64,000 nucleotides of DNA from Pseudomaricurvus alkylphenolicus. GTDB lineage: Bacteria; Pseudomonadota; Gammaproteobacteria; Pseudomonadales; Cellvibrionaceae. The notes beneath the pieces are model-generated. The model had not been told where the DNA came from. It ran no database searches and saw only the letters and a program-made list of their open reading frames with translations. Made by a program: the position numbers and the translations under genes. The DNA lies in the NCBI RefSeq assembly GCF_011683955.1, contig NZ_JAAQPI010000003.1:558001-622000 (forward strand), written 5' to 3'. Below, piece after piece: positions 1-64,000 of the stretch; the stretch's first letter is position 1; each line of letters begins with the position of its first letter.

Positions 1-437
1 CCGACATCGGCGGTGTGGTTCGTGCCCGTGCACTGGCAAAGCAGCTGGACATTGACCTGGCCATTATTGACAAGCGTCGCCCCAAAGCCAACGTCGCTGA
101 AGTGATGAACCTGATTGGTGACGTCGAAGGTCGCACTTGCCTGCTGGTAGACGACATGGTCGACACCGCCGGCACCCTCTGCGGCGCAGCCAAGGCACTG
201 AAAGAATTCGGCGCCAAGAAAGTCGTCGCCTACTGTACTCACCCGGTACTGTCCGGCAACGCCCTGAACAACATCACCAACTCCGTACTGGATGAGCTGG
301 TCGTAGCCGATTCCATCCCACTGAGTGACGACGCCAAGAATTGTGGTAGAATCCGCCAGCTCACACTGTCGGTCATGCTGGCCGAGGCGGTACGCCGCCT
401 GAGCAACGAAGAATCTCTGAGCGCAATGTTCCGCTAA
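1..437 (+). CDS. prs: Ribose-phosphate pyrophosphokinase, C-terminal part (5' end outside window)
   Basis: This makes PRPP from ribose 5-phosphate and ATP in the cytoplasm, feeding nucleotide, histidine and NAD synthesis. The reading frame is already open at base 3 (Asp-Ile-Gly-Gly-Val-Val-Arg-Ala-Arg) and runs to TAA at 435–437, so only about the last 144 residues are visible. The PRPP-binding signature [13 protein letters not shown] is present, as is the late segment with [10 protein letters not shown] and the conserved tail. The next gene is rplY, the usual prs–rplY–pth order of gammaproteobacteria. The family assignment is secure. A GTG at 15 is internal and is not the start. Confidence 0.97.
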
Positions 438-483
438 TCAAGGGCGCAAGCCTTTGATTTAAAAGACTATTGCCTTGAGAAAA

Positions 484-505
484 CCGCCGTACAGCGGCGA
501 TTTTT
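484..505 (+). terminator. Small rho-independent terminator after prs
   Basis: A 5-bp GC stem (CGCCG/CGGCG, loop TACAG) is followed directly by ATTTTT. It lies between prs and rplY, so prs transcripts probably end or attenuate here. The stem is short, so read-through into rplY is possible. Confidence 0.55.
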
Positions 506-565
506 AGCAACCTGCCGGTGTTTCTGGTCGCGGAACCCGAGCAGATTTAGATTGAGGAAAGACAC

Positions 566-1201
566 ATGTCTGAAGATTTTGTACTGAATGCCGAAATCCG
601 TGAGGATGCAGGGAAAGGTGCGAGCCGCCGCCTGCGTCGTCTGGAAGGCCAAGCTCCCGCCATCATTTACGGCGGTGACAAGGCGCCTGTTAACATCCAG
701 ATCCCACACAAGGATCTGATCAAGCAGCTGGAAAACGAAGCTTTCTACTCTCACGTGATCACCATTAACGTGGGCGGCGATGCCGAGTCCGTACTGCTGA
801 AAGACCTGCAGCGTCACCCGGCCAAAGCCATCGTAATGCACGCTGACTTCCTGCGCGTTGATGCGAACAAGAAGGTTACTGTTAAGGTACCTCTGCACTT
901 CGTCAACGAAGACACCAGCAAGGGCGTCAAACTGCAGGGCGGCAAGGTTTCTCACAACCTGACCGAGCTGGAAGTTTCCTGCCTGCCATCCAACCTGCCT
1001 GAGTTCATCGAAGTGGACCTGGCTGAAGTTGAAGCTGGTCAGATCGTTCACATCTCCGATCTGAAGCTGCCAGAAGGTGTTACCTCCGTAGCCCTGTCTC
1101 ACGGTGCTGACCACGACTCTGCTGTTGCTTCTATCAACAAGCCCAAGGGCAGCGCTGCTGACGAAGGCGAAGCAGAAGGTGGCGAAGAGGCTGCCGAGTA
1201 A
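566..1201 (+). CDS. rplY: 50S ribosomal protein L25, long CTC-type form
   Basis: This is a 5S rRNA-binding ribosomal protein. At 211 residues it is the long two-domain form (L25 domain plus TL5/CTC C-terminal beta domain), not the ~94-residue E. coli form. The N-terminus has the L25 pattern ([13 protein letters not shown], then PAIIYGG at about residues 31–37). The C-terminus ends in a low-complexity acidic Glu/Ala tail, common in this form. The start is supported by AGGAAAG upstream of ATG at 566. It lies between prs and pth as in pseudomonads and is followed by a strong terminator. Confidence 0.97.
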
Positions 1202-1249
1202 GGCACACTCAACGCAACAAGCGCCTGCCCCGGTAGCAGGCCTTGACGA

Positions 1250-1290
1250 ACGGCCGGAGAGTGGCGACACTCCCGGCCGTTTTTATTTTT
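1250..1290 (+). terminator. Strong rho-independent terminator after rplY
   Basis: The inverted repeat ACGGCCGG…CCGGCCGT, with an AGTG/CACT inner stem, is followed by TTTTTATTTTT. It sits 50 nt after the rplY stop and separates rplY from pth. Confidence 0.85.
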
Positions 1291-1325
1291 CAGCGCTCTA
1301 AATTGCGACAGGACACGAGCCCACT

Positions 1326-1907
1326 ATGGACACCCCGATTCAGATGATCGTCGGCCTCGGCAACCCCGGCGCCGAGTATGACCTTACCCGCCACAACGCC
1401 GGCGCCGACTTCGTAACCGAAGTGGCACGCCAGTGTGGCGCCAGCCTGGCCCCCGAGAAAAAATTCTTCGGCCATGTGGCCCAGATCAACATCGACAACC
1501 GTCCCGTGCGCCTGCTCATCCCCACCACCTTTATGAACCGCAGCGGACAGTCTGTAGCTGCCCTGGCCAACTTCTACAAAATTGCGCCCGAAGCCATCCT
1601 TGTCGCCCACGACGAACTCGACATGGAACCCGGCATCGCCAAACTCAAAATCGGCGGTGGCCATGGCGGTCACAACGGCCTGCGCGACATCATCAGCGCC
1701 CTGGGCAACAACAAGAACTTCGCCCGCCTGCGGCTCGGCATCGGCCACCCCGGCAACGCCAAACAAGTGGCCAGCTACGTCCTCAAAAAAGCCCCAACCG
1801 AAGACTTCAACAAAACCGAAGACGCCATCTATCAGTCCACCAAAATCCTGCCACTGCTGGTAAAGGGCGAGTGGAACAACGCCATGAAGGAACTTCATAC
1901 CGCCTGA
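1326..1907 (+). CDS. pth: Peptidyl-tRNA hydrolase
   Basis: This releases peptides from peptidyl-tRNA that drops off ribosomes and recycles the tRNA. The 193 residues match the bacterial Pth family length. Visible family motifs are the N-terminal [19 protein letters not shown] with the catalytic His (H23), [21 protein letters not shown] with the conserved Asp, [13 protein letters not shown], and [10 protein letters not shown]. The gene follows the rplY terminator and precedes a REP-like repeat. Confidence 0.97.
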
Positions 1908-1947
1908 TTCGATGGGCAACCCTTGTACCCGCTACCCGGAGAAGCGT

Positions 1948-2018
1948 TGTAGCAGCCCGCTCAGAGGGCGACGGGGTTTGGCACTCTGGATCGGTCGCGC
2001 TCAGAGCGCGCTGCTACA
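1948..2018 (+). repeat. REP-like palindromic pair
   Basis: Two facing copies of a GTAGCAGC–GCGC motif (1948–1972 and, inverted, 1994–2018) are separated by about 20 nt. The left copy reads TGTAGCAGCCCGCTCAGAGG and the right copy is close to its reverse complement. This is the layout of REP/BIME elements in pseudomonad-like genomes, where they sit between genes and can affect mRNA ends. The rest of the 1908–2197 gap is AT-rich towards 2100–2160 and probably holds the promoter of the next gene. Confidence 0.6.
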
Positions 2019-2197
2019 GACTGAAGGGACTCTACAGCGGTCCGAGGACGACTGATCCAACAACACTCTCTCATCTCTGAGACCATCTCCCACCCATTAA
2101 TTGATAAAAGCTATCGATTGAATTCATTCAATTAATTTTATCTAACCAAAAGATCACCCCATACTTACTCCCAACTTCAACCAACGGGAGAAAACCA

Positions 2198-2935
2198 ATG
2201 TTAGAGAATCGCGAAGGCCAAAGAATTCCCCAAGTTACCTTCCACACCCGCGTCGGCAACGACTGGGTCGACGTCACCACCGAAGAACTCTTCGCCGGCA
2301 AAAAAGTCATCCTCTTTGCCCTTCCCGGAGCCTTCACCCCCACCTGCTCCTCCACACATCTGCCGCGTTTTAACGAACTGGCGCCGGTGTTTGCCGCCGA
2401 AGGCATCGACGACATCATCTGCCTCTCCGTTAACGACACCTTCGTCATGAACGCCTGGAAAGAAGATCAAGACGCCGACAACATCCGCTTCCTGCCTGAC
2501 GGCAACGGCGACTTCAGCCGCGGCATGGGCATGCTCGTCAACAAAGCCGACCTTGGCTTCGGCGAACGCACCTGGCGCTACTCCATGCTCGTCAGCGACG
2601 GTGTGGTCCAAAAACAATTTATCGAACCCGACGTGCCCGGCGACCCCTTCCAGGTCTCCGATGCCGACACCATGCTCAACTACATCAACCCCAACGCTGA
2701 GCAACCCAAGCGCATCACTGTTCTGTCCAAACCCGGCTGCCCCCACTGCGCCCGCGCCAAACAAGTCCTCACCGACAACGGCCTGCGCTACGAAGCAATA
2801 GAACTGGGCAGTCACGGCGTCAGCTATAGCTCATTGGCCGCCATCAGCGGCCAGGGCACAACGCCTCAGATCTTCGTCGATGGCGAAAGAATCGGCGGCG
2901 CCGACGAACTGGAAGCCTGGATCAAAACCCAGTAA
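2198..2935 (+). CDS. Hybrid peroxiredoxin (Prx5)–glutaredoxin
   Basis: This reduces hydrogen and alkyl peroxides using glutathione, with its own glutaredoxin domain as reductant, like the Haemophilus influenzae hybrid Prx5. The Prx5 domain (about residues 1–165) carries the peroxidatic Cys50 in PGAFTPTCSSTHLP. The C-terminal glutaredoxin domain (about 172–245) carries CPHC at Cys181–Cys184 and the TTPQIF cis-Pro segment. A GGGAG ribosome site precedes ATG 2198. The gene stands alone between a REP-like repeat and a hairpin-rich gap. The fusion is a known architecture. Cytoplasmic location is inferred from the lack of a signal peptide. Confidence 0.95.
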   Translation: MLENREGQRIPQVTFHTRVGNDWVDVTTEELFAGKKVILFALPGAFTPTCSSTHLPRFNELAPVFAAEGIDDIICLSVNDTFVMNAWKEDQDADNIRFLPDGNGDFSRGMGMLVNKADLGFGERTWRYSMLVSDGVVQKQFIEPDVPGDPFQVSDADTMLNYINPNAEQPKRITVLSKPGCPHCARAKQVLTDNGLRYEAIELGSHGVSYSSLAAISGQGTTPQIFVDGERIGGADELEAWIKTQ

Positions 2936-2954
2936 ATCTCACCACCGAGGATTG

Positions 2955-2979
2955 TCGGACTCGCCTTTGGCGGATCCGA
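2955..2979 (+). repeat. Imperfect hairpin after the peroxiredoxin gene
   Basis: TCGGA…TCCGA with an inner CGCC/GGCG stem and TTT loop forms a hairpin 20 nt after the stop codon. There is no U-run, so it is either a weak transcript end or a dispersed-repeat hairpin. The rest of the 2936–3448 gap holds the large palindrome at 3054–3195 and a 250-nt stretch in which I see no gene. Confidence 0.4.
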
Positions 2980-3053
2980 CCGAATCATCAACCAACAAAC
3001 CCGATCAAATCCTAAACAATGAGGCACCCACCTAAACGCACCACGATGTAAAA

Positions 3054-3195
3054 GGTGGCTGGGGATTTCGTTTTGGAGCATCAAAAGCCAGCGCTGAAGG
3101 CGCCAAAAAGACCAACGTTTTTTGTTGGGCTTTTTGGCAACTGAAGGCACCCTGGAGGGGCGCGGCTTCGCTCCAAAACGGAAGCCCCAGCCACC
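3054..3195 (+). repeat. Three-hairpin palindromic element, copy A
   Basis: A 142-nt element has an outer stem of about 30 bp: GGTGGCTGGGG at its left end pairs with CCCCAGCCACC at its right end, then continues to GGAGC/GCTCC. Inside is a hairpin CCAAAAAG–ACCAAC–GTTTTTT–GTTGG–GCTTTTTGG, then a GGCACCC/GGGGCGC-type hairpin. The same architecture occurs at 56134–56276 with a different sequence in the stems. It is followed by CTTGAGGCAACCAAC, similar to the TGAGGCACCCAAC flank of copy B. No protein is encoded. Confidence 0.75.
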
Positions 3196-3448
3196 GCTTG
3201 AGGCAACCAACCCCGAGCCTACAAATCTACCCGCTCCACCTTGCACCTATCAAACGCGAAACCTGACGGCAAACAGTCGTCCTCCCCATCGGACATACTG
3301 CCCAAACCAGCGTTGCTACCCCCAAAACAAGGATTTAAGAAATCCATCAGCCCAATTTCGCCTACGAATTTCAAAAATGCGTTAGCGCCCACTCCACTTT
3401 GCGTCCAAATTAACCCCCAGAGACAACAATAACGATCCGGAGAGCCCC

Positions 3449-5947
3449 ATGCGCAACATACGCCACCTCACCCCCGTGCCACTGGCCCTGGCCATCGCCC
3501 TGAGCGCCCAACCCACCCAAGCCGCCGGCTACAGCCTCGAAGAAGTCGTAGTCACAGCACAAAAACGTGAACAAAGCGCCATGGACGTCCCCATCGCCAT
3601 CGACACCTTCTCCGCCAGCAACATGGAAAACACCGGTGCCCTCGCCCTCGGCGACATCGCCGACTACATCCCGGGATTCGAAGTGGGCGACGGCGTCACC
3701 CAGGCCACCATGAAAATCCGCGGCGTCGGCAGCGCCAACATCAGCTCCGGTGGAGACGCCTCCGTAGCCACCTTCTATGACGGCGTCTACCTGCCCAGAG
3801 CCGCCACCACCATCGCCTTCTCCGACATGGAACGGATCGAAATCCTCAAAGGCCCCCAAGGCACCCTCGCCGGTCGTAACGCCGCCGCCGGCAGCATCAA
3901 CATGGTGCCCAACAAACCCACCAGCGACGAAATCGAAGGCTTCGTTCAACTCAAGGCCGGCAACTACGACCTTATGCGCTGGGAAGGCATGGCCAACATA
4001 CCTCTTACAGATAACCTTGCCATCCGCGCCAACCTGCTTTCCAACCAACGGGACGGCTACCTCGACAACACAGCCCCCGGCGGCGAAGACCTGGACACCC
4101 AAGACTCCCTCACCGGCCGCCTGGCCCTGCTGTGGGACATCTCCGAACGCACCAGCCTGCAAATCAACTACGACTTTGACGACACCGACAACGGCCCCCG
4201 CTCAGCAGTCGGCTACAATAGCGGCAACCTCTCCTTCGACCGCACCGCCAACGACACACCCAACGGCGAAGAAACCCGCGACATGTACTCCGCCGGCTTC
4301 CGCCTCAACCACGAACTCAACGACAACTGGTCCCTCAGCTGGTGGGCCAACCACCGCGAATTCGACGTCACCAACCTTGACGACCAGGACGGCACCGGCA
4401 ACATCTTCACCTACCTGGACACCAACAACATCGAAAGCTCAGAACTGACCTACACCGAACTGCAGTTCAACTACGACTCCGAGCGCGTCCACTTCGTCAC
4501 CGGCCTGACCTGGTCATCCGAAAACAAAAGCCAGCAAACCGACATCACCAGTACCGCCGAAACCGCGTCAGGCCTGGCCACTCAGGTATCCAACGGCCTG
4601 CTGCAAGCCCTGGGCGCCCCCTTTGGCATCAGCAGCCTCTGGGACCCCACCGACTGGGCCATGTTCTCAGCTGCGCTCACCGGCGCCCCATTGGGGCAAT
4701 CCAACGCCGAATACCAGGGCCTGCTGGGCGGACTCTACGCCCTGGGCTACGGCGACCTGCTCGCCCCCTATAACAGCATTCTGTCTGCCGGGTTTATCGA
4801 CCCCTCCTACGCCGGCAGCCGCTGGACCGAATCCGTGATCAACAGCGGCAAGTTCACCAACATGGGTATCTACGCCGATATCGACCTGGCGGTCAGCGAC
4901 AAACTCAACCTGATCATGGGAGTGCGCTATTCACGAGACGAGAAAGACTTCACCTGGGAAAACCCCACCGCCACCCTCGCCTCGACACTCAACGCCGAAC
5001 GCCAACTGTTGGCACAATTTGGAGTGCCGGCTGCGGCCCTGATTCCTACGGCGGCCAACTTCCTGTCCCCCTTAAGCCTTAGCGGTGTCGGCCTGGTGAG
5101 TGACACCGAAGTCAAAGCCTCCGACAGTTGGAGCAAACTCACCGGGCGCATGGTCGTCCAGTACCAACTGAGCGAAGATGCCATGACCTTCCTCACCTAC
5201 TCGACGGGATACACCTCCGGCGGCTACGACAGCTTTGTGCTGAACTCCTCAGTCACCCCACTGGAGCCTGAAGAAGTCACCAACCTGGAATGGGGTATCA
5301 AAGGCGACTTCTTTGGCGGCCGCCTGCGCGCCCAATTCAGCTATTTCGATATGGAAATGGAAAACCGCCAGAAGTCGGTCACCTCCGCCGACCCGGAAGT
5401 ACCTGGCTTAGCGGCCCCAATCATTATCAGCGGCGACGAAGACATCAGCGGCTGGGAGCTTTCGTTGACCTGGATCCCCGTCGACAGGCTGCAGCTGGGG
5501 CTGGTCACCACCATGCGTGACAATGACAGCCAGTACCAGAACTATGTAGACGCCCAGGGCAACCCCGCCGGAGGCGAAAAAGAAGAGGAAGAAACCCTCT
5601 CCGCCTACACCCTGACCCTGGATTGGGCCCCGAAGATCCCAGTGGGCTCTCTCAATGTCCATATCGACTACATCTTTGAGGAGCAGGATTTTGGCCCGGA
5701 TGATGCGGACTATCTGCCCATCTACGAACATCTGGAAAACTTTGGCGCCGACAAGAAAACCCTCAACGCCCGCCTGGCCTGGAGCAGCGACGATGAACGC
5801 TATTTACTGGCCCTTTGGGGTAAAAACCTGCTCGACCAACAGTACACCGGCATACCCGGTGGGCTTGCCGCCAGCGATCTGGGCGCCGCTTATACAGATG
5901 TCAGTGCACCTCTGACCTGGGGCATTGATGCCCGTTACCAGTTCTAG
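3449..5947 (+). CDS. TonB-dependent outer-membrane receptor
   Basis: An 832-residue outer-membrane gated porin for active uptake of an unknown large or scarce ligand, powered by TonB-ExbBD. There is a signal peptide at 1–26 ending QAAG, then the TonB-box/plug start LEEVVVTAQKREQ. The plug includes FYDGVYLPR and ERIEILKGPQGTLAGRNAAAG, and is followed by a long 22-strand barrel region ending in WGIDARYQF with the C-terminal Phe expected for barrel insertion. CCGGAGAG precedes ATG 3449. The barrel has insertions around residues 370–540 rich in Ala/Leu/Gly. It stands alone between repeats and ychF, with no neighbour that reveals its ligand. Confidence 0.95.
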   Translation: MRNIRHLTPVPLALAIALSAQPTQAAGYSLEEVVVTAQKREQSAMDVPIAIDTFSASNMENTGALALGDIADYIPGFEVGDGVTQATMKIRGVGSANISSGGDASVATFYDGVYLPRAATTIAFSDMERIEILKGPQGTLAGRNAAAGSINMVPNKPTSDEIEGFVQLKAGNYDLMRWEGMANIPLTDNLAIRANLLSNQRDGYLDNTAPGGEDLDTQDSLTGRLALLWDISERTSLQINYDFDDTDNGPRSAVGYNSGNLSFDRTANDTPNGEETRDMYSAGFRLNHELNDNWSLSWWANHREFDVTNLDDQDGTGNIFTYLDTNNIESSELTYTELQFNYDSERVHFVTGLTWSSENKSQQTDITSTAETASGLATQVSNGLLQALGAPFGISSLWDPTDWAMFSAALTGAPLGQSNAEYQGLLGGLYALGYGDLLAPYNSILSAGFIDPSYAGSRWTESVINSGKFTNMGIYADIDLAVSDKLNLIMGVRYSRDEKDFTWENPTATLASTLNAERQLLAQFGVPAAALIPTAANFLSPLSLSGVGLVSDTEVKASDSWSKLTGRMVVQYQLSEDAMTFLTYSTGYTSGGYDSFVLNSSVTPLEPEEVTNLEWGIKGDFFGGRLRAQFSYFDMEMENRQKSVTSADPEVPGLAAPIIISGDEDISGWELSLTWIPVDRLQLGLVTTMRDNDSQYQNYVDAQGNPAGGEKEEEETLSAYTLTLDWAPKIPVGSLNVHIDYIFEEQDFGPDDADYLPIYEHLENFGADKKTLNARLAWSSDDERYLLALWGKNLLDQQYTGIPGGLAASDLGAAYTDVSAPLTWGIDARYQF

Positions 5948-6021
5948 TCCCTGACGGTAGAGCTTAAAGCCCGCGGTGGTGTAGAATAGCCGACTTTTTC
6001 GAGTATCGACGAGACACCACC

Positions 6022-7113
6022 ATGGGTTTTAATTGCGGCATTGTCGGCCTGCCAAATGTAGGCAAATCCACCCTGTTTAACGCCTTGACCAAAAACGGCA
6101 TTGCGGCGGAAAACTTCCCCTTCTGTACCATCGAGCCCAACTCCGGGGTGGTACCCGTACCCGATCCACGCCAGGACAAACTGGCCGAACTTGTGAGCCC
6201 TGAGCGGGTGGTACCCACCACCATGGAATTTGTCGATATTGCCGGCCTGGTTGCCGGAGCCTCCAAGGGCGAGGGCCTGGGCAACCAGTTTCTGGCCAAC
6301 ATCCGCGAGACCGACGCCATCGCCCACGTTGTGCGCTGCTTTGACGACGAAAACGTCATCCATGTAGAGGGCAAGATCAACCCCGAGGCCGACATCGACG
6401 TCATCAACACCGAATTGGCCCTGGCGGATCTGGAAACCTGCGAAAAGGCCCTGGCCCGCTTTACCAAAGCCGCCAAGGGGCAGGACAAGCACGCCATCAA
6501 AATGAAGGCGCTGATGGAAAAAATCCTGCCGCACCTGAACGAGGCCAAGCCCCTGCGCAGCTTCACACTCAATGACGACGAGCTGAAGGCATTGAAGGAG
6601 CTTTCTCTGCTGACCCTCAAGCCCACCATGTACATCGCCAACGTGGACGAAGACGGCTTTGAGGACAACCCTCACCTGGACACCGTGAAAGCCATCGCCG
6701 CAGAAGAAAACGCCGTTGTCGTACCCATCTGTAACAAGCTCGAAGCGGAAATTGCCGAACTGGACGACGAAGAAAAACTGGAATTCCTGCAAGACCTGGG
6801 CATGGACGAGCCGGGCCTTAACCGAGTGATCCGGGGCGGCTACGACCTGCTGGGTTTGCACACCTACTTCACCGCAGGTGTGAAAGAAGTGCGCGCGTGG
6901 ACCATTCCCGTTGGCGCCACCGCGCCACAAGCCGCCGGTAAAATTCACACCGACTTTGAAAAAGGTTTTATCCGCGCCGAGATCGTCAGTTATAACGACT
7001 TCGTTGAAAACAACGGCGAACAAGGCGCCAAGGATGCAGGCAAGTGGCGCCTGGAAGGCAAGGATTATATCGTTGCCGATGGCGACGTGATTCACTTCCG
7101 CTTTAACGTCTAA
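6022..7113 (+). CDS. ychF: Redox-regulated ATPase YchF (OBG-family)
   Basis: A cytoplasmic ribosome-associated P-loop NTPase that prefers ATP over GTP. The 363 residues match the family. Visible motifs are [18 protein letters not shown] (P-loop, residues 5–22), [20 protein letters not shown] (switch II/G3), the noncanonical NxxE-type base-recognition region near ICNKLEAE, and a C-terminal TGS-like domain ending VIHFRFNV. The position before tRNA-Met is as in pseudomonads. A hairpin follows at 7154–7180. Confidence 0.97.
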
Positions 7114-7153
7114 ACGGCTTAACGGATAGAATCACTTAACGAATGAAATCGCT

Positions 7154-7180
7154 CGGGCCGGCATTCTCAACGCTGGCCCG
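7154..7180 (+). terminator. Stem-loop between convergent ychF and the sterol-desaturase-like gene
   Basis: CGGGCC/GGCCCG with a continued GC/GC inner stem and a short loop lies 40 nt after the ychF stop. The following bases are only weakly U-rich (ATTATCCTC). It probably serves as transcript end for ychF. Confidence 0.5.
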
Positions 7181-7273
7181 ATTATCCTCAGTACATTTCC
7201 AAGATGTCCATAGTGCATTAGACAATAGACTGCACAAGCGCAGTTTCTCTACAGCGGAAGAGATCACTGAATA

Positions 7274-8509
7274 TCAAGTCGAAGAGCTTAACTGACTTGA
7301 AGCACCCTGCCAGCCCCAAAGCCATAGATATAACACCGAATTAAACGACAGATAAATACCAAACACCGCAACACTGCTCGACGCCAATGTCGGCCACGCC
7401 AAGACAAACCCCACCCAACACCCCAACAAGCGTCGCCACTCCCAAAAACGTCCTCTGCCTTCCAACATCCAACTGGTGGTTACCAGAGGCAGCGTTACCA
7501 TGGCAAAACCCAACAGCAGCATCCCGTAGCTCAATCCATCGAAGTGGAGCATAAAATACACCAACAAAGGCACACCGGCGGCCAGCTGAAACAGCGTGTA
7601 AAATCTGGTTTTAACGTCGCAGGGGGGATCAAACTTTTCAAACGCCTGCAGATCACTCGAGGCAATGGGATAGGCATCCACCACATCCGCTGGACGCCAA
7701 CCCGTCGGCATAAACCAGATACGCAACTTGTCCCACCAGGAACGAGTATGCCAGGCATCCGCCGCCAGCGATGCCCAGACTTGCAGATTGGCCCGCACAG
7801 GATTGAGCGAGCGTAACGGCCGACTCACTCCATAGATAATCTCCACACCCTCCAATTCAGGCTGGAAACTGCCGAACATTCTGTCCCAAACGATAAACAC
7901 ACCGCCGTGATTTTTATCGATGTACTCCGGATTCTGACCATGGTGCACCCGATGGTTGGACGGAGTCACCATCACCCACTCCATCCAACCCAACTTATCC
8001 ACCACCTGAGTGTGCACCCAAAACTGGTAAATCAAATTCAAGGCTGCGCAGGCGAGAAACACATCCACCGGCACGCCCAATACCAACAACGGGGCATAGA
8101 ACACCCAATCCCAAATGCCGGTACTGGTCTGGCGCAGTGCCGTGGAAAGGTTGTAATCCTCACTTTGGTGATGAATGGAATGCCCGGCCCAGAGGATATT
8201 GATGGTATGCCCCATGCGGTGATACCAGTAATAGAGAAAGTCGTAAGCCACAAAAGTAAACACCCAAGTCCAGACACTGCCCGCCGGCCACTGCATCAAA
8301 CGAGCCTCCGGCAGCACCCGATCCATAAACAGTGCCCCCAGGCTCAGCAGCATCAGCTTGGTGGTACGGCTCATCATACCCAGTGTAAGACTGCCAAATG
8401 CATCATTGAGTCGATACAACCCCAGCCCCCGACGGCGATCCCACCACAGCTCCAGCGCCATCAGCAGCAGAAACCCCGGTATGGCAGCCATTAGAATCAG
8501 GTCTTTCAT
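7274..8509 (-). CDS. Sterol desaturase / alkylglycerol monooxygenase-like membrane protein
   Basis: A di-iron fatty-acid-hydroxylase superfamily membrane oxygenase of 411 residues. It has N-terminal membrane segments, then the eight-histidine pattern: HRMGH, HSIHH, HTQV and HRVHH, placed between membrane helices in the first 220 residues. A second cluster of hydrophobic segments fills the C-terminus (about 310–400). The length and the extra C-terminal helices resemble alkylglycerol-monooxygenase-like members more than short sterol desaturases. The substrate is unknown, with ether lipid or fatty acid as guesses. The gene is monocistronic and convergent with ychF. The ATG at 8509 has only a weak upstream purine run. 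Confidence 0.88.
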   Translation of the reverse strand: MKDLILMAAIPGFLLLMALELWWDRRRGLGLYRLNDAFGSLTLGMMSRTTKLMLLSLGALFMDRVLPEARLMQWPAGSVWTWVFTFVAYDFLYYWYHRMGHTINILWAGHSIHHQSEDYNLSTALRQTSTGIWDWVFYAPLLVLGVPVDVFLACAALNLIYQFWVHTQVVDKLGWMEWVMVTPSNHRVHHGQNPEYIDKNHGGVFIVWDRMFGSFQPELEGVEIIYGVSRPLRSLNPVRANLQVWASLAADAWHTRSWWDKLRIWFMPTGWRPADVVDAYPIASSDLQAFEKFDPPCDVKTRFYTLFQLAAGVPLLVYFMLHFDGLSYGMLLLGFAMVTLPLVTTSWMLEGRGRFWEWRRLLGCWVGFVLAWPTLASSSVAVFGIYLSFNSVLYLWLWGWQGASSQLSSST

Positions 8510-8736
8510 AGCTTTTCTCTATCAATTAACTCCCCTCCCTACTTGCGATGAGGAGATAAAACTACTTTAGACTGACAGGAAATGGCCAGCAACGACCATT
8601 GGAGACATAGGGCTCACAATTTGAACCACAGGCCGGCTCAGAAATTCGAAAAAACACCGAAAACCATCAAAAATCAGCAAGTTAGAGCCTTGACATCGAC
8701 CACCCAAATCAGCAGAATAGCGCCCCTCGAAACGAT
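8510..8736. other. Gap without recognised gene upstream of tRNA-Met
   Basis: This gap lies between divergent transcription units and must hold the promoters of the desaturase-like gene and tRNA-Met. TTGACAT around 8690, followed by an AGAATA-like hexamer at about 8713, is a plausible tRNA promoter. No open frame with coding character is seen. Confidence 0.4.
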
Positions 8737-8813
8737 GGCTAGGTAGCTCAGCTGGTTAGAGCACAGCACTCATAATGCTGGGGTCGGCGGTTCAAGTCCG
8801 CCCCTAGCTACCA
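8737..8813 (+). tRNA. tRNA-Met (anticodon CAT, elongator type)
   Basis: A full 77-nt cloverleaf including encoded CCA: acceptor GGCTAGG with CCTAGCT, D arm GCTC/GAGC, anticodon stem CAGCA/TGCTG with loop CTCATAA, and T arm GGCGG-TTCAAGT-CCGCC. It resembles elongator tRNA-Met of E. coli and lacks the initiator G-C triplets in the anticodon stem. The first acceptor pair is G·U (G1–U72), where G–C is usual. ychF lies 1.6 kb upstream, matching the pseudomonad arrangement. Confidence 0.97.
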
Positions 8814-8820
8814 TCTTCGA

Positions 8821-8856
8821 AAGGGTTAGCAGGTTAACAGCCGCTAACCCTTTTTT
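8821..8856 (+). terminator. Rho-independent terminator of tRNA-Met
   Basis: A perfect 10-bp stem AAGGGTTAGC/GCTAACCCTT is followed by TTTTTT, 8 nt after the CCA end. Just downstream, GGTGCTACC occurs twice in 20 nt (8861–8880). The stretch from there to 9060 has no gene I can support. Confidence 0.92.
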
Positions 8857-9060
8857 ATTGGTGCTACCATGGTGCTACCGTAGAGCCAATAAACTCCTCC
8901 CGAATTCTTTCTTGCCGAATTTACCCGCTCATCGACAAGCAACACACTTCCGCCAGATGTAGCCCTGAAAGCTCCCGCAACCCACTTGCAGCCTGTGACC
9001 GCATGGCACCAGGTCGTCACAAGCATATCCACCACAAACCCCAGACACTTTTCTTCAGGC

Positions 9061-9088
9061 AATAAAAAGCCCCGATCAAAGCCGAGGC
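9061..9088 (-). terminator. Terminator of the small barrel gene (minus strand)
   Basis: On the minus strand, GCCTCG–loop–CGGGGC is followed by TTTTTATT. It lies 77 nt after the restored stop codon of the barrel gene at 9165, which supports that gene's extent. On the plus strand the hairpin is followed by AAGAGGAGAGA (9090–9100), a motif shared with 55988–55998. Confidence 0.65.
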
Positions 9089-9164
9089 AAAGAGGAGAGA
9101 GTCATGAAATCTACTTACTCAGAACGCGAGTTATAGAAAAAGTTTCATGGGCACTTCAATATAT

Positions 9165-9925
9165 TCAGAAACGAACCTTCAACCCTGCTGAAAAGCTCTC
9201 ATTATCCAGAGAACCGGTTTCGAACTCCGCACCGCCACCCAGCGTGCACACCATCAATCCGAATGAGTCCGACTCAGAACAATGCCCCTCGGGCTGTAAG
9301 CATTATGCAGTGGGTAATCGCGCTTTTGCCGGCCATAAGATAGCCCAACAGCATAGTTATAATCTGCCCAGGCACCGAGATGGCGAAAGCTAATGCCATA
9401 CCCATCTGTCTCGGTGCCCTGGCGATAATCCTCTTCTGCTCGAGAGAGGCTAAAGGCCAGCGTCGTGTTCCCCGCGAGATACTTGCCAACCGTCACCCTG
9501 TAGTCTTCAACGTCGAATTCGCTCACCCCCAAGTCCACCTCTTCGCGATGCAGGCGGCCCGCGGCGGCATACCAGCCACTGGCGGCATGGGTGTAGGTAC
9601 CTGACAACAAAAAAGCATCTGTTGAAGTGTCGGTTGACGCCTGATCGAAGTATCGGACAACATCAGAATGCCTATCTCCATAGATCAGACTCACGCCACT
9701 GGCACGACTGACAAATATCGCTTCACTCCGCGGAGCGCCTCTGGCATCGACAGGCGCGAAGAAATAACGAGCCTGCAGATACAGTGCACGACCCTCATCC
9801 ACCAGGTCATTGGCAGTGGCATCATCGTACTGCAGCTGCACCTCAGACTGAAAGGGTTCCGCTATCGACAAGGGGGCGATGAAGCCCGATAAAAAAACGC
9901 GGCGTACAAACGAGCTGATTGACAT
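9165..9925 (-). pseudogene. Small outer-membrane beta-barrel protein, frameshifted near its C-terminus
   Basis: The frame from ATG 9925 (AAGGAGG 6 nt upstream) gives 223 residues with a signal-like N-terminus and alternating amphipathic strands (e.g. EVQLQYDDAT, TTLAFSLSRAEED, WADYNYAVGLSYGRQKRDY), then stops at 9254. In another frame, entered between about 9285 and 9310, the barrel continues: SESDSFGLMVCTLGGGAEF, then a strand ending AGLKVRF-stop at 9165. A terminal aromatic strand ending in Phe is the outer-membrane assembly signal, so the intact protein would be about 250 residues. It is either a genuine pseudogene or a sequencing error. It is a porin-like barrel of no named family that I recognise. 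Confidence 0.7.
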
Positions 9926-9963
9926 GGGATAACCTCCTTTTGGTACAACTTTCCATGCATTGC

Positions 9964-9993
9964 AAATCGGACCCCCGATTGCGGGTCCGATTT
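9964..9993 (-). terminator. Stem-loop after the large DUF4214 gene
   Basis: A perfect inverted repeat AAATCGGACCC/GGGTCCGATTT with an 8-nt loop sits 18 nt after the stop of the 1597-residue gene and upstream of the barrel gene's ribosome site. Flanking T/A runs let it act in either direction. It separates the two genes transcriptionally. Confidence 0.75.
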
Positions 9994-10011
9994 TAAGGTG
10001 CGGTTCGCTGG

Positions 10012-13000
10012 CTACATGAAATCTGCAAAGTTTTCTGAACTCATCACGGTAGCATCGGCCACCCCCGCCAAAGTCAGAATATGGCTCACTTCACCTTCGT
10101 CAACCGCCGAATTGCCGTTGCCGTCGTCGAACAGAAACAGAGCCGAATCCACGCCATTGTCAGTCAGATAATAGAAGGCGTCGAAGCCATTAATCTGTGT
10201 GTTGAGCAGTACAAGTTCGGCCATCTGCGATGCAGCCTCCAGGTCAACAACATCGCTGCCAGTGTTTACCAACAATCCAGCATCGACGTTCAGAACGAAG
10301 CCCTCACCGGCGACATCACCTAGTTGAAACAAGGTGCCATCCCCCCGCAGATTGTCGCTGACCAGATGCGGGATCAGCACCGAGTCCGTGTCTGGGTTAA
10401 ATGATTCTGCGGCGTCTCCAATAGACTCTGCCGCCAGCGAATAGAGTCCGTCCGCCTGTGCGGAAAGGATTACCGAACCCTCCCCACTGGCGAGGATCAA
10501 TTGTTGTTCGAGATCCAGCTCCTCTAACAGCGCCTGCGGCAAGATCAGTTGACTGCCTGCTGTTAGTAACAAACCGCCGACACCATCCAGAGCGGCAACT
10601 GTAGACATATCTACCTCACCCTCGATGATGAGATCTGCTCCGCCCAGGTTTAATCGACCCGCTGTCAGTCGAGTATCAGACGTAAAGGTGATCTGGTCGC
10701 CCTCCTGGAGATCAAGGTTCCAGGTATAGTTAACACTGATATTCTCCTGAGTACCGGAGTCACCCGCACTAACGGCAGCGCCAAAAGCATAGTTGACAAA
10801 GTCATCTGGATTGTCTGCTGCTGCCGCCAACGTTTGGTAGGCCCCCAGTAAAGTGGCTTCTCTGGCTTCGCTGGGAGCTTGCTCAAATGCCTGCAGCGCC
10901 GCGTCGTAGGCAACCACTTTGGCTTCAAAGGCCGACCCGTCCATCTCTCCGATCAGGGTAGCGTCTACAACGACGTCTGCACCTTGGTTGGCCAGCCTGA
11001 AATCATCGGGGGAGACACCATCAATCACACTCAGGTTGACACTGCCGGATCCAGAGCCACTGATCTCGATCAATCGCAACGATTCACCAATAATCGCCGC
11101 CTCAGCGTCCGTTCCGAGAAGGCTCACATCAGCGATTCCGGACATGGCAATGCGCAACGTTTCTATATCACCATCGATGAGGTTCAAACTCACGATCTCA
11201 ATGGCGGCATCGCCGCCGGTCGTTAATACCGCTGTGTTCTCGCCGACAACACTGGAAAATTCGATTGCTCCAATGGCCAGCTGCGCACCGTAAGTGTTGA
11301 GCGCGATGTTCATGAGATCCAAGCCGGCATTCTCGCCTGCACGGATATCGCCTACGACATTCAGATCTCCTGGTAATGGTGTCTCACCCTGCTCTGACAT
11401 GAATTCGGAGGAAATTTTAAGACTGCTGAAATTCACATTGCCTGCATTTGGGGCTATCACGCCAGCGAGAGGAAAATCGCCAATGCTGGAACCCCCCTGT
11501 AATGTAAGACTCACGGACTCGGCCGAAAACTCTGGCTGTTGATTCAAAAACGCGTCTTCCGGCACCTGCGCAAAAGGTTCGACAACGATCTGGCGATGAA
11601 GGTATGACGGAAATCCAGGAATGGACTCTACAGAGAATATCTGAAGCGGAATATCCGCATGCAACCCCTCTATGAGAGATTCGATGTCGACACCCGACAC
11701 CAGACTGTCGAGAGCCTGGATAGCGCCCAGCTCTTGTCCATAACCGGAGGCGTCTATGGTGCCATTGAAAAAGCTGGAATCCCAAACAACGCGCGTGTCG
11801 CGATCGGACGCCCCATTGCCCAGGACGGTTATCGCACGTCCGGCCTGCTCCGCAGTCGTGAATATGATGCGTTCGCCAGCAGGGGCCTGTATCTCGCTGC
11901 CGGTACCATTGAAATCATACAGGCCTACGATGAAGCCACCCAAAATCGACGAATCGGATAGGGCCACATCTGCATTTCCGCCTGCAACAGTAGCATATTG
12001 ACCATTGGACAGAGCACCAAGCAGCAATGTACTGCTGCCACTGACGGAGACCCCACCAAAATCAATATCGATTCGATCACTGGAATCTCCCACATTCTCC
12101 AGAGCTTCCAATTGATCGATCAGAACATTGGCAACGTACCCGCAGTCGCTGTCACCACTGACGACGCTCCCACCATCGATCCCCTGAAACTGAGCCGCGG
12201 TCATTTCGAGGGTAGCATCCATGACCAAGGGATCGATCAACACGGTGTCAGCCCCACCCAGAGTGGTTTCGGCATGCAACTCCGCCCCTGCAGCCCAGAT
12301 GGTCACCAGACCAACGTTGATTCCGTTGCCAGCCATCAAATCCAGGTCCAGAGCATGGTCATTTAAATCCGTTACATTGACGGTAACCTCGGCGCCCTCT
12401 GCAGGCAGGAAGTTCTCAACCCCAACCGCTTCAATAAAGTCGGCGCTGAAGGTCCAGGTACCACTGCCCAGGGACTTCAAGCCCTCCAGATCCACCGGCG
12501 TGCGCTCATAACCGTCCTCGCTCTGTAGCAAGGTGACATTCGAGGGCGACTCCAGTGATGTTCCCGCGGGCAGGGTTCCTCCCTTCACACCGGTAAACAC
12601 CGTGGTGTAGGGATTGAAATCCAGGCCCGCGTCGGTGATTACCACATTGCCTTCTGCGTACTGAACTCCAGCTTCGGTGAAATATTTATCCAGTTGCTCC
12701 GCACTCAGGGTCAAGGTAGCGCCGTTTGCCACGTAAACCTGCAACTGCAGATGCTCCCCCAACAGACTCAGGTCCAGCATCTCGCTCAGGGTGGCATCTT
12801 GCTCCAGGTGGATGTTCAATACTGCCTGCTGCTGACCAAACTCGTCAGGCATCACTTGCCAGCTGGCTTCACTGAGCTGGTCCAATTGCGAAGCATTCAT
12901 GGACAGGTAGCCGCCATGGGGAATTTCTATGGCATCAATACCCGTCAGGGTGACATTCGTGAAATTGTTATGACAATCCGCCATCTGCAAGGTCAGCTTC

Positions 13001-14805
13001 CCCGTCACCCGACTGGCATCCACCGATTCCAGCTCGGGAAGACCGACCAAACCACCAGCCAGGGTGACATCCGCCGATGAAGACAGCACCAGGTTCTTGA
13101 CACTGTCGCCCGCCAGGGACTCAATGACAGAATCACCACCCACTACATCGACTTGAAGGCGCTCGGTATTATTGATGTCAATCCCAGCCACCTTTAGGGT
13201 ACGGGGTGCAAAGCTCTCTGCCAGACTGGTCACCGTCACCACGGACTGCTCCACCAGTTCAGCATAACTGGCGGACAAACTACCGATACTGTCGTAGCCA
13301 CCGGAAAACGTCTGCAGGCCATCACCTTCCATCAGAAAGTGGGTGCTGGTCGGTACGTTCAGAAAGCTGACGGTGCCCAAGGGATTGCTCTTCAAGCCCA
13401 GAATTTCAATATCCCTGCTATCGCTGCTGAACATAATGTGGTGCTTTAGATCCTCCCCATCTGCCGCATCGTAGAGCGAAGTGACCATATAGATGGGCAC
13501 ACCAGCCGTACTAAAACCGTGACCCGTACCTTCGACGTTTCCACCAAGTCCAATATCAATGCGTGTCCCTGAATTGTTGCCCTGTATAATCCAGTGCTCA
13601 CACCCTGCCGGGACCGGCTGAATGTCGTCAACCTTCACCTCGTGAAAGTTGAGGAGGCTCATCCCCAGCAGCTGGCCCTCCAACGCACTGAAATCAACGC
13701 TAAACCCTGACCCCAACTCAACCGGCTGCAGAAAAGTCAGGTCCTCGCTGGCCGTGATAATCAGCTCATTGCCAATATACGAGTCTCTGGAGATATCTAT
13801 AAGGGGCGACTCTGGAAAATTAATAATAATTGTAGAGAAGTACGAATAGGGACCATCGTGCAAGGGCCTATCAAATCCTGTCAGGGACCGCTGTATCTCA
13901 ATGTCGTTGGCAGTATCGAAGCTGTCGGACAGGCTGCCGGCGTAGTCATAGTGAAGAACATCACAGGGGTCGACTGAAAAATAGGGTTGAAACCCAATGT
14001 CCGCATCCACTACCACAACCTTGCCCTGCTGCCCTGCAACCTTTCTTACGCCTTCATTGACAAACACTCCGGCCAGCTGCTCCGCACTCAGCGTTAAGAC
14101 TGCTTCGTTTGAGATATTGGCAACCAGGTGGACATCGGGATTGGCCTCAAGGTTCGACATCTCCGACAGTTGCAGGTCCTGGGCCACGTCAATCTCTATT
14201 GTGGGCGTAACATCAATGATTGAATTGTCAAAGTCGTAGGGGCTCAGGTACTCAATATCAATAGCGTCGGAAGCCAGTATATACGCCTGATCGGCTGACA
14301 GAGTCAGCGTCACACTGCCCAGCAACGTCAATTGCTTTACTTCACCAACATCGACACCGACCATCGCCAACAGTTCATCAAGAGTCGTGTCCTGCGCCAC
14401 TAACAGCTCTAGCTGACCATCCGAGTCAATCCCCGCGCCAACGGCCTCTATCTTCTTGGCCAAGTTGAATTGGTCAGACGCCCCTGCCCCATTGATCAAC
14501 GCCAAAACCAACTGATCGGCATTCACCCCGGCGCCACCGCCACTGACCCAGTACTCCAACCCCTCGGGATTGGGCTCCCTATTGAACAGATTGTGGTACA
14601 GATCGATAACCATCTCTTCACGGCTCATAGAGCCTTGACCCTGAAGATATTCGGGTTGTTCATTGACGATGTTGGCGCGAAACTGCTCTAAGGTGAGATG
14701 ACCGCTTTCGATCTCCTCTGCCCAGTAGGCAAGTCCTGCGTCAGCGGCAGGGCGACCGAGAAGGCCCATAAATATTTGTTGAATCTGCTCCGAAACGGTA
14801 GGCAC
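10012..14805 (-). CDS. Giant DUF4214 protein, probable type I secretion substrate (1597 aa)
   Basis: A probable secreted or surface protein of unknown function. Residues 1–120 form a DUF4214 domain (SEQIQQIFMGLLGRPAADAG… then LYHNLFNREPNPEGLEYW). It is followed by about 1400 residues of repetitive, acidic, Gly/Leu/Asp-rich beta-type sequence with recurring short motifs such as LTLSAEQL, VVVTDAGLDF-like and LGGADTVLI. There is no signal peptide. The C-terminus (ILTLAGVADATVMSSENFADFM, given here only to mark its character) matches the short hydrophobic/acidic tail typical of type I secretion substrates. Start GTG 14805 has AAGGAG 6 nt upstream. No ABC exporter of that system is in the window. 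It has a shorter tandem paralogue upstream. Confidence 0.85.
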   Translation of the reverse strand: MPTVSEQIQQIFMGLLGRPAADAGLAYWAEEIESGHLTLEQFRANIVNEQPEYLQGQGSMSREEMVIDLYHNLFNREPNPEGLEYWVSGGGAGVNADQLVLALINGAGASDQFNLAKKIEAVGAGIDSDGQLELLVAQDTTLDELLAMVGVDVGEVKQLTLLGSVTLTLSADQAYILASDAIDIEYLSPYDFDNSIIDVTPTIEIDVAQDLQLSEMSNLEANPDVHLVANISNEAVLTLSAEQLAGVFVNEGVRKVAGQQGKVVVVDADIGFQPYFSVDPCDVLHYDYAGSLSDSFDTANDIEIQRSLTGFDRPLHDGPYSYFSTIIINFPESPLIDISRDSYIGNELIITASEDLTFLQPVELGSGFSVDFSALEGQLLGMSLLNFHEVKVDDIQPVPAGCEHWIIQGNNSGTRIDIGLGGNVEGTGHGFSTAGVPIYMVTSLYDAADGEDLKHHIMFSSDSRDIEILGLKSNPLGTVSFLNVPTSTHFLMEGDGLQTFSGGYDSIGSLSASYAELVEQSVVTVTSLAESFAPRTLKVAGIDINNTERLQVDVVGGDSVIESLAGDSVKNLVLSSSADVTLAGGLVGLPELESVDASRVTGKLTLQMADCHNNFTNVTLTGIDAIEIPHGGYLSMNASQLDQLSEASWQVMPDEFGQQQAVLNIHLEQDATLSEMLDLSLLGEHLQLQVYVANGATLTLSAEQLDKYFTEAGVQYAEGNVVITDAGLDFNPYTTVFTGVKGGTLPAGTSLESPSNVTLLQSEDGYERTPVDLEGLKSLGSGTWTFSADFIEAVGVENFLPAEGAEVTVNVTDLNDHALDLDLMAGNGINVGLVTIWAAGAELHAETTLGGADTVLIDPLVMDATLEMTAAQFQGIDGGSVVSGDSDCGYVANVLIDQLEALENVGDSSDRIDIDFGGVSVSGSSTLLLGALSNGQYATVAGGNADVALSDSSILGGFIVGLYDFNGTGSEIQAPAGERIIFTTAEQAGRAITVLGNGASDRDTRVVWDSSFFNGTIDASGYGQELGAIQALDSLVSGVDIESLIEGLHADIPLQIFSVESIPGFPSYLHRQIVVEPFAQVPEDAFLNQQPEFSAESVSLTLQGGSSIGDFPLAGVIAPNAGNVNFSSLKISSEFMSEQGETPLPGDLNVVGDIRAGENAGLDLMNIALNTYGAQLAIGAIEFSSVVGENTAVLTTGGDAAIEIVSLNLIDGDIETLRIAMSGIADVSLLGTDAEAAIIGESLRLIEISGSGSGSVNLSVIDGVSPDDFRLANQGADVVVDATLIGEMDGSAFEAKVVAYDAALQAFEQAPSEAREATLLGAYQTLAAAADNPDDFVNYAFGAAVSAGDSGTQENISVNYTWNLDLQEGDQITFTSDTRLTAGRLNLGGADLIIEGEVDMSTVAALDGVGGLLLTAGSQLILPQALLEELDLEQQLILASGEGSVILSAQADGLYSLAAESIGDAAESFNPDTDSVLIPHLVSDNLRGDGTLFQLGDVAGEGFVLNVDAGLLVNTGSDVVDLEAASQMAELVLLNTQINGFDAFYYLTDNGVDSALFLFDDGNGNSAVDEGEVSHILTLAGVADATVMSSENFADFM

Positions 14806-14929
14806 ACGGCACTCCTTTGCATGTATCGATGGTCAAATAGCCGGGAATTATAGAGGGAAGTGGTTGATACAAACAACGCCCATTCATCGCGGCCTTCTTC
14901 CCATGAACCGTCTTGGGACTAACGGGGTT

Positions 14930-16738
14930 CTAGACAAGAATGGCCTCTGCCTGGCTTGGCTGACCCAACAGAGGAACAATTTGATCTGTAGTCGAAGGTG
15001 GATATTTGACGCGAATTTCTGAGCCGACAGGAAGCTCAGAAAACACCTCCTCTCCAACTTCATCATAAAGGGCGCCCCATAACTCGATATATCCCAATTC
15101 AGCTGCGTAACCGGAAAGATCGATATCACCTTCCTGCTTTGTCCCCTCTAGATCGGAGAAGTCCCAGATGACATGTGTATTGCGCTCAGGCTCTCCATAT
15201 ACCTGGATGGGGCGTTCAGCCTGCACGGCTGTCGAAAAAACGACTTCGTCAGCAGGCAAGGTGTCACCATAGTCAACCAGAATCACGGAGAAATCGCCTA
15301 GGTCTGCCGATTCTGCGAATACGACCTCGTGGCCCCCGAACTCACTGTCTGATAAAGCACCCTCGTAATGATCCCATAGAAACAATTCGGTGCTGCCAGA
15401 GACAGCGACGTTGCTTAGATTGATATCAACGTCTGCGCTTTGGAGCATAGCCAGCTGATCCACAACCACATTGACGGGATGTTCAGTGCCCTCCTCAATA
15501 ATAACGCCAGACTCTATGCCCATAAATTGCGCTGCGGTTAGATCGAAAGTTTCGGGGCCAAACTCAGCTTCTACTCTGACCTCGTCGGCTCCGCCAAGGT
15601 TTGTGGATTCGTGTAATTCAGCCCCTTGGCCATCTATGGTGACTACACCGATGTCGAAACCAGCTGCTTGTAACACATCCAAGTCGAGCCGCTGCCCCCC
15701 AAGATCCAAGACGTTAATAGTAGCCTCGGCACTGTCTGCAAGTGAGAAGTTCTCTACTCCGATCCTATCGATCTGATTCGCAGTTAACGTATAGACACCC
15801 GATGACAACGATTGAGCATCCAAAGACCCGAAGGCGCGTTCGTGCCCGTAAAGATTCCTCTCTACTGTCACCGCCTCCCCGAATGCTGGCGTCTCCGATA
15901 GGGTGCCACCAAGTCCGAAGTATCTGGAATGGTCAAAAGGATCGAACCCCAGCCCCGCATCGGTGATAGTTATTGACCCTGATTGTTCCTCGGAAAGACG
16001 GATACCCTGACGGGCGAAATTAACCTCCAGTTCTTCAGCACTGATAGTCAACGATGCTCCTCCTGAAATCACCGCCTTTAGCTTCAATCCAGGTATGCCC
16101 AATTCCGGACCGATAGCTTCGGACAACAGCAAATCAGAGGAGACATTCAGTTCAACACTCGCCTGGGCATCCACTTCATGGTATTTAACGCTCAGAATCC
16201 TCGCGCTAAACAGTTCAGCATAATTATCCTCAATCGAGAGGGTCGCTCCCCGGTCTAAGACAATCTGCTGGATTCCGCTCAAATCAGAGGCATCTGTACC
16301 CAACAACTCTGCCAAGGAGGTATCTTCGGTGACAACCAGCACTTTCCCACCGGCACCATTAGAGGGGAGTTGAGATACCTCTACCTTCAACTCCAGCACT
16401 TCTCGGTCCCGTTCAGAGGCCCCGTTGATCAACGCCAACACCAGTTGATCAAAGTTCACACTGGAGCCACCACCATTCAACCAGTATTCCAGACCTGCTG
16501 GCTCAGGAGCTCGCTGAAACAGATTGTCGTATAAGGTGATGATCGCTTGCTCGCGATCCATAGAGCCCAGGCCTTCGGCGTAGTCTGGTTGCTCATTAAC
16601 AATATTGGCTCTAAATTGCTCAATGGTCAGCTTGCCGGTAGAGATCTCCTCTTCCCAGTAGTCGTGTCCTTGCTGATTAGCGACACGGCCAAGCAGGCCT
16701 ATATAGATTTGTTGAATTTGCTCAGAGAGGGTGACCAC
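14930..16738 (-). CDS. Shorter DUF4214 paralogue of the giant protein (602 aa)
   Basis: A tandem paralogue of the downstream 1597-residue protein. It shares the DUF4214 N-terminus (SEQIQQIYIGLLGRVANQQG, LFQRAPEPAGLEYWLNGGGS) and then aligns along its length to about residues 690–1080 of the large protein: ITDAGLGFDPF / ITDAGLDFNPY, GVENFSLADSAEATINVLDL / GVENFLPAEGAEVTVNVTDL, HVIWDFSD / RVVWDSSF. It stops where the large protein goes on for about 500 more residues, so it lacks the secretion-type tail. Start: the first GTG at 16744 overlaps the AAGGAG ribosome site. GTG 16738 has normal spacing and aligns with the paralogue's start, so I prefer it. Both genes share GCAAAGGAGTGCC upstream. Confidence 0.82.
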   Translation of the reverse strand: MVTLSEQIQQIYIGLLGRVANQQGHDYWEEEISTGKLTIEQFRANIVNEQPDYAEGLGSMDREQAIITLYDNLFQRAPEPAGLEYWLNGGGSSVNFDQLVLALINGASERDREVLELKVEVSQLPSNGAGGKVLVVTEDTSLAELLGTDASDLSGIQQIVLDRGATLSIEDNYAELFSARILSVKYHEVDAQASVELNVSSDLLLSEAIGPELGIPGLKLKAVISGGASLTISAEELEVNFARQGIRLSEEQSGSITITDAGLGFDPFDHSRYFGLGGTLSETPAFGEAVTVERNLYGHERAFGSLDAQSLSSGVYTLTANQIDRIGVENFSLADSAEATINVLDLGGQRLDLDVLQAAGFDIGVVTIDGQGAELHESTNLGGADEVRVEAEFGPETFDLTAAQFMGIESGVIIEEGTEHPVNVVVDQLAMLQSADVDINLSNVAVSGSTELFLWDHYEGALSDSEFGGHEVVFAESADLGDFSVILVDYGDTLPADEVVFSTAVQAERPIQVYGEPERNTHVIWDFSDLEGTKQEGDIDLSGYAAELGYIELWGALYDEVGEEVFSELPVGSEIRVKYPPSTTDQIVPLLGQPSQAEAILV

Positions 16739-16977
16739 AGGCACTCCTTTGCTCGTGTAGATGTGTAGAAAACCGTGGGATTATAGGGATTGAAGAGTCA
16801 TTAGGGAATCGGAGCCGTCAGGAATCCTTGTTTCTACTCCCCTGCCGAGTCTACGAGATATTCCGCAATTACCGAAATCCTGTCATTTTTAAAAGCAAGC
16901 TCAAACCAACAGCGGACCGGCGCATCTATCGACCGCCGGCCGCAACCGACGGAGCCCGACAACTCTTTGGTAAAACA

Positions 16978-17343
16978 CTATTGTTTATGTGATAGGTGTA
17001 AGCACTGGGCTTTCCATTGATCACCATCCTTCAGCCAAAATTCACTGAAGTTGAATCGGCGTATGACCTGGTCGCCAACCACAATAGTGCCGGAGCCGAT
17101 AACCTGGCAGGCGCAGTCATTGCCCAGATAGGAGACGTCAGTTTCTTGCTTTTCAGCCCCTGGCGGAAACCAAACCCCGGTAGCTATTTTGTTAGCAATG
17201 GAGCTTAGTCGCTCTTCCTGGTCTTCCAGGCCCAGCTCAGAAAGAACCATATAGTTGGGAAACTCCATGGTTTTTAAAGCCTCGATATCTCCAGCAAAAT
17301 AGGTTTCAATCCACTTTTTGCGTACTGCTTTTAAATCTTCCAT
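16978..17343 (-). CDS. SnoaL/NTF2-like small protein
   Basis: A 121-residue alpha+beta cone protein of the SnoaL/DUF4440 type: N-terminal helices (RKKWIETYFAGDIEALKTM), then strands ending FNFSEFWLKDGDQWKAQCLHLS, typical of this fold. Members are small enzymes or ligand-binding proteins, and the sequence gives no substrate. It is monocistronic, and the start ATG 17343 lacks a strong ribosome site. The 16745–16977 gap upstream of its neighbours shows nothing recognisable. Confidence 0.7.
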   Translation of the reverse strand: MEDLKAVRKKWIETYFAGDIEALKTMEFPNYMVLSELGLEDQEERLSSIANKIATGVWFPPGAEKQETDVSYLGNDCACQVIGSGTIVVGDQVIRRFNFSEFWLKDGDQWKAQCLHLSHKQ

Positions 17344-17492
17344 TGTTGACTACCACGTAAAATTTAACCGAATGATATACCTTGCCTCAGGCTTGTATAT
17401 CGCCTTTTCTGTAGTGGGTGTGTAAGTGCCATGGACTTGTGGTGCTGTCCATATAAATATCACCCCCCTTGATTAAGCCTGCAAACCGCTGG

Positions 17493-17534
17493 TTGACTCT
17501 CATCTCGCACAACTTTAATATGACATTGTCATAT
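17493..17534 (+). promoter_or_regulatory. Sigma70-type promoter overlapped by a perfect palindrome
   Basis: TTGACT (17493–17498), a 17-nt spacer and TAATAT (17516–17521) make a good promoter. A perfect 8-1-8 palindrome ATATGACA-T-TGTCATAT (17518–17534) covers the -10 region and start point, the position of a repressor operator. It reads towards the tyrosine phosphatase gene at 17656. The repressor is not identified. Confidence 0.65.
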
Positions 17535-17655
17535 ATAAAAAGATGTTGAGCAACAGTACAAAACCTCGCTGAAATAAACACGGTTATTTGCCTTGCGGAT
17601 AGGTACAAGAAACCTGGCAACAGCAGACTTAAAACAACAGAAAAGGAACCACGGA

Positions 17656-18429
17656 GTGAGTCGCAGAATCGCTATGGACAATTGCCCCAATTTTCGCCAA
17701 TTGGGTGGTTATCAATCTCGCTCTGGCGGCACAGTAAAGCATAACCTGTTATTTCGCTCCGGCTCCCTGGCCGAGCTGAGCGACAGTGATCTGCAACGCC
17801 TCGCCGACCTAAACCTGTCTATTATTATTGACTTCCGTCGTGACAGCGAAGTGCAACAAAACCCTTATCGCCTGCCTGCCAACCTCGCAGACAAGCAAAA
17901 GCAATTGACTGTAGCTCCTGGCAGTCTGGCGGCTGCGTTTGAAAAAGGCTGCGCCACTCATGCCGCGCAATATATGGTCGACGTCAATCGCACCCTCGCA
18001 CTTGAACATAGAGATGCCTTTTCCGATTTTTTACACGAGGCACTGAATGTTGAAAACGGTGGCCTCCTCTTTCACTGCAACGCTGGCAAAGATCGCACAG
18101 GTATCGCCGCCGCGTTGATTCTTATGGCTTTGGACATCCCTCGCGAGCAAATTATCGGGGATTACTTGCTGACAGGGGAATATTTTGTACCTGAAGAGCA
18201 GGCGCCCACGGTACTGCAGCGCCTGAAGGATTTCGACGATGACATTGATATCGAAAAAGGTTCTGCCATGGAAGCTCTTCTGCCCCTGATGAGTGTAAGG
18301 CGCGAGTATATACAATCTGCACTTGATGCAGTCGATACAGTCTACGGCAACGAGAGCAACTATCTCAGCGAGGCATTAAATTTCGACAGTAAAAAACAAC
18401 AGGCATTAAGAGTAAAATATCTCGACTAG
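17656..18429 (+). CDS. Tyrosine-type protein phosphatase (Y_phosphatase3 family)
   Basis: A predicted cytoplasmic phosphatase of 257 residues. The family N-terminus NFRQLGGYQSRSGGTVKHN is followed by LLFRSGSLAELSDSDLQ and the general-acid region IIIDFRRDSE. The active-site loop HCNAGKDRTG has catalytic Cys141 and Arg147 (CX5R). Members remove phosphate from phosphotyrosine, phosphoserine or phosphoinositides. The frame is open from 17593 (TTG), but GTG 17656 has AAAGGA at good spacing. ATG 17674 is an alternative. It converges on the 53-residue peptide gene and faces the HprK-like kinase cluster, so it might reverse that kinase's action. This last link is inference only. Confidence 0.88.
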   Translation: MSRRIAMDNCPNFRQLGGYQSRSGGTVKHNLLFRSGSLAELSDSDLQRLADLNLSIIIDFRRDSEVQQNPYRLPANLADKQKQLTVAPGSLAAAFEKGCATHAAQYMVDVNRTLALEHRDAFSDFLHEALNVENGGLLFHCNAGKDRTGIAAALILMALDIPREQIIGDYLLTGEYFVPEEQAPTVLQRLKDFDDDIDIEKGSAMEALLPLMSVRREYIQSALDAVDTVYGNESNYLSEALNFDSKKQQALRVKYLD

Positions 18430-18480
18430 AAGAAGTGTTTACTCTGCAATGTAGATACCGCAGTCCTGTCCGCCACGACT

Positions 18481-18642
18481 TCAGTTAATTGTAGATTCAG
18501 ATTCGTAAGGATCAAACTGTGCGCTGGCCTGCTCTGCTGTCAGTAACAATGTGACGGCTGGCGCCACCACAGCTGCTTTGCCTGCAGTTTCAAGGAACTT
18601 GCGACGGGATTCATTTTCAAGCTGTTCGTTGTCGTTAGTCAT
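18481..18642 (-). CDS. 53-residue twin-arginine leader peptide (putative modified-peptide precursor)
   Basis: A short gene with AAGGA 9 nt before ATG 18642. The product has a charged N-terminus, the twin-arginine motif SRRKFLE (residues 12–18), a hydrophobic stretch AAVVAPAVTLLL (23–34) and a possible AxA cleavage site ASA at 39–41. Cleavage would leave only a 12-residue tail, QFDPYESESTIN, with one Tyr, two Ser and one Thr. It is the last gene of the strand-coherent nucleotidyltransferase–kinase cluster, 158 nt after the kinase. It may be a precursor peptide for the kinase/nucleotidyltransferase, or the remains of a Tat-exported protein. The small size and intact reading frame favour a real gene. 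Confidence 0.65.
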   Translation of the reverse strand: MTNDNEQLENESRRKFLETAGKAAVVAPAVTLLLTAEQASAQFDPYESESTIN

Positions 18643-18800
18643 TGTGGTTTTTCCTTAAGGCATTATTCTCGCCGATAGCTCCAGCAAAAAACGTTCCTCA
18701 CAATCGGATAACGCATTGAGATCAATGAGTTACTGAGTGGATCGCACCATTTCGAACCAATTCAAACACCCGTTTGTCAATAGGGCTGACACCCAGATCA

Positions 18801-19982
18801 CTAACTGGGTTTATGTGCCAATTCTCGCGATAAATGGCGCATTAACTCCACCGCCTGATTCAAGCTGTCCACCTCCAGTCGATAGCTTGGGGTCCTCTCA
18901 ATCCAACTGAGTAAGGCCGCGACCTTCTCAGCATTCAGTATCGTGTCAACAATCAAACACTCCGCCATCAGCATTTGCAGAGTATCCAGGGCCGACAAGG
19001 GCTTCAACGTGGACGGGCCACCAGGGGTGTACTGCGGAAACACCAGTGCCCCCACTGGCCTTAGCGTATCTGCAGAGGGGATTGAGCCAGACGGCGGCCG
19101 CAGGTAGCGAACCCTTTTGCCGTCACCTCGATTGTGCATTGTTAGACCGGGGAGATGTGGGCAAAGACTGCTGAGCACTTCCACGCCCGTGTCTTTTACA
19201 CAAGTTGCCAGGGGAACCGGCTGCACCATCATTCCCGGCAGCTGGAGCAATGCAACTTCGTCAGAAAAGTATTCGAAACCATTGCGTGTCAATGCCGTGG
19301 TTAGCGTTGATTTTCCGCTGCCGGGAGCAGCAGGCAGCAGATAGCAGCGCTCTCCGTCGCCAACCACACCAGCGTGGATGTCCAAAAAGAAGCCATGTTG
19401 GATTACGGCTGTCTGCCACACTTGGCTCTTCACCACCGGTGCCAGCTCCTGAAGGGAAGCGCATTGGTTGACCTGTCGGCGATCTTTGAATAGCGACAAA
19501 CCTTCACCTTCAGTCGTCACCACGTCCAGTGTCGCCGTGGGTTCCGTCGCAGCCTGTGTGGTTAGATGTTCCAACACCGGGTGCACCAGCGCCAACTGCT
19601 TTTCATTGTTAAACCTCACGCGAAAGCAGCTGCTCAACAAACCATAGTGACGCTCGGCCACGAAGATTGAATCAGAGTAAGTAGCTGCCACGCCAGGAAG
19701 CTCCTCGTGCGGCTCCTGACGTTTAACCTCATACCCCTTGAGCACACCGAGCGATTGCAGAAACTCTCTCGTTTGAAGACAATATTCCTGGGCAGTGAAT
19801 TCAGTCACGTTGAACGTAGCTTGCAGGCTCTGTTCAATCTCAGCCTCATTCTTGCCCTCTTCCAACAAACACCAGATATAGGTCGCGGTGGTATTGAGAT
19901 GGAAGAGTTTCTGAGCCTGTTCATCAAACAGCACGCCCTGATTGTCCAGGAAAAACAGTCGAGTCCCTTCAGCGGGTTGCAT
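18801..19982 (-). CDS. PqqD-like domain fused to HprK-type serine kinase
   Basis: A 393-residue fusion. Residues 1–85 resemble PqqD/RiPP-recognition proteins (GVLFDEQAQKLFHLNTTATYIW is the characteristic core), and would bind a leader peptide. Residues ~100–390 resemble HPr-kinase-related proteins: DIHAGVV around 201–207, P-loop PGSGKST (220–226) and SDE at 240–242 as acid/Mg site. Family members phosphorylate peptides or proteins, for example the C-terminal Ser of some lasso peptides. Start: ATG 19982 has GGAGG at 6-nt spacing and overlaps the end of the nucleotidyltransferase gene by 14 nt, so the two are translationally coupled. No lasso cyclase or protease is nearby. Confidence 0.88.
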   Translation of the reverse strand: MQPAEGTRLFFLDNQGVLFDEQAQKLFHLNTTATYIWCLLEEGKNEAEIEQSLQATFNVTEFTAQEYCLQTREFLQSLGVLKGYEVKRQEPHEELPGVAATYSDSIFVAERHYGLLSSCFRVRFNNEKQLALVHPVLEHLTTQAATEPTATLDVVTTEGEGLSLFKDRRQVNQCASLQELAPVVKSQVWQTAVIQHGFFLDIHAGVVGDGERCYLLPAAPGSGKSTLTTALTRNGFEYFSDEVALLQLPGMMVQPVPLATCVKDTGVEVLSSLCPHLPGLTMHNRGDGKRVRYLRPPSGSIPSADTLRPVGALVFPQYTPGGPSTLKPLSALDTLQMLMAECLIVDTILNAEKVAALLSWIERTPSYRLEVDSLNQAVELMRHLSRELAHKPS

Positions 19983-21189
19983 CAATTTCCTCCGTGCCCG
20001 ATTGACGATGTTTTAGTGCTTTCAGCCATTGCCACAAGGGAAGTGCCAGATAGTCGTGTAACAGCTTGTAGGGGATGTACAGAACGAATAGGGCATCCGG
20101 AATAGCGATACTGTTGAAGTGCTGAACGCGCGGCTGCAACAGTGTGCGCAGCAGGTAGCGCCAGCGGTCCCGGGCACGTTCACGCATCCGCCAGTGCAGG
20201 TGATTGAAATCGTATATCGAACGCTCAGCTTCGTCACCCTCGAAGTATCTGGTCGTTATTTGGTCGGTCAGGCGCTGTGCCTCGCGGTCGTTGTTAAGCC
20301 AACGTTGTGCATGTTGAGGTAGCGACGCAGATAGCAGCCTATGCGCGAGCCCCAGTCCGAGAAGGGTTGCCCTGGCAACCCCCTGCGCCTGCGCCCGTTG
20401 CCGGAGTATAGACCAGTCAAGGTCCGGATGGCTGTGAACGTACGCGGCTACATCCGCCACCCACTTGAGCTTTGTCCACCGCTCTTTGCTGCCATGAAGG
20501 CAGACGGCCATCAGCTCGTCCTCCGGGGTCAGGCTGAGCAGCTCTTTACCGGAGATGGTAACCGGCTTTACCCGTGACCATATGGCACTGTAGTCGAGGT
20601 CGTAGGCCACCGTGCGCGGCGCAAAATGCCAATGGGGCTCGATGGGTAATCCAGGCCCAAATAGGATCTCCTCGCCGGCATACTGGAGAAAACTCTTCCA
20701 TTGACGGGGCGTCAGCTCCCAGTCATGGGTGTAGCCGAGTTTTTTGAGCTGGTCCAGGCAAGGTTGGGTCTGAGCCTGGAGAATAAGAAAATCGAGATCA
20801 CGAAAGCTGCGAAGGTTGAGTGCGCCATAGGCGTTTAACGCCAGAGTTGGGCCTTTAAAAGGAACCGCAGGTATACCGGCGTTTGACAGATGTTCAAGTA
20901 TACTCACCAGCTGCACAAACAGTGCTTCATTGCCTGCTTGTTGCTGTTCAAGATGCGTCCGGCTCGCTTCGAGGATATCCCCAGGAACGCAATCTGAGGC
21001 TGATCCAATAAGATTGTGGCAAAGCAGGCCGGTCACTCCATGATCCAGGGCGCTTTGCACCAGAACGGTCCAATCTACTGTGTCAGCGTAGGCAAGAAGT
21101 TGACTGGTGAGCAGGTCATTCGCAGCTGGCGAAGACGCGGCCAGCAGTAGCGACTGCTCAGGAGATAGCTTATGCGTGTTGATTTGCAC
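19969..21189 (-). CDS. Family-5 nucleotidyltransferase (NTP_transf_5)
   Basis: A 406-residue protein of the uncharacterised nucleotidyltransferase family found in RiPP and HprK-related clusters. The pol-beta-type core is visible at VPFKGPTLALNAYGAL and RSFRDLDFLI, with the metal pair Asp131/Asp133. The later segment (KWVADVAAYV) and a basic helical C-terminus follow the family pattern. It would transfer a nucleotide to an unknown acceptor, possibly the phosphorylated peptide. It overlaps the kinase gene by 14 nt. The GTG start at 21189 lacks a good ribosome site. A better site and ATG lie 24 nt upstream in frame but are cut off by TGA directly before the GTG. Confidence 0.88.
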   Translation of the reverse strand: MQINTHKLSPEQSLLLAASSPAANDLLTSQLLAYADTVDWTVLVQSALDHGVTGLLCHNLIGSASDCVPGDILEASRTHLEQQQAGNEALFVQLVSILEHLSNAGIPAVPFKGPTLALNAYGALNLRSFRDLDFLILQAQTQPCLDQLKKLGYTHDWELTPRQWKSFLQYAGEEILFGPGLPIEPHWHFAPRTVAYDLDYSAIWSRVKPVTISGKELLSLTPEDELMAVCLHGSKERWTKLKWVADVAAYVHSHPDLDWSILRQRAQAQGVARATLLGLGLAHRLLSASLPQHAQRWLNNDREAQRLTDQITTRYFEGDEAERSIYDFNHLHWRMRERARDRWRYLLRTLLQPRVQHFNSIAIPDALFVLYIPYKLLHDYLALPLWQWLKALKHRQSGTEEIDATR

Positions 21190-21213
21190 TCAAAACTGAC
21201 CCAGGCTTTGCAT
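21190..21213 (-). other. Seven-codon in-frame mini-ORF ending in TGA directly before the nucleotidyltransferase GTG
   Basis: AAAAGGGGG precedes ATG 21213, which encodes MQSLGQF then TGA (21192–21190). The next base triplet is the GTG start of the nucleotidyltransferase, in the same frame. It may be a leader peptide with reinitiation, a nonsense mutation, or a read-through codon. Confidence 0.45.
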
Positions 21214-21381
21214 CGAGTATCGCCCCCTTTTCACTGAATTATGGCGTAAGTTTCGATTTCTTGCCGTTTTTTGTTTTCTTCTGCTTAGTGTTGAAGCCGT
21301 GAGACTCACCTCACAGAATGTTGTTTTACGCGCCACTATACTCTGTACCCACGTTAGGCGAATGTTGGGGGACAAATTCTG

Positions 21382-21582
21382 ATGACGCCGCAAGAGGAAA
21401 ACAATGCATCCAACTCGGAAATCCTGGAATCGCTACTGGAGGATATCGACTTCCTGACGGCCAGGATTCAGACTCTGCAAGAACACCCGTTCGCCTTCGC
21501 GTCTCTGCGTGAGGCGAAGAAGCAGCTCGCCGACAAGCGCAAGCAACTCGTGGAGAGGCTGAGAGATTCAGCTTCGAATTGA
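21382..21582 (+). CDS. Small coiled-coil protein (66 aa), unknown
   Basis: The frame has good coding character: an acidic N-terminus, then a long amphipathic helix (EILESLLEDIDFLTARIQTL and LREAKKQLADKRKQLVERL), probably a helical hairpin. There is no signal peptide. ATG 21382 has a GGGGGA run upstream. It is divergent from the nucleotidyltransferase gene, so it could be co-regulated with it, but no functional link is visible. I do not recognise a family. Confidence 0.45.
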   Translation: MTPQEENNASNSEILESLLEDIDFLTARIQTLQEHPFAFASLREAKKQLADKRKQLVERLRDSASN

Positions 21583-21673
21583 TGCTTTCGGTGAACTGGC
21601 AGTACGACATAATGCAAACAGCAAATCACTGAGATCAGAGACTGAGTGGAACAGCTGCTTCACCTGTGCTGTA

Positions 21674-22126
21674 ATGAGTACATGCGCTAAAGATCTTGAT
21701 CACAAGTTGAAACTCATGGACGAGCAGACACACGATAAAAAGCGCCCAAACCGGGCCTCTACAGAACCCCCCCTGCAACCACGCCAATACTGCACCCGAC
21801 TGGTCATCGGCACGCTTGTCGCATTGCTGGCCGTATCGACCGTAATAGCCCATCGATACGTCACCGGCCAAATGGCGCTTTTAAAGCCTGCTGCTGTGGA
21901 CACGACGCTGAAGGTCACCGCCTCTCGCATCGATTCGGGTCTTGAGGATTCCTTCCAGGCCCATTATGTACCGCCGAGAGTGTGCAGTGACGGATATGCC
22001 GGCACATCGCTGCCTGGCTGTATCGAGCACCGACGGGAGGCGCGAAGTCGCTTCCTGTCTGCCTGGGCGGAGAGTCAGGCTTCGGGCAAGCAAATGTGCC
22101 CACCTGTCGAACAGGCTGCATTTTAG
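21674..22126 (+). CDS. Hypothetical single-pass membrane protein (150 aa)
   Basis: The frame encodes a basic cytoplasmic N-terminus, one membrane segment around residues 43–62 (LVIGTLVALLAVSTVIAHRY) and an outer C-terminal part with a Cys pair (CSDGYAGTSLPGC) and a final Cys. No ribosome site is clear at ATG 21674. ATG 21716 (MDEQTH) is an alternative. I recognise no family, and an opposing frame is also open here, so coding is only moderately supported. Confidence 0.4.
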   Translation: MSTCAKDLDHKLKLMDEQTHDKKRPNRASTEPPLQPRQYCTRLVIGTLVALLAVSTVIAHRYVTGQMALLKPAAVDTTLKVTASRIDSGLEDSFQAHYVPPRVCSDGYAGTSLPGCIEHRREARSRFLSAWAESQASGKQMCPPVEQAAF

Positions 22127-22457
22127 AGACGACAGGCTTCTATTACGCCGGCTGGCCTTATCTGACCCCAAAGAAGCAAGTTCAACGGTGTGATAAGTCG
22201 CACAGAATATCGAGTTTAAGAGCACTAGTATTAGCAGCTCTTCCGGGCCTAAGTTCCTTCTCAGCGGTAATTTAAACAGGAGATGACCTTTGAACTCACT
22301 ATCCCATATTGCTCAATATATTACTCAAAGTTATAAAAATTACTTTGGAATAAAGGCATCCCTCTAGTCCTGCCCTGCCGCGTTTCTATACTTAAATAGC
22401 CAAACTGTCGGCAACGGACCTGCCTGCGATTTAACCCAGCATGCAGGAGGTTTGCCC
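22127..22457. other. Gap without recognised gene
   Basis: These 331 nt are AT-rich from 22260 to 22400. An AGGAG at about 22280 precedes a 16-codon frame (ATG 22285) that looks accidental. The 3' part must hold the promoter of the cyclic-nucleotide/rhodanese gene. TATACTTAAAT near 22387 is a plausible -10 region. Confidence 0.4.
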
Positions 22458-23543
22458 ATGAGCACTCCAGAATCCCTCATTGAGGTGTTTCGCCAGCTCC
22501 AGCCATTAAATGACATTTCTGATGTCTATCTGGAGCAGCTGGCCCAAAAAGCCATGGTTGCTGAATTTAACACCAATGAGACACTGCTCAGAAAGCTCGC
22601 CGGCCCCTCTCAACTCTATCATTATCTGCTGGAAGGCGAGATCGAGTACCGCATCAGTATGATGGAGCGCACCCACCTGTTCCATTCAGAGACTGAAGAC
22701 TGGTGTCGCCGGCCTCTGGAGGAGCTGCTGGAAGAAAACGGTGGCAGCATTCGCGCCAAGACCGCCTGTCGCCTGTTGGTGCTCAGTAAGAGCTATGTCG
22801 AGGAACTGCTCAGCAGCTCACTCGACAGCAGTTCGACGGTTACGCCGATGATCGATGTCGAGGAGACACTGGACGAGATACAAATCGATGATCAATACGA
22901 GGATGACTGGAACTCGGTTTTTCTGAATTCACCGTTGGCGACCAACCTCTCGCCAAGGGTACTTCACAAGCTGTTCCAGCTGATGGAAGATCAGGAATTT
23001 TCCGCCGGCGAAACCGTCATCAAAGAGAACGAGCCAGGCGAAATGTTCTATTTAATCAAAAGTGGCTATGTCCAAGTCAGTAGCGGCCCTGCGGGCCCAT
23101 TGGAGGAAGCTATTGAGCTCTGGCCGGGAGACTACTTTGGTGATGAATCCCTGGTTGCCAACACACCTCGCAATGCCACAGTTACCATGGTGGAAGATGG
23201 CATACTGGGCTGTCTGAACCGTAGCGGTTTTGATGAGATACTGCGGCAGTCTCTGATAAAAACGATTAATGACCGGGACCTCGGAGAGTTGCAAGATGAT
23301 AGGCCCGCTCTCTGGATTGATGTGCGGCTGCCCATCGAATTCAAGCACGACCATAAACAGGGCAGCATCAATCGGCCGGTGGGATCTTTGCGAAAGCACC
23401 TCTCCGAACTGGACGCTTCCTCGCGATATTTTGTCTGCGCGAACGGCGGTTGCCGCAGCGAGCTGGCCACCTACCTTCTGCGCCAGCATGGCCTGGATGC
23501 CTACTTATACAATGCTGACGAGAAGGTTGCTAACACAGGGTAG
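22458..23543 (+). CDS. Cyclic-nucleotide-binding domain plus rhodanese domain protein
   Basis: A 361-residue cytoplasmic protein. Residues 1–120 look like a degenerate cyclic-nucleotide-type barrel. Residues ~155–270 form a second such domain with the phosphate-binding cassette region PGDYFGDESLVANTPRNATV. The cassette lacks the full RxA consensus spacing of high-affinity cAMP binders, so ligand binding is uncertain. Residues ~278–360 form a rhodanese-type sulfurtransferase domain: LWIDVRLPIEF and active loop CANGGCRS with the catalytic Cys. Start ATG 22458 has AGGAGG at 7 nt. It is not a transcription factor, since no HTH is seen. The role may be redox or sulfur signalling, which is inference. 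Confidence 0.88.
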   Translation: MSTPESLIEVFRQLQPLNDISDVYLEQLAQKAMVAEFNTNETLLRKLAGPSQLYHYLLEGEIEYRISMMERTHLFHSETEDWCRRPLEELLEENGGSIRAKTACRLLVLSKSYVEELLSSSLDSSSTVTPMIDVEETLDEIQIDDQYEDDWNSVFLNSPLATNLSPRVLHKLFQLMEDQEFSAGETVIKENEPGEMFYLIKSGYVQVSSGPAGPLEEAIELWPGDYFGDESLVANTPRNATVTMVEDGILGCLNRSGFDEILRQSLIKTINDRDLGELQDDRPALWIDVRLPIEFKHDHKQGSINRPVGSLRKHLSELDASSRYFVCANGGCRSELATYLLRQHGLDAYLYNADEKVANTG

Positions 23544-23563
23544 CACCGGATATATCTTCCCTA

Positions 23564-24235
23564 TCAAGTAGTCACAAAAGCCGTTGATATCGTTTGTAGA
23601 TTGGCGGCCATCCGCGCCTGCTCATTGGCAACCACTTTGATTTGTTCCGCACCAGAAACCGTTTCAAGTGTCATTTGGTTGATGGTTTCTATGTTGCGGG
23701 TGATTTCCGCCGTGGTGGCCATGTCGGAAATCGCCATAACCTCAGCGTGGATGTTCTCCAGAGCACCTTCAAGCCCCCCGGTTTGGGACGCCGTCTGGTT
23801 TGCCAGTTCCGTGCTTTCCTGAATCGCTTCGAATGCTCTCTGAGACATCTGATTAAAGCTGGAAATAATCGCTTCACGACCAGTACTCACTTCAACCGTT
23901 GTTGCGGTTTCTTCCGCCGCACTGGCCAGCTGGACGCTGGCTTTGCCAATCTCATCAATAGCGCCGGAGAAGACATCGAACATTTGATTTAGATGACTCG
24001 CTGTCTTTCCCAGTTCGTCCTGAGCCAAGACTTTCGCCTTTACCGTAAGGTCCTTGTTTTTAGCCGATTCCGAGACCGCTATGGTCAGACAGGAAAGCTG
24101 CTTTGAAATGGCACTGACCAGAAACCAACCAGTCAGCATTGTCACAACGGCGAGCACCAGGGACAAGGTCAAAAAAGTCGCGAAAGCGTTGGTCGCTTCT
24201 TGTTGTTGACGGGCACTGTAGTACCAAGTCAATAA
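23564..24235 (-). pseudogene. Decayed methyl-accepting chemotaxis protein
   Basis: The frame keeps the second membrane helix (FATFLTLSLVLAVVTMLTGW), the HAMP start (LTVKAKVLAQDELGKTASHL) and signalling-domain segments (SAAEETATTVE, NIETINQMTLETVSGAEQI). It lacks the first membrane helix and periplasmic sensor, and lacks the hyperconserved hairpin tip (the NLLALNAAIEAARAGE-type segment). Upstream of about 24235 the frame runs on to 24481 through sequence unlike any chemoreceptor. The gene is therefore truncated at the 5' end and internally deleted, and cannot signal to CheA. Confidence 0.75.
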
Positions 24236-24559
24236 TGACGCAGTTCGAGGGAGTGTCAAGTTACTGAGACAGGATTTTGGTTTTTTACGTTTTGTTAATT
24301 TGATGGGTTGTGGGAGCGGGCAATAAAGGGGCAGATTGATCTGGATGCACCAAAATGAGGCACGGCGCATGAGTACTTCCCTAGCCACACTCCTAAGAAC
24401 AATGCTTCCCAAAATAACCAAAAATGAGCCCCGAAGACCGATCAAAAAATAACCAGGCCACCTGTTTTTTGCATCCTGCACGATAGCTGATATCCTTCCC
24501 CCATTTTACGTATCCAAATACCCGCATACCTTTATCCATAATCAACATACGGAGAACAA
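24236..24559. other. Non-coding stretch upstream of the chemoreceptor fossil
   Basis: The open minus-strand frame here continues the fossil but has no chemoreceptor character (Lys/Pro/Arg-rich). It may be the scar of a deletion or insertion that removed the receptor's 5' half. The end at 24480–24559 carries the ribosome site (ACGGAGAAC) of the next plus-strand gene. Confidence 0.4.
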
Positions 24560-24964
24560 ATGTTATTCCACACAGATGCCACCGCCCCGGAGAAAAAGCG
24601 ATTTATCAATGGTTTTATCAAAGCGCTGGAACTGGCAAAAGCTGATGGTACCAACCAGGTTCTGTTCAAAATTTCTACACTGACCAGTTTGGGTGGAATA
24701 GTCGCCGAATCATTGGGTGAGGACTTTGCAAAGGCCTTCTCCAAGAACCGCACGGCCAAGTTTGGCAGGGTTGAGTTCTTCCTGGAAACGGAGAAAATCA
24801 CATCAACCTTTAATCAAGGCATTGCATTCACACCATTTGCGCCTGAAAAGCTGTTGAGCAAAGTTCACAACGACGAGAGAGTGAACGGGGCGGTCTATGT
24901 ACCTGGGAATTCTTCCGAGCTCGAAAGCTATACGCAGGAATATACCGACTCCAAGGCGCTGTAG
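24560..24964 (+). CDS. Hypothetical protein (134 aa)
   Basis: ACGGAGAAC lies just before ATG 24560. The product is soluble-looking, with alternating helix (KKRFINGFIKALELAKADG) and strand (GRVEFFLETEKI) segments, no signal peptide and no membrane helix. I recognise no domain. It lies alone between the chemoreceptor fossil and a TonB receptor gene on the other strand. Confidence 0.6.
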   Translation: MLFHTDATAPEKKRFINGFIKALELAKADGTNQVLFKISTLTSLGGIVAESLGEDFAKAFSKNRTAKFGRVEFFLETEKITSTFNQGIAFTPFAPEKLLSKVHNDERVNGAVYVPGNSSELESYTQEYTDSKAL

Positions 24965-25107
24965 TCCGTACTTTTGGGCGTCGAGCAAAGGCGCCGCAAC
25001 GAGTAAACTCTACGGATTCGGAGAAGCTGCCCATTCCGCTAAAGGCGATTCTCCCTCCAGTTCTTCGTCGCGGTGTAAAAAAGACTCTGCAACAGCAGGG
25101 ACTGCTT

Positions 25108-27084
25108 TCAGAAGGACTTTTCCAGAGTCACCATAAAGAATCGCCCCGCCAGCACCGGTTTGGTATTCAGGCCGGAACTGTCGGTGGAATGCACCGGCAG
25201 AAAAATTTCTTCGTCCAGCAGATTATCGACGTAGGCCTCCAGACTCCAACCAGCAAAAGAAGCAGGATGATAACGCCAATTTACCGATAAACGATTATGA
25301 CTTTCGGGTTCGGGATTTACCGCGACCCGACTTGGTTTGACCTTCTCATTGGAGTGGTGGGCGGCAAAGTGGGAGTTAAAAACACCCAGAGACCATTCCG
25401 CCGTCGCGTAACCAAGGCCACTCTTAAAGATATTGTCGGGCTGCAAGGTGGTCTCGTCCAGATTGTCACCATCGCTATTGCGTTGCGCACCGAAGCTGCC
25501 CGTCACATACCAATTACCCTTTTGGTATTTGCCTTCGAGTTCCAGGCCTTCGATAACCAACTCTCCTTTGTTGGCAAATACCAGCTCTCTGGGTCCTACT
25601 GGGTCGCGAAAGATCAGGTCTTCCTGTTCATTGCGAAATAGTGTGGCGGAGCCACTGAAGACTTGACCATTGTAAAAGTATTGCAAGTCCCAAGTCGTTA
25701 CAATCTCCGGTTCCAGGTCTTCATTACCGCTGAGGTCCAACGTGGGGATGGCGATATCAATCTTGAGTTCAGTGACGTATGGCGCGCGAAACGCCTGTCC
25801 ATACAACAGTTTAATGCCCGACTGCGTATTAAAATGATGGACCAGACCCAAACGAGGTACCAAACTCTCGTAGCCGGTCTCGGCGTGATTGTATTGCGCC
25901 CCCAATGTCAGCTGGGTTGAACCCAGCTTGATTTCGTACTGCCCGTAGACTGCCAACAAGTAGTCATTCCAGTCGGGAACAATCCGACTGGGTGACGGCG
26001 TGGAACCGGTAAAGTAGTCTACCGTGCCGCCTAACAACAGACCGCTGTTTTCACTGAGGCGCCCGCGAGCGGTCAGTTCAATGCGGGAATCGTCGGTTTC
26101 ATAGAGAATGGTTTGCAGCTGTGCAGGATCTGAGGACGCCACCTTGTGGTCGGTGCGACCTCCGACATGAGACAGATTTGTGGTCATACGCCAGCGGTCG
26201 TTGAAATCCCATTCATACCCCAGCATCAATGCGTATTTTTCATTTTCCGTATTGCCGGCAATGGCCTCACCGTCTCTTCCGCGCAGGGTAAACTGTTCGG
26301 TGATTCCCCAATACAGGTTCGCACTAAAACCGTTCTTCTTGAGATTCGCAATCAGCGCCGGGGATTCGGCAAAAACATCCTCTGAAAAAGACTCACCATC
26401 GGTGTCCGTCATTTCCAACGGCCAGCCATCGGTTTCCATCCATCGCAGCGACGTCGTCCACTGCCAGCCCTGATGAGCCTCTGACCAATTCAGGTTAACA
26501 CCTCGGGTGCCATAGCGACCCGCCCTAACCGAAACGCTGTTGCTCATCTCGGATTGGGGTTTGGTCAAAATATTCACCACCCCGGCGAAGGCGTTTGTAC
26601 CATAAAGTACCGAGCCAGGTCCTCGCACCACCTCGAGTTGCCGAATGCTGCCGAGGGGAATGCTCTGCAACATGGTCTGATTCCAAATGCCCCCGGTGTA
26701 ACTTTCGCGGTTCAAGGGCACACCATTGAGCAAGAACAGCACGTGGTTATTGTTAATGATGGGAAAATCGGACCGAATCGTCACCATATTGCGACCGATG
26801 CTGAGATTGTTGTATTCCTCGAAACCCAGAATCCGCGACAGGACTTCACCCAGGTCACGGCCACCAAACAGCTCAATCTCCCGGGCGTTGTAGGTGGTCA
26901 CTATGCCGGGGCTGTCCGCCGCGGACTGTTCAGCTTTCGAGGGAGTGATCACCACACTCGCCATGAGTTCCCGCAGGCTCAACGCATACAGATCGTCTTC
27001 GGCCACGACCTTGGACGCCGCAGCAATGCTGACAGCCAGTGCAATCGATGAGGTTCTGATGAGAGGCAAGGGGCTTTTTCTCAC
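25108..27084 (-). CDS. TonB-dependent receptor of the vitamin B12/siderophore type
   Basis: A 658-residue outer-membrane receptor with a signal peptide (1–28, ending VVAE). The plug has VVITPSKAEQSAADSPGIVTT, LGEVLSRILGFEEYN and RQLEVVRGPGSVLYGTNAFAGVVNI, the BtuB/FepA-like pattern rather than the VVTAQKRE pattern of the other three receptors here. The barrel ends GRFFMVTLEKSF with C-terminal Phe. It is divergent from the MOSC gene, with a palindrome between them. The ligand is probably a small metal chelate, which is inference. Confidence 0.93.
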   Translation of the reverse strand: MRKSPLPLIRTSSIALAVSIAAASKVVAEDDLYALSLRELMASVVITPSKAEQSAADSPGIVTTYNAREIELFGGRDLGEVLSRILGFEEYNNLSIGRNMVTIRSDFPIINNNHVLFLLNGVPLNRESYTGGIWNQTMLQSIPLGSIRQLEVVRGPGSVLYGTNAFAGVVNILTKPQSEMSNSVSVRAGRYGTRGVNLNWSEAHQGWQWTTSLRWMETDGWPLEMTDTDGESFSEDVFAESPALIANLKKNGFSANLYWGITEQFTLRGRDGEAIAGNTENEKYALMLGYEWDFNDRWRMTTNLSHVGGRTDHKVASSDPAQLQTILYETDDSRIELTARGRLSENSGLLLGGTVDYFTGSTPSPSRIVPDWNDYLLAVYGQYEIKLGSTQLTLGAQYNHAETGYESLVPRLGLVHHFNTQSGIKLLYGQAFRAPYVTELKIDIAIPTLDLSGNEDLEPEIVTTWDLQYFYNGQVFSGSATLFRNEQEDLIFRDPVGPRELVFANKGELVIEGLELEGKYQKGNWYVTGSFGAQRNSDGDNLDETTLQPDNIFKSGLGYATAEWSLGVFNSHFAAHHSNEKVKPSRVAVNPEPESHNRLSVNWRYHPASFAGWSLEAYVDNLLDEEIFLPVHSTDSSGLNTKPVLAGRFFMVTLEKSF

Positions 27085-27104
27085 TATGGCGGCAATCTAT
27101 AGAA

Positions 27105-27118
27105 ACTATCACGATAGT
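27105..27118 (-). promoter_or_regulatory. Palindromic operator candidate upstream of the TonB receptor
   Basis: A perfect inverted repeat ACTATC-AC-GATAGT lies 21 nt upstream of the receptor's start and just upstream of a minus-strand TATAGA -10 candidate (27101–27096). This placement fits repressor control of the receptor. It does not match a Fur box. Confidence 0.5.
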
Positions 27119-27178
27119 GTAACAGCACCGTTCGCATTCTCTCAATTTACTGTTCCTGATATGACTATACTGATTGCT

Positions 27179-27682
27179 ATGAGATCCCAACAACAACTGT
27201 TTGCACGTTACCTGCAGGATTTGCCTGCCGGAGAACTGAGCTGGATCGGCCTGAGACCGACCCGACGTGAGCCTCTGATAGAAGTTGAGGAGGTGATGGC
27301 ATTGGCAGGGTTAGGACTGGAGGGAGACCATCGCTGCCGGAAATCACCAGGCTCAGCCCGCCAGATCAGCCTGATTTCGAACGAGCATATCGGCCTGATC
27401 GCTCACTACCTTAAACTGGAAAAGATTCATCCCGGACAATTGCGGCGCAATCTGGTGGTTCGCAATATCAACCTGACAGCTCTGCGACACCAGCGCTTTC
27501 GCATTGGTGAGGCCTTGTTTGAAGCCACCGCCCTCTGTCATCCCTGCTCGCGTATGAGTGAGGCTCTGGGCCCAGGCGCGGTAGCCGCCATGCTGGGTCA
27601 GGGTGGGCTCTGCGCCAGAGTCTTGGAATCCGGCCGGATTCGCCTTCACGACCCGGTCCAGCTGGTGTTGCCTGAAGTTTGA
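27179..27682 (+). CDS. MOSC-domain protein
   Basis: A 167-residue single MOSC domain (molybdenum cofactor sulfurase C-terminal fold). Visible are the N-terminal GLRPTRREPLIEVEEV, the GLEGDHRCR segment typical of YiiM/MOSC proteins, RQISLISNEHI, RRNLVVRNINL, and the conserved Cys in ALCHPCSRM. Members act in sulfur or molybdopterin transfer, or in detoxifying N-hydroxylated compounds with a molybdenum cofactor. The frame is open from 26894, but that part overlaps the receptor promoter. ATG 27179 begins the domain and ATG 27161 is an alternative. The start lacks a clear ribosome site. Confidence 0.85.
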   Translation: MRSQQQLFARYLQDLPAGELSWIGLRPTRREPLIEVEEVMALAGLGLEGDHRCRKSPGSARQISLISNEHIGLIAHYLKLEKIHPGQLRRNLVVRNINLTALRHQRFRIGEALFEATALCHPCSRMSEALGPGAVAAMLGQGGLCARVLESGRIRLHDPVQLVLPEV

Positions 27683-27724
27683 AATCAGGGAACCCCTCCG
27701 CCGCAGAGGCATCTATACAGTACT

Positions 27725-28921
27725 ATGGACTTGCCAATATTAATGGGTCAGATTTTGAGTCTTTGCGGGATCGCTCTCGGCGGACTCCTGATACAGCGGA
27801 TATTACGTTTGGATCTGACCCTCGCCAGTTTGCTCAGTGGTACGCTGGCGGCCATCGTCATTCCGGCCATGGAGTTGGATATCGGTCTGCGTGCCCACCA
27901 CGTCAAAGACCTGGTGTTCTTTGTGTTTCTGCCATTATTGGTGTTTGAGGCTGCCTGGCATATTCAGCCAGCGCAGCTTAAGCGTTGGTTAATCCCCGCC
28001 CTGCTATTGGCGACACTGGGGTTGCTGATTTCGGCGTTTGTCACTGGCGTGGGTATATATTTGGGCATCAATCACCCGATTGGCTTTCCCTGGGTGGCGG
28101 CATTTTTAACCGGTGCCATTCTGGCTGCCACGGACCCCGTTGCCGTCATCGCCAAGCTAAAAGCCTTGAAAGCACCAGAAGGCCTGACGACCCTGTTTGA
28201 AGGTGAAAGTCTGTTTAACGACACCACCGCGGTCGTTCTGTTTGGCCTGATGTTATCGCTGGCATTGCACCAGACGAATTCCGCTTCCATCGGCGGATTG
28301 TTTTTATCCGTGCTGTTTGGCGGTATCGCTATTGGTTTGGTCAGCGGTACCCTGACCTTGCTGGCGATTCATTTTATTCAGCAACCGCCCGCCACCATCG
28401 CTCTGCTGGTGTTCTGCGCCTTCGGCAGCTTTTATGTTGCCGAACACAGCTTTCACGTCTCAGGCATTATGGCGGTGATGAGCGCCGCCATGCTGACCCG
28501 AGTGCGCCTGGGCCAGAGCGCTCAACATTGCGCGGGCGTGGACCTCACCTGGGAATGGCTTGGCCTGGTGCTTAACACCCTCCTGTTCGCCCTGATGGGA
28601 TTGGTTCTGACTCTGGATATGTTTGTGGAACAGTGGCTGGCAATGCTGATTGCCATTGGCGCGGCACTGCTGGCACGCCTGGCGGCAGTCTGGTTTTGTG
28701 TGGGCCTGCTGCAGCTGGGGCAATACCCGTTGCCAGAAGGCTGGGGCTGGATACTCTGTGCCGGCGGGCTGCGCGGCGGCATCGCCGTGGCCCTGGTGCT
28801 GTCACTGCCGGTTGAGCTGCCCTATTGGTGGACCATTCAATCCATGGTGTTTGGGGTGGTGCTGTTTTCACTACTGGTACAGGGTGCGATCAGTGGTCGG
28901 TTGATTCAGCGACTTTGTTAA
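27725..28921 (+). CDS. Na+/H+ antiporter, CPA1/NhaP type
   Basis: An inner-membrane sodium/proton exchanger of 398 residues with about 12 hydrophobic segments. The diagnostic sites are ATDPVAVIAKLKAL and the ion-binding Asn-Asp in GESLFNDTTAVV, followed by late arginines in GLRGGIAVAL. There is no long cytoplasmic C-terminal tail, so it is a short bacterial form. It follows the MOSC gene by 42 nt on the same strand. It probably supports pH and salt homeostasis, fitting a marine setting. Confidence 0.92.
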   Translation: MDLPILMGQILSLCGIALGGLLIQRILRLDLTLASLLSGTLAAIVIPAMELDIGLRAHHVKDLVFFVFLPLLVFEAAWHIQPAQLKRWLIPALLLATLGLLISAFVTGVGIYLGINHPIGFPWVAAFLTGAILAATDPVAVIAKLKALKAPEGLTTLFEGESLFNDTTAVVLFGLMLSLALHQTNSASIGGLFLSVLFGGIAIGLVSGTLTLLAIHFIQQPPATIALLVFCAFGSFYVAEHSFHVSGIMAVMSAAMLTRVRLGQSAQHCAGVDLTWEWLGLVLNTLLFALMGLVLTLDMFVEQWLAMLIAIGAALLARLAAVWFCVGLLQLGQYPLPEGWGWILCAGGLRGGIAVALVLSLPVELPYWWTIQSMVFGVVLFSLLVQGAISGRLIQRLC

Positions 28922-28986
28922 AATCCGTCTTTACCTTCGCCCTAAAATCCTTCACATTGTCGACTGGAATGAGGGATAAACAATTG

Positions 28987-29877
28987 ATGGAAAACTGGAC
29001 GCTGGGTCAACTGATTGGCCAGGACTGGACGCCACCACTGCACACCGATCGAGGCGGCTACACGGTGACCATGCGCGAGACCAGCGGCTCGGAACCGGTG
29101 ATCCGAGCGCTGCGACAAGAGTCGCTTTCCAATACGACAAACACCGGTAAGCTCCACCTGGGTTGGGGCAGCTTTCGCAATCTGGACATCATGGCCGCCC
29201 GACAGTGTCAGTGGGGGCTGTTACTGGACATCAATATCCACCAGTTCACGGTGTGGGACGCCGTTTTTGAAGCCCTCAGGCAGACAGATCGACAGGAAGA
29301 TTTTGTGGATTGTGTTGTGCCATTGATTCCGGACTCCCCCAAACCCCGGCAATTTGCCAACAGTACTGCACACTGGCTCAAGGCAGATTTCTTGCGCCCG
29401 GACAGCTGGCTCAACTTTGAACATCCTGATCGCTTTTCTCATATCCAGCGCATGGTGATCGAAGGTCGTATTATTACCGCTTGCCTGGATATGCGCGGCA
29501 GCACCAACGGCCACTCCCCACTGTTTGACGAACTGGCGCAGAACCTCAAAGTTGCCAGGGAATTGGGCGTAAGCCTGGATACATTGTACGTGTCCAATAT
29601 TCCCTGGATGCTAAACCAGCAGGAGGGGTTCTTTGGCGAGTCCCACCAGCTGCACCTGCATGATCAATCCGTTCAGGCCACGCGTCAGGCGAAACATAAC
29701 CTTCAAAAGATCGTGCAAGAGGAGTGTCACATCATCTCTGCCATGCACCTCACCCCCACCGCCACTGCTGAAAATCTGCACTGGGACACACGACTATATA
29801 CCCCAGCGCAGTTTTTCTCCGATGCCGTCTGGCAGGAAATGTCGGTCGCTCAGCCAAACAAACCCAGTGGCGAATAG
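28987..29877 (+). CDS. Hypothetical protein resembling the LIC_10091 Rossmann-like family
   Basis: A 296-residue cytoplasmic protein. The segment around FLRPDSWLNFEHPDRFSHI, then MVIEGRIITACLDMRG and LDTLYVSNIPWML, resembles the Rossmann-like LIC_10091 family, where GRI…L.D and YLSN motifs recur. I cannot confirm this by alignment. The function is unknown. ATG 28987 is preferred (GAGGGA 10 nt upstream) over ATG 28969. Its 3' end overlaps the convergent DUF1501 gene by 28 nt. Confidence 0.6.
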   Translation: MENWTLGQLIGQDWTPPLHTDRGGYTVTMRETSGSEPVIRALRQESLSNTTNTGKLHLGWGSFRNLDIMAARQCQWGLLLDINIHQFTVWDAVFEALRQTDRQEDFVDCVVPLIPDSPKPRQFANSTAHWLKADFLRPDSWLNFEHPDRFSHIQRMVIEGRIITACLDMRGSTNGHSPLFDELAQNLKVARELGVSLDTLYVSNIPWMLNQQEGFFGESHQLHLHDQSVQATRQAKHNLQKIVQEECHIISAMHLTPTATAENLHWDTRLYTPAQFFSDAVWQEMSVAQPNKPSGE

Positions 29878-31088
29878 TTGTGCTCGGGAACCACAGCCGA
29901 TACATCATTATTGGCCAGGAACCCGGTAAGCAAATCGCCGTATATGTCACGATAGTCGGTGGCCATGGCCAGATAGCGGCCGCGCTCCATGGCGGATTCA
30001 TCCAACGTCGGCCAATCGCCGTAAATACCACCGATGACACCGCCGCCCAACAACATCCAGGTAGAGGCAAAACCGTGGTCGGTGCCAAAACTGCCATTCT
30101 CGTCTGGCGTGCGACCAAACTCGGTACCCACCATGATGCAGATATCCGCCATGCGATCGCCCATGTCCATGTAGAACGCGTTGATACCCTGAGACAGGGC
30201 TGCCAGGCCATTAGCCTGACGGCCCACGGCGGCACCCTGGTCGGCGTGGGTATCCCATCCGCCAATATTGACATTTGCCAGTTCCAGCCCCACATCGGCC
30301 TTGATAATACGAGCAAGTGTCATCAACTGGTTACCGAAACCGTTGGCCGGGTATTGGGCACCATTGGCCGGGCTGTAGGGCATTTCGTTGATGGCATTGA
30401 GCGTGTCGATGTCCGCAATAAACTGCTGGCCGGCGGAGTGCACCAATTGATGATTGGCTAGCTCCTGGGCCGGATGTTGATAGATTTCCTGCAGACGCGC
30501 CAACAACGCTGCCTCTTCCTCGCCATTGACGCCGAACCCGACATTGTCGAGACGCGACAGTGTCGTCACCGACGCTCGCCCACGCAGGGCTTGGACCAGA
30601 TCGTTACCGATACTGACCGCCCGCAGGAGTCCATCCTGATTGAGACTGGAAAGGTGCCGGTTCATCCAACCGGTATCGCTGTCTTCCGCGATAGCGCTTT
30701 CAATATAGTGCTGGGATTGAAAATGAGAGCGACTGGCGTCGGGATAGTGAGTGGCGGGCAGCAATGCCAGCTGCCCCTGCAGGAACAGATTGTGAAGCTC
30801 AGCCATGGCCGGATGCAAACCAAAGAAGCCATTGAGATCCAGCGCAGTGCCATCACCACCCGGCGGCGCAATAGCAATGGTGGGGCGCAAATCGTAGTAG
30901 CGTTGCTCACCATAGGGGACGACCACATTGAGTCCGTCGCAGCCACCGCGCTGAAAAATATTCACCAGTGTTTTGCCTTCTGCCGCCAAAGCTTTTGGCA
31001 GCGTCAACTGAAACGGTGTACCGGAAGCCAGACCTCCCAGGGCGGCACCGGACAACATGAGCTGCTTGATAAACTGTCTACGTTGCAT
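29850..31088 (-). CDS. DUF1501 Tat-exported protein
   Basis: A 412-residue protein of the DUF1501 (alkaline-phosphatase-like fold) family. The Tat signal is QRRQFIKQL plus a hydrophobic stretch ending ALAAE. The mature part starts NIFQRGGCDGLNVVVPYG and has GGWDTHADQG and GTEFGRTPDENGSFGTDHG, the family's metal-site-like segments. It is translated 14 nt after the DUF1800 gene (AAAGGAG at good spacing), the standard DUF1800–DUF1501 pairing. Such pairs are thought to act outside the cytoplasm, but the reaction is unknown. Confidence 0.93.
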   Translation of the reverse strand: MQRRQFIKQLMLSGAALGGLASGTPFQLTLPKALAAEGKTLVNIFQRGGCDGLNVVVPYGEQRYYDLRPTIAIAPPGGDGTALDLNGFFGLHPAMAELHNLFLQGQLALLPATHYPDASRSHFQSQHYIESAIAEDSDTGWMNRHLSSLNQDGLLRAVSIGNDLVQALRGRASVTTLSRLDNVGFGVNGEEEAALLARLQEIYQHPAQELANHQLVHSAGQQFIADIDTLNAINEMPYSPANGAQYPANGFGNQLMTLARIIKADVGLELANVNIGGWDTHADQGAAVGRQANGLAALSQGINAFYMDMGDRMADICIMVGTEFGRTPDENGSFGTDHGFASTWMLLGGGVIGGIYGDWPTLDESAMERGRYLAMATDYRDIYGDLLTGFLANNDVSAVVPEHNYSPLGLFG

Positions 31089-31102
31089 TGTGGTGCACTC
31101 CT

Positions 31103-34100
31103 TTACTGATACTGAAATCCAGGGTAACTGATCAACAGGGCCAATAGTCTCTGCAATTTAAGCGGTGCATCTTCGGCGCCCATCGCAAAATCTCCGCCTT
31201 CGTTGAGAATCGCCAGCGCTTGCTCTCGCTCCAGTTCGCCACTGTGATTCAACAGCAGGTTAAAGAGATAACCTACGATAGCGTCTGCGGTGCGAATACC
31301 CCGCTGATCCAACTGCTGATGCAGGTCGAAATCACCACCGGCATTGTCGAAGGCCATCGCCGTGGCAAAACGGGTGCGTTGCAACATGGCATCAACGTTA
31401 ATCCAGTCGGCCCCCACTTCTGAATAACCGTCCGGAGCCGGGCGAGCGAACAACGGCATGCCAAGATCTGCCAAGAGTTCTATGCCCACATCCGGCTCTG
31501 CGTCCACATCCAAGGCGCGCATGGCGCTCAGATAGAATTCCAGGGGTGTCTTCACTTTGGTGGCGAGATTATCGGGGCTACTGAAGGCATCTGATTCCAG
31601 AATCACACGAACCACTGCCGCGATGTCTCCATCAGTGGCGAGGAAGGTGCTGGCGCATTGACCCTGCAGATCAGGCTGCGACGTTTCGGAAACCCAGAAA
31701 GTCACCAGTTTGCCGCAGACGAAACGTGCCGTGGAGGGATGACGACTGAGCAGATCCAAAACCTGCTCCCCCTCTTCCAGGCCACCACCGGTAATGGTCT
31801 GCCCCAGGAACAGTTTATCCTCAGAGTCATGGTTGTTGCTGAAGAACATAAACTGTCCATCAGCTACGCCCCAGCCCGTCAGAATGCGAGCCAGCGCGAT
31901 TACATCCTCTTGGGTATAACCGCCATCCACACCCAATGTGTGCAGCTCCATCAACTCACGGGCATAGTTTTCGTTGATGTTGTTGGCACGACTCTGCACA
32001 TTGTTGAGGTATTCCAGCATTGCCGGACTCTTGGCGCTGATACCCAGCAGATCACGAAAGCGCCCCAAGGCGTTGTCTCGAAATCCATCGTTCTCGGCAG
32101 CCTCATAGAGCGTGTTATTGTGGGCACGGTAATTGGTGCTGAAGTGATTTTCCCAAAACCAGGCCATCACCTGCTGCAACTGTCGCTCACTGAATATCTG
32201 ATAGATCAGCTCGCGGCGACGCAGGTCGTCGATCTCTTCCAATGGCAACTGACTGATGAGTGCCTCCAACGGAGAATCGTCGATGCCGGCCGGATTAAGC
32301 TGGGCGTCCAGCCAGTTTTGGACGCCCACGGCGTTGACCTCAGTTTCCAAATCCGGTGTCATGCCAAAGGTACCGCGTTGCAGTAACTGGCGCACCAACG
32401 GATCGGCACGAAAGGTACTGAGTTGCAATTCCACCTGAGCACTATTACCACTGTTGTCCAAAGCCAACAGTACTAATTGCAAATCGCTGTTCTCAGCAAC
32501 CAGACCATTACTGACAAAATAGGCCCATTGGTCTGACCCCAACTGCACCGGTTGCTCGTCCAGAACGGTTCCCAAAGCGCTGTCTTGCAGTGTCAGCGTC
32601 AGCGAGGCAACACCGATGTCATCCGTAACGGTACCAGCAAGCGTAAATCCGGAGACTCGAACATCGTCACCGTTCTGGTGTGAGGTCACTGCCAATTGCG
32701 GTGCCGTAGCGTCCTCCACCACCTCGTAAGTGGCGCTGACACTGTCGCGGTTGCCCATTCGATCGGAGGCGGTTGCGGTTATGATCAACTCCGAATTGAG
32801 CGCCAGCCAGGCAGCGGGAATATCCACCGACCATTCGCCATTACCTTCCGGCGTCAGCGTCAGTTGCTGCGCATTGCCAAGGTTGTCCTGAGCTTGAATC
32901 TGAATACTGACCAGTTGGCGATCATCGCTGGCGATACCACGCAGCTGGAACCCGCCCAATGCAATCTGCTGTTGCTGCGGCGCCACTATCTCGATACTGG
33001 GGGCTTGGGTGTCGATGCCCTGATCATCATCCGGAGCGATGGCAAACTGGTATGGGCCGGCGTTAAAAATCCCGCTGCTATAGATCCGGCTGACATTATC
33101 AAAGGGTTCAACCGCTTTTAGAACATAGGCAGCGCTACCCAGGTGCTGCAGATCAAAAACCACTTGGCCTTGAGCGTCAGTATAACCCGATGCCTCGTAC
33201 GCCAGAGAGCCGCCATCGGCCAGGCGGTAGGCTTGCACTCGCACATTCGACAGCACCGAATTAGTGTCGCGGTTTACCAGGGTAACGGGCAATGCACCCA
33301 CCTCCAGCGTCAAGGCGCCGGGTTGCGTGACAACATCGCTATAGGCGTAGCCGGCATACTTGCGGGTGCGAAAACGAAATTGCCTGCCCTCAGTAATACC
33401 GGGCAGATCAAATACGGCCACACCATTGGGATTGGTTTTGATGGCGAAGAGATTTTGCCACTGCTGCTCCTCATTGAGCGTCTGTACTTTTACGTATTGC
33501 TCCACCACCGGTTCATCGCTGAGTAAATCCACGACTTGCACTTGCACCGGCGGATTCCCGACCACAAATTCGAAGTTGCCTTCGGCACCAAGATCACCGC
33601 TGGTCTTGTAGCGTCCATCAGACAATGCCCTGGACTTCAATCGGTAGACTTCCCCTTGCCCCAAGGCTGGCGGATCGATCAGGAGCTTGCCCTGAGCATC
33701 GGAAGTGGCCCGACCAACCCAGCGGCTTTCACCGGTTTCTAATTGGTAGGCTCGCAGATCAACCACGTGATCCACCAACGGGGGTTGCTCTGTCTGACTA
33801 CCATCACGCACCTGAACAACCAACTTACCCAGTTCCCAGCGCCGATCTTCCGGCTCCGTAAAAGATTCGCTGTGAGCCGTATAGTTGTTAAAGGCACGCA
33901 CTCTTAAGCGAAAGGAATTGTTGCCGTCAAATGCTGCGGTACTAAACTGTGCAAGGCCGGCAGCATCCGTTACCGCTTTGGCGTGATAACGGTACTTGCC
34001 CTCCTCGTCCAGGCGGGTCAGCACAACCTCCCGCTCTGGCAGAGGGGTTCCGTTGCCGGCTTGTACCAGACTGACCTGCATGGGCGCATGCCCGACAACC

Positions 34101-35761
34101 AGATCGAAGGCGCCGGGACCATCAATGCGCTGCTGATACAGGGTGCGCCCGTCGAAGGCACTTCTGGCGGAAACCAGGAATGCATCCGCCTCCACGTTTG
34201 GAGGAAGATCCAACAATACAAGACCCTGCTCATCGCTCGTGTAGGAAGCAATGCGTGTGGTTTCACTGCCCTTCTGTGCCAATAAATCCAGCCGATGTTC
34301 GGCCAGGGGCTCCAGAGGGGAATCACTACCTGCGCTGTTGTCCGTTACATTACCATTGAACAATCGGACTTGAATGCTGCCCACTGCCCAATCCCTTTCG
34401 CCGGGTTCGGTAATGGCCTCGCTGACGGACCATTTATTGTTGAATTGTTTGGTGTTCAGAAATATTTTTTGGCCGTTTCCCAAACGAGGCAAGTCGGCAA
34501 CCAGAACGCCGTTGGAATCGGTAACTTTCTTACCCACCCATTTGTATTCTCCAGTGTCCAGCAGCTCTCGCAATACCACTTCGATTCCGGCCATTGGCGC
34601 GCCGGTCTGACCGTGCTGGACAGCAACCGTTAGAGGAATATTACCCACCACAAAACGGTGTTCACCGGGATTATTAAACGGATAGTAATAACTCGTACGG
34701 CCATCCGTTGGACTGACCGAGCGCAGCTGGTAATTTTGAGGTTCATCAGATTCCAACAAATCGAATTGCACTTGCCCCTGTTCATCGGATTGCAAAGTGG
34801 CAATGGAACGAAAGCCGTCTTCCGTTTCCCGCTGCAAAACCACACTGTGATTGGTAAGTGCGGGGTGCTGACTCAAAGTACCGTTGAGCAGCTGGAGTTT
34901 GACAGTACCAATGATCCAATTCAGATCACCGGACTCGGTGACAGTTTTGATCGAACTTAATGGCCCCAGATGGCGTGTAGAGAGCTGGAAAGCCTGCCCT
35001 TCATTGAGCCCTTCCAACTCCCACTCAATACGGCCATCCGCATCGGTCAGCAGCTTGCCGTACCAGTGCAGCCCATCATCGGTAACCCGTTTGGCCACCA
35101 CTTCCACGTTGGGAATCGACGTACCTGTCTTGGCATTGGTTACCTGTAGGGACAGAGGCAGTTCACCCACTGTAAAGTCGACACCTTCAGAACCATCGAA
35201 TTCCTCGGAGACTTTCCAGCGCCCGGAGATCGGGCTCCTGGCCATCAGTCGGTAGCGATGCTCCGCAAGGTCCAGTTTCAGCAGCCCAAGTGAATTGGTG
35301 GTGAGGTACGCGATGGTGCGGAACACCCCCTCATCATCTGTGCGCTGCAATTTAACCGTTTGCTCTGCGAATGCCGGTGTACCCTCTTGGGTGCCGTCGA
35401 GAACAGCTATGCGCAGGTTACCCACGGAAAGTTCGGTAGGCCCGGCCTCACTGACAGGTCCCAATCGCGCTCGAAAGCCGTTAAACGCGGTCAGCTCAAA
35501 CAGGTAACTCTGACCACTGGAGAAATCCAGATCAAACTCGGCGACACCCCCCTCGCCGGTATCACGGCGCTGGCGCCAACTGAGGCTGCCATCGGCCTTT
35601 ACTTCCTTGGCCACCACTTGTATGCCCACCAGCGGTTCACCACTGTCCGCATCCAACAGGGTCAGCGGCAAAGCATCTGCCAGCGCTCCCGAGGAAAAGC
35701 TTGCCACTAATAGGGTCAGAAATCCCAACCACTGGGATAACCAGCGCTTGTAAGTTTGCAT
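31103..35761 (-). CDS. Very large DUF1800 protein with ~10 repeated extracellular modules (1552 aa)
   Basis: The signal peptide (1–~29) ends ALA. Residues ~30–960 contain about ten related ~90-residue beta modules, each built as a V-x-N/D-x-x-[TS]-G-x-P opening, a V-x-L/A-K-R strand, a TDxxGxxxxDL turn and a closing VGxxPL. They resemble carboxypeptidase-regulatory or Ig-like domains. Two further Ig-like domains start near TQAPSIEIVAP and APQLAVTSHQNG. The last ~400 residues are DUF1800 (LLQRGTFGMTPDLE, WFWENHFSTN, YARELMELHTLGVDGGYTQ, ARILTGWG, LLALLISYPGFQYQ). The frame is open upstream to 35902, but ATG 35761 has AGGAGG and begins the signal peptide. It is transcribed with DUF1501. Confidence 0.88.
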   Translation of the reverse strand: MQTYKRWLSQWLGFLTLLVASFSSGALADALPLTLLDADSGEPLVGIQVVAKEVKADGSLSWRQRRDTGEGGVAEFDLDFSSGQSYLFELTAFNGFRARLGPVSEAGPTELSVGNLRIAVLDGTQEGTPAFAEQTVKLQRTDDEGVFRTIAYLTTNSLGLLKLDLAEHRYRLMARSPISGRWKVSEEFDGSEGVDFTVGELPLSLQVTNAKTGTSIPNVEVVAKRVTDDGLHWYGKLLTDADGRIEWELEGLNEGQAFQLSTRHLGPLSSIKTVTESGDLNWIIGTVKLQLLNGTLSQHPALTNHSVVLQRETEDGFRSIATLQSDEQGQVQFDLLESDEPQNYQLRSVSPTDGRTSYYYPFNNPGEHRFVVGNIPLTVAVQHGQTGAPMAGIEVVLRELLDTGEYKWVGKKVTDSNGVLVADLPRLGNGQKIFLNTKQFNNKWSVSEAITEPGERDWAVGSIQVRLFNGNVTDNSAGSDSPLEPLAEHRLDLLAQKGSETTRIASYTSDEQGLVLLDLPPNVEADAFLVSARSAFDGRTLYQQRIDGPGAFDLVVGHAPMQVSLVQAGNGTPLPEREVVLTRLDEEGKYRYHAKAVTDAAGLAQFSTAAFDGNNSFRLRVRAFNNYTAHSESFTEPEDRRWELGKLVVQVRDGSQTEQPPLVDHVVDLRAYQLETGESRWVGRATSDAQGKLLIDPPALGQGEVYRLKSRALSDGRYKTSGDLGAEGNFEFVVGNPPVQVQVVDLLSDEPVVEQYVKVQTLNEEQQWQNLFAIKTNPNGVAVFDLPGITEGRQFRFRTRKYAGYAYSDVVTQPGALTLEVGALPVTLVNRDTNSVLSNVRVQAYRLADGGSLAYEASGYTDAQGQVVFDLQHLGSAAYVLKAVEPFDNVSRIYSSGIFNAGPYQFAIAPDDDQGIDTQAPSIEIVAPQQQQIALGGFQLRGIASDDRQLVSIQIQAQDNLGNAQQLTLTPEGNGEWSVDIPAAWLALNSELIITATASDRMGNRDSVSATYEVVEDATAPQLAVTSHQNGDDVRVSGFTLAGTVTDDIGVASLTLTLQDSALGTVLDEQPVQLGSDQWAYFVSNGLVAENSDLQLVLLALDNSGNSAQVELQLSTFRADPLVRQLLQRGTFGMTPDLETEVNAVGVQNWLDAQLNPAGIDDSPLEALISQLPLEEIDDLRRRELIYQIFSERQLQQVMAWFWENHFSTNYRAHNNTLYEAAENDGFRDNALGRFRDLLGISAKSPAMLEYLNNVQSRANNINENYARELMELHTLGVDGGYTQEDVIALARILTGWGVADGQFMFFSNNHDSEDKLFLGQTITGGGLEEGEQVLDLLSRHPSTARFVCGKLVTFWVSETSQPDLQGQCASTFLATDGDIAAVVRVILESDAFSSPDNLATKVKTPLEFYLSAMRALDVDAEPDVGIELLADLGMPLFARPAPDGYSEVGADWINVDAMLQRTRFATAMAFDNAGGDFDLHQQLDQRGIRTADAIVGYLFNLLLNHSGELEREQALAILNEGGDFAMGAEDAPLKLQRLLALLISYPGFQYQ

Positions 35762-35982
35762 ACTGCCTCCTGCATTGCCCGGCTTGGATCGTCGGGCAAA
35801 GTCTAGGAGTTTTTGACAGAGAAATTTGTCAACCGGATCACATAAGCCACGGGGAACAGCTTGTGATTGAAAAAAAAGACACGCAAAACCTTGCCACGGC
35901 ACGTATTGCTTTTTGTAAAACCGGATGGCCGCTGACGGTCACCCTATATTCGGGGACTGTTCAGGTTGGATCTGAATCGAAC

Positions 35983-36059
<77 letters not shown>

Positions 36060-36110
36060 AAGGCTTGAAGATAACCAAGATTGGAGGGCTCCACAAGCCC
36101 TCCGTCCGTT

Positions 36111-36737
36111 TTAGAGGTCCACACCCTGGCGAGCCTTGATGCCGGCCTTAAACGCATGTTTCACTTCTTTGACCTCAGACACGGTATCCATAATATCTTG
36201 CAGGGCAGAGCCGCCACCCCGGCCGGTGACCACCACGCTTTGCTCAACCGGGCGGTTCTTGAGGGCATTGAGGACCGTGTCCTCGTCCAGGTATTTGTAG
36301 GCGAGCATATAGGTCAACTCGTCCAGTACCACCACATCATAGCTGCCATCCTTGAGCATGGGCTCAGCGATAGCCCAGGTTTTTTCCGCCGCCGCAATAT
36401 CCCCACTGCGGTCCTGGGTATTCCAGGTAAAGCCAGTACCCATCTGGTGAAAGTCCACTTGCGGGCAATGATCTTTGATGTACATCTCCTCACCGGAGAG
36501 TTGCTGGCCCTTGATAAACTGAACCACACCCACCTTCTGGCCGTACCCCAAAGCACGCATGACGATGCCAAATGCCGAACTGGACTTGCCCTTGCCGTTG
36601 CCAGTCAGCAGCAGGGCCACGCCACGCTCGGTGGAAGCCTCCTCAATGCGGGCATCCACCTTGGCCTTTTGTTTTTCCATGGCAGCTTTGTGTTTCTGGT
36701 TTTTCTTGTCCTGCTGTGAAGTATCTTGTTCACTCAT
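36111..36737 (-). CDS. cobO: Cob(I)yrinic acid a,c-diamide adenosyltransferase
   Basis: This transfers the adenosyl group from ATP to the cobalt of corrinoids (CobA/BtuR/CobO family), giving adenosylcobalamin. The 208 residues have an acidic/basic N-terminal helix, then the P-loop [23 protein letters not shown], the [12 protein letters not shown] Walker-B-like segment, and TGRGGG. ATG 36737 (GGAG upstream) begins MSEQDTS. The frame is open to 36800, but that part is leader RNA. A cobalamin riboswitch lies directly upstream, consistent with feedback by the product. No other cobalamin biosynthesis gene is in the window, so it may serve salvage. Confidence 0.95.
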
Positions 36738-36862
36738 ACCGTTATGTCTCCTGGCAATCGGACGGTTTGAGAGAGGACTACAGCGAGCGGGCACGCGCAA
36801 CAGCGCGTGCTTGTGGCTACCGCCGCCGGCCCTCCGCCAGCTCGTCAGTGATGTATTTCGCA

Positions 36863-37035
36863 GGTGCCTCTAGTACTCCTTGAAGGAATACCAGGCACCC
36901 CGGCGTGGATTGGTGTCGGGCTGGCCGCAGCTACTCGTTTGAGCAGCACTGAGGCTTACCGTTGCGGGGGCAGCGCCGGATTTACACCGGTCTTCCCAAC
37001 CCTCTGGAAGCGCAGCTTAGGTCTCAGGTGGCGGC
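36863..37035 (-). promoter_or_regulatory. Cobalamin (AdoCbl) riboswitch upstream of cobO
   Basis: The minus strand has GGGAAGACCGGTGTAAATCC, then GCTGCCCCCGCAACGGTAA, the B12-box core, then CAGCCCGACACC as the 3' conserved segment (about 36925). A further strong hairpin, GGTGCC/GGCACC with loop at 36863–36899, lies between aptamer and gene and is probably the expression platform. It has no U-run, which points to control of translation rather than termination. Confidence 0.93.
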
Positions 37036-37038
37036 TTG

Positions 37039-37701
37039 TCAAACTGACTCAGGGGGCTCGTAGGGAGTATTAATGGCCTTTTCCGCCAGGTAACGCTCCA
37101 ACTCTTCCGTCAACTGGCGGGTAAGCTCCGCCTTGGCACCTTGCTGACGAATGCGGGTGGCATAACCGAAGTGGTTTATACAGAAGAGATACTCCGCCAG
37201 ATCCATCAGAGGCTGGTCGGGCCAGGTGGAGCCGTAATGCCGCATGATGCGGCAGAGGCAGATGAACAGTTGGTCCAACACCGGTGCCACCGCCTTGCGC
37301 AACTCGGGATCCTCTCCCATGGCCTTGTCCAGGGCCACATCTTCTTCGCTGCCCCAACCCACGGAGCGAATGGCTCGCTTGAGTTCAACCCAGGACTGGC
37401 CAAAAGCCAGCTGGTTCAGTCGCTCGGGCGGCAGCTTGCGCTCAATAGCCTCAACCGTCTGTTGTATGCGACGGCCATAGAGTTCGTAAAGAATCGCTTC
37501 TTTGTTGGGAAAATACTGATAGATCGAACCTGTGCGAACACCGGACACCTCGGCAATCGCCCGGGTGTTAACGGCATCCGCACCCCGTTCACGCAGCAGT
37601 TGGCGGGCGCCAGTCAGGATGCGTTCAACCGTTGCCCGGGCCCTGGCCTGGCTGGGCGCTTTGCGCGGAGACAATGTGTTATCTAGAGGCTGAGTAGGCA
37701 T
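37039..37701 (-). CDS. TetR/AcrR family transcriptional regulator
   Basis: A 220-residue regulator. The N-terminal HTH is clear: RARATVERILTGARQLLRERG, AIAEVSGVRTGSIYQYFPNKEAILYELY. The ligand domain includes the TetR_C-like region with WDQ-like WPDQPLMDLAEYLF. Its target and ligand are unknown. Its stop lies at the edge of the cobO riboswitch, so its transcript may run into it, though the riboswitch probably has its own promoter. Confidence 0.92.
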   Translation of the reverse strand: MPTQPLDNTLSPRKAPSQARARATVERILTGARQLLRERGADAVNTRAIAEVSGVRTGSIYQYFPNKEAILYELYGRRIQQTVEAIERKLPPERLNQLAFGQSWVELKRAIRSVGWGSEEDVALDKAMGEDPELRKAVAPVLDQLFICLCRIMRHYGSTWPDQPLMDLAEYLFCINHFGYATRIRQQGAKAELTRQLTEELERYLAEKAINTPYEPPESV

Positions 37702-37960
37702 ATAACCGGTTCTGTGAGGAGCGCAACAACCTTAGCAGTCCGGTGTTGTCATCTCAAGCAGGCCCAATTTACGGACATATGTTCACTTATAATTCAAATC
37801 AACGCCTGAAATCGCAAAATTCGATTACCGAATCTCGAATAGCAGTGGTTTCTTGCCCTAAGATGCCGTCGGCTTATACTTCATGCTTCAGATAAGTGCC
37901 GTATTGCGACTATACTTGTAACAAAGCCGCCGATAGCGCACCTGAGTCGAAGTAAAACAG
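37702..37960. other. Divergent promoter region
   Basis: These 259 nt lie between the TetR gene (minus) and the GGDEF gene (plus), AT-rich at 37780–37830. TATACTT-type hexamers near 37875 and 37911 could be -10 elements for the plus-strand gene. No gene is seen. Confidence 0.35.
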
Positions 37961-39022
37961 ATGTCTCCCAAAACTCACGCCACCATCCGAATTGTCGACA
38001 GCCTCGCTGAAATCACCCGTTACCACGACCGGCACATTGTGGAAAAGAGCCTGCTTAAGTCAGTTGATGATCTTCTGGAAGGCAATACCACGCGTCTGTA
38101 TCGAGTCGAGAAAGAGGACAATAGTATTGACATCCACTTGCTGGCCTTTTGCCGGCACGGTGTCATCGACAGTCTGCCGAACGGCGATAATATATCCATG
38201 CCCTCAAGTGCAGCGTTCGAAAAGGTGTTGGAGACCGGGTGTGTGCTGTCGGTTCCCCACCAACAGGACCCCGAGCTGCTGGACAGTATCTACCCCGCGT
38301 TTGATGCCGAAGATGAAATATTCGCGGTACTCATCCATACCGGCCCCAGGCCATCGACGACCGAACAACGGCTGGTTCATGGCATTCTCAAGGTCTATGC
38401 CAACTATCTGACGCTGATCGAGAAGACTCAACGGGATAAGCTCACGGGGCTGTTCAACCGCGAGACGCTCGACAGAGAACTGACGAAGATTCTTGTCAGT
38501 GGCAATTCGTCGCCGATTACCATGGCCGGGGAAAGCAATGATCGGCGTCAGAGAAGCGGCAAGCTGCTGCCCTTTGTGGGTGTTATTGATATCGACCACT
38601 TCAAGTCCATCAATGATCGATTCGGTCATTTGTTCGGTGATGAAATTCTGGTTCTCGTTTCCCGATTGCTGGCCGAGAATTTTTTCCGCCAAAGTGATCT
38701 GGTGTTTCGCTACGGCGGAGAGGAATTTGTGGTGATTATTCACTCAGCAACCCGAGAGGATGCCCGCAGTGCCTTTGAACGGCTACGGGAGAGCATCGAG
38801 CAGCATCGCTTTTCTCAGCTCGACCGCGTCACCATCAGCGTGGGATTTGTGGAAGTGGCAAACCAGCAGACGGCGGCCGATATTATCGGTGATGCTGACG
38901 AAGCGCTGTATTACGCCAAACACAATGGTCGTAATCAGGTGGTGAGCTTTGACCATTTGATAGAACAGGGTGAGATCCGGTTGCCGGAAAAAGTCGAGCA
39001 CAACGACATCGAATTGTTTTGA
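37961..39022 (+). CDS. Diguanylate cyclase (GGDEF) with unassigned N-terminal domain
   Basis: This makes c-di-GMP from two GTP. It has 353 residues and no membrane helices, so it is cytoplasmic. Residues 1–155 form an unassigned, GAF-like sensor region, then a short coiled linker (YANYLTLIEKTQRDKLTGLFNR). The GGDEF domain has VIDIDHFKSINDRFGH, the active loop RYGGEEF, and the inhibitory site RQSD placed five residues before GGEEF, so product inhibition is expected. The ribosome site at ATG 37961 is weak (GAAGTAAAA). It is followed 32 nt later by the AraC gene. Confidence 0.95.
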   Translation: MSPKTHATIRIVDSLAEITRYHDRHIVEKSLLKSVDDLLEGNTTRLYRVEKEDNSIDIHLLAFCRHGVIDSLPNGDNISMPSSAAFEKVLETGCVLSVPHQQDPELLDSIYPAFDAEDEIFAVLIHTGPRPSTTEQRLVHGILKVYANYLTLIEKTQRDKLTGLFNRETLDRELTKILVSGNSSPITMAGESNDRRQRSGKLLPFVGVIDIDHFKSINDRFGHLFGDEILVLVSRLLAENFFRQSDLVFRYGGEEFVVIIHSATREDARSAFERLRESIEQHRFSQLDRVTISVGFVEVANQQTAADIIGDADEALYYAKHNGRNQVVSFDHLIEQGEIRLPEKVEHNDIELF

Positions 39023-39054
39023 AATCTTATTAGGACCTGCGGGACAGGGAACCC

Positions 39055-40104
39055 ATGAATCAAGTAAGAACGGACGACCTCCAGAATACTCCTCTGGTCG
39101 CCAGTGGCAGCTTCAGCGACATTGATGAATATCGCCAGACGCTGATCGACTGGGACCTGGAAGTTGAACAACTCCAGGCGGGCGGCACTCAGGTGAACAA
39201 AAGCGCCTATGTCAATTCCGACCTCTCGTATCTTAAATTCAGCCATCAGGCCGTCAGCGCTCAACTGGCCCTGGCGAAGCGCCCGGGAATATCCTTTCTG
39301 GTCACCGAAAAACGCAGGGACCAATACCTGCTCTATGGCAATCCCACCTCCACAGACACGCTCTGCTGTGTACCCGAAGGCTCTGAGATTGATCTTGTCA
39401 GCCACCAGGATTTTCATGCCTACACCTTTAGTGCCTCCTACGACACACTGGCACTTACGGCAGACAGCATGAAGCTGGATCTGGATGCGTTACAACTGTG
39501 GCGAGGCTGTCGGACCTTTGCGATGCCGGCACCGGCCGCAGAACGGCTGCGCAACTGCATGCGCCATCTGGCTACCCAGTTGAGTCGTTTTCAGGTGGAC
39601 CCGGTTCTCGGCAACGACGGTGTCACTCACTTCTTTCACTACCGCCTGCTACCGGAAGTGATCCGGATTCTCTGCGCGGACGGCCAGGGGGGCAGCAATG
39701 CGCAGATAGCCGTTGCGCAAAGCCTGATTGGACAGATGATGACTCGCATCGACCAGCATCTGGATGCCCCACCGAGTATTCAGGAGCTGGCTGATGGTGT
39801 CGGCATCACCACTCGCTATGCCCAGCAACTGTTCCAGCGCTACTGCCAGATGACACCCAAGCAATACATTCAGGCCCGGCGCCTGCAAGCGGTACGGCGC
39901 AATCTGCGAGCATCGAGCCTGGGGCGCGGTGTGGTGAGTGAACAGGCCAGGCATCTGGGCTTTTGGCACATGGGCCAGTTTTCGCGGGATTACAAACGCT
40001 TTTTTGGAGAATTGCCCAAACACTCGATTGGCAAGGCGAAATCTCAGTCATCGCCCCGAGCAGAGGTGGAGATCGCTGAAAGCAGCGTGACCGAATTCGG
40101 CTAG
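39055..40104 (+). CDS. AraC family transcriptional regulator (EutR/QhpR-like)
   Basis: A 349-residue regulator. The N-terminal ~210 residues form an AraC-binding-like sensory domain (GISFLVTEKRRDQYLLYG). The C-terminal double HTH runs from DAPPSIQELADGVGITTRYAQQLFQ to LGFWHMGQFSRDYKRFFGELP. The tail pattern (W-H-x-G-x-F-x-x-D-Y-x-x-x-F-G-E-x-P) is that of EutR-like AraC proteins. An AraC protein (QhpR) controls QHNDH genes in Paracoccus denitrificans. Its position two genes before qhpG makes that role possible here, but the TetR gene at 52170 is the nearer candidate. Confidence 0.9.
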   Translation: MNQVRTDDLQNTPLVASGSFSDIDEYRQTLIDWDLEVEQLQAGGTQVNKSAYVNSDLSYLKFSHQAVSAQLALAKRPGISFLVTEKRRDQYLLYGNPTSTDTLCCVPEGSEIDLVSHQDFHAYTFSASYDTLALTADSMKLDLDALQLWRGCRTFAMPAPAAERLRNCMRHLATQLSRFQVDPVLGNDGVTHFFHYRLLPEVIRILCADGQGGSNAQIAVAQSLIGQMMTRIDQHLDAPPSIQELADGVGITTRYAQQLFQRYCQMTPKQYIQARRLQAVRRNLRASSLGRGVVSEQARHLGFWHMGQFSRDYKRFFGELPKHSIGKAKSQSSPRAEVEIAESSVTEFG

Positions 40105-40154
40105 TCTCACGCCCTCCTGCTTGCTAGTCTGGTGATGTTTTTAATGAGCACATT

Positions 40155-41645
40155 ATGAACTTCACAGGCGATGGCATGCAGTACCCACAACCCTCAGAAA
40201 TTCCCGGCCAGTGGCGGCAGGCCCGACTGGCGCGGGACCCCCGCTTCGACGGCCAGTTTTTTGTCGGCGTGCTCACCACGGGTATTTTCTGTCGCCCGAT
40301 CTGCCCCGCGCGCCTGCCCCGTGAAGACAACATCCGCTATCTGTTGACACCGGCCCAGGCCCTTGAACAGGGTTTTAGACCCTGCCGGCGCTGCAGACCT
40401 GAATATTCCCCACCCCGTCATCAACAGTGGCCCGATGAACGCCTGCAGCAGGCCATGGACGCCATCGAGCAGGGCTTTCTCGATCAAAGCGACTGCCAGC
40501 ACCTGGCAGAAAAAGTGGGGTTGGGCGAACGTCAGTTGCGACGGCTGTTTCAGCAGAGCCTGGGCGTGTCACCCAACCAGGTAGCGCAAACCCGCAGGCT
40601 GCTTTTGGCTCGGCAGCTGTTGTGCGAATCCAATCTCGGCATTACCCAGGTCGCCCTGGCCGCCGGATACAACAGCATTCGTCGCTTCAATCACCAGTTC
40701 CGGGAGTTTTATCATCAGACACCCTCCGAGGTGCGTCGTCAGCAGCGGGCTGCCAGCTCGGATAGCACAGAAATTGTGATCGATCTGCCCCATGCTGCCG
40801 ATTACCCCTGGCGGCAGGTTTTTGGCTTCTACCGACAACGGGCCATAGAACCCTTTGAAAGCGCCGCTGAAAACAGTTTCGTCCGCAGCCTGATGTTTGA
40901 CAGCACTCCGATGCAAATTCGCTGCGAAAAGCTGCCTCGCAAACAGCGCATACGCCTGAGTATTGTTGGTGCCAGTGCGACACAACTGCCCGCCCTGATC
41001 GCCCACTGCCGCCGAGTACTGGACCTTAACAGCAACCATCGCGTTATAGCCGAGCATCTGCGTTCAGATCCGCTGCTGAACAAGATTATCGCCGAGGAAG
41101 CCCGTATCGCACTGCCCGGCGCCTGGGATGGATTTGAATATCTGGTGCGGGCGATTATTGGCCAGCAGGTATCCGTGAAAGCCGCCCGCACACTGACCCG
41201 GCGATTGCTGCAGCGATGCGGTTCCAGCCATCAACTTGCCGGTGAAGAAGTTTACTTTTTCCCCGACGCCGAGGCGTTGGCCAATGCAGACCTTGGCGGT
41301 TTAGGTCTGACAGGTCGACGAATCGACACATTGAAACGGGTGGCGCAGGCACAGCTCGAAGAAACGCTACAGCTGCAGGCGGGTTCACTGGCTAACCGCG
41401 AAGACTTGCAAACACTGCGCAAATCGCTACTGGCGATCAATGGCATAGGCCCCTGGACGGTTGACTACCTGATGATGCGTGCCGCGTTTCAACCGGATAT
41501 CTGGTTGCATACCGATCTTGGCGTGGTTAACGCGCTCAAGCAGCTCGGCGAGGACCTGGACAAGAAATCCCTGGCACGGCGAGCCGATGACTGGGCGCCC
41601 TGGCGCTCCTACGGTGTACTGGCGCTTTGGTCCTGTTTGACTTGA
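40155..41645 (+). CDS. Ada-type/AraC-HTH/AlkA fusion: DNA-3-methyladenine glycosylase 2
   Basis: A 496-residue alkylation-repair protein. Residues ~20–90 are the Ada zinc/methyl-acceptor domain, with four Cys in GIFCRPICPARLP and FRPCRRCRPE. Residues ~95–195 are an AraC-type HTH (CQHLAEKVGLGERQLRRLFQ). Residues ~205–320 are AlkA N-terminal-like. Residues ~325–490 are HhH-GPD glycosylase with LLAINGIGPWTVDYLMMRA and the catalytic Asp in HTDLGV. It excises alkylated bases and may regulate its own expression after methylation. It is 50 nt after the AraC gene and 72 nt before qhpG. The architecture is known in other proteobacteria. Confidence 0.95.
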   Translation: MNFTGDGMQYPQPSEIPGQWRQARLARDPRFDGQFFVGVLTTGIFCRPICPARLPREDNIRYLLTPAQALEQGFRPCRRCRPEYSPPRHQQWPDERLQQAMDAIEQGFLDQSDCQHLAEKVGLGERQLRRLFQQSLGVSPNQVAQTRRLLLARQLLCESNLGITQVALAAGYNSIRRFNHQFREFYHQTPSEVRRQQRAASSDSTEIVIDLPHAADYPWRQVFGFYRQRAIEPFESAAENSFVRSLMFDSTPMQIRCEKLPRKQRIRLSIVGASATQLPALIAHCRRVLDLNSNHRVIAEHLRSDPLLNKIIAEEARIALPGAWDGFEYLVRAIIGQQVSVKAARTLTRRLLQRCGSSHQLAGEEVYFFPDAEALANADLGGLGLTGRRIDTLKRVAQAQLEETLQLQAGSLANREDLQTLRKSLLAINGIGPWTVDYLMMRAAFQPDIWLHTDLGVVNALKQLGEDLDKKSLARRADDWAPWRSYGVLALWSCLT

Positions 41646-41717
41646 GCCTTCGGTTTATTGCAGATTGCCAGTGGGTTACACTCGAGGCTCTCAGGCGACG
41701 GAAGCAAGAGCAGCGTA

Positions 41718-43049
41718 GTGAACGAAGCAAGTTATGATATCGCCGTTATTGGCGCCGGTCCCGCCGGCAGCGCCACAGCAATTGGTCTTAGCCGTTTGGG
41801 TTATCGCGTTGTTTTGATTCACCAGCCTCGTCGTCGCCTGTCGATCGAAGGTATCTCACATCACACACTGTCTGCGCTGCAACAATTGCACTGTCACCAT
41901 GCCGTCGACGCAGCCGGAGAACAGGTGGCCAGACACATCGTCTGGAATGGTGAAGAAACTTCCCGTAATCGCGAATTTGTGCTTAACCGCCCTCGTTTCG
42001 ATGCCGCATTATTGGAAGACGCCATAGCCGCAGGCGTAACCCTTATTGCCGGTAAAATGGTAAAAAACCATAGAGACTCCGATCACTGGACACTAAAGAT
42101 CGAACAGGAAGGCGGGCGGCAAGCTCAGCGCGCTCGCTTTTTTGTTGAAGCCCGGGGTCGCGGCGCACCGGCTCATGGCTCCAGAGCCAGCCTCGGCCCC
42201 GCGGCACTGGCCATGTCCCGCCCCTGGCGTTTGCCGCCGAACAGTAGCGCCAGTCACCTGGCCACCTTTGCCCAAGGCTGGGGCTGGTACATTTGTGATG
42301 CCGAGGGCAACGCCGTACTGCAGATAATGACGGCAGCGAAGCTCAAAGACGAAACTCAAACACAGGGCTTATCCCTTCAACAAAGATACGACCAACTCCT
42401 GAACGGGTTCTCCGCTGCACGTAACTGGATCCGCCAGGGCACTCCTGCCGGTGAAGTCAGAGCCTGTGGTGCAGGCATGACGTTACACAGCGATCTGGTG
42501 CAAGAGAATTATCTGCGCGTGGGTGATGCGGCACTGGCACCTGACCCACTCTCGGGCCACGGAATTTTCGAATCCTTGAGCGGCGCGATGACAGCGATTG
42601 CCGTGATTCACACTCTGCGACAGAAGCCTGAACGGCTGCAACTGGCCGCCGACTTTTATCGCCGTCGTATAGAACAACGTTACGGACAACTGGCGCGGGT
42701 GGGGCGGGATTTTTATCAGCAAGAGACTCATTGGCCGCAACAACGCTTCTGGCAACAGCGGCGCGACTGGCCGGATCTGGAACCTGCACACCCGGAACCA
42801 CTGTCAAAACCGGCGCGGATTGAAACACGACCGGTGATTCTGGAGGGGATGATTGATTCACAGCCGGTTGTGGTGACGGCGGACCAGCCCCTGGGGGTTT
42901 GGCAGGTCAATGGAGTGCCTCTGGTTCCGTTGTTGGAATTATTGAAATCCAAAAAGATTACGCCCGAGACCGCTGCGCAACAGCTGCAATGCCCATTGCA
43001 AGAAGTGAAACAAGCTTACGCATGGTTGAGACAGTATCGTTTAACATAG
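41718..43049 (+). CDS. qhpG: QhpG-type FAD-dependent monooxygenase for QHNDH cofactor biogenesis
   Basis: A flavoprotein of 443 residues. The FAD-binding fold starts YDIAVIGAGPAGSATAIGL, with a second motif at YLRVGDAALAPDPLSGHGIFESL. QhpG is the flavin monooxygenase that hydroxylates the gamma-subunit Trp during cysteine tryptophylquinone (CTQ) formation. The assignment rests on family resemblance plus the complete qhpABCDEF set 2.5–13 kb away. The residual alternative is a halogenase-like flavoprotein. The frame is open from TTG 41658 but overlaps no domain before GTG 41718 (VNEASYDIAV). The last ~60 residues form a small winged-helix-like tail. It is unusually separated from qhpE/F. Confidence 0.8.
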   Translation: MNEASYDIAVIGAGPAGSATAIGLSRLGYRVVLIHQPRRRLSIEGISHHTLSALQQLHCHHAVDAAGEQVARHIVWNGEETSRNREFVLNRPRFDAALLEDAIAAGVTLIAGKMVKNHRDSDHWTLKIEQEGGRQAQRARFFVEARGRGAPAHGSRASLGPAALAMSRPWRLPPNSSASHLATFAQGWGWYICDAEGNAVLQIMTAAKLKDETQTQGLSLQQRYDQLLNGFSAARNWIRQGTPAGEVRACGAGMTLHSDLVQENYLRVGDAALAPDPLSGHGIFESLSGAMTAIAVIHTLRQKPERLQLAADFYRRRIEQRYGQLARVGRDFYQQETHWPQQRFWQQRRDWPDLEPAHPEPLSKPARIETRPVILEGMIDSQPVVVTADQPLGVWQVNGVPLVPLLELLKSKKITPETAAQQLQCPLQEVKQAYAWLRQYRLT

Positions 43050-43052
43050 CCG

Positions 43053-43379
43053 TTTAGTGCCATAACCGGTCTTAGAAACTCGCAGGATTGGTACTCTGAC
43101 GGCGTTGTTTATGCGTAGGGCGGATTAGGCGCTTGCGCCGTAATCCGCCGGTTCTGCCGGAGATGTTCGTTGGCTGCGGCCCGGTTTTTAACACCCTTGA
43201 ATGTTCCTGCAACAGGTGATTTATACACGGCCGCCACCAATTTAAACCTTCGGCGGATCGGTGGATTACGAAGCGCAAAGCGCTTCTAATCCACCCTACG
43301 TCGTGCGGCCGTTGCGGACATCATCGAAGGCCCATGGTGCCCTGAACCAGGATTATGAACTTCCGGTTATGGCACTAAA
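43053..43379. mobile_element. MITE-like palindromic element with 17-bp terminal inverted repeats
   Basis: A perfect terminal inverted repeat TTTAGTGCCATAACCGG (43053–43069 and, inverted, 43363–43379) bounds 327 nt. Inside, GTAGGGCGGATTAGGCGC…CCGTAATCCGCCGG on the left and CGGTGGATTACGAAGCGC…TCTAATCCACCCTAC on the right are each hairpins and pair with each other. No coding frame is convincing. It begins 3 nt after the qhpG stop. It is probably a non-autonomous mobile repeat. Confidence 0.65.
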
Positions 43380-43436
43380 GAGACATTGCCACTAAAGCCG
43401 AAATTCAATCAACATCCGTTTTTTCTGTAACTTCAA

Positions 43437-43464
43437 ATAAAAAAACGCCCCGCGAATGCGGGGC
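43437..43464 (-). terminator. Terminator of the QHNDH/TonB-receptor operon
   Basis: On the minus strand GCCCCGC–ATTC–GCGGGGC is followed by GTTTTTTT. It lies 56 nt after the receptor stop at 43520 and ends the long ALDH–qhp–receptor transcript. Confidence 0.9.
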
Positions 43465-43519
43465 AAGTAAGGGAGGTTGACAAAAATACGACGATGGTTA
43501 AATCGTCGCAGAACAACAC

Positions 43520-45931
43520 TTAATTCCAGTTATAGGAAAAGCTGACACCCCACCAACGCGGCGCCCCGTAATAGTTTTCCGCCATACCAAAGCCACCCTC
43601 AGCCGGGGTACCAGCCAGGTCAAATACCATCGTACGGTACTCTTCGTCGGTCAGGTTATTCACAAATGCCGCCACTACCCAGGTATCGTCCTCACTGGTA
43701 TAAGAAACACGAGCGTTGGATAAGGTATAAGCGTCCTCAGCACCCACCGGCGAGTTCTTCAACTGGAAGTAGTGATCATCCATATAAGTGAAATCGGCCT
43801 GTACCGCCACCATGCCGGCGCCTACCGGCCACTCGTAACGTACCAGGCCGTTCAGGTTCCACTCCGGTGTCAATACCGCCGTGCGATCCACCAGCTCCCC
43901 GGAAGGCAACTGGTAGGCATCTTCCACTACGTTGTCGATATAGCCGACGCCCAACAATACATCGAGACCTTCGACAGGCGTGGCCTGCAGCTCCAGCTCC
44001 CAGCCTTTAACCTCGGCATCGGTGTTAAAAACATATTGAGTCAGCCCCTCCAAACGGAAAGCCTGGTAGTCATTGTAGTCATAGTAATAGGCCGCACCGT
44101 TCAAACGGGCCAAGCCATCAAACAATGTGGTTTTAAAACCGATTTCGTAGGCGTTCAGCACCTCTTCATCGAACTTCATTTCTTCGGGACCACCATTGGA
44201 CGGATCACCATCAATCAGATCGGTGGAGTCCAGCGGTGCGTTAAAACCACCCGCCTTGATGCCACGGTTAAAACTGGCATAAAGCAGGGTATCTTCTCCG
44301 ACACGCCAATCCAATTCCAGCTTCGCGGTGAGGAGATCGTCGTCGATTTCTGCCCAATCAGGGCTGAAGGCACCACCGGAAACATCCATGCCGGAGCTCG
44401 TGGCTCCCGCCTTACTGAAACTGAAATAGGTACCACCCAGTCCCAGGGGATCGGGATCAATAACGTTGAGATTTTCCGGCGAATCAAAACTCACCAATGA
44501 TGAATGATACTCCGTGGTTTTCTCTTCACGGGACCAACGCAATCCGGCGATCGCCGTCAGGTTGGGAGTAATATCAAATTCCAACTGGCCAAAGATGGCA
44601 TAGGAATCCGTCTCAGTTTCGAACGGATTGTCCAGCCCCGCACCGGTGCCCTGCAACGGAACCCCAAGTGCGGCAGAGAAGAAGTTCTCGGCATAACCGC
44701 CATTGCCAAATTCACCGTCGATATTCAGGTAGAACACACCGGCTACCCAACGCAGGTTGTCGCTGTCGCCGCTGATACGAAATTCCTGAGAAAACTGATC
44801 GAGGTCACTGCGCAGATAGAAATTAAAAAACTCCGCCGGGCTTGCGTCCGAGTCTTCCACGTAGTCCTTTTCCAGGTGCCAGAAATCGGTGATTGCGACA
44901 AAATCAAAGTTTTCAAAACTCCACTGGAAGTTGCTGGTCACCCCCTGGGATTCAATCTTGTTATGACCGATAAAGTTATAGGAACCTCGGTGCACACCAT
45001 CGTCGGGCTCCTGCCAGGGTGTCTGGTCAGAACCACCGTCGCCCACCAGGTCAGGGCCGTTAAAGTCTTCACCCAGACCGGTTTCCGGGTTCACTCGTGC
45101 CGAGCTGTGCTCAAAGAAACCGGCATCGATATCCTGCTCACCGGCTCGGGCACTCAGCAGCCACTCACCGTTGTCGCCCAGATCAAACAGCAGCTGTGCA
45201 CGTACTGCCCAATCATCGCCGTTGCTCAAATCCTTGCCGATATTGTTTTTTACGAAACCGTCGTGCTCATTGCGAACAAACGAGAAACGACCGGCAACCC
45301 CATCGGCCAGACCACCACTGACGGCTCCTTCGACTGTGCGTTTATTAAAGCGGCCGATTTTTGCTTCGGCGTAGGCTTCAAAATCCTCGGTGGGCTTACG
45401 GGTTACATAGTGCACCAGACCGCCGGTGGCGTTGCGACCAAACAGTGTACCCTGGGGGCCACGCAAGACTTCCGTGCGTTCGATATCAAACAGCTGGAAA
45501 CCGGCACCGGACGCCGCACTCACATAGGCCTCATCAATATAGATCGCTACAGGGGATTCCTGGTGGTCTCCGGAGAAATCGTTCTGGCCCACACCACGAA
45601 CGCTAACGAAGTAGGAAGACGGCCCGTTGGGCTGAATGGTGGTCACACCCGGCGACATGGCCGTCACCTGCTGAGCATTGGAGTAGCCGAGTTGCTTGAG
45701 CTGATCACCGGTGAACGCCGTTACGGCGATACCTACGTCCTGCATGCTTTGCTCGCGTTTTTGTGCCGTAACCACAACCTCCTCTAGCACCGAGGCGCTG
45801 GCACCACCGGCAGCAACTGCGGCGGACAACAACAGCGGAGTAAAAACTTTACGGGTTGGATTTATCGTTTTGATAACACTCTCTCCTCTCAACAAAGTGT
45901 TTTTTGGGTATTGGTTTTTGTTATTAAACAA
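43520..45931 (-). CDS. TonB-dependent receptor at the end of the QHNDH operon
   Basis: An outer-membrane receptor of about 780 residues. The signal region KVFTPLLLSAAVAAGGASA is followed by VLEEVVVTAQKREQSMQDVG, plug motifs IYIDEAYVS and ERTEVLRGPQGTLFGRNATGG, and a barrel ending GVSFSYNWN (Asn, not Phe, is last). It starts 4 nt after qhpB, so the two are almost certainly cotranscribed, and the receptor probably imports the amine or a related ligand. Start problem: the only start-like codon before the signal peptide is TTG 45931, without a ribosome site. A strong GAGAGGAGAGAG (45878–45890) points to translation near ATC 45874, where no standard start codon exists. Confidence 0.9.
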   Translation of the reverse strand: MFNNKNQYPKNTLLRGESVIKTINPTRKVFTPLLLSAAVAAGGASASVLEEVVVTAQKREQSMQDVGIAVTAFTGDQLKQLGYSNAQQVTAMSPGVTTIQPNGPSSYFVSVRGVGQNDFSGDHQESPVAIYIDEAYVSAASGAGFQLFDIERTEVLRGPQGTLFGRNATGGLVHYVTRKPTEDFEAYAEAKIGRFNKRTVEGAVSGGLADGVAGRFSFVRNEHDGFVKNNIGKDLSNGDDWAVRAQLLFDLGDNGEWLLSARAGEQDIDAGFFEHSSARVNPETGLGEDFNGPDLVGDGGSDQTPWQEPDDGVHRGSYNFIGHNKIESQGVTSNFQWSFENFDFVAITDFWHLEKDYVEDSDASPAEFFNFYLRSDLDQFSQEFRISGDSDNLRWVAGVFYLNIDGEFGNGGYAENFFSAALGVPLQGTGAGLDNPFETETDSYAIFGQLEFDITPNLTAIAGLRWSREEKTTEYHSSLVSFDSPENLNVIDPDPLGLGGTYFSFSKAGATSSGMDVSGGAFSPDWAEIDDDLLTAKLELDWRVGEDTLLYASFNRGIKAGGFNAPLDSTDLIDGDPSNGGPEEMKFDEEVLNAYEIGFKTTLFDGLARLNGAAYYYDYNDYQAFRLEGLTQYVFNTDAEVKGWELELQATPVEGLDVLLGVGYIDNVVEDAYQLPSGELVDRTAVLTPEWNLNGLVRYEWPVGAGMVAVQADFTYMDDHYFQLKNSPVGAEDAYTLSNARVSYTSEDDTWVVAAFVNNLTDEEYRTMVFDLAGTPAEGGFGMAENYYGAPRWWGVSFSYNWN

Positions 45932-45935
45932 ACTA

Positions 45936-47057
45936 TCAGTTACTGGCTAATCGAGAGACCGGTGCGGAAAACACCTGACTGGTCGCCATGGACATATCGC
46001 CGCCGGGCAAATGAATATTGCCCAGCTTTTCCAGAGTCTCCGCGTTATAAACCGCAATATCGTTATAGGTTCCCGCCAGGTACAGCTTGCTGCCATCCGT
46101 GGAAAAGTTAATGCAGTAGTAAGTACGCTCCAGATCAATACTCTTGATCACTTTTTTGGCCTTAACGTCGTGACGCTTGAGCTGGGTTAACACCGCATAG
46201 AACTCATTGGGGTGGCCGGGGCGGTGCATACCGGTGAACAATACCTGTTCCAATGGTGCAAAATCCTCAACCGCTGTCTCGCCAGTAGTGAGATCAACCC
46301 GTTCATATCCCCAGAAGTACTCAGTTGCCTCCGGGCTCTTTTCAACATCGCCATACTTGGCCACGGAATACATACGAATAAATTCATTGCTGACACGGCC
46401 GATGGGCCACACAGTAAGAATATCCGGCTGGCCGTAGCCGGGACGAACACCGGAACGACTGGCAATAGCAACGCTCAGATCACCGCTCTTGGGATCCATC
46501 GCATAGACGTCCGCGCCGGACATATACACCATGCCGTTGTCGCCGGTCTGCATGATATTGATCTGACGGGGGACCGGGTACAAACGCTGTGGTTTGGCAT
46601 CGAGACCATCACCCGCGTGATAAACCGCAAATTGGCTGTCCAGCACTTTATAGTGATCGTTCATAATCCGAGTGGGGTTGTGGATGGTGTAAATCTCCTT
46701 GCCATCCGGACTGACTGCCAGCGACGCCAGACTTTTCACCCGTACATTGTCGTAAGAAAGCTCGGCCGAGAAGGTGAGCTCGCAGTTACTGATATCCACA
46801 CCCCAGATTTTTCCAAACCGACCCGCCAAGACGTAGGCAATACGATTATCCGGCGACATGGCCACGGTGCCCGGCGCCGAATCGCCCGGCAGCGTACAAC
46901 TGCGTTCCAGTTGCTCCTTGGCCAGGTCGATGACGTGTAGGTTATTGGGTCGATTCACCACCACCATGTAATCCCGCTCATCGGCCGCCGCGACCTGCAG
47001 GCTCCCGCCAATACCACTCAGGGCCAGTGCGGCAGTGAACATCCATCGCATCAACAT
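45936..47057 (-). CDS. qhpB: Quinohemoprotein amine dehydrogenase beta subunit
   Basis: A periplasmic seven-bladed beta-propeller subunit of 373 residues. The signal peptide MLMRWMFTAALALSGIGGSL ends near VAAADE. Repeated YVTN/WD-like blades follow: YMVVVNRPNNLHVIDL, TVAMSPDNRIAYVLAGRFG, LAVSPDGKEIYTIHNP, NFSTDGSKLYLAGTYNDIAV. It packs against the alpha and gamma subunits. ATG 47057 is chosen for its position before the signal peptide, and ATG 47072 is an alternative. It is 42 nt after qhpC in the operon. Confidence 0.92.
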   Translation of the reverse strand: MLMRWMFTAALALSGIGGSLQVAAADERDYMVVVNRPNNLHVIDLAKEQLERSCTLPGDSAPGTVAMSPDNRIAYVLAGRFGKIWGVDISNCELTFSAELSYDNVRVKSLASLAVSPDGKEIYTIHNPTRIMNDHYKVLDSQFAVYHAGDGLDAKPQRLYPVPRQINIMQTGDNGMVYMSGADVYAMDPKSGDLSVAIASRSGVRPGYGQPDILTVWPIGRVSNEFIRMYSVAKYGDVEKSPEATEYFWGYERVDLTTGETAVEDFAPLEQVLFTGMHRPGHPNEFYAVLTQLKRHDVKAKKVIKSIDLERTYYCINFSTDGSKLYLAGTYNDIAVYNAETLEKLGNIHLPGGDMSMATSQVFSAPVSRLASN

Positions 47058-47099
47058 AGTCTCTCTCACCATCTTTTATAATGTCATTGTGTTATTTGC

Positions 47100-47423
47100 T
47101 TATTTGTCGCTGGGGAAGACTTCGCCCAGCTTGCGCCAGTCGCTACCGGCAGAATCCGCCCCCTTATCCCAGTCCGGATAGGTGTTCATCACATCGGGCA
47201 CCTGTGCAGGCCACCAGCAGGGATCGGCGCAACCGTACAAATCGGATTCCATCGGCTGGCAGAGCCCGGCCACGCCACCAAAGGCATCCACTTCCCAACC
47301 CGGATCGGTGGTACCGGTGCAGCCTACGACGGTCTGCATGGCGACGACTTCTTCGAGGGTGTCCTCTTTACGGGCCGCGGTAACCTGATGGGCTTTGCTG
47401 TTGATGGGTTTAAGGTGTTTCAT
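47100..47423 (-). CDS. qhpC: Quinohemoprotein amine dehydrogenase gamma subunit with 28-residue leader
   Basis: The catalytic subunit, made as a 107-residue precursor. In the Pseudomonas putida enzyme the mature chain has thioether pairs Cys7–Glu16, Cys27–Asp33 and Cys41–Asp49, and the CTQ cofactor from Cys37 and Trp43. Here every one of these occurs at exactly +28: Cys35/Glu44, Cys55/Asp61, Cys69/Asp77, Cys65/Trp71. This predicts a 28-residue leader removed by QhpE and a fully functional active site. The CWWPAQVPD segment is clear. It lies between qhpD and qhpB with 11-nt and 42-nt gaps. Confidence 0.96.
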
Positions 47424-47434
47424 GGCAAATCTCC

Positions 47435-48811
47435 TTACTGGGTGCCTCGCCGGGGGGCAATGACCCGAGCGATAAATTCCGGATTTTCGCGCATGATGCG
47501 CGCATAGCCCTGCAGCGCGAAGTCGATCCAGTCGCGCATCAGGTCACAGTAGTGATAAGTGGGTTGCTGCGGATCGTTATAGCGGGCGTAGCTTTCGTGA
47601 TAGCAGCCACCGGAACAAAGATTCCGAATCCAGCAGGTGTTGCAACCTTTGTCCGCACGATCCAGGCGCTCGGACAAGAACGCCTTGAGACCGTCCGTAT
47701 CGAGACCAGAGGATACAGAGCCGAACAGTGGCAAATCAGAACCCGTAAAACGGTGGCAGAGGTTAACGCCACCGGCATGGTCGATCGCCACCATGCCCAC
47801 GCCTGCACCACAGGGCAGCGCCTTTTTTGTGCCCTCGTGAATATCGGTCAGAATCTGATGAAAATTGGAAAAGCCGATATTGATGTTGTTGCAGGCGGCA
47901 TCGATGTAACGCTGCCCCAGCGCCTTCATATTATCGAACACCTGCTGCAGCTCGTCTTCGGGCAGGTTATAGTCACTGACATCGCCTGACGTCACCGGCG
48001 CAAACCCTACCTCATCAAATCCCACTTCGTTTTTGAGGTGATCCCAAATGGCTTCGATATCGGTGGTGCCTTTGGTCAGGGTTACCCGCGCACCCACAGG
48101 ACGAGCGTTGTAGTTTTGCAGCAAATAATCCACTTTGCGGCGAACCACATGATAAGTGCCCTGCCCACCGACGGTAATGCGATTTTTGTTATGGATGGTT
48201 TCCGGCCCGTCCATACTAATGGCCACACCGATGCGATGCTGCTGGAAGAAATCGACAATTTCCGGCGTCAGCATGGTGGCGTTGGTCGTCAGAGAAAAGT
48301 CCACCGGTTTGCCAAGCGACTCAAAGCGATGCTCGGCGTAGGCGACAACCTCTTTGATCAGTGGCATATTGGTGAGCGGCTCACCGCCAAAAAACACCAG
48401 ATTATAGCGCGGCTGGTCGGGCGACTCCGCAATCAGCATTTCAATGGAACCCTTGGCGGTGTCGAAACTCATGCGCTGGCTGTTGGCGGGCGTATCCAGA
48501 TCTTCCTTGTAGCAATAGCTGCAGCTCAGGTTACAGCCCGTGTTCACATTGAGCACCAGGGTTGCCAGCGGTAAGTCTCCGATATCGGGTATGGTCGACT
48601 TTTCACTGGAGTCCCGCCCGACAATTTGCAGAGCCTGGAAATCGTCCAACAGGGCCTCATCCACGTCGCTGGCGTTTGGCGACTCCAGCGCCGCCGAGGA
48701 CGCCTGGTCCAGCTCAAAGACGCTGGATGTCGGCACGTGGAACAGCATTTCACGTTCACCGTCTCGAAAGCGGTGGCTGTTTTGCGGAATGATTTTAACT
48801 ACGGAGTTCAT
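47435..48811 (-). CDS. qhpD: Radical SAM/SPASM maturase of QHNDH
   Basis: This forms the three thioether bonds of the gamma subunit using S-adenosylmethionine and Fe–S clusters, in the cytoplasm, before export. It has 458 residues. The radical-SAM cluster motif CNLSCSYC (Cys93, 97, 100) is followed by FFGGEPL and TNATML segments. The C-terminal SPASM region has auxiliary-cluster cysteines in [27 protein letters not shown] and YHYCDL. It lies directly upstream of its substrate gene qhpC (11-nt gap) and 13 nt after qhpA. Confidence 0.96.
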
Positions 48812-48824
48812 ATCCCAACCTCTA

Positions 48825-50438
48825 TCAGCGAATCGGAGGATTGTTCCAGCGTTGCACGGTCACAATCAGTTCGGCCTTGGCTTCCTGTTTGTTGTCACCT
48901 TGACCTACCGATGCAATCACACTCATACGACCGGCATTGTTAGTGCCGTATTTGCGCTTGCTGTTGGGACCGGCGGCAGCGGGTGTAAACACACCGGTGC
49001 GGCGATCAATTTTGCCAACGAAATCCAGATCGCGGTCTTCAATGGCCTGCTGATCGAAGGGAGCCAGGCTCCAGTTTGCCGGCATAGTGCCGATATAAAT
49101 ATCGTCCGCGGTGCCATTCACACCGTCTTCACCGGCGCCGTAGGCGCGGGCTTCAAACGCCGCTTTCACTTTCTCCTGACTGCCACCACCGTCGCCAACA
49201 CGAGCCACCGCATAGGCGGGTGACACCTGCAGAGAATCAATGCGGTCATACACTCGCAGACCACCGGCCAGATTCTGCTCACCCACGCGCACATCCAGCG
49301 CCTGGGTCTCAAGTCCTTTGCGAGCACGTACTTTCAGACGAATCTCGTTTTTACCGCGCTTGAGAACCTTCAGAACTTCGATACCCGGCCCTAAAGATAC
49401 ATCGCCACTCAATTGAGTACCGCGTACAGAAATTTGCTGAGACTTGCCTGCTTCGATAAACGCCGGGCTCACCGCCAACAGACTTGGCTTGTCAGCGCGT
49501 GACGCCGTCAGATTTACACCAAGGGTTTCCTGCTGTTTCAGAAACATGCGGCCTTCGAAGCGATCACCCTGTGGGTTCATTGCCAGCACCTGCTGGAATT
49601 TCTCTTTGCCCAAAGTGATATCGGCGCGCCATTCGTAACCACTGTAGACCAGCGCCTGACCTTTACCACGCAGTGATTTACCATCCGCAAACTTGCCGGT
49701 CAAATTAAGGCGATAGCGATCTTCGCCGTCGGCAATCACCTTCATGACACCGTGAAAGTCACCTCGACCGGGCATGCTGCCCACCAATCGCCACTCGCCG
49801 ATTGGAGAGGCTTTTTCGGAATCCAACCATTGCTGCCAGTGATCTTTTTGCAGGCCGTAGTTTTTATCCAGAAACGGAACCACCTCATTCAGGGCCAGGC
49901 CCAGCCAATCTCGATCGCGACCCATGGCGGAATATTCAATGCTGGGCCATTGGCCCAGATGAAAATTCACCAAGTGTTCCCATTCACCGGCATCCCGACG
50001 TTGCAATCCGACCCGCGCTTCGGAGTGACAGCGGGCACACATTTCGGCCAGTTGCGGTTGTTTGTCTTCGATGTGATTGAGACGACGCTCCAGAATATAG
50101 CGATAGGGCGCACTCTCCTGCGGCGTCAGGCCCTGGGTGTCCGCGAGGAACTTGACCAGGGTGCGACGCTCGTCTGAGGTAATCTGCGCACCGTGTACCA
50201 TTTGCATGCGGGCGATACTCATCAGCCAGCCCTCGGGCGTCTTACGCTGATGGCTGATGCGACTGAGCTGCAAAGGCTCATTCTGTTCAGGCACATGACA
50301 ACCCATACAGCGGTTGCGCAACAACTCCTCTCCGGCATTGATTTCCGCTGTCGCATACAGCGGAGCCAACATGGTTGCCGTCCACAGACCCACCGGTGCC
50401 ACCAGGCGCCGTACAACCGAGTTCAAACTTTTTACCAC
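48825..50438 (-). CDS. qhpA: Quinohemoprotein amine dehydrogenase alpha subunit (diheme)
   Basis: A periplasmic diheme subunit of 537 residues that passes electrons from CTQ to external cytochrome or cupredoxin. The signal peptide (1–30) ends YATA. The two c-heme sites are CMGCH (Cys44–His48) and CARCH (Cys134–His138), followed by three beta-sandwich domains (e.g. SLLAVSPAFIEAGKSQQISV). The frame is open to 50582, but GTG 50438 has GGGAG 7 nt upstream and starts the signal peptide. It lies 79 nt after the aldehyde dehydrogenase gene. Confidence 0.95.
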   Translation of the reverse strand: MVKSLNSVVRRLVAPVGLWTATMLAPLYATAEINAGEELLRNRCMGCHVPEQNEPLQLSRISHQRKTPEGWLMSIARMQMVHGAQITSDERRTLVKFLADTQGLTPQESAPYRYILERRLNHIEDKQPQLAEMCARCHSEARVGLQRRDAGEWEHLVNFHLGQWPSIEYSAMGRDRDWLGLALNEVVPFLDKNYGLQKDHWQQWLDSEKASPIGEWRLVGSMPGRGDFHGVMKVIADGEDRYRLNLTGKFADGKSLRGKGQALVYSGYEWRADITLGKEKFQQVLAMNPQGDRFEGRMFLKQQETLGVNLTASRADKPSLLAVSPAFIEAGKSQQISVRGTQLSGDVSLGPGIEVLKVLKRGKNEIRLKVRARKGLETQALDVRVGEQNLAGGLRVYDRIDSLQVSPAYAVARVGDGGGSQEKVKAAFEARAYGAGEDGVNGTADDIYIGTMPANWSLAPFDQQAIEDRDLDFVGKIDRRTGVFTPAAAGPNSKRKYGTNNAGRMSVIASVGQGDNKQEAKAELIVTVQRWNNPPIR

Positions 50439-50517
50439 TATCGTTCTCCCATTTTCTTCAATCACATCCCGGCTGCCTGCCGGCAATTTCACCGGCAGGC
50501 AGTGCCGTCTGACAGAC

Positions 50518-51909
50518 TTAGCTTGCGAGAGCAGACTCAATGCCACCCATCTGAATGGAGGGATCAGAGTCGTAAGCCACATAGGTGTGCTGAATCAAAT
50601 GTTGAGGCCCGATATTTTCGTCGGAAGAGCTGCCACCAAAGAAGCCGGTACCGACCATTCCAGTTTCCGCCAGAGCTGTGGTCAGGCCGGCGTTGCCGGT
50701 CATACCCGGTGAGTTGACGGCAATGCGACAGACGGGCAGCGCAGAGGTATAACGTGCGACCACATCGGCATCATTGGCATGGATTACGGCCGAGTGTCCC
50801 TTGCCCATCAGATCGAGCATATCCAGTGCGGTTTTTACGCCGCCCTCAATGCCTCCATCGACGGTCATAAAGCCCATTACCGGGAACATTTTCTCTTTGC
50901 TCACCGGCTCATCGTGGCTGATACGATCGATTTCAAAGACAATGGATTTAACACCTTCCGCAATCGCAACGCCGGCGGCGTCACCCATCCACTGTGGGCT
51001 CTTGCCCAGTGCGGCAGGATTACCAACGCCATTGGGGAACAAAAAGTCACGCAACTTTTGGGCATCCTCACCATCAACAAAAAGGCCACCGCCGGCAATA
51101 ATTGCCTGCTTAAGCTGATCGGAGATTTTGCGATCTGCCAATACCACAGACTCGCTGGTACAAGGCAGAGAATTATCAAAACTGTTACCGATCACTGCTT
51201 TGGCACCGGCCTGTTCAATGTCGGCACTCTCGTGAACATAACAGGGGACGTTGGCGGCACCGACACCTACCGCAGGATTGCCGGAACTGTAGGCGGCGTG
51301 TACGAGCGCGGCTCCACCGGTGGCCATAATCAGACTGGTACGCGGATCACGCATCAGAACATTCACCAGTTCGATATTGGGTTCGCGGATAATCTGCACA
51401 CATCCCTTGGGAGCGCCCATGCATTCGGCCACTTCGGCCAGGAATTCCGCGGCGTGTACGGAACACTCCTTGGCCGCCGGATGCGGACACAGAATCACCG
51501 CGTTGCGGGCAATCAGATTGGCCAAAACTTTAAAATTAACGGTCATAATGGGGTTGGTGCAGGGCATGGGCGCCAGCACCACGCCAGCAGGCTTGGGAAT
51601 GCGGAACATCTTCTTTTCCGCATCGATGGAAGGTTCGATATAGTCGGCAATATTGTAGGTTTTGAGCAGATCCACAGAGGTCGCCAGGTTTTTGGCCACT
51701 TTGGCCTGCACATCCCCATAACCCGTTTCGCGTACTGCCCAGTCGGCGTAGTATTCGGCCTTATCACCCGCCGCAGCCGCGACCCGGTCCACGATGGCCT
51801 GAACCTGTTCAAGCCGGAAGTGGCTGAACTCCTGTGCGGCCCTTTGGGCCACTTCGTAAATGCTGTCGATTTCCTGTTGCAGTTCAGGGCTCAGTGAAGC
51901 ATCGCTCAT
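50518..51909 (-). CDS. Acylating aldehyde dehydrogenase (EutE/SauS-like)
   Basis: A 463-residue cytoplasmic enzyme predicted to oxidise an aldehyde to acyl-CoA with NAD(P)+. It matches CoA-acylating aldehyde dehydrogenases: VLAPMPCTNPIMTVNFK, ILCPHPAAKECS, GVGAANVPCYVHESADI, and the catalytic Cys in NSFDNSLPCTSESVVL. The length and lack of a standard ALDH Glu motif favour the acylating group over ordinary aldehyde dehydrogenases. It is the first gene of the QHNDH operon, so it would take the aldehyde released by amine oxidation. Known QHNDH loci do not always carry one. The aldehyde is not identified. Confidence 0.88.
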   Translation of the reverse strand: MSDASLSPELQQEIDSIYEVAQRAAQEFSHFRLEQVQAIVDRVAAAAGDKAEYYADWAVRETGYGDVQAKVAKNLATSVDLLKTYNIADYIEPSIDAEKKMFRIPKPAGVVLAPMPCTNPIMTVNFKVLANLIARNAVILCPHPAAKECSVHAAEFLAEVAECMGAPKGCVQIIREPNIELVNVLMRDPRTSLIMATGGAALVHAAYSSGNPAVGVGAANVPCYVHESADIEQAGAKAVIGNSFDNSLPCTSESVVLADRKISDQLKQAIIAGGGLFVDGEDAQKLRDFLFPNGVGNPAALGKSPQWMGDAAGVAIAEGVKSIVFEIDRISHDEPVSKEKMFPVMGFMTVDGGIEGGVKTALDMLDLMGKGHSAVIHANDADVVARYTSALPVCRIAVNSPGMTGNAGLTTALAETGMVGTGFFGGSSSDENIGPQHLIQHTYVAYDSDPSIQMGGIESALAS

Positions 51910-51965
51910 CGTTATCTCTCCGTTATGCTAAACGTGGCTTTTTAAGTCGATTTATAAGATCGATT

Positions 51966-51991
51966 AAATTTATAGGACGGTCGATCTATTT
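51966..51991 (+). promoter_or_regulatory. Operator-like site 1 in the ALDH–TetR intergenic region
   Basis: AAATTTATAGGACGGTCGAT followed by CTATTT. It nearly equals the reverse complement of site 2 (52025–52048). It lies 57 nt upstream of the ALDH start and probably binds the adjacent TetR protein. Confidence 0.65.
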
Positions 51992-52024
51992 CTTAATCAT
52001 GCTAGCAGAGGAGCCTTGCCTTGA

Positions 52025-52048
52025 AAATAGATCTACCGTCCTAAATTT
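52025..52048 (-). promoter_or_regulatory. Operator-like site 2
   Basis: Read on the minus strand: AAATTTAGGACGGTAGATCT then ATTT, 22 of 24 positions as in site 1 apart from a 2-nt gap. Its orientation is opposite to site 1, with the centre 58 nt away. Confidence 0.65.
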
Positions 52049-52106
52049 GAAAAAAACTAGATCATTTTGTTATTTAGCCGAATACCCGGTTTTTCAGTTG
52101 ATTATA

Positions 52107-52130
52107 AAATTTGACCGGTCGTCCTAAATT
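52107..52130 (-). promoter_or_regulatory. Operator-like site 3 near the TetR start
   Basis: On the minus strand: AATTTAGGACGACCGGTCAA then ATTT. It shares the AATTTAGGACG half with sites 1 and 2 and is itself nearly palindromic. It lies 40 nt before the TetR start, fitting autoregulation. Confidence 0.6.
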
Positions 52131-52169
52131 GGGCACACTCGGTTTACAGTCCCCCAATGTGCTTCTTGG

Positions 52170-52853
52170 ATGTACTCTATGAAAAAACTAGAGCAGCTGC
52201 ACCGCCCCGGAACCGGCACCTACGTTAAGGGCCAGGAAAGAATCCTGCAGATTCTGGAGGCCTCCAGAGACATACTCATCACCAACGGCTACGCCGGCTT
52301 GAGCATGCGCAAAATTGCCACTGCCGTTGGAATTACGGTGGGCAACCTGCACTACTACTACCCGACCAAGAAAGACCTGATCGCCAATCTGCTCGACCAC
52401 GTCATCGTAGGCTACCTGCAGGATTTCGAAAACGTTCGAACCGAGGCCGGCACCGCTCCCGAGGATCAGTTCGTCGCTGTCATCCGATTGATCATTGAAG
52501 ATTTAAACACCCCGGAAACCACTAACTTCTTCCCTGAGCTCTGGGCCATGGCCAACCATGACGAGACGGCGGCGGAGCGGATGAACGAGCTGTATCACAA
52601 AGCGCGGTTGGACATTAACGAGTTGGTTGGACTGATTAATCCGGGGCTGAGTGATGACGAAAGAGAACAGGTATCGCTGTTTATCTCCGCCTCCATGGAA
52701 GGTTTGACCCCGTTTATCGGCTCCGGCAAACCCTGGCGCTCGAAAACACCGGGCATCACCAACATTGCTGCCTACAGCTTTCTGCATTTGGTGAAAACCA
52801 TCGACAGCGAGACCATCGGTGAACTGCCGCTAGCGGCTCAAGCCCAGGCGTAA
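52170..52853 (+). CDS. TetR family regulator, probable controller of the amine-utilisation operon
   Basis: A 227-residue regulator. The HTH is RILQILEASRDILITNGYAGLSMRKIATAVGITVGNLHYYYPTKK (shown only as its span, residues ~22–66). The C-terminal domain resembles the TetR-C ligand domains. It is divergent from the ALDH–qhp operon, with three operator-like repeats between them, and is followed by convergent qhpE. Whether it represses or activates is not visible. ATG 52170 or ATG 52179 may be the start. Confidence 0.92.
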   Translation: MYSMKKLEQLHRPGTGTYVKGQERILQILEASRDILITNGYAGLSMRKIATAVGITVGNLHYYYPTKKDLIANLLDHVIVGYLQDFENVRTEAGTAPEDQFVAVIRLIIEDLNTPETTNFFPELWAMANHDETAAERMNELYHKARLDINELVGLINPGLSDDEREQVSLFISASMEGLTPFIGSGKPWRSKTPGITNIAAYSFLHLVKTIDSETIGELPLAAQAQA

Positions 52854-52864
52854 GTTGATGTAAA

Positions 52865-53521
52865 TTAGCGCTGCTCTTCGCCCTGGAAACGACAACGTTG
52901 GCGGAGTTTCAATAACGCCTCTTGTCGGCTCAAGCCTGAAGCAATCAGTTTGGCCAAGCCTGCGCAAATGTAAGGCACGGCGAAACTGGCACCGCCGATC
53001 TGGCGCTGCTCCTGATCCTCCTTGCGATAATAGGGACAAGCCCCAAAGTCTGCCCTCTGACTCTGCAAGTTGGAAAACTCCCCGGGGGAGCAACGAATAT
53101 CTCCGGTGACACTCACGACTTGAGCATAAGAGGCTGGAAATACCCTTGCACCCCGCGCCGGTGTGGATGCCACCAATAACACCTGTCTCTGTTCCGCGTA
53201 GTCGCAGGCCTCACGCAACACATCCCGGTTTTCACGCAAACCGAAACTCATATTGATAACATCGGCCCCGGCATCCACCAGCCAACGAATACCCTGGGCG
53301 ACGGCATCCGCCGAGGTTACCGGCCGATCATCAAAGATCTTTGCCACCAATAACCCGACACCCGGTGCCTGTTGCCACAATATTCGAGAAAGCGGTGTGC
53401 CGTGGCCAATGCGGTCAATCAGAGCTTCACCGGGCTCTCCCGTTAAAGCAACACTTGCGCAAACCCGATCCACCAACTCAGGGGCCAGCCCGCTGTCCAG
53501 CAGTCCAACTTTCACACTCAT
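52865..53521 (-). CDS. qhpE: Subtilisin-type leader peptidase of the QHNDH gamma subunit
   Basis: A small cytoplasmic subtilase of 218 residues without signal peptide or propeptide, as in QhpE, which removes the gamma-subunit leader after crosslinking. The catalytic triad is visible: Asp9 in VGLLDSGL, His40 in RIGHGTPLS and Ser179 in GGASFAVPY. The oxyanion-region Asn is replaced in LVASTPARGA, as commonly seen in divergent members. Its start overlaps the qhpF stop by 4 nt (ATGA), so it is coupled to qhpF. It converges on the TetR gene with an 11-nt gap. Confidence 0.93.
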   Translation of the reverse strand: MSVKVGLLDSGLAPELVDRVCASVALTGEPGEALIDRIGHGTPLSRILWQQAPGVGLLVAKIFDDRPVTSADAVAQGIRWLVDAGADVINMSFGLRENRDVLREACDYAEQRQVLLVASTPARGARVFPASYAQVVSVTGDIRCSPGEFSNLQSQRADFGACPYYRKEDQEQRQIGGASFAVPYICAGLAKLIASGLSRQEALLKLRQRCRFQGEEQR

Positions 53522-55242
53522 TGGAATAAGGCCTCATCAGAGGTATCCACCGGTTCGAACTGCCCCTTACGCAGTCTTAACAACTGATCCGCATTGCGAA
53601 GAGGACCGGCCTGATGACTGATCACCACCCGCGTGCAATCACCGAACAGGGTATCGACCTCCTCAATAATGGCCGCCTCGGTGGCGAGATCAACACCCGC
53701 CGTAGCCTCATCCAGAATCAGGATGCGCGGATTCTGCAACAACGCCCGCGCAATCGACAGACGTTGCCGCTGGCCACCGGACAGCAAACGCCCCTGCTCC
53801 CCCACCTCTGAGTCATAACCCTGCGGCAGTGAATCAATCCAATCGTGCAGCTGTGCGGCACGAGCCACCTGCTCAATACGATCTCGACTGGCATCGGGAC
53901 TGGCATAGGCAATATTCTCGGCGATACTGCCGGCAAACAACACCGTCTCCTGCCCCACCACCGCGACACGCTGGCGAAGATTGCGCAGCGATAGCTCCTG
54001 CAGCGGCGTGCCATCAATAGCAATAAACCCCTGTTGCGGATCCCAGTGACGATGCAGCAAATCAATCAACGTCGACTTACCCGTGCCGGAAGCACCAAAC
54101 ACCCCCACCTTACTGCCAGCCGCAATACTGAGATCGACATTACTCAAGACAGATTCATGCCGACCTTCATAGGAAAAACTCACTCCCTGCAAGACAATCG
54201 CTCCGGGCGTATTCGCGGCCAGCGTTTTTGGACTGGCAACCTCCTCCACCGCAGGTTGCGCCAACATCAACTCACCGATCCTGTCCAGACTGACCCGCGC
54301 CCGCTGACTGGCCACATACAAACCCAACAACGTCTGCACTGGCCCTGTGGCACGACTGAGGTAAATCGTAAACGCCATCAGTGTTCCCAGCGTAAACTCC
54401 CCGCTCACCACCCAATAACCGCCGATCAAGAAAATCAATGCCGTATTCGCAACCAGCAACAGGCCCGGCACACTGGAGGTCACATAATTCAGAATATTCA
54501 GACGCAAGAGATCGCCAAGGTATGCCTCACTCAGATCCTCCAGGCGCCTGCTCTCCCGCCCCTGCGCATTGGAAGCCTGAATAAACTTCATCGCCGACAG
54601 CGTAGAGACAAAAAAATCACCGAGCTTACCCGTATGATCCCGCACCACATGAGTCTGCTTCTCAATCCGTGGCCGCATACGACGCAAATACATTACCTGC
54701 AATGGCAACAGCGCAAACGCAAACAACGACAACAGCGGGCTCAGACTCACCAGAATCACCAGACTGCCCATCAACGCCAATACACCATTAAAAGACGCCA
54801 ATACACCGTCCGTGGCAAAACGTTGAATCTCCGCCACATCGCCATTCACCCGGCTGAGCAAATCCCCGCGACTGCGACGGGCATAAAATGCCGGCGACAA
54901 CCGCTGCAAATGCTGGTACACACTGGAGCGCAGAGAAAACAAAATATGCGCCGACAGTCGGGTATAAAAATACTGGTTCACCCCGCCCAATACACTCGAC
55001 ACCAGACTCAGCACCACCATCGCGCCGCACAACCACGCCAGCAACGGCAGATTGCGACCCAGCAAGCCATCATCGATCAACAACTTGGTAATCCAGGGTT
55101 GAGCGAGCGACATACCCGTGGCCAGTGTTGACAGACACAACACCCCCAGCAACCCACGCCAGCGGGGTTTGACAAAACCGAACAACCAGCCCAAATGGGC
55201 CGGCGTCTCTGTCGCACGGTCATGGTGACCAGACGTCGTCAT
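53518..55242 (-). CDS. qhpF: ABC exporter of QHNDH gamma subunit
   Basis: A 574-residue fused ABC half-transporter. Six membrane helices (about 20–300: WRGLLGVLCLSTLATGMSLA, LLAWLCGAMVVLSLVSSVLG, and so on) are followed by the nucleotide-binding domain with Walker A GASGTGKST, Q-loop VVGQETVLF, signature LLSGGQRQRLSIARALL and Walker B ILILDEATAGVD. QhpF exports the processed gamma subunit to the periplasm. ATG 55242 is chosen because it starts the conserved protein, and the frame is open to 55335. The ribosome site GAGGAG is 11 nt upstream. It is the first gene of the qhpFE unit and is divergent from ogt. Confidence 0.93.
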   Translation of the reverse strand: MTTSGHHDRATETPAHLGWLFGFVKPRWRGLLGVLCLSTLATGMSLAQPWITKLLIDDGLLGRNLPLLAWLCGAMVVLSLVSSVLGGVNQYFYTRLSAHILFSLRSSVYQHLQRLSPAFYARRSRGDLLSRVNGDVAEIQRFATDGVLASFNGVLALMGSLVILVSLSPLLSLFAFALLPLQVMYLRRMRPRIEKQTHVVRDHTGKLGDFFVSTLSAMKFIQASNAQGRESRRLEDLSEAYLGDLLRLNILNYVTSSVPGLLLVANTALIFLIGGYWVVSGEFTLGTLMAFTIYLSRATGPVQTLLGLYVASQRARVSLDRIGELMLAQPAVEEVASPKTLAANTPGAIVLQGVSFSYEGRHESVLSNVDLSIAAGSKVGVFGASGTGKSTLIDLLHRHWDPQQGFIAIDGTPLQELSLRNLRQRVAVVGQETVLFAGSIAENIAYASPDASRDRIEQVARAAQLHDWIDSLPQGYDSEVGEQGRLLSGGQRQRLSIARALLQNPRILILDEATAGVDLATEAAIIEEVDTLFGDCTRVVISHQAGPLRNADQLLRLRKGQFEPVDTSDEALFQ

Positions 55243-55413
55243 CTCTGGACGCACTCCTCTCCCAGGAAATACTGTTACACAACAGACATGGTAATCAGAC
55301 ACGCAGGCAGACGCCAGATCAAAAACCGTGAACATGTCCGAATTCGGCTAGTCCTCTCACTGGCCTTGGCGTATGCTCACCACAACACCTACTCAATCAC
55401 ACGGAGCAGCGGC

Positions 55414-55887
55414 GTGTACTACGACACCTTTGACAGCCCCGTCGGCGAAATCATCGTTGTGGCCAACGACGAAGGCATCTGCAACATCGACTTCCAGGAC
55501 AGTCCCTGCCCCCTGCCCATAGACCCGTCCTGGCAGCAAAACCCCGAACCCTGCGCCGAAGCCAAACGCCAACTGCTCGCCTACTTTGCCGGAGAACTCA
55601 AACAATTCCAGCTGCCCCTCTCACCCCAGGGCACCGACTTCCAAAAAAGCGTCTGGAAAATACTCGCCAGCATCCCCTACGGCCAGCACACCAGCTACGG
55701 CGCCATGGCCAAACAACTGGGCAACCCCGGCGCCTCCCGCGCCGTCGGCATGGCCAATGGCCGCAACCCCATCTCCATCGTACTGCCCTGCCATCGCGTT
55801 ATCGGCAGCAACGGCAAACTCACAGGTTATCGGGGCGGGCTTCCCATCAAAACCAAATTGCTGAAACTGGAAGGGATAAAATTATAG
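55414..55887 (+). CDS. ogt: Methylated-DNA–protein-cysteine S-methyltransferase
   Basis: This repairs O6-methylguanine by suicidal transfer of the methyl group to its active-site Cys. It has 157 residues. The N-terminal domain (YYDTFDSPVGEIIVVANDEG) and DNA-binding domain (PYGQHTSYGAMAKQLGNPGA, VGMANGRNPISIVLPCHRVI with the acceptor Cys in PCHRV) are complete, ending GLPIKTKLLKLEG. GTG 55414 has GGAG 7 nt upstream. The frame is open further upstream through the qhpF promoter region but without similarity. It pairs functionally with the Ada-AlkA fusion at 40155. Confidence 0.95.
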   Translation: MYYDTFDSPVGEIIVVANDEGICNIDFQDSPCPLPIDPSWQQNPEPCAEAKRQLLAYFAGELKQFQLPLSPQGTDFQKSVWKILASIPYGQHTSYGAMAKQLGNPGASRAVGMANGRNPISIVLPCHRVIGSNGKLTGYRGGLPIKTKLLKLEGIKL

Positions 55888-55960
55888 CCCGGAGTGAATT
55901 TGAGCAGCGCCGCTCCCGGCACTTGCACTCGTATTCGGGTGTACATTACATCCCGTAAAT

Positions 55961-55998
55961 AAAAAACAGGCCGGCAAAACCGGCCCCAAGAGGAGAGA
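55961..55998. other. Hairpin with A-run and AAGAGGAGAGA motif
   Basis: AAAAAA, then GGCCGG–CAAAA–CCGGCC, then AAGAGGAGAGA (55988–55998). On the minus strand it is a good terminator (stem followed by TGTTTTTT), possibly of the deacetylase operon, whose stop is 430 nt away beyond inserted repeats. On the plus strand it looks like a hairpin before a ribosome site, but no real gene follows. The same motif set is at 9061–9100. Confidence 0.5.
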
Positions 55999-56133
55999 TC
56001 TTAATTTGAACAGTGTTTACTTCACCGGCTGTGGCACTACTTGCCGTAGCAGCCCGAGGTCGACCGGTCGCTCTCGGAGTACGCTGTTGTGTTGTCAGTC
56101 AGCCATCAAAAACACGAGCACTACAGAACCAAG

Positions 56134-56276
56134 GGTGGCTGGCGGCAGTGTTTTCGGAGCATTAAAGAGGGCGCCGAAAGAGCCAAAAAGACCGGCGTTT
56201 TTTGCCGGGCTTTTTGGTGACTGAGGGCAGCCAGGATGGCCGCCCGACCGCTCCGAAAACACTGCCGCCAGCCACC
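56134..56276. repeat. Three-hairpin palindromic element, copy B
   Basis: A 143-nt element whose first 27 nt (GGTGGCTGGCGGCAGTGTTT…) are the exact reverse complement of its last 27 nt. Inside are CCAAAAAG–ACCGGC–GTTTTTT–GCCGG–GCTTTTTGG and GGGCAGCC–AGGAT–GGCCGCCC hairpins. The architecture and loops match copy A (3054–3195), while paired positions differ together. Confidence 0.8.
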
Positions 56277-56417
56277 CGATTGAGGCACCCAACTCCCAGA
56301 ACGGCTTCCCCAACCACCAATTGAGGCACCCAACTCCCAGAACGGCTACCCCCAACCACCAATTAAGGCACCCAACTCCCAGAACGGCTTCCCCAACCAC
56401 CAATTGAGGCACCCAAA
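56277..56417. repeat. 41-bp tandem repeats, about 3.4 copies
   Basis: The unit starts ATTGAGGCACCCAACTCCCA and continues GAACGGCTTCCCCAACCACCA. Three near-identical copies and a partial fourth run up to the deacetylase stop codon. The flank of palindrome copy A (CTTGAGGCAACCAAC) matches the unit start, so the unit may have grown from the palindrome's flank. Confidence 0.8.
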
Positions 56418-57521
56418 TTACCCAACCCGATAAACCAACTCCCGGGCATTCTCAATCACCTGCTCCTGATGCGGCTGCAACTCCTGCCCGGCGAACCCGC
56501 TCACCATCTCCAAAAACGGATCCGCCACTCCGGTATCAATACCACTCAGCTCCTCCATCACCGCCAACCCATAAAACGGCACCGTCGCCCGGGAGTACCC
56601 CCCCTCATGGCACATCAACAAACGGCCATCACAAACCTCATCCGCCACCGCCATCAACATCCGAGTCAGCTGACGATACCCATCACTGTGCATCATATTG
56701 CGACCAAACGGATCCATTGCCCCCGCATCAAACCCCGAAGGCACAACAATCAACTCTGGCTTATAACGACGCAGCGCCGGCACCACCACCCGCTCAAACG
56801 CCGCCACATAAGCCCCAACCCCGGACCCGGGAGGCATCGGCAAATTAATGTTATACCCTTCACCGTCGCCCTCACCCATCTGATGAATCAAACCCCGGTC
56901 CGCCGGAAAAAAACGATCCTGATGAATCGAAATCGTCAGCCCACGGGAATCACTCCAGAACGCCGCCTCTGTGCCGTTACCATGATGCACATCCCAATCC
57001 ACAAACGCGACACGCTCCAGCCCCCGCTCCGCCAGCGCCACCTTGCCGGCAATGGCCGCATTGCCAAACAAACAAAACCCCTGCCCTTCGTCCGGCATCG
57101 CATGATGACCCGGCGGCCTCACCAACGCATAGGCATTGTTAACATCACCATTCAACACCGCATCCATTGCAGCCAAGACACCACCCGTCGAGCGCAATGC
57201 AATCTCGTAACTGCCCGGCGCACAGACCGTCAACGGCCCTGCCTCGCCGCCACCATTGGCACTCAGATGCTTCACCCTCTCCAGATAATCCCTCGTATGG
57301 AAACGCAACACATCCTCCTCCGTCGCCATACGCGGTTTAATCTGCTGCAGCTCATCCCACAAACCACTCATCTCCAGCAAATTGCGAAAACGCCGCTTGG
57401 TTTCCGGATCCTCGCCATGCGTATCCGGCTGCACCGTTTTTCCGTCCGCCGGAATCAGTGCCGCATGACTGCCGGTATCATGCCACGCGTAACTTTCATG
57501 CCAGACAAAACCTGTTTTCAT
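56418..57521 (-). CDS. Class II histone-deacetylase family amidohydrolase (acetylpolyamine amidohydrolase-like)
   Basis: A zinc hydrolase of 367 residues that in bacteria usually removes acetyl groups from acetylated polyamines or small amides. Family motifs are ALVRPPGHHAMPDEGQGFCLF (His-His pair), VAFVDWDVHHGNGTEAAFW (Asp and His zinc ligands) and VVPSGFDAGAMDPFGR (second Asp ligand). GGAGG is 6 nt before ATG 57521. It follows the TonB receptor gene by 51 nt on the same strand. With QHNDH nearby, it could deliver free amines for oxidation, which is inference. It is cytoplasmic, since no signal peptide is seen. Confidence 0.9.
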   Translation of the reverse strand: MKTGFVWHESYAWHDTGSHAALIPADGKTVQPDTHGEDPETKRRFRNLLEMSGLWDELQQIKPRMATEEDVLRFHTRDYLERVKHLSANGGGEAGPLTVCAPGSYEIALRSTGGVLAAMDAVLNGDVNNAYALVRPPGHHAMPDEGQGFCLFGNAAIAGKVALAERGLERVAFVDWDVHHGNGTEAAFWSDSRGLTISIHQDRFFPADRGLIHQMGEGDGEGYNINLPMPPGSGVGAYVAAFERVVVPALRRYKPELIVVPSGFDAGAMDPFGRNMMHSDGYRQLTRMLMAVADEVCDGRLLMCHEGGYSRATVPFYGLAVMEELSGIDTGVADPFLEMVSGFAGQELQPHQEQVIENARELVYRVG

Positions 57522-57572
57522 TGTTTACCTCCACATCGCAATAAACTTGCAGACAATATTCAGACAAGCGAA

Positions 57573-59798
57573 TTATTGAAACTGATAAGAAAAAGAAACA
57601 CCGTAGTTAGCGGGTTCAGCATTGATGGCGAGAAACAGACCAAACGCCGGCACATCGTTGATATAACGCAGATAATCCTCGTCCGTTACATTCTTGCCCC
57701 AGGCCGTCACCCGCCAGCGTCCATCCTCCCCCACCAGAGAAGCGCTCAAATCCAACGTGTGATAACTGTCCACCCAGTGATCGTCAGCATTTTGTATCTC
57801 CAAATAGCGCTCGTCGTTCCAGCTGTAGTTGGCCACCAACTCAAGACCTATTGAGTCAGACAGCGAGCGGTGATAACCGACAATGGCCCCCAAGCTCAGC
57901 TCAGGTGTATTTACCGGTTGATTGCCCTTTAAAGGCACACCGTCTACCGAGAAAGGTTGCCCGCTTGCATCCAGATTAACCTCTGCAATTTCCGCGTCGG
58001 TATAACCCGCAGACAGCTGAATTCGCCAGTGGTGGTTGGGCTGCCACACGGCTTCCAGTTCCAAACCCTGACTTTCCAACACACCGATATTGCGTCGACG
58101 GGGCACCAGCTCACCAGCCAGATTCACGTTGGTCTGGTAATCCTCCACCTCGGTATAAAACAGAGAAGCATTTAACGTTAAGGTGTCCTCCCACCATGAA
58201 GATTTGTAGCCCAGCTCCCAAGCGGTTACATCTTCCGGATCAAAGGTTTCCAACGACGTGGCACCAAAGGCGAGATCAAAACCGCCGCTGCGAAAACCGG
58301 TAGAGACCGACGCAAACAGCAATTGATCCGCGCTTGGAAAATAATTGACACCCAACTTGATATTAAAATCCTCGTCACTGCGATCGCGGCGAATATCCGC
58401 GGGATCGGCACCGAACACCTCTGGAATATCAAAGCGGTCCAGTTCAAGAATGCGATTTTCATCGCCGTGCGATAGCGCTGACGGCAAAGCCGCAAATGTA
58501 TCGCCTTCAATCTCATTGTCCTCTTTGGTATAGCGGGCACCGAGAATCACACTGAGGTTGTCACTGAGAGAAAACTCGTGGGAAGTAAACAGTGCCAAGG
58601 AATCTGTGGTGATCTCATGATCCGCTCCCAGCTGCAAACCGATCAGATCGGAGGCATTGGTACGCTCGACGGTGGTTAATTCATCGCGTTCGTAATAGAC
58701 GCCGACCAGATAAGTCCAGCTGTCACGGCTGCCACCAAGGCGCAGCTCCTGGGTAAACTGATCAATATCGGAATACCAATCGATATTCACCGTGGCCAGG
58801 GGAGTGTTGTCGCTGTCTTCGCGATTATCCCGTTCAAAAGTTTCGTAAGCGGTCAGAGATGTCAAAGTACCCAATGCCGTTTCATGTTCAATACGCAGGC
58901 TGGCTCCTACAGCCTCACTGTCGGTGGTCGGAAAATAATCCTGATTGACGGTATAGCGGGCAATGGGATCCGTGCTCGGAGCGGTATCTGGAGCTCCACC
59001 CGGCACGGTTTGAAATAAATTATCATAAGGGGTCAACTCAGCTTCTTTCGAACCCCAGTGCATACTCAACAGAACATCGGTTTCCTCTCCCTGCCAGTTT
59101 AGCTGGCCACGCACCTGATACTGTTCCATCTCACCGGGCTGATCACCGTTAAAGAGATTGCGATAAGGCCCTTCCTGCTGGTCGATGGCTTGCACTGCCA
59201 CCCGACCCAGCAAATTCTCACTGAGTGGACCGCTTACAAATGCCTCGGTTTCGAATCGCTGATGGCGACCATAACTGGCCTTGAGGCCCGCCTCGAACTC
59301 CTGACTGGGGCGGTTGCTGTAATAGTTCACAGCACCACCGGTGGTGTTGCGACCAAACACGGTTCCCTGCGGCCCCTTCAGGGCTTCAACCCGATGTACA
59401 TCAAAAAAGCCCATAGAGGCCAGGAAAGGCTTGCTCAGAAATACCTCATCGAGGTGAATACCCACCGGGCTGTCAAAGCCCGCCTGAAACTCGTTCAGCC
59501 CCACGCCGCGAATCCGGAATGACGGCAGACCCGCCGCCTCGTCCAGCGCCTGGAGGTTGGGAATGGCTGCCGCCAACTGCTCCATATCCCCCAGCCCCAG
59601 CTTTTCAATGGCATCTTCGCCAAACGCGGAAATACTGATACCGACGTCCTGCTGGGATTGTTCTCGCTTTTGAGCGGTGACCACTATCTCCTCAATACTA
59701 AAACCCTGGGCACTCGCGGCGCCATGAAAGCCGCCAACGGCTGCGGTGGCCAATAGTGATACCAGAGTCTGACTCAATGGATGTTTTTTGTTGTTCAT
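57573..59798 (-). CDS. TonB-dependent receptor in operon with the deacetylase
   Basis: A 741-residue outer-membrane receptor. The signal region (about 1–30, ending SAQG) is followed by FSIEEIVVTAQKREQSQQDV, plug motifs IHLDEVFLS and HRVEALKGPQGTVFGRNTTGG, and a barrel ending GVSFSYQFQ, so the last residue is Gln after Phe. ATG 59798 follows GAGAATAATC. It is related in its plug to the receptors at 3449 and 43520. Its neighbours (deacetylase downstream, LAL regulator upstream) suggest regulated uptake of an amide or acetylated amine. Confidence 0.94.
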   Translation of the reverse strand: MNNKKHPLSQTLVSLLATAAVGGFHGAASAQGFSIEEIVVTAQKREQSQQDVGISISAFGEDAIEKLGLGDMEQLAAAIPNLQALDEAAGLPSFRIRGVGLNEFQAGFDSPVGIHLDEVFLSKPFLASMGFFDVHRVEALKGPQGTVFGRNTTGGAVNYYSNRPSQEFEAGLKASYGRHQRFETEAFVSGPLSENLLGRVAVQAIDQQEGPYRNLFNGDQPGEMEQYQVRGQLNWQGEETDVLLSMHWGSKEAELTPYDNLFQTVPGGAPDTAPSTDPIARYTVNQDYFPTTDSEAVGASLRIEHETALGTLTSLTAYETFERDNREDSDNTPLATVNIDWYSDIDQFTQELRLGGSRDSWTYLVGVYYERDELTTVERTNASDLIGLQLGADHEITTDSLALFTSHEFSLSDNLSVILGARYTKEDNEIEGDTFAALPSALSHGDENRILELDRFDIPEVFGADPADIRRDRSDEDFNIKLGVNYFPSADQLLFASVSTGFRSGGFDLAFGATSLETFDPEDVTAWELGYKSSWWEDTLTLNASLFYTEVEDYQTNVNLAGELVPRRRNIGVLESQGLELEAVWQPNHHWRIQLSAGYTDAEIAEVNLDASGQPFSVDGVPLKGNQPVNTPELSLGAIVGYHRSLSDSIGLELVANYSWNDERYLEIQNADDHWVDSYHTLDLSASLVGEDGRWRVTAWGKNVTDEDYLRYINDVPAFGLFLAINAEPANYGVSFSYQFQ

Positions 59799-59884
59799 GA
59801 TTATTCTCTGCCTCTCGACCGGTGTTATTTCCGATTAAGATAGCGAAGGGCAGTATCAAATAACCGATGCAAATGGACGGTATT

Positions 59885-59917
59885 GTCGCCATCAGGCGAC
59901 CCGTCCAAAAGGACGGG
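59885..59917 (-). terminator. Double hairpin between the LAL regulator and TonB receptor genes
   Basis: GTCGCC–ATCA–GGCGAC (59885–59900) and CCCGTCC–AAAA–GGACGGG (59900–59917) lie just after the regulator stop at 59928. A U-run is lacking. They may end the regulator transcript or mark the receptor's promoter region, which must lie in 59799–59884. Confidence 0.45.
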
Positions 59918-59927
59918 TGGACGGGCA

Positions 59928-62807
59928 CTAGCTAAGAGACAATTCCCGTGCGCGGGTAACCGCTTCTGTGCGGTTGCTGGCGCCGAGCTTGGAGAGGATA
60001 TTGCTGACGTGCCAGCGTATGGTGTTGACGGATAGCGACAGCTCACTGGCTATTTGTTTGTTGGACTGGCCCCGGGACATCAACGACAGGACGGAGCTTT
60101 CCCGGGGGCTGAGGGGCTCTACCAGATCGTGCGCTGAGGTCTGTTCACTTCCTGCCAGGGGCTTCTCATCAACCCCATCCGCGAGAGGCTCTTGATCTTC
60201 TGCGGACCTGCTGGCGCCTGAGGGCTCTATTGCGGTGGCTGAGGGCTCTATTGCGGTGGCTGAGGGCTCTATGACGCCGGCGCGATCATACTGGGGCTGA
60301 GGCTTGCGTGTCGCCGCGAGAATCCCGTCCACTTGCTCGCTGACGGGCGCCGGGTTGCTGCTCTCTTGCAAGTATTGTTGCAGCCCCAGCCAAAGCGATC
60401 TGGCCTGATCCCCTTCGTCCAGGAATAATCGCTGGTAATGTTCACGACGCGAAGCTTCCAGCACCTCCAAGGCACAGGAAAATGCCCGCTGGCGTTCACC
60501 GGCCTGCAGCAGTGTCCGCGCCTGCAGCAATCCCACCTCCAGCGCCATGGCCTCCCTGCCTGCCTTGCGGGTCAAGGACTGTAGCGCTGGCAGCGCCATC
60601 AGTGTTTGCGAAGTATTGCCTCGCGCCAGCCATAAGCGTGCGGCAATCAGCGTTCGATAGTAATGGCCATCGTTCCATTGGGGCGGTGCCGGCTCGGAGC
60701 TAGTCAGATCAATCCCCAGCTCTGCCGCTTGGGATTCCAGCGCTGTCAGGAGGGAGTCCCTGGTCCCATGCTCCGCTTTGGCGAGAGATGACTTGATCTG
60801 CTGATACCCCAAATACAAGCGGGTCCGGTCAATACCCCGTTCACGAAAACTGACCAATGCCCGCTCATAGCACTCATGCACCGCCTGTTCATGCCCCTGG
60901 GCCTGCTCGATACCCGCCAGTGTCACAAACGCCAGATTGCGAATATCCAGCGCCGCGCATTCCTCCACCAGGGCCAGACTGTCAGCGACCAAATCTCTGG
61001 CACGATCCAACTGGTTCCACTCGTAGTAGATAGAGCCTTTGAGCACATTGATCATGGCCGCACTGAAACCATGGTGATTAAGCTCGTTAATCACCAGTCT
61101 CTCCGCCGCCTCCATCAGTTCCAATGTTTCGCGCAGAGCGCCGCGGGCCAGCAACGATAAGCCCATCAACACATGAGCGTAGACCTGTCCATAGACCGAG
61201 CCGCTCTGGCGGTGACGCACCAGCGCCTTTTGCCCCCAGGCCAGCGCCTGACTCAGTTCGCTGCGGGACATACTCAGAAACCCCATGGCATTGGCCTGGG
61301 TGCCCGCAAAATAGGAAAACTCCTGTTCATCCGGCAGAGGTTCAGCGCCCAGTCTCGCGGCACCGGCAAAATCATCACTGATCACGGCATTGGCCAGCCG
61401 CAGCACATTGATCTCCGCTTGAATCAAACGGGCCCGCCGCTCACTCAGGGGGTCATGAGACTGCTGTTGCCGGTGCAAGTCCCGTTCGGTGTTGTCCAGA
61501 ATGCGATCCGTCTTCTGCCATAGCCCCATATGCATCAGCGCCCAGCAGTGATAGGAGCGCAGACGATAGCTATGGCTGTAAATTTCCTCCGGCACCCGAC
61601 GCAACCAGCGATCCACCTGTGGCAGCCGACCGTCATAGATAAGGGCCAATGCGTGGGTTTCCAGCAGCTGCGCTGCGTGATGAGCTTCATCCGACTCCAG
61701 CGCGTAATTGATGGCTTCTTCCGCCATGCCCTTGTCGAGAAACCACTGCGATGCTTTGAGGGATAACCGGGAAATCTGATGGGGCATATCCCGCTGTAGA
61801 CGCGCCAGCAGAAAATCACGAAACAAATGATGGTAACGGTACCAGCGGCGAACATCGTCCAATGGCACCAGGAACAGGTTGCTCTCTTCAAGCTGCTCCA
61901 ACAGCTTTTGACCATTGGCAGCGCCCGTGAGGCGGTCAGCCAACTCCGCGTTTACTCGCTCCAATACTGCCGTTTTCAGTAGAAAGTTCTGTACCTCTTG
62001 ACTCTGCTGGCTCAGCACTTCGGCGGCGAGATAGTCCGCGACGGCTCTAATATCACCGCGGAAGCCATCGATGAACCGCTGGCGTTGTTCGGCGTCCTGC
62101 AGCGACAGCGTTGCCAGTTGCAAACCGGCGATCCAGCCTTCGGTTTTGCGGTTAAGCTCCTGCACCTCCAGGGTGCTGAGATCCAACCCGCGAAGATCAA
62201 GGAAAAACCTGGTGGCCTCCTGTTGATCAAATCGCATGTCCGCTTCGCTGATTTCAGTAATCCCGCCGGAAGCCCTCAGGCTCGCTACCGGCAATGACGG
62301 CATTGTCCGCGAAGCAATCACCAGATGAAAGTTGGCGGGAGAGAAGTTGATCAAATCTTGAATGACCGCAGCCACTTCCGGGCAGTCCACCAGATGGTAG
62401 TCGTCCAGAAACAGGGTCAGGGGCTGATCCAGGTCGACAATTTCATTGATCAGGCAACCCACCACGTCATGGGCTCGCAGCTGGCCGCCCCCATCCAGAC
62501 AGCGCTGGGCTTCCTCGCCGTTGATAAGACCGGTGGCCTGCAAGGCGGCAATCAGATAGTTGAGCAGCCGGCCTGGATCGGCATCGTCCTTGTCCAGCGA
62601 TAACCAGGCGCTGGCCCCGGCAAGCCGATCCCGCCACTGGGCCAACACGGTACTCTTGCCAAACCCCGCTGACGATTGCAGCAGCGTCAGTCGCGCCGGC
62701 CCTTGCTTTAGGAGACTGCTCAACAGGCGCTCTCTCAGCACGGTCGCCGACAAAGACACCGGGGGAAACAGCTTGGTCTGGATAATCGTGACCGGCGAAG
62801 TCTTCAT
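59928..62807 (-). CDS. MalT/LAL-type LuxR family transcriptional regulator
   Basis: A 959-residue ATP-dependent activator. The N-terminal NTPase has the P-loop SSAGFGKST (45–53) and FLDDYHLVD Walker-B-like segment. A long TPR-like middle region follows, then a linker with the repeated heptad EPSATAI, and finally the LuxR HTH (LSPRESSVLSLMSRGQSNKQ, ending TEAVTRARELSLS). MalT-type proteins activate uptake and catabolism genes on binding a small inducer. Its position immediately upstream of the receptor–deacetylase pair, on the same strand, makes these its likely targets. ATG 62807 begins MKTSPVTIIQTKL, the usual family start. Confidence 0.94.
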   Translation of the reverse strand: MKTSPVTIIQTKLFPPVSLSATVLRERLLSSLLKQGPARLTLLQSSAGFGKSTVLAQWRDRLAGASAWLSLDKDDADPGRLLNYLIAALQATGLINGEEAQRCLDGGGQLRAHDVVGCLINEIVDLDQPLTLFLDDYHLVDCPEVAAVIQDLINFSPANFHLVIASRTMPSLPVASLRASGGITEISEADMRFDQQEATRFFLDLRGLDLSTLEVQELNRKTEGWIAGLQLATLSLQDAEQRQRFIDGFRGDIRAVADYLAAEVLSQQSQEVQNFLLKTAVLERVNAELADRLTGAANGQKLLEQLEESNLFLVPLDDVRRWYRYHHLFRDFLLARLQRDMPHQISRLSLKASQWFLDKGMAEEAINYALESDEAHHAAQLLETHALALIYDGRLPQVDRWLRRVPEEIYSHSYRLRSYHCWALMHMGLWQKTDRILDNTERDLHRQQQSHDPLSERRARLIQAEINVLRLANAVISDDFAGAARLGAEPLPDEQEFSYFAGTQANAMGFLSMSRSELSQALAWGQKALVRHRQSGSVYGQVYAHVLMGLSLLARGALRETLELMEAAERLVINELNHHGFSAAMINVLKGSIYYEWNQLDRARDLVADSLALVEECAALDIRNLAFVTLAGIEQAQGHEQAVHECYERALVSFRERGIDRTRLYLGYQQIKSSLAKAEHGTRDSLLTALESQAAELGIDLTSSEPAPPQWNDGHYYRTLIAARLWLARGNTSQTLMALPALQSLTRKAGREAMALEVGLLQARTLLQAGERQRAFSCALEVLEASRREHYQRLFLDEGDQARSLWLGLQQYLQESSNPAPVSEQVDGILAATRKPQPQYDRAGVIEPSATAIEPSATAIEPSGASRSAEDQEPLADGVDEKPLAGSEQTSAHDLVEPLSPRESSVLSLMSRGQSNKQIASELSLSVNTIRWHVSNILSKLGASNRTEAVTRARELSLS
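60219..60272 (-). repeat. 21-bp in-frame tandem repeat in the LAL regulator linker
   Basis: TGAGGGCTCTATTGCGGTGGC is repeated exactly 2.6 times, encoding EPSATAI heptads before the LuxR domain. The perfect identity suggests recent slippage and likely copy-number variation between strains. Confidence 0.9.
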
Positions 62808-63025
62808 AGGTGCGATCTTCTCAATAAGGTCTTCTGTAGCCAGGTTAAAAACAAGGGAAATCCCTTAATTTAGCTTTTCACAAACCGACATTATTTTCCA
62901 CAACGGCACTTTATCCCCCATTTCACAGCCTGTTTGCAATCTGTCGTCCAATTGCCATTGACAAATCATCGCCAAAAGCGACACTTACACCTTTGCTCAC
63001 CAGCCCTCAGGAATAAGTACCCTCC
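62808..63025. other. Divergent promoter region of the LAL regulator and fbp
   Basis: These 218 nt are AT-rich. TTGACA at 62958–62963 with a 17-nt spacer to ACACTT is a weak promoter candidate for fbp. No gene is seen. Confidence 0.35.
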
Positions 63026-64000
63026 ATGTCCATGACCAAAACCCTCGGCGAATTCATTGTTGAATGCCAGTCCGAATATCCCGACGCCACTGGCGCACTC
63101 AGCTCGCTGTTTTCCTCCATTCGCCTGGCGGCCAAGGTGGTCAACCGCGAAATCAACAAAGCCGGCCTGGTAGACATTACCGGCGCCGCCGGTGCTGAGA
63201 ACGTGCAGGGGGAGCAACAGCAAAAGCTCGACATCTACGCCAACGACAAATTCAAGTCGGCGCTGCAGGCGCGCGGTGAGGTCTGCGGAATCGCCTCAGA
63301 GGAGGAAGACAAGTACGTCAATTTTGAAGGCAACAGCCAGGACGGAGACTATGTGGTCTTGATGGATCCCCTGGACGGCTCCTCCAATATCGATGTTAAC
63401 GTATCGGTGGGCACCATTTTCTCGATCTATCGCCGGGTTTCCGCCAAGGGGCAACCGGTTACTGATGAGGACTTCCTGCAGCCGGGCAACAAGCAGGTGG
63501 CTGCCGGCTATGTGATCTACGGCTCCTCCACCATGCTGGTTTACACCACCGGCAATGGCGTAAACGGGTTCACCTATGACCCGAGCCTGGGGGTTTTCTG
63601 CCTCTCGCATCCGAATATGACCACGCCTGAAGACGGCAACATCTACTCGGTTAACGAAGGCAACTATGTTCACTTCCCGGAGGGTGTGAAGAAGTACATT
63701 AAATACTGTCAGGAAGAAGACGTGGCCACCCATCGGCCTTATACCTCCCGTTACATTGGCTCGTTGGTGTCGGATTTCCACCGCAACCTGATCAAGGGCG
63801 GCATCTACCTGTACCCAACCTCGTCCAGCCACCCGAACGGCAAACTGCGCCTACTCTACGAGTGCAACCCCATCGCTTTCCTGGCGGAACAGGCCGGTGG
63901 CAAGGCGGTTGCCAGCCCCGGCCAGCGTATCCTCGACCTTAAGCCCGGTGAACTGCACGAGCGCACTCCGTTTATCGTAGGGTCCACTAAAATGGTGGAA
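63026..64000 (+). CDS. fbp: Fructose-1,6-bisphosphatase class I (3' end outside window)
   Basis: A gluconeogenic enzyme that hydrolyses fructose 1,6-bisphosphate to fructose 6-phosphate with Mg2+. The 325 visible residues cover nearly all of the usual ~330–340. Motifs are [50 protein letters not shown] (metal site) and [21 protein letters not shown] (substrate site). The frame runs open to the window end. ATG 63026 is chosen, with ATG 63032 in the same frame as an alternative. A GGAAT run lies upstream. A gluconeogenic role fits growth on amines or other non-sugar carbon. Confidence 0.97.

What the first reader, a model, noticed from the sequence alone, without database searches (positions are those of the whole stretch)
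17656..21213. Minimal PqqD–HprK kinase / nucleotidyltransferase cluster with a 53-residue twin-arginine peptide and facing phosphatase
Seen: a nucleotidyltransferase gene overlaps by 14 nt a gene for a PqqD-like domain fused to an HprK-type kinase. The next same-strand gene encodes 53 residues: a twin-arginine motif, a hydrophobic stretch, an ASA site, and a tail of only 12 residues rich in hydroxyl side chains (QFDPYESESTIN). A CX5R phosphatase gene converges on the peptide gene. Known: PqqD-type domains bind RiPP leader peptides; HprK homologues phosphorylate some lasso peptides; family-5 nucleotidyltransferases recur in such clusters and in HprK-related systems. Inference: the peptide is the substrate, its leader doubles as a Tat signal, and the tail is phosphorylated and perhaps nucleotidylated before export, with the phosphatase as eraser. 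No cyclase, lasso protease or radical SAM enzyme is present, so this is not a known RiPP class.
Basis: partly seen in the sequence, partly recalled or inferred. Interest (0 to 1): 0.8.

Follow-up and report, generated by a model that had tools for sequence, protein, structure and literature searches.

The report
Kinase cassette with Tat-signal peptide
A small bacterial gene set pairs a peptide-gripping kinase and a nucleotidyltransferase with a tiny secretion-signal peptide; related sets recur in other Proteobacteria and probably make a phosphorylated peptide whose leader doubles as its export signal, a variant of a peptide class published in 2026.

Summary
The genes are as described. Three belong together: a nucleotidyltransferase (PF14907), a PqqD-HprK fusion kinase and a 53-residue twin-arginine peptide. 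The phosphatase probably does not (no homologue in 66 other loci). Six peptide pairs, none including the window's, show purifying selection. Unexpectedly, cassettes of the separate-PqqD "HPr-rel-A" type carry a Tat-signal protein just upstream of the kinase (27 of 35 by rule, 3 more by eye; background 14 of 354 frames). Both families share a proline inside the Tat hydrophobic region that most control Tat signals lack. Best reading: PqqD grips the Tat signal, HprK phosphorylates a tail hydroxyl, the nucleotidyltransferase elaborates it, Tat exports it. "Not a known RiPP class" is too strong: the linear polyphosphorylated peptides of PMC13381572 use an RRE, an HprK-like kinase and an NTP transferase. 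This is a Tat-leader variant; no chemistry is shown.

The parts
19969..21189 (-). Nucleotidyltransferase, PF14907 (NTP_transf_5), 406 aa
   Evidence: PF14907 E 7.6e-53; a relative is in 29 of 31 fusion loci scanned; K112, R127, D131, D133 kept in 55 of 55 aligned relatives
18801..19985 (-). PqqD domain fused to HprK-type kinase, 394 aa (ATG at 19982 gives the 14-nt overlap)
   Evidence: PF05402 and TIGR04352; PDB matches TfuB1, TbiB1 and HPr kinase/phosphatase; G222, G224, K225, T227, D242 and H204 invariant in 12 aligned fusions
18481..18642 (-). 53-aa peptide: leader shaped as a Tat signal (SRRKFL, hydrophobic stretch with a proline, ASA), tail QFDPYESESTIN
   Evidence: leader HMM and A2 alignment; TIGR01409 14.6 bits, just below its cut-off of 16.7; only copy in the genome

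Best explanation
The cassette makes a linear, post-translationally modified peptide. The PqqD (RRE) half of the fusion kinase binds the peptide's leader, probably at the hydrophobic stretch with its conserved proline, which is at the same time the Tat signal. The tethered HprK half then phosphorylates a hydroxyl of the short tail (Y46, S48, S50 or T51 in the window). The nucleotidyltransferase probably adds a further group to the phosphate, as PsmN is reported to add hexose in pseudomycoidin. The finished precursor is released to the Tat translocon and cut after ASA by the general signal peptidase. Shown by sequence: the genes, the conserved partnership, the intact active-site residues, the leader features, a tatC gene in the genome. 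Inferred: binding, phosphorylation, second modification, export and the purpose.
For: Conserved neighbourhood: leader HMM (8 seeds, all from fusion loci) hits at E <= 0.01 within 1.4 kb of the kinase in 28 of 32 loci, plus L099 (E 0.15) 3 bp away (L042 adjacency). Genome level: 14 of 14 fusion genomes have the peptide, including G771 and G471, which gave no row to the query alignment and whose kinase loci lack it. Nucleotidyltransferase in 29 of 31 fusion loci with K112, R127, D131, D133 kept in 55 of 55. Kinase: 28 of 30 fusion rows on one branch (93/92; 98/96 with L102 included), H204, K225, D242 invariant. N-terminus matches TfuB1 (6.9e-11) and TbiB1 (1.8e-9), C-terminal part matches HPr kinase/phosphatase 1ko7 (4.5e-4). 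Purifying selection in 6 of 6 pairs, leader dN below tail dN in 6 of 6. Proline in the hydrophobic region: 23 of 25 by script, against 6 of 30 control Tat signals. Precedents: LppK phosphorylates S3 of LppA (PMC13381572); HprK homologue and PsmN in lasso peptides (PMC8498205). In G144 a PF11397 glycosyltransferase is fused to the PqqD-HprK protein.
Against: No biochemistry. The window tail lacks the xSG just after the A-x-A site that 17 of 25 aligned relatives have, so the LPP site cannot simply be carried over. The window leader scores just below the curated Tat cut-off and L097 has KR in place of RR. Peptide absent at L052, and not adjacent at L093 and L096. In the LPP work, deleting lppN changed nothing in the heterologous host. 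A proline-containing RRE motif in a hydrophobic signal is an analogy with [Y/W]xxPx[L/V/I], not a demonstrated binding site.
Confidence: 0.6

Rival explanations
1. The kinase and nucleotidyltransferase act on something else (a glycan, lipid or a larger surface protein), and the Tat peptide is a periplasmic partner or regulator that is never modified.
For: 13 of 32 fusion loci have exopolysaccharide or capsule genes within about 7 kb (annotation; Pfam); several also have large cadherin/Ig-like proteins. Tails vary from Gly-rich to Lys/Arg-rich to Cys-containing.
Against: A PqqD/RRE domain fused to the kinase points to a peptide substrate; peptide and fusion kinase co-occur even when unlinked; no background rate for polysaccharide genes was measured.
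Confidence: 0.2
2. The 53-aa gene is a small Tat protein of another kind (for instance like the formate-dehydrogenase-region TAT family) that lies here by chance.
For: Best NCBIfam hit of the peptide is TIGR02811 formate_TAT, E 0.00012, 22.3 bits; G144's peptide also hits it, E 0.0066.
Against: Both lie far below the TIGR02811 cut-off of 48.45 bits; the leader is shared with peptides beside fusion kinases elsewhere; no formate dehydrogenase was seen among the adjacent genes examined.
Confidence: 0.08
3. The peptide is a decayed remnant of the longer Tat-signal protein of separate-PqqD cassettes.
For: Those cassettes carry 129-302-aa Tat-signal proteins in the same place.
Against: Short versions with conserved leaders recur across fusion loci and are under purifying selection; the window frame is intact with a good ribosome-binding site.
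Confidence: 0.07

Closest known systems
Linear polyphosphorylated peptides (LPPs), Bacillota (PMC13381572; passages and section 6 seen)
   Same: RRE, HprK-like kinase and uncharacterised NTP transferase acting on a linear precursor with conserved N-terminus and variable C-terminus; loci often among polysaccharide genes
   Different: LPP: discrete RRE, SpI-like leader peptidase, MsbA-like exporter, leader motif YxxPxVLxHQxIxFETxxS. Here: RRE fused to the kinase, Tat-type leader, no dedicated peptidase or exporter seen in the adjacent genes examined
Paeninodin / pseudomycoidin lasso tailoring (PMC8498205, passages seen)
   Same: HprK homologue phosphorylates Ser; nucleotidyltransferase PsmN adds one or two hexoses to the phosphate; PqqD-like B1 protein
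   Different: No lasso cyclase or B2 protease among the adjacent genes examined; phosphorylated residue there is the C-terminal Ser, here the C-terminal residue is Asn
HPr-rel-A system (NCBIfam TIGR04352, TIGR04353)
   Same: HprK-related kinase, PqqD-type protein, PF14907 enzyme; and, as found here, a Tat-signal protein upstream of the kinase
   Different: PqqD separate, substrate candidate 129-302 aa; the window proteins score below both curated cut-offs
SynChlorMet cassette (TIGR04248 ScmD, TIGR04249 ScmC)
   Same: PqqD-like and HprK-like proteins, weak matches (E 0.011; E 1.3e-5 for the S. meliloti fusion)
   Different: Far below cut-offs; not studied further
Bufferins (PMC12452194, passages seen)
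   Same: RiPP precursor whose leader is an export signal; authors suggest the partner protein masks the signal until modification
   Different: Sec signal and MNIO enzymes on Cys; the words Tat and twin-arginine do not occur in that text

Membership tests
LPP | RRE (PqqD-like) domain | tested here: met
   PF05402 above cut-off; lasso B1 proteins in PDB search; fused instead of discrete
LPP | HprK-like kinase and NTP transferase | tested here: met
   TIGR04352 E 9.5e-31 and PF14907 E 7.6e-53; LppK and LppN themselves were not compared
LPP | Leader motif YxxPxVLxHQxIxFETxxS | tested here: not met
   Not present in the 53-aa sequence (motif)
LPP | SpI-like peptidase and MsbA-like exporter in the cluster | tested here: inconclusive
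   Not among the six proteins scanned around the cassette; the rest of the genome was not searched
HPr-rel-A (TIGR04352/TIGR04353) | Scores above the curated cut-offs | tested here: not met
   106.9 of 200 and 20.1 of 35 bits
HPr-rel-A (TIGR04352/TIGR04353) | PF14907 enzyme next to the kinase | tested here: met
Lasso peptides | Macrolactam cyclase and B2 protease | tested here: inconclusive
   Not among the six proteins scanned around the cassette; genome not searched
Tat substrates | Twin-arginine signal | tested here: inconclusive
   SRRKFL, hydrophobic stretch, ASA present; TIGR01409 14.6 bits against 16.7; genome has tatC; export not tested
TIGR02811 formate_TAT | Score above cut-off | tested here: not met
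   22.3 of 48.45 bits
RiPPs in general | Enzymatic modification of a ribosomal precursor | not testable with these tools
   needs mass spectrometry

The most novel reading that the evidence does not exclude
A broad family of Tat-dependent RiPPs exists in Proteobacteria, in which one stretch of sequence, a hydrophobic region with a fixed proline, is both the docking site for the RRE-kinase and the Tat signal, so that the kinase masks the signal until the tail carries a phosphate-linked (perhaps glycosylated) group. It would unite short peptides with fused RRE-kinases and 129-302-aa proteins with separate PqqD. Lying often near exopolysaccharide genes, the exported phosphopeptide may serve as an anchor or primer of the matrix.
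Probability: 0.3. Interest if true: 0.85.

Novelty: new variant of a known kind. Interest (0 to 1): 0.62.

Why it matters
If true, it gives a substrate to the HprK-related kinases and PF14907 enzymes of Proteobacteria (TIGR04352 and TIGR04353 did not occur in the open-licence papers searched), widens kinase-made linear RiPPs beyond Bacillota, and shows a leader that is read by two machines in turn, the modifying enzyme and the Tat translocon. It makes a concrete question testable with three genes: which tail residue is modified, and does modification license export?

Tried and rejected
Phosphatase as part of the system: rejected, since phmmer found no relative at E 1e-3 in frames of the other 66 loci. 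Structure of the fusion: single-sequence AlphaFold2 gave pLDDT 34.6 and is not used; no alignment was sent because its rows came from sources the tool does not list. Promoter and terminator scans: 3 promoter-like sites against 3.0 expected and 8 terminator-like against 4.1, not used. Genome-contig scan: one distant relative only, an Omnitrophota contig; no leader hit there. Phage families: none. A decayed-remnant reading was considered and ranked low. Polysaccharide link: noted in 13 of 32 loci but no background measured, so kept as a lead.

Rows dropped or special: L053 (Gemmatirosa, 40% of the query matched) was left out of the 32; it has no hit to the peptide HMMs, though a Tat-like Cys-rich segment follows its kinase. 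L052 matches only part of the PqqD region. L102 was counted among the 35 separate-kinase loci, but its hit runs 32-377 with one stop inside and the tree puts it beside the fusions; counted as a fusion it would make 29 of 33. G543 and G515, hits with stops inside, were not fetched. L048 (kinase and peptide each in two frames) was counted as having the peptide, was not mended and was left out of the tree; L042 was not in the tree either.
Full report
Observation. The four genes are present at the stated places. The window lies at C34:558001-622000 of an 8.9-Mb genome, G000. The nucleotidyltransferase and PqqD families score above their Pfam cut-offs; the kinase part matches TIGR04352 at 106.9 bits, below the cut-off of 200, so it is a relative and not a member of that model. 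The genome holds one PF05402 protein, two PF14907 proteins and two HprK-related kinases; the second pair, at C34:19-21 kb, is a separate cassette.

Distribution of the fusion. In the 97 nearest genomes only G000 has a hit covering the PqqD part; five congeners have only the kinase part. In 390 genomes of the order, at E <= 1e-14, only G000 and G144 do. tblastn on plasmids found 30 records, 19 with at least 80% of the query covered, mostly Rhizobiaceae and Leisingera; I fetched 19 of the 30. A profile of 12 fusions (A1) searched 398 genomes of the phylum and matched 92 at E <= 1e-15; counting G000, 13 proved to be stop-free fusions, and three more hits that start in the PqqD region contain stops. 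Forty stretches around these hits were fetched.

The small gene. A leader HMM from eight peptides was run on stop-to-stop frames of all loci (14865 segments). Every hit at E <= 0.01 lay within 1.4 kb of a fusion kinase. Of 32 fusion loci, 28 have such a hit (eight are the seeds) and L099 has an adjacent peptide at E 0.15; L052, L093 and L096 have none. Searching 31 whole genomes with the peptide alignment A2 found it in 14 of 14 fusion genomes, with up to six copies (G634), and in G771 and G471 away from the kinase; of 17 genomes without the fusion, two had weak hits in long frames (E 7.2e-4 and 0.0037). Of the 14, eleven gave rows to A2; G617, G771 and G471 did not. In A2 the second R and M1 are invariant and the first R, G21, A24 and L33 nearly so. 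Seventeen of 25 rows have a Ser followed by G, S or C just after the A-x-A; the window row does not. Six pairs of close relatives give dN/dS of about 0.08-0.42, with the leader slower than the tail in all six.

Partners. The nucleotidyltransferase is in 29 of 31 fusion loci scanned, missing in L052 and L121; L042's contig ends too early. Its K112, R127, D131 and D133 are kept in 55 of 55 aligned relatives. The window's phosphatase has no relative in the other 66 loci. In G144 the kinase carries an N-terminal PF11397 glycosyltransferase domain, E 7.1e-70. In a kinase-domain tree of 65 rows, 28 of 30 fusion rows sit on one branch (93/92); L121 and L052, poorly aligned, fall outside, and L102 sits at its base (98/96).

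Separate-PqqD cassettes. In 35 loci with a kinase not fused to PqqD, a rule for RR plus an uncharged hydrophobic stretch finds a Tat-signal frame 150-480 bp upstream of the kinase in 27; L105, L114 and L130 have one by eye, making 30. L102, L109, L113, L115 and L128 have none. The same rule rings in 14 of 354 frames more than 1.5 kb away; these are mechanical frames, not curated genes. The proteins are 129-302 aa. This includes G000's second cassette (L033 7847-8626).

Shared leader feature. A proline 7-20 residues after the RR occurs in 23 of 25 fusion peptides by script (three rows were wrongly anchored; by eye all 25 have it), 25 of 30 separate-cassette proteins, and 6 of 30 control Tat signals, taken as the loci returned for the TIGR01409 search of 12 genomes. 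In the fusion peptides it sits at a nearly fixed offset (17 at 15, 5 at 16). I read it as a docking residue for PqqD, by analogy with the [Y/W]xxPx[L/V/I/F/A] motif of lasso RREs; this is inference. The fusion's N-terminus best matches the lasso RREs TfuB1 and TbiB1 in the PDB.

What is known. LPPs combine SpI peptidase, RRE, HprK-like kinase, NTP transferase and exporter; LppK phosphorylates S3 of the core; deleting lppN had no effect in the host used (PMC13381572). Lasso tailoring gives the precedent for phosphate and then hexose (PMC8498205). Bufferins give the precedent for an export signal inside a RiPP precursor (PMC12452194). Searches for HprK + PqqD + twin-arginine + RiPP, HPr-rel-A and HprK-related kinase, TIGR04352/TIGR04353/PF14907 and LPP-type terms gave no description of this Tat association in the open-licence library; subscription papers are not covered.

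Setting. Polysaccharide or capsule genes lie within about 7 kb in 13 of 32 fusion loci (L036, L038, L049, L050 by annotation; L046, L047, L054, L091, L093, L094, L096, L097, L098 by Pfam). The other loci were not all scanned, no background was measured, and none was identified among the proteins scanned beside the window cassette.

Verdict. A real, conserved three-gene system; most likely a Tat-leader variant of kinase-modified linear RiPPs.

Noticed in passing
L033:7847-10908 (G000 C34, about 17.8-20.9 kb): Second cassette in the same genome: 259-aa Tat-signal protein, short frame in the PqqD place, HprK-related kinase, PF14907 enzyme.
   Followed up: partly
L042:1281-3272: Glycosyltransferase PF11397 fused to PqqD-HprK, with a divergent 59-aa twin-arginine peptide.
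   Followed up: partly
L162-L170: Extra peptide copies far from the kinase, up to six in one genome; in L166 one lies beside an ABC transporter with a C39-like domain and an OEP outer-membrane protein.
   Followed up: partly
L040, L043, L046, L047, L091, L092: These tails share a pattern like PG-W/N-G-x-GDKNHxHxGPP, a candidate conserved core.
   Followed up: no
L036, L049, L050, L043, L091; window 10012-16744: Large cadherin/Ig-like or DUF4214 proteins lie near several cassettes.
   Followed up: no
L048:4639-7304: In Ensifer adhaerens Casida A both kinase and peptide are each split over two frames, whereas strain M8 has intact copies.
   Followed up: no
L053:5876-6100: Gemmatirosa: a Tat-like, Cys-containing C-terminal segment follows the kinase, preceded in the same frame by what looks like a PqqD-type stretch.
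   Followed up: no
window 23564-24481 (-): Frame resembling a chemotaxis receptor that looks broken or rearranged (from reading).
   Followed up: no
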